Assembly: GCF_914768045.1 (NCBI RefSeq)
Contig: NZ_CAJZCD010000006.1
Location: 1 to 64,000 of the forward strand
Length of the DNA stretch: 64,000 nucleotides
DNA from: Snodgrassella communis
Lineage (GTDB): Bacteria > Pseudomonadota > Gammaproteobacteria > Burkholderiales > Neisseriaceae
Reading direction: 5' to 3'
Shown here in pieces: positions 1 through 64,000 of this stretch. The position numbers and the translations under genes were made by a program. The notes under the pieces were generated by a model, which saw only the letters and a list, made by a program, of their open reading frames with translations, was not told where the DNA came from and did not search any database. The first letter of the stretch is position 1. Every line of letters starts with the position of its first letter.

Positions 1-390
1 GGTAATAGTGCCGGTAGTTTTACCGTTATTAGTCAATTCAACCGTACCAGCTTTTATATTGCTTATCGTACTTTCAAGCGTTTTACCTGCATCATTGGTT
101 ACTTCTATTCTAGAAGAGGCTGAATCACTATTATTAATAATATTGCCGGTGCTTGTACCGCTATTGTTTAGGATAATTGCACCAGCACCTTCGTTGGTAA
201 TAGCGCCGGTAGTTTTACCGTTATTAGTCAATTCAATCGTACCAGCTTTTATATTGCTTATCTTACTTACAAGCTCTGTGTCAGGCCTATTGATTACTTC
301 TATTCTAGAAGAGGCTGAATCACTATTATTAATAATATTGCCGATGCTTTCACCTTTATTGTCTAAAGTAATTGTACCAGAACCTGTATT
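1..390 (-). repeat. 195-bp (65-aa) tandem repeat in adhesin passenger
   Basis: Two adjacent in-frame units, 1-195 and 196-390, share long identical blocks (for example the segment beginning ggtaatag at 1 and at 196, and the segment tctagaagaggctgaatcac in both). The 195-base period keeps the reading frame. Further units may lie left of the window. Such repeats allow copy number change by recombination or slippage. Confidence 0.9.
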
Positions 391-1050
391 GGAGATATCC
401 CCTTTTAGCCTAGATTTATTATCAATTTTGAAAATACCGGATCCTTGATTAATAATATTACCTGTTATGCCTTTCGCGCTATCCTTCTCTGTGTGATCAA
501 TAGTAACATTATCATAATTATTATCAATAGTGACGTTACCAGTACTATCCGTTGTACTTGTAATATCACTACTTATTAGGAATGAGTTGTTAATTATAAT
601 ATCACCCGATCCTTCATTAGTAATACCACCTCGTATTTCTCCATGCTCGTTTGTAATAGTCAAATCACCTGCTTTCTCACCTCTAGACGTATCTTTACTC
701 ACAATGCCGCCTGATAGGAGAAAGTGATCCTGAATTTTGATGTCAAATTTTTTCGAGTCATCCTGAACGATAATACCTGTTGCGCTATGGTATGGGAGTG
801 AGCGACCTTGAAAAAGAAGTTCAACGTCAAATCCAGAAATGGTACTGTTACTATGAATATAATCGTTTGGCGTGTCTCGATTAACAGTTATAGTCATATC
901 AGCAGCAGCAACACTGGTGCTAGCTAATGCCAGAACCACGGCTGCCACTATATTCAGACCATTACTTTTGCATTTTCCTCGCACCAGTTCTGAGCAGGCT
1001 ACCCATGTCTGGGTAGATTCACTCCATTTGGATTTGTAGATGTTATTCAT
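1..1050 (-). CDS. Autotransporter adhesin, 5' part (ESPR signal peptide, repeat passenger)
   Basis: The first 350 codons of a large surface protein whose 3' end lies beyond the left edge. The start ATG (1048-1050) has an AGGA ribosome site 6-8 bases upstream. Residues 1-25 match the extended signal peptide region of type V autotransporters (MNNIYKSKW...WVACSEL), followed by a hydrophobic stretch ending at VAAAD near residue 50, a likely cleavage site. The passenger is rich in Asn, Thr, Ser, Ile and Gly with recurring I-x-N-x-G-[SA]-G motifs, typical of a beta-helix. Two 65-residue tandem repeats occupy roughly 1-390. The translocator barrel is not visible, so classical autotransporter versus two-partner secretion cannot be settled; ESPR favours the former. 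The role in adhesion is inferred. Confidence 0.85.
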   Translation of the reverse strand, partial: MNNIYKSKWSESTQTWVACSELVRGKCKSNGLNIVAAVVLALASTSVAAADMTITVNRDTPNDYIHSNSTISGFDVELLFQGRSLPYHSATGIIVQDDSKKFDIKIQDHFLLSGGIVSKDTSRGEKAGDLTITNEHGEIRGGITNEGSGDIIINNSFLISSDITSTTDSTGNVTIDNNYDNVTIDHTEKDSAKGITGNIINQGSGIFKIDNKSRLKGDISNTGSGTITLDNKGESIGNIINNSDSASSRIEVINRPDTELVSKISNIKAGTIELTNNGKTTGAITNEGAGAIILNNSGTSTGNIINNSDSASSRIEVTNDAGKTLESTISNIKAGTVELTNNGKTTGTIT

Positions 1051-1900
1051 CAGTTTTCCTTAATTGTGAAAAATATTTAAAAATAAATTTTCAATATCTA
1101 ATCAAAAATTTACTGTGTTTGCCTTTAGTGTGTAATTTCTTGATTAAAGAGATGAAATTATGAACAAATTGATTATATAAGATAATTTATATCATATCAA
1201 AATAAAGTTATATTAATTCTATTTGTATATTAGAAATAATGAAGCAAATCTGCCTGGAGAAAAAGTGAAAAAATCCAATATTTTCATGTAAGTATATTCA
1301 TGGTTTATGCTGTGTGTGGTGAAAGAGTGTAAAACTATAGCTGTGTTCAATGAAACAATATTTTTTAGTTTAATACAGCTAAGATGTTATTAAAGAGATT
1401 ATAAATGTTAATAAAAGTTTTTGTAATTTATAGATAATGATATTTTATGTTATTGGAATGTAATTTGATTTAAAGCCTGTATTGGCGGTGTTTTAAGCTA
1501 TGAATAAGGATAACAAAAGTTATGAATAAGTGTGTTAATTTTACAACTATGAAGATAAAGAAGGTATTTTATTTTAACAATTGTGTGGTGATTACCAATA
1601 GTTAGCAGGTTTATTGGTGTTTGGTGAAATATCCGGGGCTTGTCCGAAAGGTATTTTGATAGTTTTTTGGGGTATAAATATATAAAGATATGGAATATTT
1701 AAAATATATATGCTATTTGTGTTTTATATAAAAGCTAAACTATTGTGATGCGGATTCTAAAATAGCTTGGTTTAAGTTATTTTGTTGGTTTAATGTGATA
1801 AATATTGAGTGAAAAGCGGTTAACAGCCAGATTGTATTTGAGCTGGTGCTAATTGAATATTAAAATAACTAATTAAGTATTAAGAAGATTAATTTTTCTG
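1051..1900. other. AT-rich gap with no recognisable gene
   Basis: About 850 bases upstream of the adhesin, strongly AT-rich and full of stops in all frames. The adhesin promoter should lie near its right-hand start, but I could not single out a convincing -35/-10 pair among the many AT-rich hexamers. Confidence 0.6.
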
Positions 1901-2454
1901 CTATATTTCTATCAATTCGGAAGTATCAATCTTTTCTATGCGGTAGACAATTTCTATGTGAAAAGAGGATTTTTTGTTTTAGGCAATAATATTAGTTGCA
2001 GGTAGTGGTAATCAGTAACTTTCAACGGCATTAAAGTTTGGCAAGTAAGCATTTAAGTCCTTGTATATCTTTCTAACGCGCTCTGTTAATGTGAATATTA
2101 AATTATATTGCTCAGCCACTTGGTTTACGCTGCCTGATATGATGGTTGGATTCATAGCATGATATTGCCGCTACTGAGTGCGAACTACAAAACTGTGCAG
2201 GGAAATAGCGATAAATTGAAGGTCTTTAATGTGTGTAGCCAATTTAAAATTGTTTTGAAGCTGTTCTAATTCTTTTACACCAAATGGACGCCAATTTCCT
2301 CTAAAACTCAGAATAGCTGGTCTGGTTGCTTGGAAATTGTTTAGTTGAATTTTTTGCTGATTGATGAATGTCAGGGTAAGTTTGCTATTACGGTGAATAT
2401 TTCTTGAGTTAATTGGGTAAGTATATCTTGCTGCACTGTTTGGTACTCTTCCAT
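1901..2454 (-). pseudogene. Peroxiredoxin-like (AhpC/TSA family) pseudogene
   Basis: Read on the minus strand, a start at 2452-2454 gives MEEYQTVQQDILTQLTQE and then hits TGA at 2371-2373. After a frameshift the other frame continues with RPAILSFRGNWRPFGVKELE, then VNQVAEQYNLIFTLTERVRK, LPNFNAVESY and LPLPATNII, interrupted by stops at 2171-2173, 2012-2014 and 1979-1981. These blocks match, in order, the peroxiredoxin-like family: LSFYRGxWCPYC, the AEQFGLVFTLPE block, and the W-ELP-PATYVI block. Both cysteines of the WCPYC-type motif are replaced (R and G). The frameshift, at least three internal stops and the lost active site mean the gene is dead. Family assignment rests on recalled consensus, not a search. 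Confidence 0.8.
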
Positions 2455-3240
2455 TATTTTTATGAGTAGTTGGTTTTTACGGTATTTTTATGAACTTGTT
2501 GTGATGTTTTTTAGTTTTATTAGGTTTTGTTTGGATAAGTTTTGATTATTTTTCAACTTCAAGATTGTGTTGGTAATGTAGTCTTTCGATTAATTTGGTG
2601 CCTATACGTGGAAGAAGTATGAGGTATACGCTTTTTTATTTTGGGTATTTGTTTTTGAAAGTGCTTGCTTATTTCTAATGAGCTAATTAGTGTTGGTGTC
2701 GCGGCTTTGGCTATTATGTGTAATTTAGTAATTTCCTGTTATGGTAATTATGGCTATTGTTTTAGCAAAATTAAAATAATTATTCTGCTTTCAGGTGGTT
2801 GGAGTTACTTAGGTGGTTGGTGTATTCTATATCTAAGGTGTCAGCAGTGGACAAGAGAGTTTTGGTTTTTTCTAAATCAATAATACTTTCTTTTTTAAAT
2901 ATAACTAAATGATAAATAATTGTTTTTTGTTTTGATTTATTATTTGTCTTTTAATTTGTTAACTATTTGACAATTCACAATGCAATATAAGGCTTTAAAG
3001 TTGTTGTTACTTATTTTGAGCTATTAATTGAAAAATCGTCGAAAGGAAGTTATTGGCGGTAATGGTGAAATGTTTGCTAATTGGCAAAAGAAGGCTATTA
3101 TCAGAATTTTTTATCTGAGCTGTTTTATGTGGCTGCTTATTTTATTTTGTGGGTTATCGGTAGTGCTGAGAAGAATGCTAGTGGCTAGGTTGGATAATTA
3201 GTTTTTTGCCTGATTGCTGATTTTGGGACTGTGTGAGAAT
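2455..3240. other. AT-rich gap, possible unrecognised relics
   Basis: No supported gene. A 72-codon open frame at 2665-2883 lacks a ribosome site and resembles no family I know. A 50-codon open stretch ending in TAG near 3201 encodes a basic-then-hydrophobic segment that could be a membrane-protein relic, but nothing identifies it. Confidence 0.55.
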
Positions 3241-3266
3241 AAAAAAGCCGCTTGATAGCGGTTTTT
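3241..3266 (-). terminator. Intrinsic terminator after tRNA
   Basis: Stem CCGCT/AGCGG with loop ATCA on the minus strand, followed by a six-T run. It sits about 40 bases past the tRNA 3' end. A-rich and T-rich flanks make it potentially bidirectional. Confidence 0.8.
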
Positions 3267-3307
3267 GATAATAATTCTGCCTGATGCAAAATTTTGTGAG
3301 GTTTTTT

Positions 3308-3383
<76 letters not shown>

Positions 3384-3394
3384 GATGGATGTGT

Positions 3395-3423
3395 ATTTTA
3401 GTGAGTACGGGTTGATATTGCAA
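3395..3423 (-). promoter_or_regulatory. tRNA promoter
   Basis: On the minus strand TTGCAA (3418-3423), a 17-base spacer and TAAAAT (3395-3400), with the -10 box 11 bases before the tRNA 5' end. Spacing and sequence fit a sigma-70 promoter. Confidence 0.75.
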
Positions 3424-3432
3424 GGCTGTTGT

Positions 3433-3463
3433 TAAAAAAATCATCCGCATGAAGCGGATGATT
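3433..3463 (-). terminator. rpoD terminator
   Basis: Ten-base stem AATCATCCGC/GCGGATGATT with loop TTCAT on the minus strand, followed by a run of seven T residues. It lies just past the rpoD stop codon. Confidence 0.9.
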
Positions 3464-3485
3464 CTGGTTTTAAAGGATAAATATT

Positions 3486-5447
3486 TTACTGTTTGTTTTC
3501 GTCGCTGTCGAGGAAGCTTTTCAGCCGGTCGGAGCGGGTAGGGTGGCGCAGTTTACGCAGGGCTTTGGCCTCAATCTGGCGAATGCGTTCACGGGTTACG
3601 TCAAACTGTTTGCCGACTTCTTCGAGGGTATGGTCGGTATTCATGTCGATGCCAAATCGCATACGCAGTACTTTGGCTTCGCGCGGGGTAAGGCTTTCGA
3701 GTACATCTTTGGTTACTTCGCGTAAGCTGGAGTACATGGCCGCATCTGCTGGTGCTACGTTATTTGCATCTTCAATAAAGTCGCCCAGATGGGAATCATC
3801 ATCATCGCCGATAGGTGTTTCCATGGAAATCGGTTCTTTGGCAATTTTCATGATTTTGCGGATTTTATCTTCCGGCATTTCCATCAGTTCGGCCAGTTTG
3901 GCGGAATCGGCTTCTTCTCCGTTTTCCTGTAGGTACTGGCGGGAAATCCGGTTCATTTTGTTGATGGTTTCGATCATGTGTACCGGTATGCGGATGGTAC
4001 GTGCCTGATCTGCTATTGAGCGGGTTATGGCCTGACGAATCCACCATGTTGCATAGGTGGAAAATTTGTAGCCACGCCGGTATTCGAATTTATCTACAGC
4101 TTTCATGAGGCCGATGTTGCCTTCTTGAATCAGGTCGAGAAATTGCAGGCCTCGGTTGGTGTATTTTTTGGCTATGGAAATAACCAGACGCAGGTTGGCC
4201 TGAATCATTTCCTGTTTGGCGGCAGCTGTTTCCTGCTCGCTTTTGATCATGTTTTTGTTAATCTGTTTGAGTTCGTCCAGTGAAATCTGGGCGGTTTGTT
4301 CGAGATTGGCCAGTTCTGTCTGTTTTTCGACGATGGCATACTGAAAGCGGCTCAGGGCTTCGTTCCAGACGCGGTTTAGGGAGAGTTCTTCATCTACCCA
4401 GCCCAGATCGGTAGTACGGTTGGCAAAGCTTTTGATAAAGTATTCGCGTTCCATATGTACGCGGTTGAGGGCGATGTCGCGAATTTCGCGTTCGAGTTGG
4501 CGTACCTGATTGACGCGCATGCGCAGGTTATCGCACAGGCTTTCAATCTGGCGGGTAGCGAAACGTACCTGTAATAGCTGTTCGGCAATTTCCTGTTGCA
4601 GTTTGAGGTAGTCGGCATGGCGGCTGCCTTTTTCCTGTAATACGACAACCATGGCTTCGTAGAGGCTTTGAATTCCATCGAAATGTTCGAGGGTTTTCTG
4701 GCGCAGTTCTTCGAGATTAGCTGATGCTACCAGTGCTGCGCTTTCTTCGTCGCTTTCTTCTTCTGTGTCGTCAACTTCAACGCTGTCATCGCTGTCGTCA
4801 ATGGTTTCTGTTTCGTCGTTTTTGCTGTTTAGGCCGATTCCAAGTTCATCCAGTAGTTCTTCATGTGGGTCGACGATGGCTTCGACTACTTCATCTACTT
4901 TGATTTCATCTTTGCGTATGGCGTCGATGAGGGTAAGTATTTCTGCTACGGAACCGGGACAGGCGGAAATTGCCTGAATCATATTGCGCAGGGCGTTTTC
5001 GATTTTTTTTGCGATGATTATTTCATCTTCGCGGGTGAGCAGGTCTACTTGCCCCATTTCGCGCATATACATGCGTACTGGGTCGGTAGTGCGGCCGAAT
5101 TCGTTGTCTGCATTGGATAATGCTGCTTCTGCTTCGGCTACTGCATCGTCATCGGTCATGTTGGCGGTATTGTCGCCCATTAACAGGCTTTCGGCATCAG
5201 GTGCTTCTTCGGTAACCTGTATGCCGAGGCCGGAAATCATGGATACGATGTTATCAATCTGATCCGCATCTGACATTTCATCAGGCAGGGCGTCGTTAAT
5301 TTCAGCGTAGGTGATGTAGCCGCGTTCTTTGCCCTGAATAATCAGCTGGCGCAAGCGGGCGCGCTGTTCTTCGGCAGTTAACGGGCGGCTGTCATCCTGT
5401 TCCTGACTGGTACCAATGGTGGTCTTTTTAGATGTTGAGTTTGCCAT
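3486..5447 (-). CDS. rpoD: RNA polymerase primary sigma factor RpoD
   Basis: 653 residues, the full length of a group 1 sigma-70 factor, which directs RNA polymerase to housekeeping promoters. Visible parts: region 1.1 near residues 20-95; region 1.2 ([19 protein letters not shown]) near 120; an acidic non-conserved insert around 200-240 rich in Asp and Glu; region 2 with the -10 recognition and melting segment ([14 protein letters not shown]) near 470; region 4.2 ([18 protein letters not shown]) near the C terminus. It follows dnaG on the same strand with a gap of about 60 bases and ends at a strong terminator. The ribosome site before the ATG is weak. Confidence 0.98.
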
Positions 5448-5506
5448 ATTTTACTCGATGTATTTGTAGCGACTGATCGCTGCAAGCGGTTGCAATGGCC
5501 ATCATT

Positions 5507-7291
5507 CTATACTGACGGCATTTTGGACGGGCTTAAGAGTAGTAGCAGTAACTGTTTTTCGTCGGCACTTAGTGTTCCATGCTGGAGTTTGCGCTTCAAC
5601 GCATCAATCTGCTGTGTCTTAAGGTTGTCCAGTAATTTTTGCATACCCTGTTTGAACGTGGTGCAGTCATCTTCATTTCCTGGCTGCATGACGTCCGGTG
5701 AATCCAGATAGTCATGGATAATCTGCCGGATGACGGGTTCAAATTCTGTGTTACGCATCAGTTCCAGCACGGCACCGCTGTTTAGTGGTGTAACGGAGGC
5801 TTGTATGCGTTCAGCCAGCGCGGCGAGGCATGCATAATCGCCGTGCAGGTCCAGATATTCTGGTAGCTCTATATATACGGCCCATTGTGGATTTATCAAT
5901 AGTGCACGTATCTGCTTTTGTGCAAGTGACATGACTGGAGGCTGCCGGAATGTGTTCTGGGGTAAGCGGTAACTTTTCTGTTTGATGGCCGGCTGTCTGG
6001 GCTGTTCCTGTCCCAGTAGCTGTGCCAGATTGTGTTCGTCTATGCCTACTTTCTGGCTAAGTTCTTGACGAAGCAGGTATGATAATGCCGGCGCTCTGAT
6101 CTGTGCCAGTAAGGGGCTGGCTGTTTTAATCAGTTCGGCTTTGCCTTCTTGGGTGTCTAGATTGATGTTTTCTGTCAGTATCTGCCAGAAGTAGGCTGAT
6201 AGTGGCAGGCTTTGATTGACTAATGCGTCTTCAAAGGGTTTTAAACCATTGCTGCGTACATAGCTGTCTGGGTCATGTTCTGCTGGTAGAAACAGGAAGT
6301 GTAAAATTTTGTCGTCTTTGAGCTGGGGCAGGGCGTTTTCTAATGCACGCCAAGCGGCTTTTTTTCCGGCTGTGTCGCCATCAAAGCAGAAGTAGATGTG
6401 ATCGCTTTGACGCATCAGCAGGCGTATGTGTTCGGCGGTGGTGGCTGTGCCCAGTGCTGCTACGGCATAACCGAGGCCAAACTGAGCCAGTGCAACTACG
6501 TCCATATATCCTTCTACTACCAGTACCCGTTGGGCTTCTTTGATTGCAGCGCGTGCTTCATACAAGCCATACAGGTTGCGGCCTTTGTCAAATAAGGGTG
6601 TTTCTGGTGAGTTGAGGTATTTGGGTTCGCCGTTTTCTATGATGCGCGCTCCGAATCCGATTATCTGGCCACGGGTATTGCGGATGGGAAACATGATGCG
6701 ATCACGAAAGCGGTCGTAATGGCGCTCATCTTTGGCTATGACCATGCCGCTGTTTACTAGTGCATTGCTTGGGTAGGGCTGGAAGATTTTGGCTAGCGCC
6801 TGCCAGTCATCCGGTGCATAACCTAGGCCGTAATGGGTGATGATTTCGTCGCTGAGGCCGCGTTGCTGTAAATAGTTTTGGGCTCGCGATGAGGTTTTTA
6901 GCTGCTGCTGGTAGTATGTGGCAGCGGCTGCGGTGGTTTGTTCAAGGGTTTGCTGTTGTTGTTTGTGTATTTTCTGTGCCTGTGGATTGCTGTTACCGGT
7001 TTGTTTTGGTACGGTTATGCCTATACGGTCGGCCAGAAATTGTACGGCCTCTTGAAAACTCAGTCCCTGATATTCCATTATGAAGCCGATGGCGGAGCCG
7101 TGCACGCCACAGCCAAAGCAGTGATAAAACTGTTTGGTGGGGCTAACGGAAAAGGAGGGTGATTTTTCTTTATGAAACGGGCAGCAGGCCATGTAGTTGG
7201 CGCCGCTTTTTTTTAGCGGGACAAACTCTTCGATTACGTCGACGATATCAATTTTATTCAATATTTCGTCTATAAATTCGCTTGGAATCAT
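5507..7291 (-). CDS. dnaG: DNA primase DnaG
   Basis: 594 residues. Synthesises RNA primers for replication. The N-terminal CHC2 zinc ribbon is intact (C37, H40, C58, C61). The TOPRIM catalytic core carries the acidic motif VEGYMD at 259-264, and the basic RNA polymerase domain includes YDRFRDRIMFPI near 192-203. The C-terminal helicase-binding domain is present but divergent. It lies in the macromolecular synthesis order yqeY-dnaG-rpoD, all on the minus strand, about 80 bases downstream of yqeY. The start matches the family beginning with IPxxFIDEIL. Confidence 0.97.
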   Translation of the reverse strand: MIPSEFIDEILNKIDIVDVIEEFVPLKKSGANYMACCPFHKEKSPSFSVSPTKQFYHCFGCGVHGSAIGFIMEYQGLSFQEAVQFLADRIGITVPKQTGNSNPQAQKIHKQQQQTLEQTTAAAATYYQQQLKTSSRAQNYLQQRGLSDEIITHYGLGYAPDDWQALAKIFQPYPSNALVNSGMVIAKDERHYDRFRDRIMFPIRNTRGQIIGFGARIIENGEPKYLNSPETPLFDKGRNLYGLYEARAAIKEAQRVLVVEGYMDVVALAQFGLGYAVAALGTATTAEHIRLLMRQSDHIYFCFDGDTAGKKAAWRALENALPQLKDDKILHFLFLPAEHDPDSYVRSNGLKPFEDALVNQSLPLSAYFWQILTENINLDTQEGKAELIKTASPLLAQIRAPALSYLLRQELSQKVGIDEHNLAQLLGQEQPRQPAIKQKSYRLPQNTFRQPPVMSLAQKQIRALLINPQWAVYIELPEYLDLHGDYACLAALAERIQASVTPLNSGAVLELMRNTEFEPVIRQIIHDYLDSPDVMQPGNEDDCTTFKQGMQKLLDNLKTQQIDALKRKLQHGTLSADEKQLLLLLLSPSKMPSV

Positions 7292-7371
7292 GCCAACTAC
7301 GCCTGTTTTCTGCTATGGTAAAGGTTCTGGATCTGTTATCAGGGGTTTGTTTGTGCTGCTGTTATTGCTCA

Positions 7372-7815
7372 TCAGCCTAAAAGCTGTTTGATTTTTTTGC
7401 TGACTTCACTCATGTCGGCTTTGCCTGCCAGTGTTTTTTTCAAAACGCCCATTACTTTGCCCATGTCACTTGGTTGTGTGGCGCCTACGCTGGCAATGGC
7501 TTCTTTGATTGCTGTTTCGATTTCGGCGGTGTCCAGCATTTTGGGCAGGTATTGTTGCAGCAGGTTGATTTCTGTCTGTTCTTTTTCGGCCAGATCGTTT
7601 CTGCCACCTTCGGTAAACATGCGTACTGATTCTTTGCGCTGTTTGACCATTTTGCTGATGATTGCTGTGAAGCGGTTGTCATCTACTTCGATTCGTTCGT
7701 CTACTTCGATTTGTTTGATTGCAGCCAGTGCCATGCGAATGGTAGAAAGGGCGGCTGAATCATGGTTGCGCATGGCTGTTTTCATGTCTTCTTGCAGTTG
7801 TTGTTTTAGGCTCAT
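7372..7815 (-). CDS. yqeY: GatB/YqeY domain protein
   Basis: 147 residues from the ATG at 7813-7815 (MSLKQQLQEDMKTAMR). A TTG five codons upstream is also in frame, but family members begin at MSL. The whole protein is the YqeY helical domain found at the C terminus of the GatB amidotransferase subunit, which binds tRNA. As a stand-alone protein its function is not established. Typical blocks include the ALSTIRMALAAIKQIE segment and a C-terminal GKVMGVLKK near residue 115. It sits between rpsU and dnaG, as in many Proteobacteria. Confidence 0.93.
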   Translation of the reverse strand: MSLKQQLQEDMKTAMRNHDSAALSTIRMALAAIKQIEVDERIEVDDNRFTAIISKMVKQRKESVRMFTEGGRNDLAEKEQTEINLLQQYLPKMLDTAEIETAIKEAIASVGATQPSDMGKVMGVLKKTLAGKADMSEVSKKIKQLLG

Positions 7816-7910
7816 TATGGATACTCGCAATAAATAGTTGTTAAGTGAACTGATGATTAGGCGTTACTGCTGGTATTCTGGTTTGTTACGGTTTGTGTTT
7901 TTACCCGCTA

Positions 7911-7945
7911 AAATACAAATACCGCAAGCAATAGCCTGCGGTATT
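7911..7945 (-). terminator. rpsU terminator
   Basis: Minus-strand stem AATACCGCA/TGCGGTATT with an 10-base loop, followed by a T-rich tail (TTGTATTTTA). It separates rpsU from yqeY. Confidence 0.75.
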
Positions 7946-7999
7946 GTTTTTGTATGGTATTTACCCGGCTATAAGATTTCAGAAGCCGGCGATAACCGA

Positions 8000-8212
8000 T
8001 TAAAAGTATTTGGGTGGTAATTGCTGGCTGCGCAAGCGTTTCTGTAAACGTTTTACGGCTGCTGCTTTTTTGCGTTTACGTTCGGTAGTTGGTTTTTCGT
8101 AAGCTTCGCGTGCACGCAGTTCCGTCATCAGGCCGGTTTTTTCTACAGAGCGTTTGAAACGGCGCATTGCAACTTCAAAGGGTTCATTTTCTTTTACACG
8201 AATAGAAGGCAT
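8000..8212 (-). CDS. rpsU: 30S ribosomal protein S21
   Basis: 70 residues, very basic ([20 protein letters not shown] at the start, [10 protein letters not shown] in the C-terminal half), the usual size of proteobacterial S21. It is needed for base pairing of the ribosome with mRNA during initiation. The ribosome site AGGA lies 7 bases before the ATG. It is first in the rpsU-yqeY-dnaG-rpoD array, with its own terminator and a leader of about 140 bases that contains an unusual Shine-Dalgarno sequence. Confidence 0.97.
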
Positions 8213-8272
8213 GTTATTTCCTGAGTAAATTAATTGGTTACTGAATTATTTATCAGTATGGTCAATACTGAA

Positions 8273-8326
8273 TTACTGCCATGTATGGCAAAGGCGGTGT
8301 TTACGGTACCGCATAACCGTGTACAA
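8273..8326 (-). CDS. Possible 17-codon leader ORF in rpsU 5' region
   Basis: A TTG at 8324-8326 opens a 17-codon frame (MYTVMRYRKHRLCHTWQ) ending in TAA at 8273-8275. Just upstream, GGAGGTGAT (8328-8336, minus strand) is an exact complement of the 16S rRNA 3' tail, with 5 bases between GGAGG and the TTG. The sequence is basic and has no known relative. It may be a leader peptide, a standby ribosome site for rpsU, or chance. Confidence 0.3.
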   Translation of the reverse strand: MYTVMRYRKHRLCHTWQ

Positions 8327-8352
8327 CATCACCTCCCAAGGTGTAAATGATG

Positions 8353-8382
8353 GTTATATCTGTTTGTATAAAATTCTAACAA
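8353..8382 (-). promoter_or_regulatory. Putative rpsU promoter
   Basis: Minus-strand TTGTTA (8377-8382), 18-base spacer, TATAAC (8353-8358). It places the transcript start about 130 bases before rpsU, upstream of the leader ORF. Confidence 0.4.
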
Positions 8383-8489
8383 ATATAAGGTTATTTTAAA
8401 TAAATAGATTTTAATTATCGCTGATTAAATTTGTTTCGTCAAGATGATGTTTGATAGTCTGATGCTGATGTTTGCTACAAATGTTTGTG

Positions 8490-11024
8490 TTATAGGCGGT
8501 TTACTCGGCGAATCTGGGGTATGGAATGCAGATCACGGGTGATGAGGTTGAGCTGGTCTAAGTTTTTTACTTGCAGTACAAAACGCAATTCGATAAAACC
8601 TTCTACGCCTTCAAGTTTTTTTGATGTGGTTTCTACTGATTTGATGTTGCCGCCATTAGAAGATATGGCTGCGGCTATGGTGGCTAGCAGGCCATGACTA
8701 TCGATAGCATTCAGACACAGGGTAGTCTGGTAGTTGCTGGCCTGTAGGATGTCCCAGTTGGCATCCAGTTGCAGTTCGGGATCGGTTTTCAGGATGGTGT
8801 TGCAGATATCACGGTGTATGATGATTCCCTGATCTTTAATCAATAGGGCTTTGATGGAGTCGCCGGGAATGGGGTGGCAGCATTTTGCCAGATGAATATG
8901 GGCTGATTCATTGCCGGTGAGGTTAATCGGTGCCAGTTTGATGGTGTTGTTAAAGTGTTCTCCGGCCAGTTCGGCGATGTGCATGGCTACTGAAACGGGT
9001 TGCAGCAGCCCCATGCCAACTTCGCACAGGATATTTTCAAATGAGGTGTTTTTGAGGTGTAAATCGGCCAGATATTTGTCTTTCAGGCTGTCTGAAAGTA
9101 AAACATTTTCGGGTAGCAGGCTTGAGAGTGCCTTTTGCAATAGTTTTTCTCCCAGACGTATGGCATCACTACGATCCATTTTTTTTATTTGGCTGCGGAT
9201 GGCTGTGCGTGCATGGCTGGATACGGTAAAGTCTAGCCATGCCGGTGTGGGATGGCTATTGCTTGATGTGATGATTTCTACTATGTCGCCTGTGTGTAAG
9301 CGGGTGCGTAACGGCATCAGGTTATGGTTGATGCGCGCTGAAACGGTTCGATTGCCAATATCAGTATGGACTGCATAGGCAAAATCCACTGGTGTGGCAC
9401 CTTCTGGTAAGGTGATGATTTTACCTTTAGGGGTAAAAATATATACTTCATTTGGAAATAGATCTGTTTTGACATGCTCTAGGAATTCGATGGCGTTGGC
9501 GCTGTGTGCCTGAATGTCCAGTATGCTTTGCAGCCACTGGTTGGTACGCATCTGGGCTTGATCAAAACTGTTCTGTTCACTATCTTTGTGCATCCAGTAG
9601 CTGGCAATGCCACGTTCGGCTACGGTATCCATTTCATGGGTGCGTATCTGTACTTCTATGGGTAAGCCATAGGGGCCGACGAGTATGGTATGCAGGCTTT
9701 GATAGCCATTGTTCTTGGGAATGGCAATATAATCTTTGATTCGACCCGGTTTGGGTTTGTATAGATTATGTAGGACGCCTAATGCGGTGTAGCAGGCTGG
9801 TATGTTGTTGACGATAACTCGGAATGCATAGATGTCCATTACATCGGCAAAGTGCAGATTTTTCCGGCGCATTTTTTCATAAATGCTGTACAGGTTTTTT
9901 TCTCTGCCTCTTACCTGAGCCTCAATATTGGCGCTGACTAAGCGCTGGCTGAAAGCGCGCAATACTTTGCCCACTACATCGCGCCGGTTACGTCGGGATG
10001 ATTGTATGGCTTTTGCTAATACTTCATAGCGATGGGGGTATAGATGCTGGAAGGCTAAATCCTGCAATTCTCGATAAACGTGATTTAATCCGATGCGATT
10101 GGCCAGTTGCGCATAAATTTCCATGGTTTCTTGGGCAATACGCCTGCGGCTGTCTGGCTTTTTTGCCGACAGGGTGCGCATATTGTGTAATCGGTCGGAT
10201 AATTTGACGATAATTACGCGTACATCTTGAGTCATCGCCATTATCAGTTTGCGAAAGCTTTCGGCCTGTGCTTCCTGCTGGCTGTTGTATTCCAGTTTTT
10301 CCAGCTTGGATAATCCATCTACCATGTTGGCGATGGTTTCGCCAAATTCGGCAATGATTTCTTCTTTGGTGGTGCCTGTGTCCTCCAGTACATCATGCAG
10401 TACGCCGGCGCATAAAGCCTGTATGTCTACGTGCCATTCTGCCAGCTGGGTGGCCACAGCCAGTGGATGGGTAATATATGGCAGGCCACTATTACGAAAT
10501 TGTCCCTGATGTGCTACGGCACCAAATTCGCATGCTTTATTGAGCAGATGCAGGTCTTCTTTGCTCAGGTAAGAAGCAATATGCAGAAGTTTCTTCTGTG
10601 CTTCAGCAATAATGGCTTGATAGCTGCTTTCTATTTGTTGCTGGCAGCATTTCAGCTGGGTGGCGATACTGGTGTGTGATGAGGTATTAATGCTATCAAA
10701 TATTTTCATGCCTACAGGTCCCATAGCCTGACTGGGCATATGTTTATCTGTGGCGGTGATTGATAAGTCTTCAAAGGCTATTTTGATTAAGACTGCTGCA
10801 AGTGCCTGTATGCGTTGCTGGTGTTGCGCCAGTGATGTGGTGATGTCAAAGCTGCGTTTAAGTAGCGCGGTTTTGCCAGCATGCTCAGCTAGGGTGTAAA
10901 TGTAGGCGCAAGCCTGTTCCAGTAATTGCCAGCGTTCCTGTTTGTTCAGATACTCTGTTTGTGCAAACAGGCTATCCCGCCACTGATTAACAGGTGGTTT
11001 ATAGGGTAGGCTGGGTGGGAACAT
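8490..11024 (-). CDS. spoT: Bifunctional (p)ppGpp synthetase/hydrolase SpoT
   Basis: 844 residues, about 140 longer at the N terminus than E. coli SpoT. It makes and degrades the stringent-response alarmone. The hydrolase HD domain is intact (H210-D211 in GVLHDVLEDT; AQAESFRKLIMAM; DRLHNMRTL). The synthetase domain has GREKNLYSIYEKM, DIYAFRVIV, YQSLHT and EVQIRT. A TGS domain (FTPKGKIITLPEGATPVDFAY) and a C-terminal ACT domain follow. Residues 30-86 look like a degenerate second copy of the start of the HD domain (see finding). It lies downstream of gmk and rpoZ on the same strand, as in Neisseria, 15 bases after rpoZ. Confidence 0.96.
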   Translation of the reverse strand: MFPPSLPYKPPVNQWRDSLFAQTEYLNKQERWQLLEQACAYIYTLAEHAGKTALLKRSFDITTSLAQHQQRIQALAAVLIKIAFEDLSITATDKHMPSQAMGPVGMKIFDSINTSSHTSIATQLKCCQQQIESSYQAIIAEAQKKLLHIASYLSKEDLHLLNKACEFGAVAHQGQFRNSGLPYITHPLAVATQLAEWHVDIQALCAGVLHDVLEDTGTTKEEIIAEFGETIANMVDGLSKLEKLEYNSQQEAQAESFRKLIMAMTQDVRVIIVKLSDRLHNMRTLSAKKPDSRRRIAQETMEIYAQLANRIGLNHVYRELQDLAFQHLYPHRYEVLAKAIQSSRRNRRDVVGKVLRAFSQRLVSANIEAQVRGREKNLYSIYEKMRRKNLHFADVMDIYAFRVIVNNIPACYTALGVLHNLYKPKPGRIKDYIAIPKNNGYQSLHTILVGPYGLPIEVQIRTHEMDTVAERGIASYWMHKDSEQNSFDQAQMRTNQWLQSILDIQAHSANAIEFLEHVKTDLFPNEVYIFTPKGKIITLPEGATPVDFAYAVHTDIGNRTVSARINHNLMPLRTRLHTGDIVEIITSSNSHPTPAWLDFTVSSHARTAIRSQIKKMDRSDAIRLGEKLLQKALSSLLPENVLLSDSLKDKYLADLHLKNTSFENILCEVGMGLLQPVSVAMHIAELAGEHFNNTIKLAPINLTGNESAHIHLAKCCHPIPGDSIKALLIKDQGIIIHRDICNTILKTDPELQLDANWDILQASNYQTTLCLNAIDSHGLLATIAAAISSNGGNIKSVETTSKKLEGVEGFIELRFVLQVKNLDQLNLITRDLHSIPQIRRVNRL

Positions 11025-11039
11025 GGCTATTTGCCTGTG

Positions 11040-11243
11040 TTATTTTTGTTTTTTGAGTAGCTCTGTTCCAATTTGGCCGCTGGCAATTTCACGTAAGGCA
11101 ATAACTGTGGGCTTGTCATGATCTTCTTCAACCAGTGCGGTAGCACCATTGGCCAGTTGTCGTGCACGCAAGGCGGCAGTCATAGTGAGGTCAAAGTGAT
11201 TGGGAATACGTCCGATGCAATCTTCTACTGTAATACGAGCCAT
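11040..11243 (-). CDS. rpoZ: RNA polymerase omega subunit
   Basis: 67 residues beginning [20 protein letters not shown], the canonical omega start. Omega helps assemble the beta' subunit and forms part of a ppGpp binding site on RNA polymerase, which fits its placement directly before spoT. The conserved block [14 protein letters not shown] is present. The gene sits between gmk (about 50 bases upstream) and spoT (15 bases downstream), so the three are probably cotranscribed. Confidence 0.97.
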
Positions 11244-11294
11244 AATCTGAATTCCATTCCTGATATTAAGTAATTAAGAAATAGTTGAAATAAA

Positions 11295-11906
11295 TTATTC
11301 TCCGGCTAAAATCCGGGTAACTGTTTGACTTTGTGCTTGTGCACGTAATCCGACCGAACGGATAATTGCCAGTAAATCTTGCTCTGCCTGAGTAAGCTCC
11401 TGATTAACAATTACATAATCAAATAGTATGCTTTGTGCAATTTCTTCGCGTGATTTTTCCAGCCGGTAGGCAATCACGTCTTCGCTATCTGTGCCTCGGT
11501 TTTGCAGGCGCTCGGTTAGTTCAGTCATTGAGGGGGGTAAAATAAAAATGCTGGTTGCATCTGGCAGTAAGCGACGGATCTGTTCTGCCCCCTGAACATC
11601 AATTTCTAGAATAACGTTGTAGCCCTGCTGGGTTAATGATTCTACGGCTTTTAAACTGGTGCCATAATAATTGCCATATACATTGGCATGCTCTATAAAG
11701 GCATTGTCGGCAATCATTTCCTCAAATTCACTACGGCTGACAAAATGATAATGTACACCATTTTGCTCTCCTGCACGTGGCATTCTGGTGGTGTGGGAAA
11801 TTGAAATATGAATATCCGGCTGATTGGCACTCAGGCGCGATACCAGAGTGGTTTTGCCTGTTCCTGAAGCAGCAGAAACAATAAAAATATGTCCAGATTG
11901 CAACAT
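11295..11906 (-). CDS. gmk: Guanylate kinase
   Basis: 203 residues. Phosphorylates GMP to GDP. The P-loop SGTGKTT is at 14-20, the GMP-binding segment SHTTRMPRAGEQNGVHYHF follows near 38-56, and the DVQGAEQIR block near 103. Length is standard. It is the first gene of a gmk-rpoZ-spoT operon and is divergent from pyrG across about 165 bases. Confidence 0.97.
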   Translation of the reverse strand: MLQSGHIFIVSAASGTGKTTLVSRLSANQPDIHISISHTTRMPRAGEQNGVHYHFVSRSEFEEMIADNAFIEHANVYGNYYGTSLKAVESLTQQGYNVILEIDVQGAEQIRRLLPDATSIFILPPSMTELTERLQNRGTDSEDVIAYRLEKSREEIAQSILFDYVIVNQELTQAEQDLLAIIRSVGLRAQAQSQTVTRILAGE

Positions 11907-11934
11907 AATATAAATTTAAGGATTACGGTGACTA

Positions 11935-11964
11935 ATTATGCCACAGCCGTGGTTGTTACGCCAA
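11935..11964 (-). promoter_or_regulatory. Putative gmk promoter
   Basis: Minus-strand TTGGCG (11959-11964), 18-base spacer, CATAAT (11935-11940), about 30 bases before the gmk ATG. A reasonable sigma-70 match in the gmk/pyrG divergent region. Confidence 0.45.
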
Positions 11965-12042
11965 TGTGAATAAAGCATTATTGCATATTCTTGCATTGTG
12001 TGAAGCCAGTAGTATCTTTCTTTTAGGGTTATTTTCAGCTAA

Positions 12043-13698
<1,656 letters not shown>

Positions 13699-13719
13699 TT
13701 TAATATTTTCTGCTATGCT

Positions 13720-13758
13720 AAATAGGCTACTCGTTTTCTCGGGTAGTCTATTTTTTTG
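13720..13758 (+). terminator. pyrG terminator
   Basis: Imperfect 13-base stem AATAGGCTACTCG/CGGGTAGTCTATT with a short TTTT-containing loop, followed by seven T residues. Confidence 0.85.
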
Positions 13759-13845
13759 TTTAGAATTAGTAATATTTTTGCTATCTGGGATGACATTTTG
13801 TATGATGGTTTGAATGTTTATGTATGCAGATATCAATCTTTCAAT

Positions 13846-14346
13846 ATGAAGAATATTATTTTACTGGTCATGGTGGCTATCGGTTTTTGGTGGTTGCAGT
13901 ATGGCGCGGAGGAGGAACAGCAGCAGAAGAGTCAAGCGCATGAGCAGATAGTAGATTCTTTTAAGTCAATTCGGAATAATTTTACTGGATCGCCTTCGAA
14001 TAATAGTGCTTTGGTGGAGGCTATTCCTGTTAGGCGGGCTCAAAGTGAAAATCTTGATAAGGTGCAGGTATATGGAGAGGGCAAGGTAATGAAAACTTTG
14101 CCCGATGATAATAAGGGTGTGCGTCATCAACGATTTATACTCAATACTGACGACGGTACTCTTTTAGTAGTGCATAATATTGATTTGGCTCCTAGATTAG
14201 ATGGTTTACAGCGTGGGGATAAGGTTGCTTTTGCTGGTGAGTATATTAGTAATAAACGGGGTGGTCTGATACATTGGACACATCATGATCCTTCGCATCG
14301 CCATGCTGATGGCTGGTTGTTATATCAGGGAAAGCGTTACCAATAA
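13846..14346 (+). CDS. DUF3465 family secreted protein
   Basis: 166 residues from the ATG at 13846. An upstream in-frame start would add 30 residues that overlap the terminator of pyrG and have no signal character. Residues 1-17 are a hydrophobic signal or membrane anchor (MKNIILLVMVAIGFWWLQYG). The C-terminal 100 residues match the DUF3465 pattern: GEGKVMKTLPDDNKGVRHQR, HNIDLAPR, GDKVAFAGEY and IHWTHHDPS, a small OB-like fold of unknown function. The linker from 20 to 85 is low complexity. It is probably periplasmic. Downstream is an HdeD-like gene on the same strand. Confidence 0.85.
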   Translation: MKNIILLVMVAIGFWWLQYGAEEEQQQKSQAHEQIVDSFKSIRNNFTGSPSNNSALVEAIPVRRAQSENLDKVQVYGEGKVMKTLPDDNKGVRHQRFILNTDDGTLLVVHNIDLAPRLDGLQRGDKVAFAGEYISNKRGGLIHWTHHDPSHRHADGWLLYQGKRYQ

Positions 14347-14415
14347 ATTTGCTGGGATGGTGCGTTTTAAAAATTTACCATTTGTATTTTATATATTTAA
14401 ATAGAGGAAAATATT

Positions 14416-14991
14416 GTGAATAATCTTTCTTTTCGTAATCCATTGGTTGATTTATTGTCTGAAAATTGGTGGATGGTACTAATACGTGGTGGTGCAGCTT
14501 TAATTTTTGGCTTACTCACGTGGTTCTATCCATTTATTTCCATTCTGATTATGGTGATGTTCTTTGGTGTTTATGTTTTGATTGATGGGGTGTTGGGCGT
14601 TGTTATTGCTATCAACGGCCGCCGGACACATCAGGATTGGTGGCTGATGCTGATTTGGGGTATGGTGAGTATCTTGGCTGGAATAATGACCTTTTTTGTT
14701 CCGGGTATAACTTGGCTGGTTTTGATTACATTTATTGCAATCTGGTCGCTAGTTAGTGGAATACTTCAGATAATCGCTGCTATTCGTTTACGTAAATCTA
14801 TTCGTGGAGAGGGCTGGATGATTGTTGCGGGTATGTTATCTGTTTTGGTAGGTATTATTTTATTTGTCAATCCTGTGCAAGGGGGAATAGCGCTCACTTG
14901 GGTTATTGGTGTTTATGCAGCTTTGTTTGGTGTGATGAATATTGCTCTGGCTTTTCGGTTACGCCGGTTTGCTGCTTCTGGAAATGATTAA
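14416..14991 (+). CDS. HdeD family (DUF308) membrane protein
   Basis: 191 residues, start GTG preceded by AGAGGA 8-13 bases upstream. Six hydrophobic segments arranged as three repeated pairs, with the DUF308 hallmarks (RGGAALIFGLLTWFYP near 24, WGMVSILAGIMTFFVPG near 80, GMLSVLVGIILFVNP near 137). In E. coli HdeD contributes to acid resistance at high cell density; here the role is inferred from family only. It ends at a shared bidirectional terminator facing tyrB. Confidence 0.9.
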   Translation: MNNLSFRNPLVDLLSENWWMVLIRGGAALIFGLLTWFYPFISILIMVMFFGVYVLIDGVLGVVIAINGRRTHQDWWLMLIWGMVSILAGIMTFFVPGITWLVLITFIAIWSLVSGILQIIAAIRLRKSIRGEGWMIVAGMLSVLVGIILFVNPVQGGIALTWVIGVYAALFGVMNIALAFRLRRFAASGND

Positions 14992-15032
14992 AATTAATGA
15001 TTCTTTAATATTGACTTCGTTTATTTGTTAAA

Positions 15033-15066
15033 AAGCTGGCTGGTAATAATTGAAACCAGCCAGCTT
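15033..15066. terminator. Bidirectional terminator between hdeD-like gene and tyrB
   Basis: Perfect 12-base inverted repeat AAGCTGGCTGGT/ACCAGCCAGCTT with a 10-base loop. T-rich flank on the minus-strand side serves tyrB; it also lies 40 bases past the plus-strand gene. Confidence 0.85.
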
Positions 15067-15086
15067 ATGTCGTTTAGGAAATGATT

Positions 15087-16280
15087 TTATTTCAATACTT
15101 CTGCCATCGCATTGGCCACATATTCTATATTGCTGGTATTTAAACCGGCCATACACATGCGACCATTTTCGACTAAATACACTCCGAATTCATTTTTTAA
15201 GCGATTTACCTGTTGGGGGCTTAAGCCGGTGAAGCTGAACATGCCACGTTGTTTTATAAAATAGCTGAAATCGCGTTCTGGAATTTTAGCCTGTAATACT
15301 TCATACAAACGAGAGCGCATAGCACGAATGCGATCGCGCATGATATAAACTTCTTGCTCCCATTGCTGAAATAATTGGCTATTATTCATTACACGGTCAA
15401 CTACGTTGCCACCGTATGCGGGTGGGTTTGAATATAAACGGCGAATAGTAAATTTAAGCTGGCTTTGTACCAGACGCGCTTCTTCTGCTGTAGGGCAGAC
15501 TATACTCAGACCACCGACGCGTTCACCATACATGGATAGATTTTTGGAAAATGAATTACTGACATATATACATAAGCCCATATCTACCGCTTTGCGAATT
15601 GCATAGGTATCTGTATCTATATCATCCCCAAATCCTTGATATGCTATGTCCATGAAAGGTATTAGCTGCTTTTGCTGGATAATATCCAGTATTTCATCCC
15701 ATTGCTGATGTGTGGGGTCGATACCTGTAGGATTGTGGCAGCACGGGTGTAATAATATGATGCTGCCTGCTTCTAGTTGCAGAAAAAATTGTTTTAGTTC
15801 TGTAAATTTGATGCCAATGGTTTTAGGATCATAATAGGGATATTGATGTACTTCTATTCCTGCTCCTTCAAATATACTAATATGATTGCCCCATGTAGGA
15901 TCACTAACGTAAGTTTTTGCCTGTGGGAACCACTGGTGGATAAATTCTGCACCAATGCGTAAGGCACCAGAGCCACCAAGGCTGGCAATGGTTGCAATCC
16001 TATTTGTTTTAATGGCTTCGTGTTCACTGCCGAATAATAATTTCTGGCAGGCTTGTCTATAACCGGGGAACCCTTCCATAGGTAGATATTCATGTGGCAG
16101 ATGTTTTTCTACCATCTGCGACTCTACAGTTTTGACGCATTCCAGTACAGGTACGTGACCAGTATCATCATAATAAACACCTACACCCAGATTCACTTTT
16201 TGGCTGCGCGAGTCCTGTTTGTATTGCTCCATCAGACCTAGAATAGGATCACCCGGATAGTATTTGACGTTCTGAAACAT
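15087..16280 (-). CDS. tyrB: Aromatic amino acid aminotransferase (class I)
   Basis: 397 residues, closely following the AspC/TyrB subgroup (MFQNVKYYPGDPILGLMEQY; GVGVYYDDTG; CCHNPTGIDPT). The PLP lysine is in SNSFSKNLSMYGERVG, and the substrate-carboxylate Arg is near the C terminus. It transfers amino groups between aromatic amino acids (or aspartate) and 2-oxoglutarate. Sequence alone does not separate TyrB from AspC; nearby shikimate pathway genes make an aromatic role plausible. Confidence 0.88.
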   Translation of the reverse strand: MFQNVKYYPGDPILGLMEQYKQDSRSQKVNLGVGVYYDDTGHVPVLECVKTVESQMVEKHLPHEYLPMEGFPGYRQACQKLLFGSEHEAIKTNRIATIASLGGSGALRIGAEFIHQWFPQAKTYVSDPTWGNHISIFEGAGIEVHQYPYYDPKTIGIKFTELKQFFLQLEAGSIILLHPCCHNPTGIDPTHQQWDEILDIIQQKQLIPFMDIAYQGFGDDIDTDTYAIRKAVDMGLCIYVSNSFSKNLSMYGERVGGLSIVCPTAEEARLVQSQLKFTIRRLYSNPPAYGGNVVDRVMNNSQLFQQWEQEVYIMRDRIRAMRSRLYEVLQAKIPERDFSYFIKQRGMFSFTGLSPQQVNRLKNEFGVYLVENGRMCMAGLNTSNIEYVANAMAEVLK

Positions 16281-16388
16281 CTCAGTTCCTTAGAAGACAG
16301 CAATGTTATTTGAGGGAAAGTGAATTGCCATAATGCAATCCAATGTAATTGTACCTCAAATGTTTTTACTTTCTATTGATTTGAACTG

Positions 16389-17096
16389 TTATTTCTTAAC
16401 AAAGACCAAATCCCACACATTATGTCCCAGACGTTTGCCACGTGCCTCAAATTTGGTTTCCGGCCGATAGGCAGGTGTGGGTGCAAAATCGGTTGCTGTA
16501 TTTTGTAATTCGGAGAAGCTGGTTAGTACTTCAAGCATTTGTTCTGCATACTCTTGCCAGTCAGTAGCCAGATGGATATAGCCGTTTTTTTGCAATTTTG
16601 GTAGCAGTTGTTCAATAAACGGTATTTGAATCAGACGGCGTTTGTGATGGCGTTTTTTATGCCATGGATCAGGAAAAAAAATATGTATGCCATGCAGGCT
16701 GTTGTTGCTGAGCATATGATTGACTACTTCTACTGCATCATGGCGCATGACTTTTATATTCTGGATATTTTGTTCCTGAATCAGTTTTAATAAATTGCCT
16801 ACGCCTGGTCCATGGACATCAATAGCCAGAAAGTCATATGCAGGAAGATTTTGGGCAATGGCAGCGCTTGCTACACCCATACCAAAGCCGATTTCGAGAA
16901 TTTTAGGTGCATTTCGATTGAATATAGTGTTTAAATCTACTATATTTTTATGGTAATCAATACCATATTGCGCCCATTGTGTATCAATGGCACGTTGTTG
17001 TGCAGCAGTCATGTGGCCTTGGCGAAGAACAAAGCTGCGGATACTACGGGTATGATGTTCATTGCTTTCCACTAGTTGATCGGGTTTGTTGGTCAT
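16389..17096 (-). CDS. trmB: tRNA (guanine-N7-)-methyltransferase
   Basis: 235 residues. Methylates G46 in the variable loop of tRNAs. The SAM-binding motif EIGFGMGVASA is near residue 70 and the family signature FFPDPWHKKRHHKRRL near 140, followed by HLATDWQEYAE. The N-terminal RSFVLRQGHMTAAQQ is typical. It lies 60 bases downstream of aroB on the same strand and may be cotranscribed with the aroK-aroB pair. Confidence 0.96.
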   Translation of the reverse strand: MTNKPDQLVESNEHHTRSIRSFVLRQGHMTAAQQRAIDTQWAQYGIDYHKNIVDLNTIFNRNAPKILEIGFGMGVASAAIAQNLPAYDFLAIDVHGPGVGNLLKLIQEQNIQNIKVMRHDAVEVVNHMLSNNSLHGIHIFFPDPWHKKRHHKRRLIQIPFIEQLLPKLQKNGYIHLATDWQEYAEQMLEVLTSFSELQNTATDFAPTPAYRPETKFEARGKRLGHNVWDLVFVKK

Positions 17097-17156
17097 ACTT
17101 TATCTTGCGTTTAATATTAAGGTTGATGATTGAGCTGATAGCGATTCTAACATGCT

Positions 17157-18239
17157 TCATGAAATGTATTGCTTTAATGTCGCTGCAAGGGTATCTGCTG
17201 TAATATTGTCAGCTAGCATAGCCTGCCCAAGGGTTTTGATCACTACAAAACGCAAGTTTCCATCAACTACTTTTTTATCATGGCTCATATGGGTAAGCCA
17301 TGCACTCATTGGCATTGTCGGTGGGACAACTGGCAGGTTGGCTTTAGATAATATTGCAATTACGCGTGCAGTATCTTCCGGATGCAGATAACCAAGTTGT
17401 TCAGACAATCGACATGCCAGTACCATGCCCGCAGCGACAGCTTCTCCATGTAACCAGTTGCCATAGCCCATTTCTGCTTCGATGGCATGGCCAAAGGTGT
17501 GACCAAGATTCAGATAAGCGCGTATGCCGGCTTCTTTTTCATCTTTGCCAACAATATCGGCTTTCATCTGACAGCAGCGATAAATGGCCTCAGCCAGTAC
17601 AGAGGGGTTTTGATCAATTAATGCAACAATGTTGCTTTCAAGCCATTGTAAGAATTCAATATCACCTAATACTGCATATTTAATAACTTCTGCTAAACCT
17701 GCGGAGAGCTCGCGAGAAGGTAAGGTTTGTAAGCTGTTTATGTCGATAAATACGGCCTGTGGCTGATAGAATGCGCCAATCATATTTTTTCCCAAGGGAT
17801 GATTGATTGCTGTTTTACCGCCGACAGATGAATCTACCTGACTAAGAAGTGTGGTGGGAATTTGAATAAAAGGAGCACCACGCTGGTAAGTTGCAGCTGC
17901 AAAGCCTACCATATCGCCAATGACTCCTCCGCCCAACGCTAATAAAGTGGTCTGGCGTTCTGCTCGATGTTGCATCAAGCCGTCATAAATAAGATTTAGT
18001 GTTTGCCAGTTTTTATATTGTTCACCATCGGGCAAAATGATGCTGAAATGCTCATAACCTGACTGGGTTAGAATTTGTTGCCATTGAGATAAGTATAATG
18101 CTGCAACTGTGTCATTACTAATAATTGCAATTTTATTATTAAGATAGGGAGCAAGGATATTTTGTGCTGATTCAAGTAAGTGACTACCAATAAAAATTGG
18201 ATATTGATGTGAGGCGGTGGCAACGGAAAGAGTATACAT
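17157..18239 (-). CDS. aroB: 3-dehydroquinate synthase
   Basis: 360 residues. Second step of the shikimate pathway, converting DAHP to 3-dehydroquinate with NAD and a divalent metal. Visible motifs: [19 protein letters not shown] near 100, [17 protein letters not shown] near 138, and metal-ligand segments [11 protein letters not shown] and HGEAVAAGM near 245 and 263. Only 6 bases separate it from aroK, so the two are translationally close and surely one operon. Confidence 0.97.
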
Positions 18240-18245
18240 AATGGC

Positions 18246-18824
18246 TTATAACAGAGACAATTGTTGGGGAGGTTTACGCAGTAATCGTATTATTCGAGTA
18301 ATGGTATGGGTACTATCAGGACTATCTACATCTATTATTGTATGTGCTGTGGTGCGATAAATAGGATCACGTATAGTATATAATTCCTCTAGTTTGGCTA
18401 ATGGATCTGATACCTGTAGCAGCGGGCGGTTTTTATCATGTGCAATTCTGCCCAATAAGACCTCTGGTTGGGCATGAAGATAAACTACGTGGCCATTTTG
18501 TTGCAGTTTAAGCCGGTTTTCAATTTGTAAAACTGTGCCGCCACCCGTAGCGATCACAATATTTTTTTGTTGTACCAGATCGCTGATGACCATTGCTTCT
18601 CGACAGCGAAATCCAGCTTCTCCTTCAAGCTCAAAAATGGTTGGTATGGAAACACCAGTACGTTCGCAGATTACCTGATCACTATCATAGAAGGTACGAC
18701 GTAATTTATTTGCCAGTTGTTTACCAAGAGTAGTTTTACCTGCTCCCATCAAACCAATCAGAATTAGGTTGCCAGCTATATCATCCATGTCTGTTATTGT
18801 AGCTGAGTACCGCAATTTATGCAT
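18246..18824 (-). CDS. aroK: Shikimate kinase
   Basis: 192 residues from the ATG at 18822-18824; an alternative ATG at 18786-18788 (MDDIAGNLILIGLMGAGKTT) gives 180 residues and fits the usual N terminus better, but neither has a clear ribosome site. Phosphorylates shikimate. Walker A GLMGAGKTTLGK, the substrate-binding DSD, the ELEGEAGFR block and the GGGTV motif are all present. It is followed at 6 bases by aroB. The adenylate-kinase-like lid lies around the RPLLQ segment. Confidence 0.95.
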   Translation of the reverse strand: MHKLRYSATITDMDDIAGNLILIGLMGAGKTTLGKQLANKLRRTFYDSDQVICERTGVSIPTIFELEGEAGFRCREAMVISDLVQQKNIVIATGGGTVLQIENRLKLQQNGHVVYLHAQPEVLLGRIAHDKNRPLLQVSDPLAKLEELYTIRDPIYRTTAHTIIDVDSPDSTHTITRIIRLLRKPPQQLSLL

Positions 18825-19055
18825 TACTAGACTTGCGATAGATAGTTAATGGCTAGTGCTGAATCTATTTATATTATTCTATGCAAATTTTGATTCGTTG
18901 TTAGTTTATTAATAAGGGAATTGTAAATATTCCAAATTCAGTACAGAACTAATGCAGAAAAATGATGTTGCTTGTTTTTAGTGATTAACTCAATCAATGT
19001 CATATTATATGCCTTATGAGGTTTTTGGTGTTTTAAGCCCTCAGTCATTATTCAA
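18825..19055. other. Gap between aroK and the IS relic
   Basis: AT-rich, no open frame of note. On the minus strand it follows the transposase relic and could contain its degraded 3' end, but no motif is clear. The aroK promoter should be here; none is convincing. Confidence 0.5.
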
Positions 19056-19418
19056 TTACGTTCCTTGCTTTTTCCAGATTGTTAAAGAGATATAAATCCG
19101 GCATTTCTGTGCGCTACGTACGTTTGTATCTTTCAATATAGCTATTTTGATTTGGCTGCTAGGGTTATTGTATTCTATCGCTATATTAGGAAATTTCGTT
19201 CGGTTAGAGGATGTATTCCCGGTAAACGCCTGTCCATTATCTTCGCGTATTTTTAGAGGATAATATGGTATTCGTTGTTTACGCTTTATCCTGAGGTTAA
19301 GCTGCCCGATAAATGCATGGTAATTCCAGTGGCTATGCTTTATGAACTGAAGTAGGTACTTGAACTTTGCTATGATTTCTTTCTTAAGTTGAGATTTTAT
19401 CCTATGCTTGACAAACAA
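19056..19418 (-). pseudogene. Relic of an IS3-family transposase (OrfB)
   Basis: An open stretch of 120 codons whose translation carries scrambled parts of an IS3-type integrase. NLRIKRKQRIP resembles the N-terminal LNLRIKxKKRLP segment. After an apparent deletion, PLKIREDNGQAFTGN resembles the DNGxEF catalytic Asp motif, and IAIEYNNPSSQIKIAILKDTNVR resembles the I-x-P-G-x-P-x-QNAxIE-xxNxxxR block in which the catalytic Glu lies. The first Asp segment, the Glu and the C terminus are missing or corrupted, so it cannot be active. No terminal inverted repeats are recognisable. The assignment rests on motif order alone. Confidence 0.6.
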
Positions 19419-19483
19419 TAGGCCTCAGCTTCTTTTAAGTAGATACGATTTGATACGGTGTTTGCTAGTTACAGTTTTACATA

Positions 19484-19514
19484 AGAAAAGCCAGTCTGTT
19501 TTTGCAGACTGGCT
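19484..19514 (-). terminator. pilQ operon terminator
   Basis: Ten-base stem AGCCAGTCTG/CAGACTGGCT with a 6-base A-rich loop on the minus strand, followed by TTTTCTTAT, 25 bases past the pilQ stop. Confidence 0.88.
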
Positions 19515-19537
19515 GAATCGATATTGCTGAATATGAA

Positions 19538-21718
19538 TTAATATTTCAGCGGCGTATTAGTGGATTCAACTATACGTGGTGTAATGAAGACCAGTACTTC
19601 ACTACGATCCTGTTTATTTTTCTTGTATTTGAATAAGTTGCCAATGCCTGGAATATCCCCTAGTAAAGGTACTTTACTGGTGCCGTATTCATTATTTTCA
19701 TTATAAATACCACCAATAATTAATGTACCACCATTCTCTATCATGGTCTGGGTGTTAACAGTTCTTTTTTGTAAACAAATTTCACCAGAGCGTGTCAAAT
19801 CAGCGGCAACATTTGAGCAGGCAACCGGATGATCATTTTGTACATTCAATGTCATAATAATATTGCCATCTGGAGTGATTTGTGGCGTAACTTTTAACCC
19901 CAATACAGCATCCTTGAAGCTAACAGAGGTAGCTCCGCTAGAACTTGCTTCCTGATAGGGAACCTCGTAACCAGATTCAATTTTGGCTTCTTTGCGATCC
20001 TGAGTTAATACTCTTGGAGATGAAATAATTTTGGTTTTACCTTCACTTTGCGATGCCGAAAGTTCTAGGAACAATGCACCTGAAGCAAAATTATGTACCC
20101 AAGACACAATTGAAGTTGGATTGGTTACACCAAGATTAACATTTGGTGAATCAAATTTAGCTGCAGCTTCGCCAGTACTAGGATTCCAACTTCTCTCTGT
20201 AATATGTCCACCAACTATATTTCTACCTGAGAGTCTGGTGTAACCAAATTTGGTTCCTAATTCACGGGCAAAACTATCGGTAGTTTCTACAATTCGCGCT
20301 TCAATCAGTACTTGTTGAGAAGGAACATCTACTTGTGCTACTAGTTTCTCAAATTTTTTGATGACACTATTAATATCGGTAATAATCAGGGTATTAGTAG
20401 CTGGATCCATTAATGCACTACCTCGAGGACTTAATATACTATGTTCTGGATCCGAACTTTTTCCATCCTCTGAAAGCTTAAGAATTTTTCTAAAGTCTTC
20501 TACGCTCCGGTATTTCAGCTGGAAAGTTTGAGAAAGCAGTGGGCCTAAATCATCAATTTTCTTTTGCTGTTCAAGAGTAGCCGTATCACGGGACAACAAT
20601 TCTTCGCGTGGTGCAACATTAATTACATTGCCATTACGACGCATATCCAGATTGCGGGATTCCATCACCAGATTTAACGCCTGATCCCAAGGAACATCTT
20701 TTAATGAGATAGTCATTTTCCCTTGAACACTGTCGCTGGCGACAATATTCATACCCGATTCTTTTGCCAGAATTTGTAAGATGGTACGAACATCAATATC
20801 CTGAAAGTCTAAAGAAACGCGTTTACCTTTAAAAGATTTATTGGTATTTTTTAATCCTTCGCTGTCTAAATCAAACTTGCGGGATACCTCTACAATCAGA
20901 TTATTACCGCTCTTAATCTGATTGTATTCCCAATTACCCTGCATCTGGATATTAACTTCAGTATCATTACCTAGCTGGCGTAAGCGAATAGAGCGTACTG
21001 GCGTACTAAAATCGGTAACATCTAAATTGCGTTGCAATTCGGTTAATAAAGGTACATTTTTATAGGTAAATGTCAAACTGGATGGATTACGTTTGATTAC
21101 AGGTTGAACTTTGCCATTTAGTCCGATTATGGAGACTACGCCGCTACCATTTTTACCTTTTTGAAAATCTACACTAACAGGAGCGGCTGCATTAGATGTA
21201 TTGTTATCTCCAATAACGAACCGTTGGTTGATCACCTGTTCTGTTATCTTGTTGCTTGCTGGATAGGAGGGTGAATTTAATACGGGAGTAGTGTTGACAA
21301 GCGGAACCCGTTTGCCTTTTCCTTTATTTTTTGCAGGAAGTGATTCCTGTACATAAATCCAGACTTCATTACCTTTAATGGTGGCATTATACTGCGCTGC
21401 TTTTGCTAGAGAAAGCAAAACGCGTGTACGGGATGAGGTTTGACCAGCATTAATTTGCTGCAAAACTGAGTCATTAAATTTTAGCAGATTTTGTGGGACT
21501 GTTAATCCAGTGTCATCAAAATCCAGTGCAATCCGTGCCGGATTTTCGGTAGTAAAGCCTCGTGGCAGTGCAGGATCACTATCAAACTTAATTTTGATCA
21601 GTCGCTGTTGATTTTGCAAAGTACCGACATTGATAGCGGTAATATTTCCTGCCAGTAGACTCTGACTCAGTAAACCCAGACCCAGAGTGGATAAAATAGA
21701 TATGGTTTTAATCTTCAT
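19538..21718 (-). CDS. pilQ: Type IV pilus secretin PilQ
   Basis: 726 residues. Forms the outer-membrane channel for the pilus fibre. A signal peptide ends near residue 23 (LLSQSLLAGN). AMIN domains occupy the N-terminal third (IKFDSDPALPRGF; a second near 185-280). A secretin/TonB N-terminal domain follows (VSLDFQDIDVRTILQILAKE near 305), then NolW-like repeats and the secretin barrel (VPLLGDIPGIGNLFKYK and VLVFITPRIV near the C terminus). The small basic repeats seen in meningococcal PilQ are absent. It is the last gene of pilMNOPQ. Confidence 0.97.
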   Translation of the reverse strand: MKIKTISILSTLGLGLLSQSLLAGNITAINVGTLQNQQRLIKIKFDSDPALPRGFTTENPARIALDFDDTGLTVPQNLLKFNDSVLQQINAGQTSSRTRVLLSLAKAAQYNATIKGNEVWIYVQESLPAKNKGKGKRVPLVNTTPVLNSPSYPASNKITEQVINQRFVIGDNNTSNAAAPVSVDFQKGKNGSGVVSIIGLNGKVQPVIKRNPSSLTFTYKNVPLLTELQRNLDVTDFSTPVRSIRLRQLGNDTEVNIQMQGNWEYNQIKSGNNLIVEVSRKFDLDSEGLKNTNKSFKGKRVSLDFQDIDVRTILQILAKESGMNIVASDSVQGKMTISLKDVPWDQALNLVMESRNLDMRRNGNVINVAPREELLSRDTATLEQQKKIDDLGPLLSQTFQLKYRSVEDFRKILKLSEDGKSSDPEHSILSPRGSALMDPATNTLIITDINSVIKKFEKLVAQVDVPSQQVLIEARIVETTDSFARELGTKFGYTRLSGRNIVGGHITERSWNPSTGEAAAKFDSPNVNLGVTNPTSIVSWVHNFASGALFLELSASQSEGKTKIISSPRVLTQDRKEAKIESGYEVPYQEASSSGATSVSFKDAVLGLKVTPQITPDGNIIMTLNVQNDHPVACSNVAADLTRSGEICLQKRTVNTQTMIENGGTLIIGGIYNENNEYGTSKVPLLGDIPGIGNLFKYKKNKQDRSEVLVFITPRIVESTNTPLKY

Positions 21719-21754
21719 ATTGATACCTTCTTAATTTTAAATGGGTTACTTTTT

Positions 21755-22291
21755 TCAGTTCTGGCTGGCTGTTTCCGCAGCAGTGTTATCTGTTGCTTGT
21801 AACGGTAAGCTGGCGCGTCGGCCTGACCAATTGCCATATGTGTCTTCAACTAACTCTGTAATGACGATTTCATCCGGTGTTATGGCTGTTATACGCCCAT
21901 AATTCTGTCCCAGATAATTACCGAGATTAACGGTATATACATGACCATCTGCGGCAATGAAAGCTGAAGGTGCTTTACCGGCAGTTTTAATTAGGCCGAC
22001 ATAACGTAATTCATCCAAGGAATAATTCTCCAGAATTTGTCTAGGACGGTTTAAGTCAGGGATATTGCTTCCCTGTAATCCGGTCTTTAAACGTGCTGGA
22101 TTAAAGATATTCATTTGTGGCAGCACCGGAGGAGTATATTGGGTCTGAGCATTTAGTTCAGTCTGTTTATGGTTAATGGGTTTAGATTTTGCCTGCTGAC
22201 TGGTATTTTGCATCCATTCATGCAAATCTTCATTTGCTGCCGAACATGCACCTAGTGTCAGAATACAAAGGCAGAGTAGATATTTATTCAT
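21755..22291 (-). CDS. pilP: Type IV pilus lipoprotein PilP
   Basis: 178 residues. Inner-membrane lipoprotein linking PilNO to the PilQ secretin. The lipobox is LGAC with the acylated Cys at position 16. A flexible Gln/Asn/Thr-rich linker (20-65) precedes the beta-sandwich domain with the family pattern YSLDELRYVGLIKTAGKAPS, VYTVNLGNYLGQNYGRI and EIVITELVEDTYGNW. It lies 36 bases before pilQ. Confidence 0.95.
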   Translation of the reverse strand: MNKYLLCLCILTLGACSAANEDLHEWMQNTSQQAKSKPINHKQTELNAQTQYTPPVLPQMNIFNPARLKTGLQGSNIPDLNRPRQILENYSLDELRYVGLIKTAGKAPSAFIAADGHVYTVNLGNYLGQNYGRITAITPDEIVITELVEDTYGNWSGRRASLPLQATDNTAAETASQN

Positions 22292-22344
22292 GTTTAATCC
22301 GTTGCTTATATATTTAAAAGTGCCATTATTACAGAGAGATAAGC

Positions 22345-22995
22345 CTATTTTTTGTCTTTTTTATTATCAGTTTGTGCTTTAATTTCTGCATCGGTTAACG
22401 CTTTATAAGTATTGGCAACTGCATTTAAGGTAAGCGTATTATTTTTTTCATTCTGTTTCAGAACAATGGAGTTTAATGTCACAATACGTGATAATTTTCC
22501 CACATCGCGTATAAATTGAGCGATCTGATTGTAATTACCCGTCAGGGTAATGTTGTAGGATAATGTCTGGATAACCTGTTGTTCTTCGGTTTTATTTCCT
22601 GAATCAGTATTTTGAATATTTGCAGGTGTGATACTATCCATATTTAATCCGTTTTTGGCTGCACATTCATGCAACTCCTGAATCAAATTAGGAATTTCTG
22701 CCTGTGTTGGCAGCTGCTTCAGTAATAAATGAAATGAACCATTTATATTATTTAGCTCTTCTTTCAAAGCATCCAGATTAGCAGCCTGCTTACTTTTTTC
22801 TGTATAAGTCTGTTTGAGTTCTTCCTCTTGCTGTTGCAATTGGCTTAATTGTTCATTTAGACCACTGTAAACAAAGAAGTAGGCCAGAACGAGAATCACA
22901 ACGATAATACCCCCAGCTACGCCTAGTTGCACAGGTTGGCCTTGCCGGTATAGGGAATTTAAATCTATTGCTTTAAGATCAATGTTTTTTGCCAT
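22345..22995 (-). CDS. pilO: Type IV pilus inner membrane protein PilO
   Basis: 216 residues from the ATG at 22993-22995, which lies 9 bases after AAGGAG; a TTG two codons upstream is too close to that site. One transmembrane helix (residues 25-45, GVAGGIIVVILVLAYFFVYS), a coiled coil rich in Gln, Glu and Leu (46-90), and a C-terminal ferredoxin-like domain (SYNITLTGNYNQIAQFIRDV). PilO pairs with PilN in the alignment complex. Confidence 0.94.
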   Translation of the reverse strand: MAKNIDLKAIDLNSLYRQGQPVQLGVAGGIIVVILVLAYFFVYSGLNEQLSQLQQQEEELKQTYTEKSKQAANLDALKEELNNINGSFHLLLKQLPTQAEIPNLIQELHECAAKNGLNMDSITPANIQNTDSGNKTEEQQVIQTLSYNITLTGNYNQIAQFIRDVGKLSRIVTLNSIVLKQNEKNNTLTLNAVANTYKALTDAEIKAQTDNKKDKK

Positions 22996-23009
22996 ATTCA
23001 ACTACTCCT

Positions 23010-23678
23010 TCAATTTGATGCTTCTGATGCACCAGATGCAACTTGGTTTTGTGGTTTTTCTGTTGCCAAATTTTGTTCGGCAGGTGTTGGATTTGAGCTA
23101 ATGGCTTGATTAATTTCAAACATGTCTTCCTGCAGACTAATATTGCTATTCAAGCGGATTCGGATGCTGAATTCTTGTGTATTATTAACGCGTTTAATAT
23201 TTAACAATTCAGGAGTGCTGAAAAGTTTACCTGGTAATGCACTCATAAATGCAGCAGTTTTGGCATCACTGAATGCTTTGCCATTAACTATGTATGTATT
23301 GGCATCTTGAGCTTCGATGCTGGTTACATATAATCCCATGGGAGCAACAGCATTCAGTGTATCCAGTATACGAGCAGCTTCAAAACGTTTATGAGACAGT
23401 TCTGAAACTTTTTCCTGACGCGCCATAAAGTTTTTTCGTTCTTCTTTCAGTTTGGCAATCTCGCCTATCTGTGTATCCAGTTTGCTTATGCCATCTTTTA
23501 AAACCTGATTACGGCGTTCCTGACTGCTTACTCGACTATCAAACGCTGTATAGCCTAGAAAGGCCAGTCCGAGACCAATTATGGCTGCTCCTGCCAATAA
23601 TGTTTGAAACTGTTTCTTTTGTTTGGCCTGTAATGCTTCGCGATAAGGTAACAGGTTAATTTTTAATAAAGGTAACAT
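23010..23678 (-). CDS. pilN: Type IV pilus assembly protein PilN
   Basis: 222 residues. The N terminus carries the conserved INLLPYRE motif (8-15) that binds the groove of cytoplasmic PilM. A single membrane helix follows (about 28-46), then a coiled coil (50-90) and a periplasmic ferredoxin-like domain (LNAVAPMGLYVTSIEAQDAN). The C-terminal tail after 190 is low complexity. The start is one base beyond the pilM stop, indicating coupled translation. Confidence 0.96.
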   Translation of the reverse strand: MLPLLKINLLPYREALQAKQKKQFQTLLAGAAIIGLGLAFLGYTAFDSRVSSQERRNQVLKDGISKLDTQIGEIAKLKEERKNFMARQEKVSELSHKRFEAARILDTLNAVAPMGLYVTSIEAQDANTYIVNGKAFSDAKTAAFMSALPGKLFSTPELLNIKRVNNTQEFSIRIRLNSNISLQEDMFEINQAISSNPTPAEQNLATEKPQNQVASGASEASN

Positions 23679-23679
23679 A

Positions 23680-24768
23680 TTATAATCCTCTTACGGCCAG
23701 ACCAAAGGCGACGGTTAATAAGCTACTGTCCTGTTGCAGTTTTGCCTGTTCGATACTATTACTGGGTTGTGCTAATAGTATGGGGTTTATTTGTTGTGCC
23801 GGTATATGGGTTTGCTGTCTGATATTGTCAGTAAATCCATTGGCACTATTGTTGCCATAGCCAAAAATCAGAATTTCATCAATTTCACTTTCCTGACTGG
23901 CAGAAGTAAAGTAAAACTGTAAAACACGTTGAATTTCCTGAATAAACTGCTGCTGAAATGGCTGTGCTACGGTTAAGTTATAATCTTCAGGCTTAGATGG
24001 GTTATAAAGCATGTCCCAAGCTTCTTCTTCGGTAAGCTGATAGTTGCGTCGTAAAGACTGCATTAGGTGATCATAGCCCAGATTAATTTCCTGTTTGTAT
24101 AACAGTTTGCCATGGCGCATGATAATTGCCTGTGTCTCGTTGTAATCAATATTGAATACAGCAATACATTTATTGGCTAGGTCTGGTTGTCTGATATTGA
24201 TCCATGTAATGGCGCAATTCATCACTGCCAATATATCTACATCCATTTGTGTGGGTGTAATTTCAGCGTCAGTATATACATCCAGCAGGGTGTTCACATC
24301 CTCCCGCTTACTGTTAACCAATAGCAGATTTTCCCTGCCTTGATTATCGGTGCTAACGTTCTGGTAATCATAACTGACGTCATCAAGGGAGTCATATTGA
24401 CTTAGTTCAGCCATAACCTGTTCTTCTTCGGTATACTCTGTATCTTCATCCCGAGTGAGGAACTGAAGAGAGGCCTGTTTTTGAGAAATGGCGACTGTAA
24501 TGTTGCGGCAATTGCTTTGCAGCTTCTGTTTTGCCTGTTGTAAATGAGCAACAAGTTCTTCATGATTTTCGACGTTGCCATTACCAATTGTATTTTTTGG
24601 CAGAGGGACAACAACGTATTTTTCGAGACGAAATTGATTTAAACTGCGTGCATTCAATAGCACCATGTTAATGCTTTTATCAGTAATACTGATACCAAGA
24701 CTCTGTCCCGAGGAAGTTGTGGCCACCTTCTTATTCTTTGAATTTATTTTGAAATTATTCAGTTTCAT
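23680..24768 (-). CDS. pilM: Type IV pilus assembly protein PilM
   Basis: 362 residues. Actin/FtsA-like cytoplasmic ATP-binding protein that recruits PilN. Visible features: the first phosphate loop region LGISITDKSINMVLLN near 25; the adenosine-side AVFNIDYNETQAIIMRHGKLLYKQEI near 205; and a late glycine-rich segment ILIFGYGNNSANGF near 298. The first gene of the operon, divergent from the PBP1A gene across 139 bases, the usual Neisseria and gammaproteobacterial arrangement. Confidence 0.95.
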   Translation of the reverse strand: MKLNNFKINSKNKKVATTSSGQSLGISITDKSINMVLLNARSLNQFRLEKYVVVPLPKNTIGNGNVENHEELVAHLQQAKQKLQSNCRNITVAISQKQASLQFLTRDEDTEYTEEEQVMAELSQYDSLDDVSYDYQNVSTDNQGRENLLLVNSKREDVNTLLDVYTDAEITPTQMDVDILAVMNCAITWINIRQPDLANKCIAVFNIDYNETQAIIMRHGKLLYKQEINLGYDHLMQSLRRNYQLTEEEAWDMLYNPSKPEDYNLTVAQPFQQQFIQEIQRVLQFYFTSASQESEIDEILIFGYGNNSANGFTDNIRQQTHIPAQQINPILLAQPSNSIEQAKLQQDSSLLTVAFGLAVRGL

Positions 24769-24907
24769 GAAAGGGCTTTCTGTCAGTTTATTTAACGAGT
24801 GTTATCAAGCTTTAAAAACTGCTGTTGTGTATTGTTAACTAAATGAAGAACAAAGTTTACTTTATTTTGAATATGTTTCGCAGCCTTTAAATGAAAATTA
24901 GTTGATT

Positions 24908-27268
24908 ATGATTAGAAAATTATTACTATCTACCGTAGGTTTGTTGGTTGGGCTGGGGCTTTTTGCTGCTGGTCTGGTGGCGATTGCAATTTTGGTTACG
25001 TATCCTAAATTGCCGTCTCTGGAAGCTGTGACACATTATCAACCCAAGATGCCACTAACAATCTACTCTGCCGATGGTAAGCTTATGGGGCAGTTTGGTG
25101 AGGAACGACGTGCTTTTACCCGAATCAATGACTTTCCTCAGGTGCTCAAGGATGCAGTTATAGCAGCTGAAGATAAACGGTTTTATGAGCATAGCGGGGT
25201 TGATTTTATCGGTATTACCCGTGCACTAATTTATAATATAACGGGTGGTGTACAGTCAGGTGCCAGTACGATTACCCAGCAGGTGGCGCGTAATTTTTAC
25301 CTTACCAATGAGCGCACATATACACGTAAATTTAATGAGGCTCTTCTTGCCTATAAGATTGAGCAAAATTTAACTAAAGATCAAATTCTTGAGCTTTATT
25401 TTAATCAGATTTATCTGGGGCAGCGTGCCTATGGCTTTGCTGCTGCGTCTCTGATGTATTTTAATAAACCGGTTCAAAAACTGGATTTGGCAGAGGCAAC
25501 GATTCTGGCCGGTTTACCCAAAGCACCTTCCACTTTTAATCCTGTTGTAAATCCGCAACGAGCTAAGATACGTCAGCGCTATATTCTGAATAATATGGTG
25601 GAAATGGGTAAGATTACTGCTGCTCAGGCTGACGCGGCCTTTACTGAGCCATTACAGTATGTGCATTATCATCAGTCTATAGACCAGAATTCTCTTTATG
25701 TTGCAGAAATGGTACGTCAGCAGATGTATGAGAAATATGGTGATGCAGCTTATACCCAAGGTTTCCGGGTTTATACGACTGTTAATTCACAGGATCAGGC
25801 TATTGCTACACAGGCGTTGCGTAAAGCGCTGACTAATTTTGATAAGGGTTCGGCCTACCGGGGAGCAGAAGGTTTTTTTGATCTGAGTAAGATTCCAGAA
25901 GATATTCGTGAAGAGCAAATAGAACAGTATCTGGCTAATCGTTCCGCAGTGGATGGTATGGTGCCGGCTGTGGTAACTGCGCTGGATTCAAATTCTATGA
26001 CGGTATATATAGCTGGCGTAGGTGAAAGTCGTATTAGTGGTAATGGTTATAACTGGATTAGGCGAGCTATTAATAATCCCAAATTAGGAGAGGCTTCAAT
26101 CCGTATTGGTTCGGTGGTACATGTGCGCGATGACGGTAAAAGCTATCGTGTGGTGCAGCAGCCGGAACTTCAGGGCGCTATTGTTGCTTTGGATGCACAG
26201 ACTGGTGCGGTAAGGGCTCTGGTTGGTGGTTATGATTTTTACCGGCGTAGTTTTAATCGTGCTACTCAGGCCAAGCGGCAGCCAGGTTCTTCTTTTAAAC
26301 CATTTATTTATTCAGCGGCCATTGCAAAGGGTTTTACGCCTGCGACTGTGGTAAATGATGCTCCTTTAATTTTGCCGGGGATGGGCGCGGGTGGACGTGC
26401 TTGGACACCCAAAAATTCTGATGGACGTTATGCTGGATTTATTACGCTACGTCAGGCATTAACAGCATCCAAGAATATGGTTTCGATTCGTATATTGATG
26501 GCGATGGGTGTTGACTATGCCAGACAGTATATACAGCATTTCGGTTTTCGCCCGGATCAGATACCCAACAGTTTATCTATGGCTTTGGGCAGTGGTGAGG
26601 TGACACCTATGCAGATGGCGGAGGGTTATGCTATTTTTGCCAATGGTGGTTTTAAGGTTTCCAATTATGTGATTGACCGGATTTACGATGGCCATGGTAA
26701 TTTGCGGGCGCAGATGCAGCCATTGGTAGCCAATCAGAATGCACCACTGGCTATTGATCCTCGTAATGCATTTATTATGTATAGCATGATGATGGATGTG
26801 GTTAATCGTGGCACAGCTTATGGTGCCCGTGCACTGGGAAGAAATGATATTGCAGGTAAAACTGGTACAACCAATAATAATAAAGATGCATGGTTTGTTG
26901 GTTTTAATCAAAATGTGGTCAGTGCTGTGTTTATTGGCTTTGACCGACCTCGCAGTATGGGGCGTTCAGCCTTTGGTGGAACTATTGCTTTACCGGTGTG
27001 GGTAGAATATATGCGCTATGCCTTGAAAGGCAAACCGGTGGTTAAACTCTCCGTTCCAGCTGGTATTGTGCAGAAGTCTGGCGAGTATTTTCTTAAAGAA
27101 TATCAGTCAACTAATCCTAATTTGCCGCTGGATAATCGTGCAGATGGTCCGGTTACAGCCGGCACAAATAATACTACTACCAATGATAATGGTGGTACTG
27201 ATGATACAGGTGAAATTCCAATAGCTCCTCAATCAGGTAATAATAGTCAGTTAGACTCTCTGTTTTAG
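24908..27268 (+). CDS. ponA: Penicillin-binding protein 1A
   Basis: 786 residues from the ATG at 24908 (an in-frame TTG lies two codons upstream). Bifunctional cell wall synthase: one N-terminal membrane anchor (8-30), glycosyltransferase GT51 domain with EDKRFYEHSGVDFIGI near 88 and GASTITQQVARNFYL near 115, an OB-like insert, and a transpeptidase with the nucleophile motif SSFKP, SKN and KTGT (GKTGTTNNNKDAWF). The last 40 residues are rich in Thr, Asn, Gly and Asp and likely disordered. Divergent from pilM. Confidence 0.97.
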   Translation: MIRKLLLSTVGLLVGLGLFAAGLVAIAILVTYPKLPSLEAVTHYQPKMPLTIYSADGKLMGQFGEERRAFTRINDFPQVLKDAVIAAEDKRFYEHSGVDFIGITRALIYNITGGVQSGASTITQQVARNFYLTNERTYTRKFNEALLAYKIEQNLTKDQILELYFNQIYLGQRAYGFAAASLMYFNKPVQKLDLAEATILAGLPKAPSTFNPVVNPQRAKIRQRYILNNMVEMGKITAAQADAAFTEPLQYVHYHQSIDQNSLYVAEMVRQQMYEKYGDAAYTQGFRVYTTVNSQDQAIATQALRKALTNFDKGSAYRGAEGFFDLSKIPEDIREEQIEQYLANRSAVDGMVPAVVTALDSNSMTVYIAGVGESRISGNGYNWIRRAINNPKLGEASIRIGSVVHVRDDGKSYRVVQQPELQGAIVALDAQTGAVRALVGGYDFYRRSFNRATQAKRQPGSSFKPFIYSAAIAKGFTPATVVNDAPLILPGMGAGGRAWTPKNSDGRYAGFITLRQALTASKNMVSIRILMAMGVDYARQYIQHFGFRPDQIPNSLSMALGSGEVTPMQMAEGYAIFANGGFKVSNYVIDRIYDGHGNLRAQMQPLVANQNAPLAIDPRNAFIMYSMMMDVVNRGTAYGARALGRNDIAGKTGTTNNNKDAWFVGFNQNVVSAVFIGFDRPRSMGRSAFGGTIALPVWVEYMRYALKGKPVVKLSVPAGIVQKSGEYFLKEYQSTNPNLPLDNRADGPVTAGTNNTTTNDNGGTDDTGEIPIAPQSGNNSQLDSLF

Positions 27269-27294
27269 TCATCTGTGGTATTGAAGTTTATTGA

Positions 27295-27326
27295 ACGGGT
27301 AATCAGTTTTGATTATCCGTTTTTTA
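27295..27326 (+). terminator. ponA terminator
   Basis: Ten-base stem ACGGGTAATC/GATTATCCGT with an AGTTTT loop, followed by TTTTTATT, 27 bases past the ponA stop. Confidence 0.88.
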
Positions 27327-27584
27327 TTGGTACGTTAGATAAGCATTTATGCTGACTAATCTGTTAGGCTTTATTGTGTAAATGGGAGTATTTGCAGGCA
27401 ATTATGTCGTTGCTTAAGCAAAGAAGTTATGCTGTTATAGATTAGATATTCATTTAATTAATTATATTATAACGACTTATTTGGTATATAAGTACGAGTT
27501 TGGGTTACAATATTTATTCAGATTATCGGATTTCTTAGAAAAGAAAGTTTTGGTTTACTCGGAGCCAGAGAGGAAAGGAATAAT

Positions 27585-28517
27585 ATGAGTGCGCAGCAAT
27601 TGCAATCTGATCAGGTTACTGAAAGTAACGTTCAGGATAAAGATGTTAAATTAAATGTTTTTGATGAAAGTGTGTTGAAGTATCAGGGCAAACATTCTGA
27701 TGAAGATTCTTCTACTGCTCCTTTACCTGCAAGCTATCCTTATCGGACACGTATGCGACGTGCAACATATGAACGTGAAAAGGCTAGATTGCAAATTGAA
27801 TTGCTAAAAGTGCAAAACTGGGTTAAGGAATCTGGTCAGAAAATTGTATCTTTGTTTGAGGGGCGTGATGCAGCGGGTAAGGGGGGCACGATTAAACGCT
27901 TTATGGAGCATCTTAATCCGCGTGGTGCCCGGGTTGTGGCACTGGAAAAGCCCAGTGAGACTGAAAAAGGTCAGTGGTATTTTCAGCGCTATATTGAACG
28001 TTTACCTACTAGTGGCGAGATGGTGTTTTTTGATCGTTCTTGGTATAACCGTGCTGGTGTGGAACGGGTAATGGGCTTTTGTCAGCCTCATGAATATTTA
28101 CAGTTTATGCGTCAAACGCCAGAACTGGAACGTATGCTGGTGAACAGTGGTATTTATTTGTTTAAGTTTTGGTTTTCGGTATCAAGAGAGGAGCAGTTAC
28201 GCCGGTTTATTTCCCGACGTGACGATCCGTTAAAACACTGGAAACTTTCTCCTGTTGATATTCAATCACTAGATCGCTGGGATGATTATACGGCAGCTAA
28301 AAATGATATGTTTTTTCATACGCATACTGGTGATGCACCGTGGACAGTGATTAAGTCTGATGATAAAAAGCGAGCTCGGCTTAATTGTATTCGCTATTTT
28401 CTGACGGAACTGGATTATCCAAACAAGGATATTAATGCGATTGGTGCTGTTGATAGTCTGATCGTATTAAAACCGCAAACTCAGTTTAAAGTTTCAACTG
28501 ATACGCTTATTGATTAG
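27585..28517 (+). CDS. ppk2: Polyphosphate kinase 2
   Basis: 310 residues. PPK2 enzymes transfer phosphate between polyphosphate and nucleotides, usually making GTP or ATP from the diphosphate. The core carries Walker A FEGRDAAGKGGT near 92-103, Walker B-like FFDRSWYNRAGVE near 148, and the lid SRRDDPLKHWKLS near 209. The N-terminal 45 residues are polar and poorly conserved. The start has a strong site (GAGAGGAAAGGA) 6 bases upstream. Single gene. One-domain class I, but preference for ADP or GDP cannot be read from sequence. Confidence 0.95.
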   Translation: MSAQQLQSDQVTESNVQDKDVKLNVFDESVLKYQGKHSDEDSSTAPLPASYPYRTRMRRATYEREKARLQIELLKVQNWVKESGQKIVSLFEGRDAAGKGGTIKRFMEHLNPRGARVVALEKPSETEKGQWYFQRYIERLPTSGEMVFFDRSWYNRAGVERVMGFCQPHEYLQFMRQTPELERMLVNSGIYLFKFWFSVSREEQLRRFISRRDDPLKHWKLSPVDIQSLDRWDDYTAAKNDMFFHTHTGDAPWTVIKSDDKKRARLNCIRYFLTELDYPNKDINAIGAVDSLIVLKPQTQFKVSTDTLID

Positions 28518-28679
28518 TTTGACAGTGCTTTGGTATTTTTTCTAAACGTAATAATGTTTACGTATAATTTGGATATTGGGTGATATGCAAGGATTATTGT
28601 AGTTGGGTAAATGTGTCTATTGTGATTTTATATGAGAATAAGAATGATTTTTGCGTTACTTGCTGGAAAGTAAATTTGC

Positions 28680-29939
28680 ATGGGATTGACCAAATATATT
28701 ACTGAGATGGCTAAAGCAGCTAAAGAGGCTTATTTTGCTTTAACTACTGTTTCTGCTGCCCAAAAGAATCAGGCCTTGTCTTTTATTGCTGAGGGCTTGG
28801 CTAAACAGCGGGAAGCAATTCTTGCTGCCAATGAAGTTGATATGAACTTAGCTCGTTTGCAGGGTCTAGATGCCGCATTGCTGGATCGGCTGCAATTAAC
28901 TGGGCGTGGTATTGATGCCATGATTGATGGTGTGCATCAGGTAATTGCACTTGCTGATCCTGTGGGGGAGATGGATGAATTCCGTAGGCTTCCAAGTGGT
29001 ATGATGCTAGGTAAAATGCGTGTGCCATTAGGGGTTATTGGCATGATTTATGAGTCGCGACCGAATGTTACGCTTGATGCTGCAATTTTATGTCTGAAAT
29101 CTGGTAATAGTTGTATTTTACGTGGCGGATCTGAGGCGATTAATAGTAATCGGGCAATTGCGGCGGTTGTTACATCTTCGCTAATAAGAGCAGGGTTACC
29201 GGAAGCTGCGGTCAATCTGATTACTGAGACTGATCGTGCTGGTGTGGATATTTTGGTGAATTTGCCTGATTATGTGGATGTGATTATTCCCCGTGGTGGT
29301 AAAGGATTGGTGCAACGGGTAAATGAGAAAGCTCGTGTGCCTGTTATTAAGCATCTTGATGGAATATGTCATGTGTATATTGATGTATTCGCAGCAACAG
29401 ATATGGCGATTAATATCGCTGTAAATGCTAAAACTTCTCGTTATGGTACCTGCAATACTATGGAAACTTTGTTGGTTCATGTAAATCGTGCAGCAGAGTT
29501 ATTGCCTTTACTACAGCGAAAGTATGATGAAAAAAATGTTGAGCTACGCGGTTGTGAACGAACTCAGCAAATTTTAGGTGATAAAATTATTCCGGCAACG
29601 GAAGCAGATTGGTCAACTGAATATCTGGCTCCGATTCTTTCGATTAAAGTTGTGAATGATGTTAATGAGGCTATTAGTCACATCAATCACTATGGCAGTC
29701 ATCATACTGATACTATTGTTACTGATAATTTACCTCATGCTCAGTTATTTTTACGTGCGATAGATTCAGCTAGTGTAATGGTTAATGCATCGACTCGCTT
29801 TGCTGATGGATATGAGTATGGTTTGGGCGCTGAGATTGGTATTTCTACTGATAAAATTCATGTGCGTGGCCCTGTAGGCTTACAAGGACTGACTAGCCAA
29901 AAATGGATTGTTTTGGGTCATGGCGAAGTGCGTCTATAA
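28680..29939 (+). CDS. proA: Gamma-glutamyl phosphate reductase
   Basis: 419 residues. Second step of proline synthesis, reducing glutamyl 5-phosphate to the semialdehyde with NADPH. The aldehyde-dehydrogenase fold shows the cofactor region [20 protein letters not shown] near 120, the PRGGKGLVQ block near 204 and the catalytic Cys in [15 protein letters not shown] near 260. [17 protein letters not shown] is near the C terminus. GGAAAG precedes the ATG by about 8 bases. proB is not in the window. Confidence 0.97.
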
Positions 29940-30178
29940 AGCTTGGCGGTTTTTGGTATTTTAGTATTATAAAGATATATGTGAATTGCTTGATCTGGCT
30001 CAGTTGTGATGATTTGGATGGTTAAATTCAATATCTTTGGTCTTTTTTGATATTACTCAAATGAGAATTCTGCTTTGTTTTATACACCAGCCAGTGTGAT
30101 TACAAATTGATTATTGATGATTAAATATGTCACTAATATTGTGCTGACTAAATTTTGCAGAAATTAAAAGGGCATAAT

Positions 30179-31033
30179 GTGAAACGTATTGTATTGTTTA
30201 TTGTTACCAATTTTGCAGTCATCATTGTTATTAATGTTGTTCTGAATATTCTTTGTGCGCTTTTGGGAATTAAGGTTCATGGCAGTGCTCTGTGCAGTCT
30301 GTTATTGCTGGCCACTGTAGTTGGCTTTACTGGATCTGTTGTTTCTTTGATTATGTCCAAAACGTTGGCACTCAATTCGGTTAATGGTCAAATAATTGGC
30401 CAGCCAAAAACAGCTGCTGAAGCTTGGTTGCTGAATACGGTTGCGAATCTGTCCAGTCAATGGAATATTTCTATGCCGGAAGTGGCTATTTATGATTCGC
30501 CTGAACCAAATGCTTTTGCCACCGGTGCCACATGTAATAGTTCGCTGATTGCTGTCAGTACGGGTTTATTGCACGGTATGTCTCAGGATGAGGTAGAAGC
30601 AGTACTTGCTCATGAAATGGCTCATATTGGCAATGGTGATATGGTGACAATGACATTGTTGCAGGGTGTGGTTAATACTTTTGTTTTTTTCTGGGCTCGT
30701 CGTATTGCAGAGGCTGTGTCCAGAAATGATGATGGTGAGGTGTCCTATAATACTTATTACATGGCGAGTATGATTTTACAGATAACTTTTGGTTTTCTGG
30801 CCAGTCTGGTTGTGATGTGGTTTAGCCGCCATCGCGAATATCGTGCTGATGCTGGTGCAGCCCGTCTGGTGGGGGCTCCGAAAATGATTGCTGCTTTACA
30901 GCGTTTGAAAGGTGAGGTAAGTCATCTGCCAGCCGGTATGTCTGCTATGGGAATTGCCAGCGAAGCTGCTGATTCTCTTTTTAGTACTCATCCTACACTG
31001 GACAACCGGATTAATCACTTGCGTCATATGTGA
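30179..31033 (+). CDS. htpX: Membrane zinc metalloprotease HtpX
   Basis: 284 residues from a GTG at 30179, which follows AAAAGGG by 6 bases; a TTG eight codons upstream is in frame but lacks a site. HtpX degrades damaged membrane proteins under envelope stress. Two N-terminal membrane helices ([20 protein letters not shown] and [19 protein letters not shown]), the zinc motif HEMAH near 139, two further helices, and the third zinc ligand Glu in [13 protein letters not shown] near 222. No regulator site is recognisable upstream. Confidence 0.96.
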
Positions 31034-31379
31034 TTTATTGACTCACTTTGCCAATGGGAGCGTGAGTCAATCCTATGAAAACAGCTATTTATGCAATAAG
31101 GAAAGCGGATTCACGAAGGTATTCAGTTCGAATCGGCAAACTTGTATAAATTTCATCTGGTGGTAAAACATGATACCGATGAGGTTTGTTAACGCTGATT
31201 TCATTTGCAGGCAAAATGTTTGATAACGTATTCTTGAATTAATTGGTCCATATTTTTCCAGACTTGCGATATTGGCAAAAAGTATTCCGATATTTTTTTT
31301 ATTAATATATTCAGCAATTCGAGTTTGGGTAACCGGCCGTTAGCTGAGTAATCTGGCTGAATATGGTGGTTACCCGTTA
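31034..31379. other. Gap after htpX
   Basis: No gene supported. A 9-base inverted repeat TTGACTCAC/GTGAGTCAA around 31038-31070 could be the htpX terminator but lacks a T run. The segment near 31240-31300 has a short frame (IFPDLRYWQKVFRYFF) faintly like the N terminus of IS5-type transposases, too short to call. Confidence 0.5.
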
Positions 31380-31640
31380 AACGTAAGAGTAGATTATGAA
31401 TCGACGCTTAAGGAAATAGTGTATATCAACTGAGGAAGTTAAATGGTATGCTTAATGATTATTTCAACTTTAGCAGCCCATAGCAAAACAGGCATATTAA
31501 ACGGTTTAATTATACGGATTAGGTTATATCTTTTAACTGGTTTGCCATAAACAAGAACGGTAACTAATTAATGGGTTATAGTTCTGGAAGACCTTGTAAG
31601 GCATTAAATAATGTGACTCTGATTGGATATAGGGTGCTAA
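31380..31640 (+). pseudogene. Relic of an IS3-family transposase (OrfB 3' part)
   Basis: From 31380 one frame reads NVRVDYESTLKEIVY, resembling the RVDNGxEFxSK catalytic Asp block. After a frame change, 31454-31640 reads SSP-stop-QNRHIKRFNYTD ... GRPCKALNNVTLIGYR, which matches the C-terminal IS3 pattern P-x-QNAxIERFNRTxR ... RPHESLNxLTPxEY in order and spacing. Three stops interrupt the second segment and the catalytic Glu is Lys. The element is ancient; no inverted repeats or target duplication are visible. It preserves a different part of OrfB than the relic at 19056-19418. Confidence 0.65.
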
Positions 31641-31690
31641 AACAGGCAGCATGGTTCACTAGGGCTATTTATACTATACGTTATTAAATA

Positions 31691-32317
31691 TTAATAAATT
31701 TTTGATTTTTCGGCGTGCTGTTGCATGTATTTTTGTACGGTGTCAACGATTGCTTGTGTTTGTGCGTCTAGTTCCAGATTAATGCAATCATTTACTTGGC
31801 AGCTTCCAAACAGCGTTCGGTTTATGGTTTCGGGAATCAGGTGTACATTAAATTCAGTTCCGGTTACTTCACCGATAGTAAGGCTGCAACCATTGAGGCC
31901 AATAAAGCCTTTGGTGAGGATATAGGGCTTGGTATTGTCGGGAAGGTTAAACCAGATGGTGCGGTTATTCTGGGTATCTTCAATCCGGCTGATGGTGGTG
32001 GTGGTGAAAATATGGCCGCTCATGATATGGCCACCGATTTCATCACCATAACGTGCGGCACGTTCAATGTTGACTGCATCGCCTACTTGCAGCAGCCCCA
32101 GATTGGTTTTAGCCAGACTTTCTGCCATGATATCGAAACATACTTCGTCTCCTTTGATAGATGTGATGGTGAGGCAGCAGCCATTGTTGGCGATGGAGGC
32201 GCCAATACTGAGGTTATCGCTGGCGTTTTCTGGCAGACGTACTTGTAAGGTACGTAGCTGGTGGTGCTCATTAATGGCGGTGACGATGCCTAAACCCTGA
32301 ACGATGCCTGTAAACAT
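31691..32317 (-). CDS. ribE: Riboflavin synthase, alpha subunit
   Basis: 208 residues. Dismutates two 6,7-dimethyl-8-ribityllumazine molecules to riboflavin. It shows the internal two-barrel repeat: the N-terminal half begins MFTGIVQGLG with SIGASIANNGCCLTI, the C-terminal half contains GFIGLNGCSLTIGEV. The trimerising C-terminal helix is present. Unlike many riboflavin genes, no FMN riboswitch is visible upstream; instead the upstream 370 bases are a broken thioesterase gene ending 13 bases before the ATG. Confidence 0.96.
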   Translation of the reverse strand: MFTGIVQGLGIVTAINEHHQLRTLQVRLPENASDNLSIGASIANNGCCLTITSIKGDEVCFDIMAESLAKTNLGLLQVGDAVNIERAARYGDEIGGHIMSGHIFTTTTISRIEDTQNNRTIWFNLPDNTKPYILTKGFIGLNGCSLTIGEVTGTEFNVHLIPETINRTLFGSCQVNDCINLELDAQTQAIVDTVQKYMQQHAEKSKIY

Positions 32318-32329
32318 TTATTTCAACTT

Positions 32330-32700
32330 TCAATAATAATCAGTGTATGGTTTGTGTTTGGTTTCCGCAGTTTTTAAACGCGCTTCTTTGCGAAAAATGC
32401 CTTTCTGAAAACGACATGCCTGTTTTTTACTGTTGATACATAGTAGGGGTACTACTGTGGGTTGCTATTTTTATCAATGGTTACGATATTGAAATAGCAG
32501 CTATTGGTATGGCGGACGGAGCATTGCAGACTGTCCTGTGCTTGAATCCGGATGCCAGTGTCTATGCTGGTACGTTTGACATGGTTAACAGAGACGTAAA
32601 AGGTAAGGTGTTCGCTGGCGTGTATGGATACCTGTTCGACGAATAATGTTACTACAAATTTGCCAGAATAACGACTGGGACAGGCATAAACTACCTAAAC
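32330..32700 (-). pseudogene. Acyl-CoA thioesterase (YciA-like) pseudogene
   Basis: Reading on the minus strand gives VVYACPSRYSGKFVVTLFVE, HLTFYVSVNHVKRTSIDTGI, SVRHTNSCYFNIVTIDKNSN, then a stop at 32452-32454. The adjacent frame continues PTVVPLLCIN ... KQACRFQKGIFRKEARLKTA and ends with TGA at 32330-32332. In order these match the hotdog acyl-CoA hydrolase family (AYACASRYSG-YVVT, LTFYASVNYVGRTSM, VRHTNSCYFTMVA, PTPVPPL). The N-terminal portion with the NxxGxxHGG catalytic motif is gone, a TAG lies near 32695-32697, a few residues are deleted, and there is one frameshift. A dead gene whose 3' end abuts ribE. Confidence 0.82.
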
Positions 32701-32907
32701 CAGCAGTTTGTGTATATTGCTGCTATGTACGTCACTATAAAAATTTGCTCATGCTGAGAAATATAAGAACGGACATGGAGGGTGGATGTTGCCACTTTAT
32801 GGTGGCAATGACGTTGTTATCATGAGATTACCTCTTGAGATTATCTCTGATGTATGCGTTATTTAATGTCTCGCTGTAAATGTTGTTTGTTTTGATAGAA
32901 TCCGTAG
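32701..32907. other. Intergenic, probable corA 3' region
   Basis: No open frame. A 7-base inverted repeat TTGCCAC/GTGGCAA (32789-32808) lies about 100 bases past the corA stop and could be a weak terminator, though no T run follows on the minus strand. Confidence 0.4.
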
Positions 32908-33984
32908 TTATAACCAATGTTTTCTATAAAAATATGTTAGTAGGCTAATGATTAAAGTTGCCATAAGGCTGAGTACTACATAGTAGCTATAGTGCCAGTG
33001 CAGCTCAGGCATGTTGTCAAAATTCATGCCATATATGCCGGTTAAGACATTCAGTGGCATGACGATTATGGTAAACACGGTGAGCATGCGCATTTGTTCA
33101 TTAAGGTGGTTGGATTGATAGGACAGGTGAACATCCATCATGCCCATTACGGTGTCGCGCGCGCTGTCAAGGGTTTCCATTAGTTGCTGGGTGTGGTCGT
33201 AAACATCCAGTAAATAGACGTGTATGTCTTTGGTGAACAGTGGAAATTCATTATGTACGATACGGCCGACAATATCTCGAATGGGGGACAGGGTACGCCG
33301 TAAGTTGATGGCATCACGTTTCAGTTGATGGATGGAAACCAACAGGTTTTTATTTTTGTTGCTAAATAGCTGTTTATCCAAACCTTCGACACGATTATCA
33401 AATTCATCTACTGTAACGAAGTAATCATCAACAATTCGATCCAATAATGAGTAAGCAAGAAAATCAATGCCTTTGTTATAGATTTCGCTGTAATTGTACT
33501 GGATATATTCGCGGATTACTTCTAGTAGTCCCAGGGGTTCGAACTGAAAGGTGATGATGTAGTTTTGGCCGATGATGATGTATATCTGGTTGTATTGCAG
33601 TTTCTGTTTTTTATAGGCAAAGACACGTGCAGCCACAAACAGATAATGTCCGTAATTTTCGATTTTAGGACGTTGTTTGCGACTAAGTATGTCTTCCATT
33701 GCCAGTTCGTGGATGTTGAATATCTGTAATAGCTGGTGTAGCTGTTCATTATCGGTAATGCCGATTAAATGAATCCATGTAAGGCTATCTTTTGTAGGGG
33801 CCGGGATATTTTTATTGGATATATCCGCGCCGGTATAGCTGTGACTATGCAGTTGTCTGGATGTAATCCGGATAATAGACAGTGATTGTGTTGGCATGCC
33901 GCTGATGTTGCTGCGATGTGCCAGACTGGGCAGACTGTGTGTCTGAGCTAGTTTATTACTGGAAGCATGTGGCGGTATATTCAT
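32908..33984 (-). CDS. corA: Magnesium/cobalt transporter CorA
   Basis: 358 residues. Pentameric Mg2+ channel. The N-terminal cytoplasmic domain begins after about 60 poorly conserved residues (TWIHLIGITDNEQLHQLLQI). The long stalk helix precedes two C-terminal membrane helices, with the selectivity motif GMN in TGIYGMNFDNMPELHW at the end of the first and a basic C-terminal tail (YFYRKHWL). It lies 24 bases downstream of ppx on the same strand, so cotranscription is likely. The N-terminal extension makes the exact start less certain. Confidence 0.93.
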   Translation of the reverse strand: MNIPPHASSNKLAQTHSLPSLAHRSNISGMPTQSLSIIRITSRQLHSHSYTGADISNKNIPAPTKDSLTWIHLIGITDNEQLHQLLQIFNIHELAMEDILSRKQRPKIENYGHYLFVAARVFAYKKQKLQYNQIYIIIGQNYIITFQFEPLGLLEVIREYIQYNYSEIYNKGIDFLAYSLLDRIVDDYFVTVDEFDNRVEGLDKQLFSNKNKNLLVSIHQLKRDAINLRRTLSPIRDIVGRIVHNEFPLFTKDIHVYLLDVYDHTQQLMETLDSARDTVMGMMDVHLSYQSNHLNEQMRMLTVFTIIVMPLNVLTGIYGMNFDNMPELHWHYSYYVVLSLMATLIISLLTYFYRKHWL

Positions 33985-34008
33985 GGGACATCCTTGACTA
34001 AATAGGGA

Positions 34009-35508
34009 TCAAATAGCCCTGATTTCTAGCTGTAAGCCAATTTTGTGCCATAAAGCTGATTCCTGCAATAAGACACTTGCGGTCAGGGGGTTGTGAGTTA
34101 GCCATTCTGTGCCTGTGCTGATTACTAGTTGTTTGGTGCCTTTGTGATAGTGGATATTGCACTGGTTTACGGGTATCTGAATATTTTGTCGAGACCGGCA
34201 GAATAATGCAGCTAGCCGCAGTGAAAGTATGCTCAGCCACAACATTTCCTGCTGGATAAATTCGGCAATTTTACGCAGATCTCCACGTTGTCCCAGTACC
34301 ATGGTAGCAAGTATGTGCTGTTCTTTACGAGAAAAGCCGGGCATATCAGCCTGCTCAAGGATATAGGCGGCATGTTTGTGAAAGCCGGTATGGGAAATGT
34401 CCAGACCGATTTCGTGTAGTTGGGCAGCCCAGCGTATATACTGTTGCCACTGTTCTAGATGATCCGGAGTCACGGCGGCAGTTAGATGGCTGAATATCAC
34501 CTGCGCCAGAGTGGCTACTCTGTGTGCCTGAGCAGTATCAACATGGTAACGTTTCTGAAAATCGGTAATAGTTTGGTTGCGCATGTCGTCGCCTAGTTGG
34601 CGCCCGATCATGTCATAAAATACACCATCACGTAGTGCTGCATCAGTGATGGTCATTTCGCTGATGTTCAGTTCGGCAAAAGCTGCAATCATAACGGCCA
34701 GACCACCAGCAAAAACATCCATCCGGTCTGTTTTTAATCCTTCCAGTTTGGCTTTTTTGATGCTGCCTGCTGCTATGATGTGATTAGCGATTTTGTGCAT
34801 TTGTGTGGCGGTGATGGCATCAGTGGATTCGTCACCAATAGCAATAACATCGCGAATGGAACGTGCCGAACCAGATGTACCGATAGCATATTTCCAGCCT
34901 ATATTTTTTAGTGCAACAGAGATACGCTGAATTTCAGCACGGGCACTGTTAACTGCTGCCTGAAAATTCTTGTTATTTATTTTACCGCGAGGGAAGAAAC
35001 GCATACTGTAGGATACGCAGCCTAGGTTGAGGCTTTCGGTGATGGCTGGCTGTAAGTCATGCCCGATGACAAATTCAGTTGAACCACCACCGATATCGAT
35101 TACCAGCATGTTTTCATCTTTGGGTGGGAGGGTATGCACAACGCCGGTGTAAATCAGGCGTGCCTCTTCACGCCCGGCAATAATATCAATGGGAAAACCT
35201 AGTTTTGCTTCGGCCTGCGGGATAAACTGGCTGATATTTTTGGCCACACGAAAAGTGTTGGTTGCAACAACCCGTACCTGATCGGGTTTAAAGCCACGTA
35301 GCCTTTCTCCGAATCTGGCCAGACAGTTTAATGCACGTTGCTGGGAAGCCTGATCAAGATTTTTTTGCTCGTCTAGTCCAGCAGCTAAACGCACCATTTC
35401 TTTGATGGAATCTACTACTTGTAGGTGCCCGCTCTGATTATGGCAAATCTGGAGCCGAAAACTATTGGAACCAAGGTCTATAGTGGCGAGCATGTCTTGC
35501 GCTGTCAT
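34009..35508 (-). CDS. ppx: Exopolyphosphatase (Ppx/GppA family)
   Basis: 499 residues. Removes terminal phosphates from polyphosphate; family members also act on pppGpp. The first phosphate loop LATIDLGSNSFRLQI is at 7-21 and the second, VIDIGGGSTEFVIG, near 142; the actin-like fold is complete. The C-terminal half is the HD-like helical domain (RVATLAQVIFSHL, AAQLHEIGLDISHTGFHKHA). With ppk2 in the same window it covers both use and breakdown of polyphosphate. Whether it prefers polyphosphate or pppGpp cannot be told. corA follows at 24 bases. Confidence 0.93.
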   Translation of the reverse strand: MTAQDMLATIDLGSNSFRLQICHNQSGHLQVVDSIKEMVRLAAGLDEQKNLDQASQQRALNCLARFGERLRGFKPDQVRVVATNTFRVAKNISQFIPQAEAKLGFPIDIIAGREEARLIYTGVVHTLPPKDENMLVIDIGGGSTEFVIGHDLQPAITESLNLGCVSYSMRFFPRGKINNKNFQAAVNSARAEIQRISVALKNIGWKYAIGTSGSARSIRDVIAIGDESTDAITATQMHKIANHIIAAGSIKKAKLEGLKTDRMDVFAGGLAVMIAAFAELNISEMTITDAALRDGVFYDMIGRQLGDDMRNQTITDFQKRYHVDTAQAHRVATLAQVIFSHLTAAVTPDHLEQWQQYIRWAAQLHEIGLDISHTGFHKHAAYILEQADMPGFSRKEQHILATMVLGQRGDLRKIAEFIQQEMLWLSILSLRLAALFCRSRQNIQIPVNQCNIHYHKGTKQLVISTGTEWLTHNPLTASVLLQESALWHKIGLQLEIRAI

Positions 35509-35862
35509 AATGAAAATGTTTTAGCTTCAGATAAGTATAATGTTACCGTATAGCAGACATCATCGCCATGAATGCCTGCGCTGTACTATGTCAATAAGAG
35601 AAAATACACAAGTAATAGTCTGTTTTTGCGACAGTATGAGTTGCTTTATTCTTAAGAAGATTGATGATCAGTGATAGGGAAAATTGCTGAATTAAGCAAA
35701 TAAAAGATTTTTGCAGGTGATATGTGGCTATAAAGTTATTTTATCGGCTGGCAGAATAAACAGATGTAAATAAGACCGTTACACTGGCAGGATGAACGTA
35801 CAGGTTTGGCTTGTATCCTGAGTAACGGTCTTGATGAGTTAGCTTGATGCTACTATGGCTGA
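35509..35862. other. Gap between ppx and glnA
   Basis: 354 bases with no open frame of note. It holds the long stem-loop after glnA (35772-35832) and should hold the ppx promoter, which I could not pinpoint. Confidence 0.5.
35772..35832 (-). terminator. Long two-part stem-loop downstream of glnA
   Basis: Outer perfect 11-base stem AAGACCGTTAC/GTAACGGTCTT (35772-35782 and 35822-35832) enclosing an inner CAGGAT/ATCCTG pair. On the minus strand the outer stem is followed only by a short ATTTA tail, so it is not a textbook intrinsic terminator. It begins about 30 bases past the glnA stop and may act as terminator, 3'-end stabiliser or small RNA. Confidence 0.6.
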
Positions 35863-37281
35863 TTACAGGCTGTAATACATTTCAAATTCAAGTGGGTGTG
35901 GAGCCATGCGAATACATTTTACATCTTCGCTCTTGAATTCGATGTAGCTATCGATCCAGTCTTGGCTGAATACTCCTCCACGGGTAAGAAATTCGTGGTC
36001 AGCTTTAAGGGCATCCAGTGCTTCTTCCAGAGATGCACATACGGTTGGTACTAAGGCATCTTCTTCTGGTGGTAGGTCGTACAGGTTTTTATCTGATGGG
36101 TCACCCGGATGAATTTTGTTCTGGATACCATCCAGACCGGCCATTAATAGTGCAGCGAAAGCCAGATAAGGATTAGCGGTAGGATCTGGAAAGCGTGCTT
36201 CGATACGGCGTGCTTTTGAGCTGGCTACATACGGAATGCGGATAGATGCCGAACGGTTTTTGGCAGAGTAAGCCAGTTTGGTTGGCGCTTCAAAATGCGG
36301 TACCAGACGTTTGTAGGAGTTGGTTGACGGGTTGGTTAATGCATTCAGTGCTTTGGCATGTTTGATGATGCCACCAATGTAATATAACGCTAAGTCAGAC
36401 AGACCTGCATAGCCATCGCCGGAAAACAAGTTCTGTCCGTCTTTCCAGATAGATTGATGCACATGCATTCCAGAACCATTATCTCCCATAATGGGTTTTG
36501 GCATAAAGGTAGCTGTTTTACCAAAATTGTGCGCTACATTCTGAATGACGTATTTCATGTCCTGAGTCCAGTCAGCCCGACGCACCAAGGTATTGAAGCG
36601 GGTGCCGATTTCCATCTGACCAGCCGTTGCAACTTCATGGTGATGTACTTCAACGGGGATACCTATGGCTTCTAATGTCTGGGTGCAGGCAGAACGTAAA
36701 TCCTGACCGGAATCAACTGGTGCAACTGGGAAATAACCACCTTTAACACCTGGGCGGTGGCCGGTATTCTGGCCATCATAAGATTCGCCACTAGACCATG
36801 CTGCTTCTTCGGAATGAATTTTGTAACGTGTGCCGCTCATGTCGGTTTGCCACTCTATGCCGTCAAACACGAAAAATTCTGGTTCTGGGCCAAAGAAAGC
36901 GGTATCACCGATGCCGGTGGATTTCAAGTAGGCTTCAGCACGTTTGGCGATGGAGCGCGGATCGCGATCATAACCTTGTCCATTAGCTGGATCGATGACA
37001 TCACAGGTTAAAACGACGGTAGTATCATCGTAAAATGGATCAATGAATGCTGTTGATGCATCTGGTTTCAGAGTCATATCAGAAGCCTGAATACCTTTCC
37101 AGCCACCGATAGATGAACCATCAAAAGCCTGACCGTTTTCAAACCATTCTTCAGGGTCTTCCAGTACAATCCGGGCAGGTACGGATACGTGTTGCTGTTT
37201 GCCTTTGGTATCGGTAAAACGCAAATCTATAAATTTGGCTTCGTTTTCTTCAATCAGGTTAACTACATTTTTTACTGACAT
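35863..37281 (-). CDS. glnA: Glutamine synthetase, type I
   Basis: 472 residues, full length for GSI-beta. Makes glutamine from glutamate and ammonia. The beta-grasp N-terminal region contains [16 protein letters not shown] near 54; metal-binding segments include [11 protein letters not shown] near 132 and GSGMHVHQS near 268; the ATP-binding NRSASIRIP follows near 345. The adenylylation Tyr is present in [10 protein letters not shown] near 402, so regulation by GlnE is expected. The 5' leader has a small hairpin (37303-37321). A single gene with its own 3' structure. Confidence 0.98.
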
Positions 37282-37877
37282 TTCAGGACTCCCATTAAGG
37301 TCTGGAGAGTAGGGTACTCTCTTTTTAAGTTAATTTGATTCTGCCACAATCGCTTTGTAAAAAAAATGCACTGATGTAAAAAAAAAGCCTTTTTTTATCG
37401 TCTCTTAAATTATTTTTTTTAAAACAATTTGTTATATATCTTCACTCTGGTTTGTATCAGATTTCGTAAACTATCAGCTGATGTTATTAGGGGGTAGTGG
37501 CTGTCTGGCTGTTTTAAGTAGATGCGATAAACTATGGGCTGAGTTGGTTTGTTTCAGTTTTGATCTGTTGATGGAATGTGTCACTTTGTATTTGCTGATG
37601 AATGAGAAGCAGAATTAGTGAGTGATGTGACCGGATAGCAGTCATCATAGGAGGCTGCGCCACTACTTCAGCGATGAGCTGGTGGTGTTTGAAACGCTGT
37701 ATCTGTGCAAGACAATACACTGGTTTGAATTTAATCTATACATCAAAATAATTGATTTTTTCTTCGCGCTGTGCTGATTCTGATATTCTGAATCTTAGGT
37801 AATCAATTATTGTCTGATAAAGATTGCTGTTTTGCTATTCGTGAGCGTAGGCTGGATAATAGGGACAATTTTTACAC
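37282..37877. other. Gap between glnA and aroE
   Basis: About 600 bases. Near glnA there is a GAGAGTA/TACTCTC hairpin (37303-37321) in its leader and several A/T tracts. The middle contains open frames of up to 62 codons on the minus strand (37532-37720) with no ribosome site or family resemblance. A 17-base word shared with 19433-19449 lies at 37512-37528. Nothing else is recognisable. Confidence 0.5.
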
Positions 37878-38699
37878 ATGAGGGGGAGAAGAAAGGTGTT
37901 TGTCGTTTTTGGTAATCCAATAGCGCATAGCCGCTCTCCGCAAATACATCAGGCTTTTGCTGCTCAGGAGAGACGTAAGTTAATTTATGAGCGATGTTTG
38001 GTTCCATTTGATGAATTTGCAAAAACTGCACGCGATTTTTTTGTTACAGGCGGAATTGGAGCCAATGTTACAGTGCCTTTTAAACACGAAGCTTTCGAAT
38101 TAGCTGATATATTGACAGCACGGGCACAGGCGGCTAAAGCGGTTAACACGCTGTTTTGGCGCGACGGGCATTTATTAGGGGACAATACTGATGGTATCGG
38201 GCTGGTTCGGGCAATTGAGGAGTTAATGTCATTCTCGTTGCATGACAAGCATATCTTATTGCTAGGTGCCGGTGGGGCTGCCTGTGGGGTAATTCAGCCG
38301 CTTTTGCAGCAACAGCCTGCGTCGCTAACTATTGCTAACCGCTCTGTAGATAAAGCACAGGCATTGGCACAGGCGCATCAGGTGAACTGGTGTAAATTAA
38401 ACCAGATTGAACCGCATTATGATGTGATAATTAATGCGACCTCTGGCAGTTTACATGGACAGGAATTACCTGTGCCGTCCGCTGTACTGGCGCGGGCACA
38501 ACTGGTATTCGATATGATGTATGCGCGAAAGCTCACTCCTTTTTTGCTTCAGGCACAGGCCGCCGGATGTTCTCAGTTGGCTGATGGTCTGGGTATGTTG
38601 GTCGCACAGGCTGCGGCTTCGTATGAGTTGTGGCATGGATTCAGACCAGATATCAGATCGGTGACTAGTCAGATTCGTGTTGAGATGGAGCAGGCATGA
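37878..38699 (+). CDS. aroE: Shikimate dehydrogenase
   Basis: 273 residues from the ATG at 37878. Reduces 3-dehydroshikimate with NADPH. Substrate-binding residues lie in FGNPIAHSRSPQIHQAF, the catalytic Lys in NVTVPFKHEAFE, and the Rossmann motif is GAGGAA (LLLGAGGAACGV near 127). The start is uncertain: the ATG has no ribosome site, while a GTG at 37896 is preceded by GGGGGAGAAGAAAG and would give a typical VFVVFGNPIAHS start. Overlaps mtgA by 4 bases (ATGA), so the two are coupled. Confidence 0.95.
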   Translation: MRGRRKVFVVFGNPIAHSRSPQIHQAFAAQERRKLIYERCLVPFDEFAKTARDFFVTGGIGANVTVPFKHEAFELADILTARAQAAKAVNTLFWRDGHLLGDNTDGIGLVRAIEELMSFSLHDKHILLLGAGGAACGVIQPLLQQQPASLTIANRSVDKAQALAQAHQVNWCKLNQIEPHYDVIINATSGSLHGQELPVPSAVLARAQLVFDMMYARKLTPFLLQAQAAGCSQLADGLGMLVAQAAASYELWHGFRPDIRSVTSQIRVEMEQA

Positions 38700-39391
38700 G
38701 CATAGTGCGCAATTTTTTAATTATACTGGTAACGATATTTTTGCTATTTAATGCTTATGTGTATGGTAGTCTGTTGACATATCGTGCTGTGGCGCCACAT
38801 CGTACTATGTTTATGCTATTGCGTATGCATGAGCTGGCTACAACTCATCCTGATACTCAATTAAATTATCAGTGGGTAGCTTATAACCGGATTTCGCCTA
38901 ATCTGAAAAAAGCCCTGATTGCTTCGGAAGATGCTCGCTTTGCCGAGCATGATGGTTTTGACTGGAATGGTATTCGCACAGCAATTAAGAAAAATGAACA
39001 TCAGGGCAGGATTAAGGCTGGTGGTTCAACTATCAGCCAGCAATTAGCAAAAAATCTGTTTTTGTCTGAAAGTCGACATTACTGGCGCAAGGCAGAAGAA
39101 GCGGTGATTACTTCTTTGCTGGAGGCTACGACTAATAAAGACCGAATTTTTACTTTATATCTGAATGTAATAGAATGGGGCTATGGGGTATTCGGAGCAG
39201 AAGCTGCGAGTGAAACTATATATGGGCGGACGGCAATGCAATTGTCTGCGCAACAGGCAGCGAAGCTGGCTGCACGTGTACCCAGACCACTTTATTACGT
39301 CGATCATCCACACGATCAGGAAATCCGTCGTAAAGCCAATGTGATTTTACGGCGGATGGGGTCAGCGCAATTGCCGGATAACGATCAGTAA
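38696..39391 (+). CDS. mtgA: Monofunctional peptidoglycan glycosyltransferase
   Basis: 231 residues. Polymerises lipid II into glycan strands. One N-terminal membrane anchor (5-25) and a single GT51 domain with the motifs SEDARFAEHDGFDWNGI near 78, GGSTISQQLAKNLFLS near 108, RKAEEAVITSLLE near 133 and LYLNVIEWGYGVFG near 153. No transpeptidase domain, unlike PBP1A. Its ATG overlaps the aroE stop, as in Neisseria, where aroE and mtgA are also adjacent. Confidence 0.96.
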   Translation: MSIVRNFLIILVTIFLLFNAYVYGSLLTYRAVAPHRTMFMLLRMHELATTHPDTQLNYQWVAYNRISPNLKKALIASEDARFAEHDGFDWNGIRTAIKKNEHQGRIKAGGSTISQQLAKNLFLSESRHYWRKAEEAVITSLLEATTNKDRIFTLYLNVIEWGYGVFGAEAASETIYGRTAMQLSAQQAAKLAARVPRPLYYVDHPHDQEIRRKANVILRRMGSAQLPDNDQ

Positions 39392-39424
39392 TAAACGGTA
39401 TATATAATAATAATTTGAACCGAA

Positions 39425-39691
39425 TTAGCTACGCCGACGCAGATCTTCCAGTTCGTCGAGCAGTTGCAGGATAAGGGCTGTTGCACTGGCACTGGCATTG
39501 AAATCACGATGGATGCGCCATGCACGGCGGGCTATAGCCATGTGATAGCCGGTATAACGTGCCAATTGTGGTTCCTGTTCAACGGGAATAACGCTTTCGG
39601 CTATCAGGCTTAATATCCAGTTACTTTGATTGTCGCAGGCGCGAACCAGATCATCAAAGCTTAATTCTACATCTTGGTGGTTGTTACTCAT
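39425..39691 (-). CDS. cbpM: Chaperone modulator CbpM
   Basis: 88 residues. A small MerR-like helical protein that binds the J domain of CbpA and inhibits it. Features: LSFDDLVRACD near the N terminus (helix-turn-helix-like), VIPVEQE in the middle and a Leu-rich C-terminal helix (LILQLLDELEDLRRR). The position 15 bases downstream of cbpA supports the assignment more than sequence alone. Confidence 0.85.
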   Translation of the reverse strand: MSNNHQDVELSFDDLVRACDNQSNWILSLIAESVIPVEQEPQLARYTGYHMAIARRAWRIHRDFNASASATALILQLLDELEDLRRRS

Positions 39692-39706
39692 TTTGCGCTC
39701 CTGCTA

Positions 39707-40675
39707 TCAATCGTGGTTCTGTGGCTGAAAAGCAGCATAATGTGAGGCTAATGTCTGCCATGCGGCACGGTCGGCTTCGGTACTGGCTTGTGGCAGCACA
39801 ATATTAATCAATAAATATAAATCACCTGCTTCTTTTGCTGGTATTCCTTTTCCTTTTAAACGCATTTTCTGACCGTTATGACTATTGGCAGGAATATTCA
39901 CGCTTAACGCGCCGGCAGGAGTGGTTATATCGGTTTTGCCGCCCAGAGCAGCTGTCCACGGCGCAACATTGATGCGTTGGTAAACATCTTTGCGATTCTG
40001 GACATAGAGATTTTCTTCATTACGAAAGCTGATTTTCAGGTATAAATCTCCGGCTGTTCCGCCATTAAAGCCGGGTAGTCCTTGACCACTAAGCCGAATC
40101 TGCTGTCCTTCGGTAATGCCTGCTGGAATTTTTACATTCAGGGTTTTGCGTGCATATGTCATTTGCCCTTGAGCATTCAGTGTGGGCATATCCAGTGACA
40201 GGTTACGCTGCGCACCCTGATAGGCCGCAGCAATATCAATTACCAGCTCGGCATGCTGGTCTTCACCGCGCATCGGGTCGGTATGATTCTGCTGAAAGCC
40301 ATGCCGGTTACTGCTGCCAAAAGCAGAAAACAAATCATCAAAGCGAAAGTCTCCGCTGCCAAACGCTCCGTTCTGACTAAAATGGCTTGGATCAAAATCG
40401 TATTGCTGATATTCATAGCCATTACGGCCTGCACCATTTTGCTGGCCGCCCTGCCGGAAAGGGTTAGCCAGCATATCATCGTACTCTGCGCGTTTTTCCT
40501 TATTGTGCAGGGTTTCATAGGCGATGTTGATTTCGCTGGTTTTGGCTACGGCATCCGGGTCTTTGCTGACATCGGGATGATATTTGCGTACCAATTTGCG
40601 ATAGGCTTTTTTGATATCGTCATCACTGGCTTTGCGGTCTACACCCAGAATTTCATAATAGTTACGTTCAGCCAT
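39707..40675 (-). CDS. cbpA: DnaJ-class co-chaperone CbpA
   Basis: 322 residues. J domain at 1-70 with the HPD motif (KYHPDVSKDP at 31-40), a Gly/Phe-rich linker (about 72-140), and two C-terminal substrate-binding beta domains; the DnaJ zinc-finger is absent, which marks the CbpA type. It stimulates DnaK and in E. coli also binds curved DNA. cbpM follows. The upstream region 40690-40740 is nearly pure A/T and may hold a promoter. Confidence 0.94.
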   Translation of the reverse strand: MAERNYYEILGVDRKASDDDIKKAYRKLVRKYHPDVSKDPDAVAKTSEINIAYETLHNKEKRAEYDDMLANPFRQGGQQNGAGRNGYEYQQYDFDPSHFSQNGAFGSGDFRFDDLFSAFGSSNRHGFQQNHTDPMRGEDQHAELVIDIAAAYQGAQRNLSLDMPTLNAQGQMTYARKTLNVKIPAGITEGQQIRLSGQGLPGFNGGTAGDLYLKISFRNEENLYVQNRKDVYQRINVAPWTAALGGKTDITTPAGALSVNIPANSHNGQKMRLKGKGIPAKEAGDLYLLINIVLPQASTEADRAAWQTLASHYAAFQPQNHD

Positions 40676-41377
40676 GTCCTGTCCTTTGCGGAAATTTCTT
40701 TAAATTTTAAATTACTATTTAATTTAAATTAAGGGCATACAGTTAAAATTTAAAGGGTAAGCATCGTAGCTATAGTAGATGAATTTGGTGATTTATGCTG
40801 CTGTCTCTTACTTTTCATTCACAGGTAACGCCATTTATATTGCTAAGTTTTGGGTTGATTAGCCATAGTCAGAATATGCGCAGGAATAATGTTTTTTACA
40901 GTTAGCTTATGTAAGACCTTGTATTGCAATACTGGGCTGATTTTTATAAGAAAAACATCAATGAGTGATAGCTTTTATTAATGATGAATATGTATTGGCT
41001 TAAATTATATTATTTATATTTACTTTTATTTGATTCAATTATCGATATTTTTCATTGAAAGAAAATGGTAAACGGTTGATATGGCTTAATTTGTGACAAT
41101 CCATGATTTGTTTTAAATCAGAAAATTGGTGTAAAAAAACATTGCTGTTTACGTCTCACACTGGTACGATTTGAAAGTAAATACAGTATGTTGCGCCACA
41201 ATAATATATGCTTTTGTTCAATTAAGATTATGCAGATTTATTGTAAGTTGTTTGAATTTTATGTATTTTTTCTAATCAATTTGGTAAAGTAATTGATTAA
41301 AAAAAATAATAGATGAAATAACAACAACATAAAGTGTTTTGTTCATGACTCAATCCCATATGAAAGAGGATATTGCT
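40676..41377. other. Long pdh operon leader/promoter region
   Basis: About 700 bases between cbpA and aceE with no supported gene. AT-rich, with an inverted repeat just before aceE (41273-41299). One candidate promoter (TTGCTG, 17 bases, TACGAT near 41142-41171) is weak. The length suggests regulatory content. Confidence 0.5.
41273..41299. promoter_or_regulatory. Inverted repeat upstream of aceE (possible operator)
   Basis: Perfect 9-base palindromic arms TAATCAATT (41273-41281) and AATTGATTA (41291-41299) around TGGTAAAGT, flanked by T6 and A-rich tracts, ending about 80 bases before the aceE ATG. It could be a repressor operator or a bidirectional terminator-like hairpin. It only loosely resembles the PdhR site of E. 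coli, so no regulator is named. Confidence 0.5.
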
Positions 41378-44053
41378 ATGTCTGCTGACTTCCATGATCA
41401 AGATATCGATCCGATTGAAACCCAGGAATGGCTGGATTCGCTCAGCTCGGTGCTGAAAGAAGAGGGACCTGAACGCGCTCATTATTTGATGGAAAATCTG
41501 GTGCGTTATATACGTCGCCGGGGCATTTACATGCCGTTCAGTGCCACTACCGCTTATTTAAATACTATTCCTGTTGGTAAAGAAAAGAAATCACCGGGTA
41601 ATCATGAATTAGAACATCGCATTCGTTCACTGGTGCGCTGGAATGCAGCAGCACTGGTATTAAATGCCAGCAAAAAAAATCTAGAGCTTGGCGGACATAT
41701 TGCTAGCTTCCAGTCTTGCGCTACTTTGTATGATGTTGGTTTTAATCATTTTTGGCATGGTAAAACAGAGAATCAGGAAGGTGATTTGGTTTTCTTCCAA
41801 GGTCATAGTGCTCCAGGCTTTTATGCCCGTGCTTTTGTTGAGGGTCGCCTGACTGAAGAACAAATGCGTAATTTCCGTCAGGAAGTTAATGGCAATGGTC
41901 TGTCTTCATATCCTCATCCATGGCTGATGCCTGATTTCTGGCAATTCCCGACTGTATCTATGGGACTAGGTCCAATACAGGGTATTTATCAGGCACGTTT
42001 GCTGAAATATCTGGAATCCCGCGGTCTGGCCAAGACTCAGGGACGTAAGGTATGGGTGTTCTGTGGTGATGGCGAAATGGACGAACCAGAAAGTCAGGGG
42101 GCTATAGCATTGGCTGCCCGTGATGGTCTGGACAACCTGATTTTTGTCGTCAACTGTAATCTGCAACGTCTGGATGGTCCAGTACGTGGTAACGGAAAAA
42201 TTATTCAGGAACTGGAAGGCAACTTCCGTGGTGCGGGCTGGAATGTACTGAAAGTAATCTGGGGCAGCAAATGGGATGCTTTGCTGGCACAGGACAAGGA
42301 TAATCTGCTGAAGAAACGCATGGAAGAGTGTGTTGATGGCGATTATCAGATGTATAAATCACAAAATGGCGCTTATGTGCGCGAACACTTCTTCAATACG
42401 CCTGAGCTGAAAGCCATGGTGGCAAATATGTCAGATGATGAGATCTGGTCACTGAATCGTGGTGGTCATGATCCGCATAAGGTGTATGCGGCATACTATG
42501 AAGCAGTGAATAATCCAGATGGTCGTCCAACAGTGATTCTGGCTAAAACCATTAAAGGTTATGGTATGGGTGCGTCTGGTGAAGCACAGAACACTGCCCA
42601 TCAGGCCAAGAAAATGGATATGAAGTCTTTGAAACAGTTCCGTGATCGTTTTCAGATTCCGGTAACTGATGAAGAGATGGAGCATACGCTGCCATTTTTC
42701 CGTCTGCCTGAAGACAGTGAAGAAATGAAGTATATGAAAGAGCGCCGTGCTCAGCTCGGTGGTTATCTGCCATATCGTCATCCTGATTCTGAACAATTAC
42801 CGATTCCTCCGCTAAGTGAATTTGCTCCACAGTTGCAGGATAGTGGTGATCGTGAATTTTCTACTACAATGGCATTTGTGCGTATTCTGAGCACACTGTT
42901 GAAAGATAAGAATATTGGTAAACGGGTAGTACCAATTGTTCCGGATGAAAGCCGTACTTTTGGTATGGAAGGTCTATTCCGTCAGTATGCTATCTGGAAT
43001 CCAAAAGGCCAGATTTATACGCCTCAGGATCATGATCAACTGATGTTCTATAAAGAATCTAAAAATGGTCAGATTTTTCAGGAAGGCATTAACGAACCCG
43101 GTGCTATGAGCTCGTGGATTGCAGCAGCTACAAGCTATTCCAATAATGATTATCCGCTGATTCCGTTTTATATTTACTATTCAATGTTTGGCTTCCAGCG
43201 TATTGGCGATCTGGCTTGGGCTGCTGGTGATCAGCGAGCACGCGGCTTTATGCTGGGTGGTACTTCTGGCCGTACAACCTTGAATGGTGAGGGTTTACAG
43301 CATCAGGACGGTCATAGCCATATTCAGGCTGAGCTGATTCCTAACTGTATTTCTTATGATCCGTCTTTTTCTTATGAAGTGGCCGTGATTATTCAGCACG
43401 GTATGCACCGTATGTATGTAGAGCGTGAAGATGTGTTCTACTACATCACGCTAATGAATCAAAATTACAAACATCCGGCCATGCCGCAGCGAGAAGGTAT
43501 TGAGCAACAGATTCTGAAAGGTATGTATCTGTTACAGGAAGGAACTGGCGGCAAGCACAAAGTTCAGCTGATGGGCTGTGGTGTGATTTTACAGGAAGTG
43601 ATTGCTGCTGCCACACTGCTGAAACAGGATTTTGATGTAGATGCGAACATCTGGAGTGTAACTTCATTTAATGAACTGTATCGCGATGGTATCAATATTG
43701 AGCGCTATAATCGTCTGCATCCTACTGATACGCAGAAAGTGCCTTATGTGACTCAACTGCTTTCTGGTCACGAAGGTCCGATTGTGGCGTCAACTGATTA
43801 TGTACGTCACTTTGCAGACCGTATCCGCGCCTATGTACCACAGGATATATTTACGGTGCTGGGTACTGATGGCTTTGGTCGCAGTGATTCCCGTGACAAT
43901 TTGCGTGAGTTCTTTGAAATCAACCGTTACCACGTGGCGGTGGCTGCCCTGAATGGTCTGGCTGATGAAGGCAAAATCAGCAAACAGGTTGTACAGGATG
44001 CCATCAATAAATATGGTATCAAAGCTGATGTAGAACCGAGCTGGACACGCTAA
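41378..44053 (+). CDS. aceE: Pyruvate dehydrogenase E1 component (homodimeric)
   Basis: 891 residues from the ATG at 41378, 7 bases after AAAGAGGA; longer in-frame starts upstream lack a site. Decarboxylates pyruvate using thiamine diphosphate and acetylates the lipoyl group of AceF. The thiamine-binding motif GDGEMDEPESQGAI (near 227) ends in the expected Asn region (VVNCNLQ). Other blocks: GQGS-like active-site FQGHSAPGFYARAF near 140, GRTTLNGEGLQHQDGHSH near 635. First gene of aceE-aceF-lpdA. Confidence 0.98.
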   Translation: MSADFHDQDIDPIETQEWLDSLSSVLKEEGPERAHYLMENLVRYIRRRGIYMPFSATTAYLNTIPVGKEKKSPGNHELEHRIRSLVRWNAAALVLNASKKNLELGGHIASFQSCATLYDVGFNHFWHGKTENQEGDLVFFQGHSAPGFYARAFVEGRLTEEQMRNFRQEVNGNGLSSYPHPWLMPDFWQFPTVSMGLGPIQGIYQARLLKYLESRGLAKTQGRKVWVFCGDGEMDEPESQGAIALAARDGLDNLIFVVNCNLQRLDGPVRGNGKIIQELEGNFRGAGWNVLKVIWGSKWDALLAQDKDNLLKKRMEECVDGDYQMYKSQNGAYVREHFFNTPELKAMVANMSDDEIWSLNRGGHDPHKVYAAYYEAVNNPDGRPTVILAKTIKGYGMGASGEAQNTAHQAKKMDMKSLKQFRDRFQIPVTDEEMEHTLPFFRLPEDSEEMKYMKERRAQLGGYLPYRHPDSEQLPIPPLSEFAPQLQDSGDREFSTTMAFVRILSTLLKDKNIGKRVVPIVPDESRTFGMEGLFRQYAIWNPKGQIYTPQDHDQLMFYKESKNGQIFQEGINEPGAMSSWIAAATSYSNNDYPLIPFYIYYSMFGFQRIGDLAWAAGDQRARGFMLGGTSGRTTLNGEGLQHQDGHSHIQAELIPNCISYDPSFSYEVAVIIQHGMHRMYVEREDVFYYITLMNQNYKHPAMPQREGIEQQILKGMYLLQEGTGGKHKVQLMGCGVILQEVIAAATLLKQDFDVDANIWSVTSFNELYRDGINIERYNRLHPTDTQKVPYVTQLLSGHEGPIVASTDYVRHFADRIRAYVPQDIFTVLGTDGFGRSDSRDNLREFFEINRYHVAVAALNGLADEGKISKQVVQDAINKYGIKADVEPSWTR

Positions 44054-44061
44054 TGAACCGA

Positions 44062-44090
44062 CTGCCTGAATGCATATGTCTTTCAGGCAG
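44062..44090 (+). terminator. Hairpin between aceE and aceF (uptake-like arms)
   Basis: Nine-base stem CTGCCTGAA/TTCAGGCAG with an 11-base loop, just past the aceE stop. No T run follows, so it may be a partial attenuator or an mRNA-stability element. The arms equal the last nine bases of the AGGCTGCCTGAA uptake-sequence dialect. Confidence 0.55.
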
Positions 44091-44157
44091 GTTTGGCTAT
44101 AGCAGCTAACGATTGTCAGACGCAGGTATATGCCTGCTGTCACCAAAGGACATAATG

Positions 44158-45789
44158 ATGAGTCAGATTGTAGAAATAAAAGTGCCTGATATTGGTAATT
44201 ATACTGGTGTCGATGTTATTGATGTGGCGGTCAAGGTTGGCGATAGTATTGCGGTAGATGATACGCTGATTACGCTCGAAACCGATAAAGCCACTATGGA
44301 TGTACCTGCTGACCATGCTGGTGTGGTTAAAGAAGTGCTGGTTAAGGTGGGTGATAAGGTTTCAGAAGGCAATGTAATTGTAAAAGTGGAAGCTACTGAT
44401 GCTGCCAGTGCTGCTGCGCCGGCAGCTGAAGCACCAGTCACACCAGCCATAGCCACGACCAACACATCTGCACAATCTGTTGCAGTGAAAGTGCCTGATA
44501 TTGGTAATTTCTCTAATGTAGATGTGATTGAGGTGGATATTAAAGTCGGTGATGAAGTGGTTGTTGATCAGACACTGGTTACACTTGAAACCGACAAGGC
44601 TACTATGGATGTACCGTCTACAGTTGCCGGCAAGGTTACTGCGGTGCATGTGAAAGTAGGTGACAAGGTTTCTGAAGGCAGTGCTCTAATTGAAGTGGTT
44701 GCTGCATCTGCCAGCACTGCTGCGAATACTTCAGCAACACCAGCACAAAAAGAAGTGGCAGAAATCAAAAAACAGGTTGCTGCAACGCCATCTGCAGAGA
44801 ACAATGATTTGCGTGCTGAAATCAAGAGCCAAGTTCCACAAGCCTTTGGTAGCTCTGATATTGATGAAAAAGGTTTTGCAAAAGCCCATGCCAGCCCGTC
44901 TGTACGCAAACTGGCTCGTGAGCTGGGTGTAGATCTGGCACGGGTAACCGGCAGTGGCCGTAAAGGGCGTATTACACCGGTAGACTTGCGTAGCTTTGTT
45001 AAATCTGTGATGCAGAAAGTTGAACAGGGTGGTGCAGGTGCTTCTCTTGGCGGTGGGCTGGATTTATTGCCGTGGCCTAAGGTGGATTTCAGTAAATTTG
45101 GTGAGATCGAAGTCAAAGAGCTGTCGCGTATCAAGAAAATATCCGGTCAGAATCTGGCGCGTAACTGGGTAATGATTCCTCATGTTACTTTGCATGAAGA
45201 TGCTGACATGAATGATCTGGAGGTATTCCGCAAGCAATTGAATAAAGAATGGGAACGAGCTGGTATTAAAGTATCTCCGTTGGCGTTCATTATTCTGGCC
45301 TGTGTGAAAGCTTTACAGGAATTTCCGGAATTCAATTCTTCGCTCGATGGCGATAACCTGATTCTGAAGAAATACATTCATATTGGCTTTGCTGCTGATA
45401 CGCCGAATGGTTTGGTGGTACCGGTTATCAAGAATGCCGACCAGAAAGGCTTGAAGGAAATCACGCAGGAACTGGCCGACATGAGTAAACGGGCTCGCGA
45501 GGGTAAACTCAAGCCACAGGAAATGCAGGGCGCTTCCTTTACCATTTCTTCTTTGGGCGGCATTGGTGGTACTGGCTTTACGCCAATTATTAATGCACCG
45601 GAAGTGGCTATTCTGGGTGTATGCAAATCTCAGGTTAAACCGAGCTGGAATGGGAAAGAATTTGAACCGCGCTTGCAGTGCCCGCTGTCTCTGTCTTTTG
45701 ATCACCGTGTGATTGATGGTGCAGCCGGTATGCGTTTTCTGGTATTTATCAGTCAGTTGCTGGCTGATTTCCGCCGCGTATCTCTGTAA
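44158..45789 (+). CDS. aceF: Pyruvate dehydrogenase E2, dihydrolipoamide acetyltransferase
   Basis: 543 residues from the second of two tandem ATGs (44155 and 44158), 7 bases after AAGGA. Two N-terminal lipoyl domains, each with the lipoylated Lys in ETDKATMDVP (near 40 and 150), separated by Ala/Pro/Thr-rich linkers. Then a peripheral subunit-binding domain (HASPSVRKLARELGVDLARV near 245) and the catalytic domain with SFDHRVIDGAAG near 514 (His and Asp catalytic). It transfers acetyl from lipoyl to CoA. E. coli has three lipoyl domains; two is normal for Neisseria. Confidence 0.97.
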   Translation: MSQIVEIKVPDIGNYTGVDVIDVAVKVGDSIAVDDTLITLETDKATMDVPADHAGVVKEVLVKVGDKVSEGNVIVKVEATDAASAAAPAAEAPVTPAIATTNTSAQSVAVKVPDIGNFSNVDVIEVDIKVGDEVVVDQTLVTLETDKATMDVPSTVAGKVTAVHVKVGDKVSEGSALIEVVAASASTAANTSATPAQKEVAEIKKQVAATPSAENNDLRAEIKSQVPQAFGSSDIDEKGFAKAHASPSVRKLARELGVDLARVTGSGRKGRITPVDLRSFVKSVMQKVEQGGAGASLGGGLDLLPWPKVDFSKFGEIEVKELSRIKKISGQNLARNWVMIPHVTLHEDADMNDLEVFRKQLNKEWERAGIKVSPLAFIILACVKALQEFPEFNSSLDGDNLILKKYIHIGFAADTPNGLVVPVIKNADQKGLKEITQELADMSKRAREGKLKPQEMQGASFTISSLGGIGGTGFTPIINAPEVAILGVCKSQVKPSWNGKEFEPRLQCPLSLSFDHRVIDGAAGMRFLVFISQLLADFRRVSL

Positions 45790-45801
45790 GTCTTCAATTA
45801 G

Positions 45802-45836
45802 AGGCTGCCTGAAAACAGATAGGTTTCTGGCAGCCT
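45802..45836 (+). terminator. Hairpin between aceF and lpdA containing AG-simDUS-like word
   Basis: Stem AGGCTGCC (45802-45809)/GGCAGCCT (45829-45836), extended by partial pairing of TGAAAAC with GTTTCT. The left arm begins the 12-mer AGGCTGCCTGAA (45802-45813) and the right arm begins GGCAGCCTGAA (45829-45839). Hairpin-forming uptake sequences after genes are common in Neisseriaceae. No T run follows, so termination would be partial. Confidence 0.6.
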
Positions 45837-45900
45837 GAATGCATGAAATACAGGTAATTGCTGTTGTATTGATTGCAACAGTCAGGCAAAGGGTTAGACC

Positions 45901-47655
45901 ATGAGCTTAATTGAATTAAAAGTACCGGATATTGGCAATTATCAAAATGTCGATATTATTGCAGTAGAAATCAAACCGGGCGATACCGTTGCGGTAGATG
46001 ATACGCTGATTACGCTGGAAACAGATAAGGCTACTATGGATGTACCGGCTGAGGTAGCCGGGGTGGTGAAAGACGTTAAAGTTAAAGTTGGCGATAAAAT
46101 TTCTGAAGGTGGTGTGATTGCGGTGATAGAAGCTGCAACCAAAGCAGAAGTATCCGCAGCTACGGCAACAGAAAGTGCGCCAGCAGCCGCGCCACAGGCC
46201 GCCAGTTACAGTGGCAGCAGTGATGCTGAATATGATGTAGTTGTGCTTGGTGGAGGCCCGGGTGGCTATTCTGCTGCTTTTGCTGCGGCTGATGAAGGAT
46301 TGAAAGTTGCCATCGTAGAACGTTATGCTACTTTGGGAGGCGTGTGTCTGAATGTGGGTTGTATCCCTTCCAAAGCTTTGCTGCATAATGCTGCGGTAAT
46401 TGATGAAGTCAAAGAGCTTAAAGCCAATGGTATAGAATATCCGGCACCGAAAATCGATATTGATCAGTTACGCAGCTATAAGGAAAAAGTTGTAGCCAGA
46501 ATGACTGGTGGGTTGGCGGGTATGGCTAAAACCCGTAAAGTAGATATTATCCGTGGTAATGGCCGTTATATTGACCCGCATCACATTGAAGTTAAATTGA
46601 CTTCAGGTGAAGGCAAGGTTGAAACTAGTGAAACGACAACACTGGCTTTCAAAAATACCATCATTGCTGCCGGTAGCCGTGTGGTTAATTTGCCATTTAT
46701 TCCTGAAGATCCTCGAATTGTCGATTCAACTGGTGCGCTGGCATTGAAATTTGTGCCTGAGAAAATGCTGATTATCGGCGGTGGCATCATCGGTCTGGAA
46801 ATGGGTACCGTGTACAGTACGCTTGGCGCACGTCTGGATGTGGTTGAAATGATGGATGGCCTGATGCAAGGTGCTGACCGGGATATGGTTAGAATCTGGC
46901 AGAAGAAAAACGAACATCGTTTTGATAATATTATGCTGAATACCAAAACCACGGCTGTTGAAGCCAGAGAAGATGGTATTTATGTTACGTTTGAAGGAGC
47001 CAAGGCGCCAACTGAACCACAGCGCTATGATTTGGTACTGGTAGCTGCTGGTCGTGCCCCTAACGGTAAACTGATCGGGGCTGAAAATGCCGGTGTAGCT
47101 GTAACTGATCGTGGCTTTATTAATGTTGACAAGCAGATGCGTACCAATGTGCCACATATATATGCTATTGGTGATATTGTCGGTCAGCCGATGTTAGCGC
47201 ATAAAGCTGTGCATGAAGCTCATGTGGCCGCAGAAAACTGTGCCGGCCATCAGGCTTACTTTGATGCGCGCGTGATTCCGGGTGTGGCTTATACCAATCC
47301 GGAAGTAGCGTGGGTAGGCATGACGGAAGATCAGGCTAAAAAAGAAGGTGTGAAAATCAACAAAGCAGTATTTCCGTGGGCAGCTTCCGGCCGTGCTGTA
47401 GCCAATGGATGCAGTGAGGGTGCTACCAAACTGATTTTTGATGCAGACAGTGGCTTGATTATTGGTGGCGCTATTGTTGGCCCGAGTGCTGGTGATATGA
47501 TTGGCGAAATCTGTCTGGCCATTGAAATGGGTTGTGATGCAGACGATATTGGCCGCACAATTCATCCGCATCCGACATTGGGTGAATCCATAGGAATGGC
47601 TGCTGAAGTGGCAATGGGTACTTGTACTGATTTGCCACCCCAGCGTAAAAAATAA
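45901..47655 (+). CDS. lpdA: Dihydrolipoamide dehydrogenase with N-terminal lipoyl domain
   Basis: 584 residues. Reoxidises dihydrolipoyl groups with NAD+ in the pyruvate dehydrogenase complex. Residues 1-80 are a lipoyl domain with the Lys in ETDKATMDVP near 43. An Ala-rich linker follows, then the flavoprotein: FAD motif VVLGGGPGGYSAA near 113, redox-active CLNVGC disulfide near 150, NAD motif IIGGGIIGLEMG near 290, and the C-terminal HPHPTLGE with the catalytic His-Glu pair. The fused lipoyl domain is characteristic of neisserial P64k. Ends at a strong terminator. Confidence 0.97.
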   Translation: MSLIELKVPDIGNYQNVDIIAVEIKPGDTVAVDDTLITLETDKATMDVPAEVAGVVKDVKVKVGDKISEGGVIAVIEAATKAEVSAATATESAPAAAPQAASYSGSSDAEYDVVVLGGGPGGYSAAFAAADEGLKVAIVERYATLGGVCLNVGCIPSKALLHNAAVIDEVKELKANGIEYPAPKIDIDQLRSYKEKVVARMTGGLAGMAKTRKVDIIRGNGRYIDPHHIEVKLTSGEGKVETSETTTLAFKNTIIAAGSRVVNLPFIPEDPRIVDSTGALALKFVPEKMLIIGGGIIGLEMGTVYSTLGARLDVVEMMDGLMQGADRDMVRIWQKKNEHRFDNIMLNTKTTAVEAREDGIYVTFEGAKAPTEPQRYDLVLVAAGRAPNGKLIGAENAGVAVTDRGFINVDKQMRTNVPHIYAIGDIVGQPMLAHKAVHEAHVAAENCAGHQAYFDARVIPGVAYTNPEVAWVGMTEDQAKKEGVKINKAVFPWAASGRAVANGCSEGATKLIFDADSGLIIGGAIVGPSAGDMIGEICLAIEMGCDADDIGRTIHPHPTLGESIGMAAEVAMGTCTDLPPQRKK

Positions 47656-47676
47656 ACAGTAAATGCTTTTATTGCC

Positions 47677-47709
47677 GGCTGTTCGAGTATTTTCGAACAG
47701 CCTTTTTTC
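47677..47709 (+). terminator. pdh operon terminator
   Basis: Ten-base stem GGCTGTTCGA/TCGAACAGCC with a GTATTT loop, followed by TTTTTT, 22 bases past the lpdA stop. Confidence 0.93.
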
Positions 47710-47920
47710 TGGCTAGAAATGAGCTATAGCTGGAGATTAACTTTTATTTTCTTATGGGTAATTATATTTGCAAATAATATATAATTTTAACCTAATAGCG
47801 GCACTTTACCATTCCAGTACTGTATTTATTCAGTTATTATCAGAATTAATGTGCCACTAAATTATTGGCAACAGGTTCTGTAAGCTTAAATTTTTATTGA
47901 TAAGTTTGAGTGCAAAATTA

Positions 47921-49045
47921 ATGAATATCAACAGCAAGAAGCCTTCAAATATTACGCCGTGGGTTATTGGCGGACTGATTCTACTGGTAACCATCGGTCT
48001 ATTCATCGGGCTGAAACCCATTTTGATGCCCTTTGCAGCCGCCGGCGTGCTGGCTTATATTCTGAATCCGCTGGTAGAAAAACTGCATCGTCTGAAAATT
48101 TCCCGTTCGGTAGCAGCTATGCTGGTCATGTTGCTCGGGCTGAGTGTAATTGTGATGCTACTGCTAATTGTGGTACCGATGCTGATTAATTTGTTTGACA
48201 GTATTTATGCTAAATTGCCTGATTTTCTCAACTGGGTTCATCATAAGCTTCTTCCTTGGCTGAATCAGACTTTTCATATCCGCATTCGCTGGGATATGGA
48301 TTATATGTCCAGATATGTAGGAGAATGGATTCAAACTCATAATGCCAGCATTAAGGATGCTGCATCGAAAGTCTTGCCTATGGTGTGGGAGCATGGCAGT
48401 GGCATGGTAGAATGGGTTACCAATCTGCTGTTATTGCCTTTTCTACTGTATTATTTTCTACTGGACTGGAATCGCTGGACATCAGGTATCCGCCATCTGA
48501 TTCCTCGCCGTGCTTTACCTACCTATAACCGTATAGCCACCAATATGGACACCGTACTGGGCGCATTTCTGCGCGGTGAGTTACTGGTTATGGTAATCAT
48601 GGGGCTGGTATACGGGCTGGGACTGGCGCTGGTAGGGCTGGAATCCGGATTTGCGATCGGTATGGTTGCAGGTTTGCTGGTGTTTGTGCCTTATCTGGGA
48701 GCTTTTACTGGTCTGTTGCTGGCAACGCTTGCTGCTTTATTGCAGTTTGATGGCTGGACAGGGTTATTAATGGTGTGGGGCGTTTTTGCAGTTGGTCAGT
48801 TTCTGGAAAGTTTCTTTGTTACCCCGAAAATTGTGGGTGACCGGATTGGACTGTCTCCATTCTGGGTGATTTTTTCATTAATGGCATTTGGGCAATTACT
48901 TGGTTTTGTCGGTATGCTGCTGGCGCTGCCGTTGGCGGCGGTGTGTCTGGTGCTGATTCAGGAGGGAACACAGGCATACTGGCGCAGTGATTACTTTTGC
49001 CGGCTACCAGAAAATGCCATTATTAAAGATGATAAACAAGACTAA
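47921..49045 (+). CDS. AI-2E family permease (PerM-like)
   Basis: 374 residues from the ATG at 47921; an in-frame TTG eight codons upstream has no site. About eight membrane helices with the family layout: two N-terminal helices, a third hydrophobic stretch (VAAMLVMLLGLSVIVMLLLI), a periplasmic loop with amphipathic character (100-170), then five helices including GLLVFVPYLGAFTGLLLA and SFFVTPKIVGDRIGLSPFWV. Family members have been linked to autoinducer-2 export, Na+/H+ exchange or unknown substrates; the substrate here is not predictable. It precedes rpsT. Confidence 0.85.
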   Translation: MNINSKKPSNITPWVIGGLILLVTIGLFIGLKPILMPFAAAGVLAYILNPLVEKLHRLKISRSVAAMLVMLLGLSVIVMLLLIVVPMLINLFDSIYAKLPDFLNWVHHKLLPWLNQTFHIRIRWDMDYMSRYVGEWIQTHNASIKDAASKVLPMVWEHGSGMVEWVTNLLLLPFLLYYFLLDWNRWTSGIRHLIPRRALPTYNRIATNMDTVLGAFLRGELLVMVIMGLVYGLGLALVGLESGFAIGMVAGLLVFVPYLGAFTGLLLATLAALLQFDGWTGLLMVWGVFAVGQFLESFFVTPKIVGDRIGLSPFWVIFSLMAFGQLLGFVGMLLALPLAAVCLVLIQEGTQAYWRSDYFCRLPENAIIKDDKQD

Positions 49046-49104
49046 GACAAGTATTCTTAATTACTTGTCTGCATTGATTACCAGCTAAAAAACAACAAGG
49101 GCAC

Positions 49105-49133
49105 TTGCTTTTATGCTGCGAAGTCATTAAAAT
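49105..49133 (+). promoter_or_regulatory. rpsT promoter
   Basis: TTGCTT (49105-49110), 17-base spacer, TAAAAT (49128-49133), 42 bases before the rpsT start. Good sigma-70 match. Confidence 0.7.
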
Positions 49134-49174
49134 TCTGCGTTTCATGATTTGTATATGTATGTTAGGAGATATTG

Positions 49175-49441
49175 ATGGCCAATAGTGCACAATCTCGTAA
49201 GCGCGCTCGTCAGGCACTGAAACAACGTGCTCACAACGCCAGCTTGCGTACCGCTTTTCGCACTGCGGTTAAAAAAGTATTGAAAGCCGTTGAAGCAGGA
49301 GATAAAGCTGCTGCTCAAGTGACTTACAGCGAAAGCGTTAAAGTGATTGATCGCATTGCTGATAAAGGTGTTTTCCATAAAAACAAAGCAGCACGTCATA
49401 AAAGCCGTCTGGCTGCCAAAATCAAGGCTATGGCTGCCTAA
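49175..49441 (+). CDS. rpsT: 30S ribosomal protein S20
   Basis: 88 residues from the ATG at 49175, 7 bases after TTAGGAGA; the TTG one codon earlier is also in frame but less likely. Very basic, Ala-rich, opening [20 protein letters not shown], with the conserved [15 protein letters not shown] near the C terminus. Binds 16S rRNA in early 30S assembly. Transcribed from its own promoter. Confidence 0.97.
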
Positions 49442-49473
49442 GCTGACTTCTGTCATCGCTTGAGACGATTCTC

Positions 49474-50427
49474 GTGATTGCAATCATTACAAGGCTGTTC
49501 CCATTGTGGGCAGCCTTATGTTCTATTTTCGCCTATTATAATCCTACCGTTTTTATTCCGTTAAAACCCTATATTTCTGAAATGTTAATGCTGGTGATGT
49601 TATCCATGGGCATGACACTGAGAATTGAGGATTTTACGCGAGTATTGAAGCGTCCGGCTCCTATAGTGGCTGGTATTGGCTTGCATTACCTGATTATGCC
49701 ACTAGCAGCATGGCTGATTGCCATGTTGTTAAATATGTCGCCTGAATTGCAGGCAGGTATGGTGTTGGTTGGGTGTGTGGCCAGCGGTACAGCTTCCAAT
49801 GTGATGGTGTTTTTGTCTAGAGGTGATGTGGCACTATCAGTAACGATCAGTGCTTTGTCTACCATTGTGGGTATTTTTGCGACACCACTACTGGCAAAAA
49901 TGTATATTTCTGCCTCCATTGCCGTGCCTGTGGTAAATATGCTGAAAGAAATTTTGCTGATCGTGGCTTTACCTATTGCTTTTGGGGTAACAATTAACTA
50001 TCTCGTGCCTCAACTGGTAAAAAGAGTTGTGCCTTCACTACCATTGATTACTATGTGTCTGATTATCTTAGTTTTGTCTACTGTGGTATCGTTAAGCAGT
50101 GATAAAATCGGGATTGAAACAGCCATTGTTGTTATCGGTGTGATTCTGCATAATGCCTTGGGTCTTATTGGCGGCTATTGGGGTGGTCGTTTATTTGGTT
50201 TTGACAAATCTATCTGCCGCACGTTGGCATTGGAAGTAGGTATGCAGAATTCTGGTCTGGCCGCCGTACTGGGTTCTAATTTCTTTGGGCCGATGGCAGC
50301 CTTGCCCGGTGCAATATTTTCATTGTGGCATAATATTTCCGGTTCATTTCTGGCCAGTTACTGGTCTGGTAAGCCCACAGGCACCAGTAACGACCATCTG
50401 AAACGCGAAGATGTCAGTTTGCATTGA
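49474..50427 (+). CDS. Bile acid:sodium symporter (BASS) family transporter
   Basis: 317 residues from a GTG; the ribosome site is weak. Ten predicted membrane segments. Conserved crossover motifs are visible: [20 protein letters not shown] (near 103) and [20 protein letters not shown] (near 250), which carry the Na+ ligands in the structurally known meningococcal homologue [21 protein letters not shown] near the C terminus also matches. Some family members (PanS, KdgT-like) move ketopantoate or other organic anions, so the substrate is open. Confidence 0.9.
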
Positions 50428-50442
50428 GGTTAGGTATTGATA

Positions 50443-50473
50443 AAAAAGCCCGGTTATTTAACCGGGCTTTTTA
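50443..50473. terminator. Bidirectional terminator
   Basis: Twelve-base stem AAAGCCCGGTTA/TAACCGGGCTTT with a TT loop, flanked by A6 and T5 tracts. Serves the BASS gene and, from the other side, the recX operon. Confidence 0.92.
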
Positions 50474-50558
50474 GATAATGATTTCCTGAATCAAAGATGC
50501 ATGTCTGATTCATCATGGGTATACATGAAGTCTGAGATATCTTGTATTTATCCTGCTG

Positions 50559-51035
50559 CTATTGCCAGTATTCATCTTCATCGGGCAGGGAAATATCTGT
50601 CCATGCCTGCTGGATTGCCGCATGAATAATATCCATACTAAAACCACGATAGGCAAGAAAATGCATATATTTGTGTTTTTCTTTCAAATCAGCCGGTGGT
50701 TTACGATATTTTTTCTGCAATACAATCACAGCATTACTTATTTGCGTGTCTTTGTCTGGTAAATAGTCTGCAATCAGCTCAGCATCCACTCCTTTTTGTT
50801 TCAGGCTTTGTTGCAAACGCAGATTGCCATGCAGCCTGCTTTTACTGTTGATATAAGTTTCTGTATAACGTGCATCTGACTGCCAGTGCCGCTGTTCTAG
50901 CTCATCCAGCAAGGCTTCCAGATTATCACCCTCGCCAACATGGGGACGCAGTTTACGTGCCAGTTCGGCACGGCTGATTTCCTGCCGTGCCAGTATGGTG
51001 ATGGCACGGGCGCGTAAACTGATTTTTTGCTTCAT
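50559..51035 (-). CDS. recX: Regulatory protein RecX
   Basis: 158 residues. RecX binds RecA filaments and modulates recombination. Three-helix repeats are visible: LRARAITILARQEISRAELARKL (1st), LEALLDELEQRHWQSDARYTE and the family motif Y-x-x-x-x-x-SR-x-HG (YINSKSRLHGNLRLQQSL), and a C-terminal FLAYRGFSMDIIHAAIQ. The start overlaps the end of gph by 4 bases, suggesting coupled translation. recA is not adjacent. Confidence 0.93.
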   Translation of the reverse strand: MKQKISLRARAITILARQEISRAELARKLRPHVGEGDNLEALLDELEQRHWQSDARYTETYINSKSRLHGNLRLQQSLKQKGVDAELIADYLPDKDTQISNAVIVLQKKYRKPPADLKEKHKYMHFLAYRGFSMDIIHAAIQQAWTDISLPDEDEYWQ

Positions 51036-51739
51036 GCACGGATATCACTATTACCGTGATGACGCATACCATCATCTATTTGTGGCAGGTTATCGATAAT
51101 AATGTCTGGTTTGGTTTGGGCATTTTGTGCTAGCTGCCCCATGTCGGCATAGCCCCAAGTTACTCCACAGCTTAATGCGCCGGCAGCCTTGGCAGCCAGA
51201 ATATCATTAGCTGAGTCGCCCACCATCAATAAATTCCCGATTGGTACGCCTAATACTTCCGCTGTGTGTAATAAAGGCATGGGAGAGGGTTTCTTTTCAG
51301 CCAGTGTGTCGCCACCTACAATCAGGCTGAAAGCATCGGCTAGACCGAGCTGGCACAATAATTCGACGGCCAGAATTTCATTTTTATTGGTAATTACCGC
51401 TAAAGGTAAGCCCCGGGTTCGGAACAAAGCCAGCGCAGTTTCAACCTGCGGATACGGACGAGTATGCACGCTTAAGTGATTGCGGTAATAGGCAATAAAG
51501 GTTGTAAAGCCCTGCGTCCAGCTTGCTTCATCTACTTGACCATCTTTACTGCCACTAAGGGTACGGTGTACCAGACTGGACAGACCATCACCTACGTAGG
51601 TGGTGAGTTCGGCAGCAGGCAGCGGCGATAAGTTTAATGAAGCTCGCATATGGTTGGCAGCCGTACATAAATCGGCAATTGAATCGACCAGAGTGCCATC
51701 CAGATCGAATGCTATGGCATGAATATCATTCCATTTCAT
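51032..51739 (-). CDS. gph: Phosphoglycolate phosphatase (HAD family)
   Basis: 235 residues. HAD motif I is FDLDGTLVDS at 11-20, motif II VITNKN near 117, motif III Lys in AEKKPSPMPLL near 150, motif IV MVGDSANDILAAKAAG near 173. Helical cap after motif I, as in Gph. It likely dephosphorylates 2-phosphoglycolate arising from DNA repair. Other HAD phosphatases look similar, so substrate confidence is moderate. recX overlaps its 3' end. Confidence 0.9.
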   Translation of the reverse strand: MKWNDIHAIAFDLDGTLVDSIADLCTAANHMRASLNLSPLPAAELTTYVGDGLSSLVHRTLSGSKDGQVDEASWTQGFTTFIAYYRNHLSVHTRPYPQVETALALFRTRGLPLAVITNKNEILAVELLCQLGLADAFSLIVGGDTLAEKKPSPMPLLHTAEVLGVPIGNLLMVGDSANDILAAKAAGALSCGVTWGYADMGQLAQNAQTKPDIIIDNLPQIDDGMRHHGNSDIRA

Positions 51740-51887
51740 GATAGGCAGTATTGATTGAGTAAAAGAAGTACCTATTTTATCATGTTCATACTACAGATAT
51801 GGTTGACAGCTACAATACATTTACCCTGTTTGCAATCGTTTCTGCTTTGTATCTGAAACTGGTGCGGCAAAATGTCTGCCTGAAACA

Positions 51888-52958
51888 TTAACTGGTAACG
51901 GGCTGGATAGGGTCGCGGCTGAATATGTAAGTGATATGCTGTTTAAACACTACGCCTGCACGCAGAATATTATTGGGGAATGTCGGTTGGTTAGGTGCAT
52001 CTGTAAAGCCTTGCGGTTCGAAGCAGATGGCAGCAAATGGTCTAAGAGATTTACGTTGTGGTATCTGCTGTTCGGGCAGATGCTGGGCATTATAAACCAC
52101 CATCACTGGTGCATCGGTTTTCACAGCCATGGATAGGCCTGTATCCGGCGCACTTATGCGTGCACTGATGTTATTGACTGAATATGGTGGTAAAACATAG
52201 GCGCTATCAATAATACTGTTAGCGATTGGACGAGCAGAATAAAAATCTAGTGCTGCCGGTACTTTGCTAATGGCACCGGTTGGCATCATGTCCTTATCGG
52301 TAACAATAATTTCCTGTGGTAACAGCCACAGCTGATGCTGACTGATAGTTTGTTCATGCAAGGCCAGATTAAAATAACTATGCTGGGTAAGATTGATAAA
52401 AGTATCCCGATCAGATTGAGCATCAAAATTAACATTTAATTCATTGTTTGCTGTGAGGGTATAACATACCTGTACATTCAGATTGCCGGGGTAGCCTTCT
52501 TCGCCATCTGGGCTGAATAATTGCAGGGTGATGGAAGCCGCGTGTTCATCGGCGTGGGTGGCTTTGACAGTCCACCATTTCTGATCAAAGCCGGTATAAC
52601 CACCGTGCATATGATGTTCCCCCAGATTGGGCGTAAGCTGAACAAGTCCGTGATTGAGTGGTGCTCGGGCATAGCTCATACGGCCGGCATGACGGCCGAT
52701 TACTGCACCCAGATGCGGATTGCTGTTACGATAGCTATTGCTGGCATAGCTCTCAGCATTATCGAAACCCAGCACACATTCAACGGGTTGGTTATTTCTG
52801 TCGGACATTACAATCGAAGTAATAATGGCACCGAAATCCATAATGGATACCTGCATGCCATCATTATTTGCCAATGTCCATAGAGTAGTACTCTCACCAT
52901 CTATCAAGCCGAATGGTTGTGTTGTAATCGTACACAAGGATTGTTTATTTTGTTTCAT
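51888..52958 (-). CDS. galM: Aldose 1-epimerase (galactose mutarotase)
   Basis: 356 residues. Interconverts alpha and beta anomers of hexoses. The family blocks are present: GAVIGRHAGRMSYAR near 86, HMHGGYTGFDQKWW near 114, the catalytic His in TQHSYFNLA near 190, and the catalytic Glu in CFEPQGFTDAPN near 310. Its start overlaps the rarA end by 14 bases on the same strand. No other galactose genes are nearby. Confidence 0.93.
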   Translation of the reverse strand: MKQNKQSLCTITTQPFGLIDGESTTLWTLANNDGMQVSIMDFGAIITSIVMSDRNNQPVECVLGFDNAESYASNSYRNSNPHLGAVIGRHAGRMSYARAPLNHGLVQLTPNLGEHHMHGGYTGFDQKWWTVKATHADEHAASITLQLFSPDGEEGYPGNLNVQVCYTLTANNELNVNFDAQSDRDTFINLTQHSYFNLALHEQTISQHQLWLLPQEIIVTDKDMMPTGAISKVPAALDFYSARPIANSIIDSAYVLPPYSVNNISARISAPDTGLSMAVKTDAPVMVVYNAQHLPEQQIPQRKSLRPFAAICFEPQGFTDAPNQPTFPNNILRAGVVFKQHITYIFSRDPIQPVTS

Positions 52959-54261
52959 TCTGTTTTCCGGCCTCTACGTCAAGATTATGTAAAAAAGCCA
53001 GTTTATCCGCAATTTTAATTTCCAGTCCGCGTATTGCTGGCTGATAGAATGCTGGTTCATCCATTCCTTCCGGCATGTAAGTTTCACCGGCTGCATAAGC
53101 ATGGGGTTCATCATGGGCATATCGGTATTCACGACCGTAACCCAGTTCTTTCATGAGTTTGGTAGGTGCGTTGCGCAAGTGTACCGGTACTTCACTGGTA
53201 GGATGTTTTTTGACAAATGCGCGTGCCTCATTATAAGCCACATAACCTGCATTACTTTTGGCAGCACAGGCCAGATACAATACTGCCTGAGCTAAAGCCA
53301 GTTCGCCTTCTGGGCTGCCAAGTCGTTCATAGGTTTGCGCCGCATCATTGGCAATCTGCATCGCCCGAGGGTCAGCCAGACCGATATCTTCCCACGCCAT
53401 GCGGATAATCCGTCGCGCCAGATAGCGCGGGTCTGCGCCACCATCCAGCATGCGGCTAAACCAGTATAGGGCAGCGTTGGGGTGAGAACCACGCACAGAT
53501 TTATGTAATGCTGAAATCTGTTCGTAAAAGCTATCACCACCTTTATCAAAACGGCGTAACTGTGTGCCTAGACTGCTGGCTGCTAAGGTTGCGCTGATTT
53601 TAGTTTGTTGTTGTGCCTGTGCTGTATGAATCAGCTGTTCGAGCAAATTAAGAAAACGTCGACCGTCACCATCGGCACTGTTAAGGATTAATGTTTGCGC
53701 ATCGTCATCTATGCTGAATGATTTGAATTCAGGTAGGCTGAAAACTTTTTGCTGTAGCTGCTGAAGTTCTTCAATGCTGAGTGAGTGGAGGGTATAGACT
53801 TGCGAGCGGCTCAAAAGTGCCGGATTAACTTCAAAAGAAGGGTTCTCCGTCGTGGCACCGATAAAGGTAAATACGCCGTTTTCTACATAGGGTAAAAATG
53901 CATCCTGTTGTGATTTGTTGAAGCGATGCACTTCATCTACAAACAGAATAGTACGCTGGCCATGCTGTAAAGCCAGTTGGGCTTTCTCCACAGCTAAGCG
54001 GATTTCTTTCACGCCGGAAAAAACCGCAGACAGTGGAATAAACTGGGCATTGAAGCTCTGTGCCAGAATACGTGCCAGTGTAGTTTTGCCTACGCCGGGA
54101 GGCCCCCAAAGGAGCATGGAGTGCAGATGTCCGGTTTCTACAGCAACCCGTAAAGGTTTTCCTGTACCAATGAGATGCTGTTGGCCAATTACTTGATCAA
54201 GACTCTGCGGACGTAGTTGTTCTGCCAGCGGAGGTAAGGGTTTCTGATTAAATAAGTCCAT
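52945..54261 (-). CDS. rarA: Replication-associated recombination protein RarA
   Basis: 438 residues. AAA+ ATPase related to clamp loaders that acts at stalled forks. N-terminal RPQSLDQVIGQQHLIG, Walker A GPPGVGKTTLARIL near 53, Walker B FVDEVHRFNKSQQDA near 108, sensor GATTENPSFEVNPALLSRSQV near 136. The C-terminal tetramerisation region contains HPNAALYWFSRMLDGGADPRY and HLRNAPTKLMKELGYG, both typical. Precedes galM, overlapping it. Confidence 0.97.
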   Translation of the reverse strand: MDLFNQKPLPPLAEQLRPQSLDQVIGQQHLIGTGKPLRVAVETGHLHSMLLWGPPGVGKTTLARILAQSFNAQFIPLSAVFSGVKEIRLAVEKAQLALQHGQRTILFVDEVHRFNKSQQDAFLPYVENGVFTFIGATTENPSFEVNPALLSRSQVYTLHSLSIEELQQLQQKVFSLPEFKSFSIDDDAQTLILNSADGDGRRFLNLLEQLIHTAQAQQQTKISATLAASSLGTQLRRFDKGGDSFYEQISALHKSVRGSHPNAALYWFSRMLDGGADPRYLARRIIRMAWEDIGLADPRAMQIANDAAQTYERLGSPEGELALAQAVLYLACAAKSNAGYVAYNEARAFVKKHPTSEVPVHLRNAPTKLMKELGYGREYRYAHDEPHAYAAGETYMPEGMDEPAFYQPAIRGLEIKIADKLAFLHNLDVEAGKQNETK

Positions 54262-54384
54262 ATCGTGTCATTCAATACACGGTAGTTAATGTATTATATT
54301 GTACCTGATTGTATGCGTTTTGCCCGACGTATAACTTTTGCATTATGTGTATAATCAATATAACGAGACATCTAAAAAGGATAG

Positions 54385-54771
54385 TTGTGTTTTAGTCTGT
54401 ATTTCATGCAACTGAAAAGATCAATGATTAGATTATTATTTTTGATGTGTTTTATATTAGCGATAGCAGGTGCTTATATTAAATATGACCAGAAGTCAGA
54501 ATACGGATTAATTTCTGGCATTGCCGGCTATATGATTAATCAGGAATGTCAGCGTCAGTTGAGCAAGCCACTGCGTATCAGAGGATTAGGAACAATTGAT
54601 CTTTCAGACGTACGTAAGCAATATTGTAGTTGTGTTGCTGAACGCACTAAACACCAGCTCAATATCAAAGATGTGGCAAAGATGGTTGATCCTCAGGTTC
54701 GCCAGCAAAGAGTAGCTGTATTTTTTTCATCTCAGGCTGAGGCATGCAGCTTAAACATACAGCATTATTAA
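54385..54771 (+). CDS. Hypothetical membrane-anchored protein
   Basis: Up to 128 residues. A TTG at 54385 follows AAAAAGG closely; ATGs at 54406 and 54424 are alternatives, and the last (MIRLLFLMCFILAIAGAY) would start directly at the signal/anchor helix. After the helix comes ISGIAGYMINQECQRQLS, then an YCSCV segment and a final EAC: four cysteines in the mature part suggest disulfides in the periplasm. A TATAAT box sits at about 54353. I do not recognise the family beyond a vague likeness to small conserved Neisseriaceae proteins. It precedes thrC, but a 40-base gap gives no functional hint. Confidence 0.7.
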   Translation: MCFSLYFMQLKRSMIRLLFLMCFILAIAGAYIKYDQKSEYGLISGIAGYMINQECQRQLSKPLRIRGLGTIDLSDVRKQYCSCVAERTKHQLNIKDVAKMVDPQVRQQRVAVFFSSQAEACSLNIQHY

Positions 54772-54811
54772 TTTGACTCAGATATGATTGAATAATCATA
54801 CAGGAGAAATA

Positions 54812-56227
54812 ATGAAATACATTAGTACCAGAGGTCAGACCGTACCCAAAACTTTCAGTCAGGCATTAATGGCCGGTCTAGCCGATGATGGTGGCTTATT
54901 ATTGCCACAAAACTATCCACAGGTTGATGCAATTACCCTGCATGAGTGGCGCTCCTTAAGTTATGCGGAGTTGGCTATGCAGATTATCAGTCTGTTTGCT
55001 ACCGATATTCCTAAAGCCGATTTGCAGGCAATCATTAATAAAACTTACAGCGCAGAAGTGTTTGGTCATGCTGAAATCACTCCGTTGAGAATATTACATG
55101 ATGGTATCTGCATTGAGGCACTTTCGAATGGGCCAACACTCGCATTTAAAGACATGGCCATGCAGTTGTTAGGAAATCTGTTTGAATATGTGCTGGAGCG
55201 AGAAAACCGTTATCTGAATATTATTGGCGCCACCAGCGGTGATACGGGTTCTGCCGCTGAGTATGCCTTGCGTGGCAAGGAGCGGGTAAATGTATTCATG
55301 TTATCGCCATTTGGCAAGATGAGCGATTTTCAGCGTGCGCAGATGTACAGTTTGCAGGACAGCAATATTTTTAATATTGCGATTAAAGGGATGTTTGATG
55401 ATTGTCAGGATATTGTAAAAGCATTGCAGAATGATCATGCATTCAAGGCGCATTATCACCTGAGTACGGTCAACTCCATTAACTGGGGAAGAATTGTGGC
55501 TCAGGTGGTGTATTACTTTAAAGGTTATTTTGCTGCTACAAATTCCAATGAACAAAAAGTATCATTTTGCGTACCCAGTGGTAATTTTGGCAATGTACTG
55601 GCCGGACACATAGCACGCAGTATGGGCTTGCCTGTTCACCGTTTGCTTGTCGCTACTAATGAAAACGATGTGTTGAACGAATTTTTCAATACCGGCCATT
55701 ACCGCCCACGTGATGCTGCACATACTTTTGTAACTTCCAGTCCATCGATGGATATTTCTAAAGCCTCTAATTTTGAACGCTTTGTTTATGACTTGCTTGA
55801 TCATGATGGCGAACAGATTCAGCAGCTGTGGCAGCAGGTTGCATCTGGTCAAGGATTCGATTTAAGCCATCTCATGGATAAAATTCAGCATCAGTATGGT
55901 TTTGCTGCCGGTAAAAGTACGCATGCTGACCGTATGCAAACCATTGCTCAGGTCTATGCAGAAGATAATCAACTGATTGATCCGCATACCGCAGATGGGG
56001 TAAAGGTGGCGCGGCAGTTACGAGAAGCCGGCGAAATCATTATCTGTCTGGAAACCGCGCAGGCAGCTAAATTTGCTCAAACCATTCACGAGGCAGTTGG
56101 GAATAGCGTAGAAATTCCACGCCCTGATAATCTGGCCGGACTGGAGGATTTACCACAACATGTTACCGTGATGGATAATGATCCCGCAGCAGTTAAACAG
56201 TTTGTTGAAGCTCAACTGGGTGAGTAA
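54812..56227 (+). CDS. thrC: Threonine synthase
   Basis: 471 residues from the ATG at 54812, 5-7 bases after AGGAGA; an in-frame TTG at 54788 is less likely. PLP enzyme making threonine from O-phosphohomoserine. N-terminal MKYISTRGQ; the PLP Lys in GPTLAFKDMAMQLLGN near 108-123; GATSGDTGSAAEYALRGK near 145; and the glycine loop VPSGNFGNVLAGHIA near 257. Length and motifs match the long (type 2) proteobacterial class. Ends at a shared terminator. Confidence 0.97.
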   Translation: MKYISTRGQTVPKTFSQALMAGLADDGGLLLPQNYPQVDAITLHEWRSLSYAELAMQIISLFATDIPKADLQAIINKTYSAEVFGHAEITPLRILHDGICIEALSNGPTLAFKDMAMQLLGNLFEYVLERENRYLNIIGATSGDTGSAAEYALRGKERVNVFMLSPFGKMSDFQRAQMYSLQDSNIFNIAIKGMFDDCQDIVKALQNDHAFKAHYHLSTVNSINWGRIVAQVVYYFKGYFAATNSNEQKVSFCVPSGNFGNVLAGHIARSMGLPVHRLLVATNENDVLNEFFNTGHYRPRDAAHTFVTSSPSMDISKASNFERFVYDLLDHDGEQIQQLWQQVASGQGFDLSHLMDKIQHQYGFAAGKSTHADRMQTIAQVYAEDNQLIDPHTADGVKVARQLREAGEIIICLETAQAAKFAQTIHEAVGNSVEIPRPDNLAGLEDLPQHVTVMDNDPAAVKQFVEAQLGE

Positions 56228-56270
56228 AGCAGCCAGCCAGAATTTGTTTTGAAATGATGCATCATAAAGT

Positions 56271-56298
56271 AAGGCCAGCATGTTTATGCTGGCCTTTA
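56271..56298. terminator. Terminator between thrC and nhaP
   Basis: Eleven-base stem AAGGCCAGCAT/ATGCTGGCCTT with a GTTT loop between convergent genes. Only short T/A tails, but position and stem strength support a bidirectional role. Confidence 0.75.
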
Positions 56299-56307
56299 CT
56301 GGTTCAA

Positions 56308-57810
56308 CTAGAAATTATCTGGATTTTCCAGTTTATCTACTTTCTGCTTTAACTCTTCAGGAGTCAATGCAATTTCTTCACTTGGATCAGCGGCCGCTGT
56401 CGCCACAGCTATCGGGTTATATACAGAAATGTATTCTGAACCGTCAGAACGCTCTTCAATAGTATACATAACACCACTGCGGTTAAAACGATGGCACTGG
56501 CGCTGATACCAGCCACGAAAACCGCTTTTTGGTTCATTTGGATTGTGATAAAACGCATTGAGCACTTCAGGCAAACCAAGACCACATACTACACCGGAAA
56601 GCAGAACGCAGATAAAGGTATATCCGACCAGAATATCACTGTATTTGGCCAGTGCCGGCATATTGGCTACGGCCAGAATCAGAGCCAGTGAAATACCGCC
56701 ACGTACGCCGCCCCATGACAGAATAGTTAGGCTGCCATGATAGCTTTTTTTGTAGACTTTCGGAAACAGCATAAATGCCAGTATATTGCCAATGAAACGG
56801 CTCAGATGGAGCAATATAAACGCCACAATACCGCCGATAACCAGCGTTTTGCTCATATCAACGATAAAGAGCTCCAGACCGATCAGAGTAAACAAAAATG
56901 AATTGATAATACCTTCTACTGCATGCCAGAAATTGTTGACGTCATCAATTTCTTTCTTCTGTAATATTTCCTGCCATTTGTTGCCGACAATCAGGCCTCC
57001 TACCACACAGGCAATCGGGCCAGATGCATGAGCAAAATAAGCTACCAGATATGAACCGGAAGCCAGTAATGCCGTTGCCAGAATCAATGATTCATTTTCA
57101 TGTTTGCCATGTAAGAGACGCAGTGCACCAGTACCGAAAATAAATCCGATAATCACCGCAACAATGATTTCATAGAAAAAATTCTCAACCACACCAATTG
57201 GTGAAACATGCTGTCCGTTAATCAAGGTAAGAATAGTCATGAATACCACGATACACATGGCATCATTGAATAATGATTCACCTTCCAGCTTAACCATTAA
57301 ATGGCGGGGTGTGCGCACTGAGCTTAATACACCCTTGATTCCGATAGGGTCTGTGGCACCAAGAGCCGATCCAAGCAGTAACAATATTAGCAAAGGCACA
57401 TGATCGCCAACCAGAAACTGGAATGCATAAAGCAGGCTGCCAAAGAGTGCTGAACATAACAGCAGACCCAATGTAGCCAGAATCAGAATCTGGCGCCAGT
57501 AGCGTTTTAAATCGGAAATCCTGAATTTCAGAGCAGAGGAGGTCAGAATAAAACAGATTACGCCGTTTACCAGAAAATCATAAAAGTTAATATGGCTAAC
57601 AGCGGCTTTTAACGCCATGATATCCACATGGATAAAATGATTGCGCCCGAACAGATTCATGCCCCATTGCAGTGAAAATACCAGAATCGCTGAAACAATT
57701 GGCACACCAATGGCCTGAGGCATATCAAATAAACGTTTATTTAATAGTGTGGTGACAATAGACAGCGAAAAAATAACCGTGATTGCCTGTAAAAAAAGTA
57801 CACTACCCAT
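56308..57810 (-). CDS. Na+/H+ antiporter, NhaP (CPA1) family
   Basis: 500 residues with about 12 membrane helices up to residue 410 and a polar C-terminal tail of some 85 residues. The CPA1 signatures are present: GATDPIGIKGVLSS near 150 (with the ion-binding Asp) and KLEGESLFNDAMCIVVF near 173, plus SWGGVRGGISLALIL near 368. Exchanges Na+ (or K+) for protons and helps hold cytoplasmic pH. Ion preference cannot be read from the sequence. Single gene. Confidence 0.92.
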   Translation of the reverse strand: MGSVLFLQAITVIFSLSIVTTLLNKRLFDMPQAIGVPIVSAILVFSLQWGMNLFGRNHFIHVDIMALKAAVSHINFYDFLVNGVICFILTSSALKFRISDLKRYWRQILILATLGLLLCSALFGSLLYAFQFLVGDHVPLLILLLLGSALGATDPIGIKGVLSSVRTPRHLMVKLEGESLFNDAMCIVVFMTILTLINGQHVSPIGVVENFFYEIIVAVIIGFIFGTGALRLLHGKHENESLILATALLASGSYLVAYFAHASGPIACVVGGLIVGNKWQEILQKKEIDDVNNFWHAVEGIINSFLFTLIGLELFIVDMSKTLVIGGIVAFILLHLSRFIGNILAFMLFPKVYKKSYHGSLTILSWGGVRGGISLALILAVANMPALAKYSDILVGYTFICVLLSGVVCGLGLPEVLNAFYHNPNEPKSGFRGWYQRQCHRFNRSGVMYTIEERSDGSEYISVYNPIAVATAAADPSEEIALTPEELKQKVDKLENPDNF

Positions 57811-57914
57811 GCAAACAGTTTTCCTTTATTGAAATGTTGTAATAAGTCATTGTTAATTTGAATCTGTCGCAGCTAGTAGCAGATTCCTCTTAATTAAAAA
57901 CATGCAATAGTAAC

Positions 57915-58853
57915 TTACGAATCAAATTCATCCAGCAAATCAGGTGCCGGAATAAAATATAGGCTGCCACTAACTGGCGTACTGAAATCCAGCAGGCGGT
58001 CTACATGCCCTTCAGCATTACCAGTAAACATATGTTGCAGCATTTGGCGTGTTACCGCAAAAGAACGTGCATAACCGATAAAAAATGTGCCGTACTCATT
58101 TTTAGATGGCTGGGCAAATGCAACATTGGCGCGCACGATTTTCAGCTCATTACCTTCGGCATCATAAGCTTTGCTTACATTGCTGTGTGCTGTTTGCGGC
58201 TTTTCTTCATCAGAAAGCTCAATATCGTTGAAACGGCGGCGACCAATAACTTTTTCCTGCTCCTCTACTGATAATTGTCGCCACGCCTGCATATTATGCA
58301 GGTATTTCTGGGTAAAGGCATAGCTACCGTTGCGGAATAAAGGGTCTTCATCGCCTACCAGTGCATAATCAGTTCTGGTTATGTCGTCAGGGTTTTCCGT
58401 GCCGTCAACAAAACCGATAATGGCACGTCCGTCAAGGTAACGAAAACCATTTACTTCATCAATAGAATAAGTTGCCTCAGCCAGCAATTCATGAATCATT
58501 GCAGCCATCTCATAACAGATATCCTGACGGTCTGCACGGATATGAAAAAACAGATCGCCCGGCGTGGCCACAGCAGTGTGTTTGGCACCTTTGATTGCGG
58601 TAAAGGGTACCAGCTCTTTTGGTTTCGGTTTTCCCGGACGCAATCTGTCCCATGCATCAGCGCCAATCCCCATTAATGCATTGAAGTTTTCGTCGTGAAA
58701 ACGGCCATGCATACTGCGTATTAAAGCTGAAAAACCGGTGATGAATTCGAGCACTCTGGCAATAGATGCATCATTATCCTGAATGCCAAGGGTGATAAAT
58801 AATGCGCTTTTACCCGGATAGGCTATTACCGGTGGTGTTCTGTCTAGTGTCAT
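57915..58853 (-). CDS. DyP-type heme peroxidase (YfeX-like)
   Basis: 312 residues, the short P/B type of dye-decolorising peroxidase. The family signature GFVDGTENP (distal Asp) is near 150, followed by YAFTQKYLHNMQAWRQLSVE and the heme-binding His region ahead of NVSKAYDAEG; GYARSF carries the conserved Arg near 270. No signal peptide, so a cytoplasmic location is likely. Roles proposed for relatives include peroxide removal and porphyrin chemistry. An AGGAAGG site lies about 10 bases before the ATG. Confidence 0.93.
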   Translation of the reverse strand: MTLDRTPPVIAYPGKSALFITLGIQDNDASIARVLEFITGFSALIRSMHGRFHDENFNALMGIGADAWDRLRPGKPKPKELVPFTAIKGAKHTAVATPGDLFFHIRADRQDICYEMAAMIHELLAEATYSIDEVNGFRYLDGRAIIGFVDGTENPDDITRTDYALVGDEDPLFRNGSYAFTQKYLHNMQAWRQLSVEEQEKVIGRRRFNDIELSDEEKPQTAHSNVSKAYDAEGNELKIVRANVAFAQPSKNEYGTFFIGYARSFAVTRQMLQHMFTGNAEGHVDRLLDFSTPVSGSLYFIPAPDLLDEFDS

Positions 58854-59192
58854 TAATAAATACCTTCCTAAACCAATATTATAGTGGATTTAACAATCGT
58901 TATTAAGTACAAGACTGGCATAAAATTAAGTATTTTTTAACTAGGCTACCGAAAACCGCAATATAACCTTTTTCAGTCTAGTAAGTGGAAGTTACGCACC
59001 AATCTGCCCATCTTAGCTACCTTGGTAAGTGACGCAGTTGTCAGTAAATAAGGATATCTAAGCACTAAGATATGAAAAATCTGGATAAGAAACAGCAATT
59101 ATAACCTAAAAGACTATAAAAGCTTTTATATGTCGGGATTTTTTCGTTAGTATAGATTATTTACTGTTACTAACTATTACTCTGGAAAAGCA
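58854..59192. other. Divergent intergenic region dyp/ybaL
   Basis: About 340 bases. On the minus strand TATAAT (58878-58883) lies 25 bases before the dyp start and is a plausible -10 box. The ybaL promoter should be in the right half. No gene or repeat is evident. Confidence 0.5.
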
Positions 59193-60947
59193 ATGCACCA
59201 TTCATTTCCATTGGTTGAAACCATCGTTGGCGGTTTATTTTTTGCCTTTGTACTTGGCTATATTGCGCATAAGCTGCGAATGCCGCCACTTGTCGGTTAT
59301 CTGTTGGCGGGCATCATCGTAGGTCCATATACCAAAGGCTTTACCGCTGATATGCACTTGTCGCAACAACTGGCTGAATTGGGCGTAATCTTGCTGATGT
59401 TCGGAGTAGGACTGCATTTCTCTATTCGTGATTTACTGGCCGTAAAACGTGTAGCCATACCGGGCGCGTTGATTCAGATAGCACTGGCTACATTACTGGG
59501 CTGGTTACTGGCGTGGCTGGCCGGCTGGAGTACCGGTACTGGCGTGGTGTTTGGCTTAGCACTGTCATGTGCTTCTACTGTTGTGCTGATAGCCGCTTTA
59601 CAACGCTGGCATCTGGATGATTCTACTCAGGGACGAATAGCTACCGGCTGGCTGATTGTCGAGGACATTGCCATGGTATTTGTGCTAGTGATGATTCCGG
59701 CACTGGCACCGGTTTTATCCGGACAAGGCAGTGTTTCTGGCGCCAACCTGCTTTATTTACTTGGTAAAACCAGTGTACAGATTATTGCTTTTGTCGTAGT
59801 GATGCTGTTTCTTGGCCGCAAATTGATTCCATGGTCTTTACAGCGAGTAGTTAGTACAGGTAGTCCCGAGCTTTTCCGGCTGGCTGTAATTGCAATTGCT
59901 TTGGGTTGTGCCATACTGGCTAATTATCTTTTTGGTGTATCGTTTGCACTGGGTGCTTTTTTTGCAGGTGCCATCATTAGTGAAACCAGCATGAATCACA
60001 CTGCAGAGGATGCCTCCAGCGGCTTGCGTGAATTTTTTACTGTACTTTTCTTTGTTTCAGTAGGCATGCTGTTTGACCCCAGCATTATTATTCGTGAACC
60101 ATTACTACTATTGGCTACTTTGCTGGTAGTGGTAGTAGGCAAAAGTCTGGGAGCCTTTTTGATTGTACGCATATTCAGATATCCCCCACAAACAGCTTTG
60201 ACAATTGCTGTGGCACTGGCTCAGATTGGTGAATTTTCATTTATGATTGCCAGTCTGGGCACGGTATACAAAATTTTGCCACCATTGGCCAGTGACCTGA
60301 TTCTGGGCAGTGCCCTGATTTCAATCATCTGTAATCCATTTTTATTTGTCTGGCTGAATCGTTATCTGGAAAAACAGTCACAGCAGAAAACAGTAGCAAC
60401 AGCCAGTGTGACTGATAGTGGCATGTTGTCAGATAAGCCTCATGCGAAAGTGGCAGCACCAATTAAACCTGTATCGATTTATTTTATTGATGAGGATATG
60501 GCGGTAGCGCCACCTGTAAGCAATCATACAGTACTGGTGGGTGCCGGTCCGGTTGGCCAGGAAGTAATCAGGCATTTACAGGAACAGAATGAAACGGTGT
60601 ATGTACAGGAAAACCGTCTTGAGGTAGTGACAGAACTGCGTGCACGCCAGATACCTGTCGCATACGGGCATGCATTATCAGATGGTATGCTGGATGCTGT
60701 ATTTGTGGCTCAGGCCAAAAACCTGATTATTACTATTCAGAATACAACCGAAGTGGTAGCGATTATCAAGGCGGCACTGGCGCTCAATCCGCAATTGCAA
60801 ATTGTAACTTTCAGCAGATATGAGAAAGACAAACTGTTATTTATTCAGGCTGGAGCCACTAAGGTTGTAGATAGCCAAATTGTATTAGCCAATGAAATCA
60901 TGCAAGTATTCGAAACGGCATCAAACACAACAGAACAAACAGGATAA
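59193..60947 (+). CDS. ybaL: Cation:proton antiporter YbaL (CPA2 family)
   Basis: 584 residues. The opening (MHHSFPLVETIVGG, LRMPPLVGYLLAGIIVGPYT) aligns closely with E. coli YbaL. About 12-13 membrane helices to residue 400 with the CPA2 pattern (GVILLMFGVGLHFS near 69; VEDIAMVFVLVMIPALAPV near 155). A linker leads to a cytoplasmic RCK/TrkA-N domain with the Rossmann motif VLVGAGPVGQEVI near 448. Likely K+/H+ efflux gated by nucleotide. Monocistronic and convergent with the MFS gene. Confidence 0.94.
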   Translation: MHHSFPLVETIVGGLFFAFVLGYIAHKLRMPPLVGYLLAGIIVGPYTKGFTADMHLSQQLAELGVILLMFGVGLHFSIRDLLAVKRVAIPGALIQIALATLLGWLLAWLAGWSTGTGVVFGLALSCASTVVLIAALQRWHLDDSTQGRIATGWLIVEDIAMVFVLVMIPALAPVLSGQGSVSGANLLYLLGKTSVQIIAFVVVMLFLGRKLIPWSLQRVVSTGSPELFRLAVIAIALGCAILANYLFGVSFALGAFFAGAIISETSMNHTAEDASSGLREFFTVLFFVSVGMLFDPSIIIREPLLLLATLLVVVVGKSLGAFLIVRIFRYPPQTALTIAVALAQIGEFSFMIASLGTVYKILPPLASDLILGSALISIICNPFLFVWLNRYLEKQSQQKTVATASVTDSGMLSDKPHAKVAAPIKPVSIYFIDEDMAVAPPVSNHTVLVGAGPVGQEVIRHLQEQNETVYVQENRLEVVTELRARQIPVAYGHALSDGMLDAVFVAQAKNLIITIQNTTEVVAIIKAALALNPQLQIVTFSRYEKDKLLFIQAGATKVVDSQIVLANEIMQVFETASNTTEQTG

Positions 60948-61036
60948 TCTGAGATTTTTGTAAATCTTTCTGGCGTATTTAATAGACAGGCATAAGCCAG
61001 CCATATTAATCATCACTGGCCTGTGCCTGTATTTAT

Positions 61037-62419
61037 TTAATTGGTAATGGTATTGATAAACGCTTCCAGCTGTTTTCGGTTGGTGATTTTACTATCGATT
61101 TTGACATAGATACTGTGCTCTTGGGGCACAATCAAAACCTGATGTACGCCAGCCAATTGTATTAATTGCTGCTGGGTATTGTTGGGCAAAATCTGTTCAT
61201 GATTCAGAGTTAAGCGCAGACTGGCTAAATAGGGTGGTTCCCGCATAGTAAAACTAAGCAGCAGCCACGCAAAAGTCAATCCACCTCCAAATAAGAATAC
61301 CGTATGCGCATCAGTGTGTGCAGTCAGCCAGCCACCAATTGTGCCACCACAGGCCACGCCCAGAAATTGTCCTGTAGCATAGATACCCATTGCCGTGCCT
61401 TTATAACCGGCTGGTGCTTCCTTACTTACCCATGAGGGCAGGAGTGCTTCCATCAGATTAAAGGCAATAAAGAACAATAATACACCTGCAACCAATGGCC
61501 AGAAAGAAGTATCAGCCAGCCATAATATAGTTTCAGCAATTAGTATCACGGCAACACAGAAGATAAAAACCCGCCGCATTTTTCGTTTGCTTTCAGCATA
61601 AATAATTGGTGGCAGAACAGTGATAAAAGCAATCAGCATCGTATACAGATAAATCTGCCAGTGTTTGACTGCCGGAAAACCTGCATGTTCAAGTTGCACC
61701 GGCAGGGCAACAAAAGTTGACATCAGCAAAAAATGCATACAAAAAATACCGATGTTCAGCTTAAACAGCGAATAATTACGCAACACCGTGCCAAAGCTGC
61801 CACGTGCCATACCTGAATCACGGTTAAGAATATGGACATTGCTGTCAGGAACAAAAAATAAAGTAAGCGCAATAGCGGCTAGTGCCAGTGCTGCAATTAC
61901 CCAGAATAAACCATGTAAACCTAGAGCATGTGTGATTATTGGTCCACTTACCATGGCAATCGCAAAAGTGATGCCGAAGCTGATGCCAATAAAAGCCATC
62001 GCCTTCGTACGATTCTGTTCACGGGTCAGATCCGATAGCAAAGCCATTACTGCCGCTGCAATTGCGCCACTGCCCTGTAAAGCGCGTCCCAGAATAACTC
62101 CCCAAATGGAAGTAGTTACAGCTGCAATAATACTGCCCAGAGTAAAAATCAATAACCCGACAACAATTAAAGGCTTGCGACCAAAACGGTCAGACCACAA
62201 GCCAAATGGAATCTGTAAAACTGCCTGCATCAGACCATAAATTCCGATTGCCAATCCAATCAGGCTTTCGCTGGCATCTTGTAATTTCATGCCATAGGTA
62301 GTCAGAACAGGCAGTACCATAAACATACCGAGCATGCGCAGTGAAAAAACAGCTCCTAGTCCCCAGGTTGCCCGTTTTTCAGCAACACTCATTTGTGTAT
62401 CGTTATACTTGCCATTCAT
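61037..62419 (-). CDS. yajR: MFS transporter YajR type
   Basis: 460 residues. Twelve membrane helices with the MFS motif A in GLWSDRFGRKPLIV near 73 and the second copy around RRVFIF. The last 70 residues form a soluble ferredoxin-like domain (QLIQLAGVHQVLIVPQEHSI; QLEAFINTI), matching the C-terminal YAM domain of E. coli YajR. A proton-driven exporter; the substrate is unknown. A second possible start (MSVAEKR) lies nine codons in. Downstream of the cyo cluster but behind its terminator. Confidence 0.88.
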   Translation of the reverse strand: MNGKYNDTQMSVAEKRATWGLGAVFSLRMLGMFMVLPVLTTYGMKLQDASESLIGLAIGIYGLMQAVLQIPFGLWSDRFGRKPLIVVGLLIFTLGSIIAAVTTSIWGVILGRALQGSGAIAAAVMALLSDLTREQNRTKAMAFIGISFGITFAIAMVSGPIITHALGLHGLFWVIAALALAAIALTLFFVPDSNVHILNRDSGMARGSFGTVLRNYSLFKLNIGIFCMHFLLMSTFVALPVQLEHAGFPAVKHWQIYLYTMLIAFITVLPPIIYAESKRKMRRVFIFCVAVILIAETILWLADTSFWPLVAGVLLFFIAFNLMEALLPSWVSKEAPAGYKGTAMGIYATGQFLGVACGGTIGGWLTAHTDAHTVFLFGGGLTFAWLLLSFTMREPPYLASLRLTLNHEQILPNNTQQQLIQLAGVHQVLIVPQEHSIYVKIDSKITNRKQLEAFINTITN

Positions 62420-62433
62420 CTTGAATACAGCTT

Positions 62434-62474
62434 AAAAAAAAACCTGCCTATTGTAAAAGAAACAAAGGCAGGTT
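62434..62474 (-). terminator. cyo operon terminator
   Basis: Nine-base stem AACCTGCCT/AGGCAGGTT with a 16-base loop, followed on the minus strand by a nine-T run, 36 bases past the cyoE stop. Confidence 0.92.
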
Positions 62475-62509
62475 GGTTTGCGTATTGTTATATATTTATG
62501 TTCACGCTA

Positions 62510-63400
62510 TCAGCCAGCTAGACTTATCACAGTTGGTGAAGCCGGAGTCATAAAGTCTACCGACATCATTATACTTAAAGTAGTGATGGCAATAATCGAA
62601 AACACAAACAGTTTGCGTGCCCATATACGGTCATTATTCTGGGCTTTATAACCAGATAATGCCATGCACAGCCACCATACACTGACAGCCGCAGCTACCA
62701 CCAGATATTTATATCCGGCATAGCCGCCGATAGACAGCATCAATGTCGCAAACATAAAGGCAATAATATAAAACGTGATATGGTGCTTTGCTACTGCAAT
62801 GCCTTTAACTACTGGTAAAACTGGAATATTGGCAGCCTGATAATCCTTAAAGCGGTAAATTGCAATGGCATAGGAATGTGGCATCTGCCAGAGGCTGAAA
62901 ATCGCCAGCAGAATAAGTGCACCCGCATCAAAATTATTGCTTACTGCACAATAACCAATAACGGGTGGTGCGGCACCGGATAAACTGCCGATTAATGTTC
63001 CGTAAACCGAGTGCCGTTTCATATAGAGACTGTAAACCCCTACATAAACCACAAAGCCCATAACCGATAACCACATGGCCAGTGGATTTGCGCCAAAGTA
63101 AAGCACAGCAAATCCGGTAATACCCAGTATCGTGGCCAGCACAAAGGTAACACGCGCAGAAACCAGACCGCGCACCAGTACACGGTTTTTGGTACGTTCC
63201 ATTTTCGGATCAATATCGCGATCGATCAGATTATTGAACGCACAACCAGAGGCTACAACCAAAGACACGCCCAGCAGAGTAAGGATAAGCAGGGAATCAT
63301 TTATGCTGCCTTTGGATGCCAGTAAAAACCCGCCGACAACCGAAATAAGATTGCCGACGATAATACCTGGTTTTGTTACCTGCAGGTATGGTTTAATCAT
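62510..63400 (-). CDS. cyoE: Protoheme IX farnesyltransferase (heme O synthase)
   Basis: 296 residues, about nine membrane helices. Attaches a farnesyl group to heme B to make the heme O needed by cytochrome bo3. The prenyl diphosphate motif [18 protein letters not shown] is near 56-73, followed by RLVSAR-like [10 protein letters not shown]; the second Asp-rich loop region [18 protein letters not shown] is near 182. It follows cyoD by 9 bases in the cyo operon. Confidence 0.96.
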
Positions 63401-63409
63401 GAACTGCCT

Positions 63410-63742
63410 TTAGCCTAACACCATGTTTGCATTGAGGCTCCACATAATCCAGATGGAAAGACCTACCAGCAATACAATCACAATTGCGGTGAAAATAAAA
63501 GAAATCAGATTCCAGCGTTCTTCAGGATTACTGCCAAGATGGAGAAAACATACCAACTGAACAATAAGCTGTAAAACAGCAGTAACCACAATCACAGCAA
63601 ACAAAGTTGTTTTATCTGCTGAGTGGTTCATGACCATCAGAAACGGAATCAGAGTTAAAACCACCGACAAAATAAAACCAATAATATAGTTTTTAGCATT
63701 GCCATGTTGTGGGATATGATCTTGATGGTTTAACTGACTCAT
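63410..63742 (-). CDS. cyoD: Cytochrome bo3 oxidase subunit IV
   Basis: 110 residues from the ATG at 63740-63742, which overlaps the cyoC stop (ATGA). Longer frames into cyoC are not credible. Three membrane helices ([58 protein letters not shown]) and the conserved [13 protein letters not shown]. Assists assembly of subunit I of the quinol oxidase. Confidence 0.95.
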
Positions 63743-64000
63743 AACGCAACTCCCAACAGATATACAATAGAGAACACGCAAATCCACACAATATCCAGAA
63801 AGTGCCAGAACAGGCTCAGACAATTGATACGCATGCGGTTAACACTGGTGAGACCTCGTGAAGCTACCTGAATCAACATCACAGCCATCCAAATCAAACC
63901 GGCAGCAACATGCAGACCATGAGTACCCACAAGTGCAAAGAAGCCAGAAAGATAGCCACTCCGATCAGGACCCATACCATGAGTAATCAGATGATGGAAT
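63739..64000 (-). CDS. cyoC: Cytochrome bo3 oxidase subunit III, 3' part
   Basis: The last 86 codons, cut by the right edge. Translation from the edge reads [40 protein letters not shown] and [20 protein letters not shown], closely matching the end of E. coli CyoC (helices 4-5). The stop overlaps the cyoD start by 4 bases. cyoA and cyoB are expected beyond the window. Together they form the proton-pumping ubiquinol oxidase. Confidence 0.95.

Follow-up and report, generated by a model that had tools for sequence, protein, structure and literature searches.

SpoT both synthesizes and breaks down the starvation signal ppGpp. The SpoT protein encoded in the window (the whole 64,000-nucleotide stretch of Snodgrassella communis DNA that was analyzed) begins with a degenerate copy of its own N-terminus, set in front of an intact hydrolase domain. 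Profile comparisons with relatives showed that the extension stems from spoT itself, whose 5′ end was duplicated in tandem within the gene, and alignment of the copies showed that the catalytic residues of the first one have been lost. Our preferred reading is that a single duplication gave rise to a dead half HD domain (hemi-HD), which probably acts as a built-in pseudo-hydrolase regulator of SpoT.

The spoT gene lies at 8490..11024 on the minus strand and encodes 844 residues in the order hemi-HD extension, HD, SYNTH, TGS, AH/RIS and ACT. The protein matched HD_4, RelA_SpoT, TGS, RelA_AH_RIS and ACT_4 above the Pfam cut-offs. Among the NCBIfam models, TIGR00691 scored 717 bits on the whole protein against a cut-off of 499, and PRK11092, the equivalog for E. 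coli-type SpoT, was the top match of the whole protein although its 768 bits fell below the cut-off of 947. The NCBIfam SpoT model (702 positions) first matches at residue 148, which agrees with the earlier statement that E. coli-type SpoT is without the extension. Two neighboring genes are found on the minus strand, one at 11040..11243 that we take to be rpoZ and that ends 15 nt upstream of the spoT ATG, and one at 11295..11906 that is presumably gmk. Ordinary Neisseriaceae SpoT (~720 residues) has the same remaining domains, and gmk was located within 1 kb of spoT in 4/4 of the extension-free genomes checked as well.

The preliminary description, made from this one sequence, had proposed that residues 30-86 (10767-10937) are a degenerate second copy of the start of the HD domain. 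In the window protein alone the signal was weak. BLASTP of SpoT against itself aligned residues 25-90 with residues 152-219 at E=0.004, which alone is suggestive. The Pfam HD_4 match that had been suggested for residues 30-90 was absent because the copy is too degenerate for the HD_4 model; the best Pfam match of the extension (E 0.079) lay far under its cut-off, and the best NCBIfam match (E 0.0037, 16 bits against a cut-off of 751) was to an unrelated family. When 14 of the 17 extensions described below were scanned singly, no Pfam HD family was among those listed and the best match, at E 0.013, was again unrelated. A profile match to an unrelated family had been named in advance as evidence against the copy, and in Pfam and NCBIfam such matches were only weak.

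The homology became decisive at the level of sequence profiles once relatives were included. With hhalign, the 17 extensions matched 18 ordinary Neisseriaceae SpoT N-termini at E=1.6e-12 over columns 3-112, which bears out the proposed second copy. The same extensions matched a broader set of 25 SpoT N-termini at E=2.8e-11 and their own 17 second copies at E=4.8e-9, and hmmsearch found 17/17 second copies at E≤3.1e-12, as calculated for a one-sequence search space. The best values in the shuffle controls were 8.8e-5 for 1,680 shuffled targets and 3.7e-5 for 1,700 shuffled extensions. The A1 alignment comprised 14/17 extensions; the profiles omitted L050, which shares its genome with L019, and L028 failed a motif filter and was dropped.

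The first copy covers residues 3-112 (10689..11018, minus strand) by hhalign, AF2 and VIA-align, and possibly reaches residue ~134. A copy is therefore present at residues 30-86, as first described, but that segment was too small; the residue pairings quoted within it were correct. The hhalign match begins in the N-terminal tail (PxxxYD) before the HD, where the row shown pairs PSLPYKP with PTAPYDH, and the duplicated piece thus starts at SpoT's own N-terminus. From this tail onward, copy 1 resembles the first ~112 residues of ordinary Neisseriaceae SpoT. Tyr8 of copy 1 aligns with Tyr135 at the head of copy 2, which points to a repeat unit of ~127 residues, the part beyond residue 112 being too diverged to prove this length. 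Residues 113-134 (10623..10688, minus strand) are weakly alignable and are presumed to be the end of the repeat unit, corresponding to the α6-α7 region of copy 1; the A1 profile reaches positions 134-137 in 3 ordinary SpoTs, and we infer the register of this segment. Copy 1 stops short of the helix with the DRLHN motif and so is not a full HD domain. A PDB sequence search with the extension profile gave no RSH match, its five matches (E 0.018-0.52) being two flagellins, two designed helical proteins and mt-SAF26.

The metal ligands and the His-Asp motif of the RSH hydrolase (HD_4) are absent from the extension. In 17/17 sequences the first metal-ligand His is replaced by Arg57 (codon at 10854..10856, minus strand), a position that we take to be equivalent to H53 of RelSeq. 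An invariant Asp has become Arg71 in 17/17, and the His-Asp pair has been replaced, also in 17/17, by K, R or Q followed by I, T or A, with residue 81 mostly Lys or Gln. Lys81-Ile82 of the window protein (10779..10784, minus strand) faces His210-Asp211 (10392-10397) by sequence pairing, just as had been claimed. Copy 1 has 24 invariant residues among the 105 positions aligned; 17 of these are the ordinary SpoT residue and 7 are derived, including Lys28. Asp86 is retained, and the consensus residue survives at just 8 of the 26 positions that are fixed in ordinary SpoT. Alignment thus shows the loss of catalytic residues from copy 1, which is apparently dead.

The real HD_4 hydrolase domain (residues 164-313, 10086..10535, minus strand; Pfam E=3.9e-45) has R177, H186, H210, D211, E214, D215, D277 and N281, which are presumably the hydrolase catalytic residues; these were checked in 3 rows and are invariant in the 10 rows of the A3 alignment. 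Its active-site loop, RNSGLPYITHP at residues 177-187 (10464..10496, minus strand), is altered in the extension clade. The form RN[S/T]G[L/V/A]PYITHP was observed in 17/17 extension carriers and in 0/25 extension-free SpoTs, in which the loop reads R[K/Q/G/R]SG[E/Q/D]PYI[T/S]HP (25/25). At the position occupied by L, V or A in the extension clade, ordinary Neisseriaceae SpoT, which has no repeat, therefore carries E, Q or D. Since E. coli SpoT is likewise without the loop Lys, the change at the Glu position is the more unusual one. A single branch carries both the loop change and the duplication; their link is thus one event, and the loop change may be unrelated to the duplication. Clade-specific substitutions were also considered as a map of an interface and rejected: 13 positions were obtained, a Neisseria control gave 8, and 7 of these 8 are sites of the first set viewed from the opposite side of the comparison and thus are not interface evidence.

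AlphaFold2 modeling of the extension, run with ten sequences and no templates, gave six helices with a mean pLDDT of 89.5 and a pTM of 0.86. The helices within the first copy span residues 12-22, 29-48, 52-66, 72-87 and 98-111, and the sixth spans residues 120-149 (blocks 92, 92, 79). In a model of residues 1-492, a continuous helix at residues 120-152 (10569..10667, minus strand) runs from the extension into the first helix of the real HD, with a block pLDDT of 86-92 across residues 121-160. This second model is confident in the extension, in helix 120-152 and at the start of the HD, with an overall mean pLDDT of 69.8 and a pTM of 0.49; it was not used to place a docking site because much of it is poor outside the extension and early HD. 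The models predict that the extension folds as the N-terminal half of the HD helical bundle and that one long helix joins it to helix 1 of the real HD.

The structural comparison that had been proposed as a check came out in favor of the copy, as the extension was modeled with confidence and Rel/SpoT chains ranked highest among its structural matches. Foldseek gave nothing significant for the extension model, the best E being 0.28 for a designed protein and 1.4 for a Rel/SpoT chain. Among the 50 rows listed were 13 Rel/SpoT chains (E 1.4-6.1, prob 0.13-0.72), of which 12 had TMq values of 0.45-0.56, and no other listed row exceeded 0.33. When the Foldseek candidates were compared by VIA-align, rows 1-9 were all Rel/SpoT chains with Z scores from 10.2 to 6.8, to be read with the program's own note that helical bundles can reach a Z near 10 by chance. 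Seven of these nine superposed 97-111 residues at 2.7-3.3 Å within chain residues about 0-152, and the outliers 7qpr_B and 5xnx_A strayed to other domains (rmsd 5.0 and 7.0). The next rows were a designed repeat protein (Z 6.2) and 2qgs (Z 5.6), which we take to be an HD-type protein. The sequence homology stands independent of these Z scores.

A survey of SpoT N-termini in the Neisseriaceae, also proposed earlier, found a SpoT match in 81/83 family genomes and the extension in 17 of these 81: 13 in the genus of the window, 2 in genus g2, 1 in g3 and 1 in g12. The SpoT match was missing in G008 and G044 (81% complete); gmk is missing from G008 too, and an assembly gap there is likely rather than a true absence of spoT. 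The stop-to-stop frames were at most 787 aa, and hence too short for the extension, in 63 of the 64 genomes with extension-free SpoT, and in the remaining genome (G093) the SpoT N-terminus lies off the contig. When the extension alone was used as the query against the 83 family genomes, full-length copies were detected in 17 at E≤1.3e-27, and 56 of the other 66 gave a frame that is the SpoT N-terminus by position (E 4.6e-8 to 0.021). In four genomes of the same genus the query also matched the second copy in the same ORF, with E values of 0.0017, 0.013, 0.087 and 0.199, the last two of which are not significant. The extensions are as low as 39% identical to that of the window.

In an order sample of 399 genomes, the extension profile matched at E≤0.001 in 12, including the window's genome. 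The other matches were in frames of 717-785 aa; nine are family SpoTs by position, and two come from another family (E 1.8e-4 and 3.9e-4). In a phylum sample of 200 genomes, 82 matched at E≤1e-150, among which the window frame is 849 aa and the other 81 are at most 815 aa; the 118 genomes below this strict threshold are uninformative. A scan of named genomes with one peptide pattern, covering nine loci and not a census, identified as carriers four Snodgrassella alvi records, S. gandavensis, Snodgrassella sp. CFCC 13594, a Snodgrassella MAG, a Neisseriaceae MAG and an Eikenella-labelled MAG. Locus L079 bears the same extension protein as G002, a genome in the genus of the window, which points to Snodgrassella as that genus.

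On a tree of the SpoT core from which the extension had been removed, 16 carriers formed one clade (support 99/98, recovered in all 200 bootstrap trees); row L047 was dropped, and the tree does not include the second g2 genome. Gain of the extension is one change on this tree (16 rows). Because the 16 carriers fall in one clade, the duplication most likely happened once, and the sequences thus favor a single origin of the extension. The extension-free close relatives provide natural controls.

The reading frame of the extension is without stops in 17 genomes. For residues 1-112, dN/dS was 0.104 (21/21 pairs) and 0.111 (6/6) in two Snodgrassella groups, compared with 0.020 (15/21 pairs) and 0.027 (4/6) for the true HD and 0.136 (19/21 pairs) and 0.150 (3/6) for residues 113-145, with dS near saturation and saturated pairs dropped. 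Protein-level change in copy 1 is four to five times faster than in the HD, and the extension outpaces every other SpoT region tested in its rate of evolution. The codon comparisons show the extension to be under purifying selection, with four to five times less constraint than on the HD.

These observations bear on whether residues 1-140 are translated with the rest of SpoT at all. The profile boundaries place the start of E. coli-type SpoT at about residue 140 of the window protein, and a shorter protein could in principle be initiated from internal ATGs (residues 96, 101 and 106). However, the frame is open in every carrier with a dN/dS of about 0.10, spoT follows rpoZ by only 15 nt, and in L009 the stretch from residue 55 to the HD motif is free of ATG, GTG and TTG, so that with usual start codons the HD in that sequence needs at least the second half of the extension. 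A mis-called start was ruled out on these grounds and deserves virtually no credence. Descent from, or exchange with, the inactive pseudo-HD of RelA, an origin that the preliminary description had raised next to internal duplication, is scarcely more tenable. RelA too has an inactive N-terminal HD, and the RelA model matched the extensions with a best hmmsearch E of 0.00028. That value, however, resembles the best shuffles of the other models (3.1e-4 to 3.7e-5), and the extension model reached only E 0.018 against 16 RelA N-termini (2 of 18 RelA loci having failed the filters). By hhalign, the extensions matched these RelA N-termini at E=0.036 with a probability of 1.4, as against 1.6e-12 for SpoT N-termini, and ordinary SpoT matched the same RelA set at 9e-23. 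The RelA origin was rejected, and the pairing with SpoT supports internal duplication.

We propose that about 380 bp at the 5′ end of spoT were duplicated once, in tandem and in frame, in what would have been an ancestor shared by Snodgrassella with at least three further genera of the family. This event would have set a second copy, made up of the N-terminal tail and of HD helices 1 to about 6, before the whole enzyme. The front copy shed the metal and substrate residues, and it is predicted to have retained the helical fold and to be tied to helix 1 of the real HD by a single long helix. Rigidly coupled to the HD, it would most likely either bias the switching of the enzyme between its hydrolase-ON and synthetase-ON states or offer a partner protein a handle on that switching. 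Within this proposal we infer the unit length, the rigid coupling, the docking site, and the regulatory effect and its sign. The switch role is modeled on the pseudo-HD of RelA. In the portions of the sources available, long RSHs are described as alternating between hydrolase-ON and synthetase-ON states (PMC13376610), and the RelA pseudo-HD as switching or controlling the RelA synthetase (PMC8012599).

Several other roles can be weighed against this built-in regulator. It is possible, though less probable than the built-in regulator, that the front copy is mainly a docking platform for a partner, such as the ribosome, a regulator or another SpoT molecule bound by HD-like contacts. The predicted autonomous fold of the extension, its derived invariant residues Arg57, Arg71 and Lys28, and the control of long RSHs by protein partners would fit this; the text available from two reports names ACP, Rsd and YmgB as SpoT partners (PMC10704370) and has NirD acting on the catalytic half of RelA (PMC13376610). 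In the same available text, however, the SpoT partners named bind the TGS or other C-terminal parts, not the HD (PMC10704370). It is unlikely that the extension is a functionless relic, that is, a neutral tandem duplication tolerated once internal starts were lost and constrained only in that its fold must not aggregate. Its fast evolution, the few SpoT-fixed positions kept and the missing start codons for dropping it in at least L009 would agree with such a relic, but it has been retained in all 16 clade rows on the tree, its dN/dS is about 0.10, and 24 of 105 positions are invariant, 7 of them derived. Less probable again is a ligand sensor, in which the former metal/ppGpp pocket would now be a basic site for ppGpp or another anionic metabolite and would signal through the fused helix. 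The basic site in that case would consist of Arg57, Arg71 and residue 81, beside Asp86, and the real-HD loop would have been retuned from RKSGEP to RNSG[LVA]P in the same ancestor. If true, the sensor would be an allosteric input built from the enzyme's own catalytic domain. As regards the preferred regulator, the rate of copy 1 and its 8 of 26 kept positions would also fit a merely tolerated, fold-preserving appendage.

The hemi-HD is similar to the RelA pseudo-HD in that both are catalytically dead HD-fold domains at the N-terminus of a long RSH. In contrast, the pseudo-HD is the only HD of RelA and belongs to the RelA lineage, whereas the hemi-HD is a half-length extra copy before an intact SpoT HD and has no RelA sequence signal. 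The Rel protein of Mycobacterium avium, likewise a bifunctional RSH, also has additional N-terminal sequence ahead of its HD, and the available text reports that this 50-aa extension lowers both synthetase and hydrolase activity (PMC12561398). That extension is largely disordered and is not described there as a duplication, whereas the Snodgrassella extension is ~112-134 residues long, is predicted to be folded and copies the start of the HD. Acinetobacter SpoT also retains a dead catalytic domain, a pseudo-SYNTH that is proposed, in the part of the report available, to stabilize or regulate the live HD (PMC9974481). The pseudo-SYNTH arose by decay of an existing domain and the hemi-HD is an added copy.

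Regulation by a pseudo-HD is thus known; what appears to be new is that part of a live SpoT was duplicated within the gene and supplies it with a dead half-HD. Among the open-licence PMC matches listed, judged by titles and the beginnings of abstracts, there was no report of such a partial duplication, of a duplicated HD in SpoT or of SpoT in Snodgrassella, and in the main text of the 2011 RSH survey, as far as it was available, the terms 'tandem' and 'n-terminal extension' are absent (PMC3153485). In most bacteria the starvation signal is controlled by long RSH enzymes, whose switching depends centrally on pseudo-catalytic domains. In the known cases compared here, gene duplication was followed by decay of an entire catalytic domain. 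The SpoT of Snodgrassella and its relatives took a different route: a portion of the catalytic domain was copied inside the gene, and selection has preserved this copy although its catalytic residues are gone. Snodgrassella is a host-restricted gut symbiont of bees, and tuning of the starvation signal (ppGpp) may matter in such a symbiont.

At positions 10464-10496 of the window, on the minus strand, the active-site loop of the intact HD_4 hydrolase domain of SpoT, a loop that is conserved elsewhere as RKSGEPYITHP, is changed to RN[ST]G[LVA]PYITHP. This altered loop was found in all 17 SpoT proteins examined that carry the extension, the degenerate front copy of the SpoT N-terminus, compared to none of the 25 other SpoT proteins.

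Several genomes of the family survey showed irregularities at spoT. No spoT match was found in G008, which belongs to the same genus as the window, and a second, RelA-like RSH match was present there. This is likely an assembly gap, because gmk was likewise not found in that genome. In G081 (genus g10), the SpoT match at C1:359354-361375 contains a single in-frame TAG, which reflects either a sequencing error or a truncated C-terminus. G092 (genus g5) had two SpoT matches with equal scores, one each on contigs C17 and C22, either because the gene was recently duplicated or as an artefact of the assembly. The SpoT frame of G020 (genus g8) spans 771 aa (C3:1247935-1249965), and the SpoT match is split into 140-634 and 709-843, which indicates that the segment past the TGS domain is unusually diverged.

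The tree of the SpoT core did not show a single clade for g1, the genus of the window; an unresolved fork joins G024 (genus g12), G012 (g1) and the remaining g1 rows.
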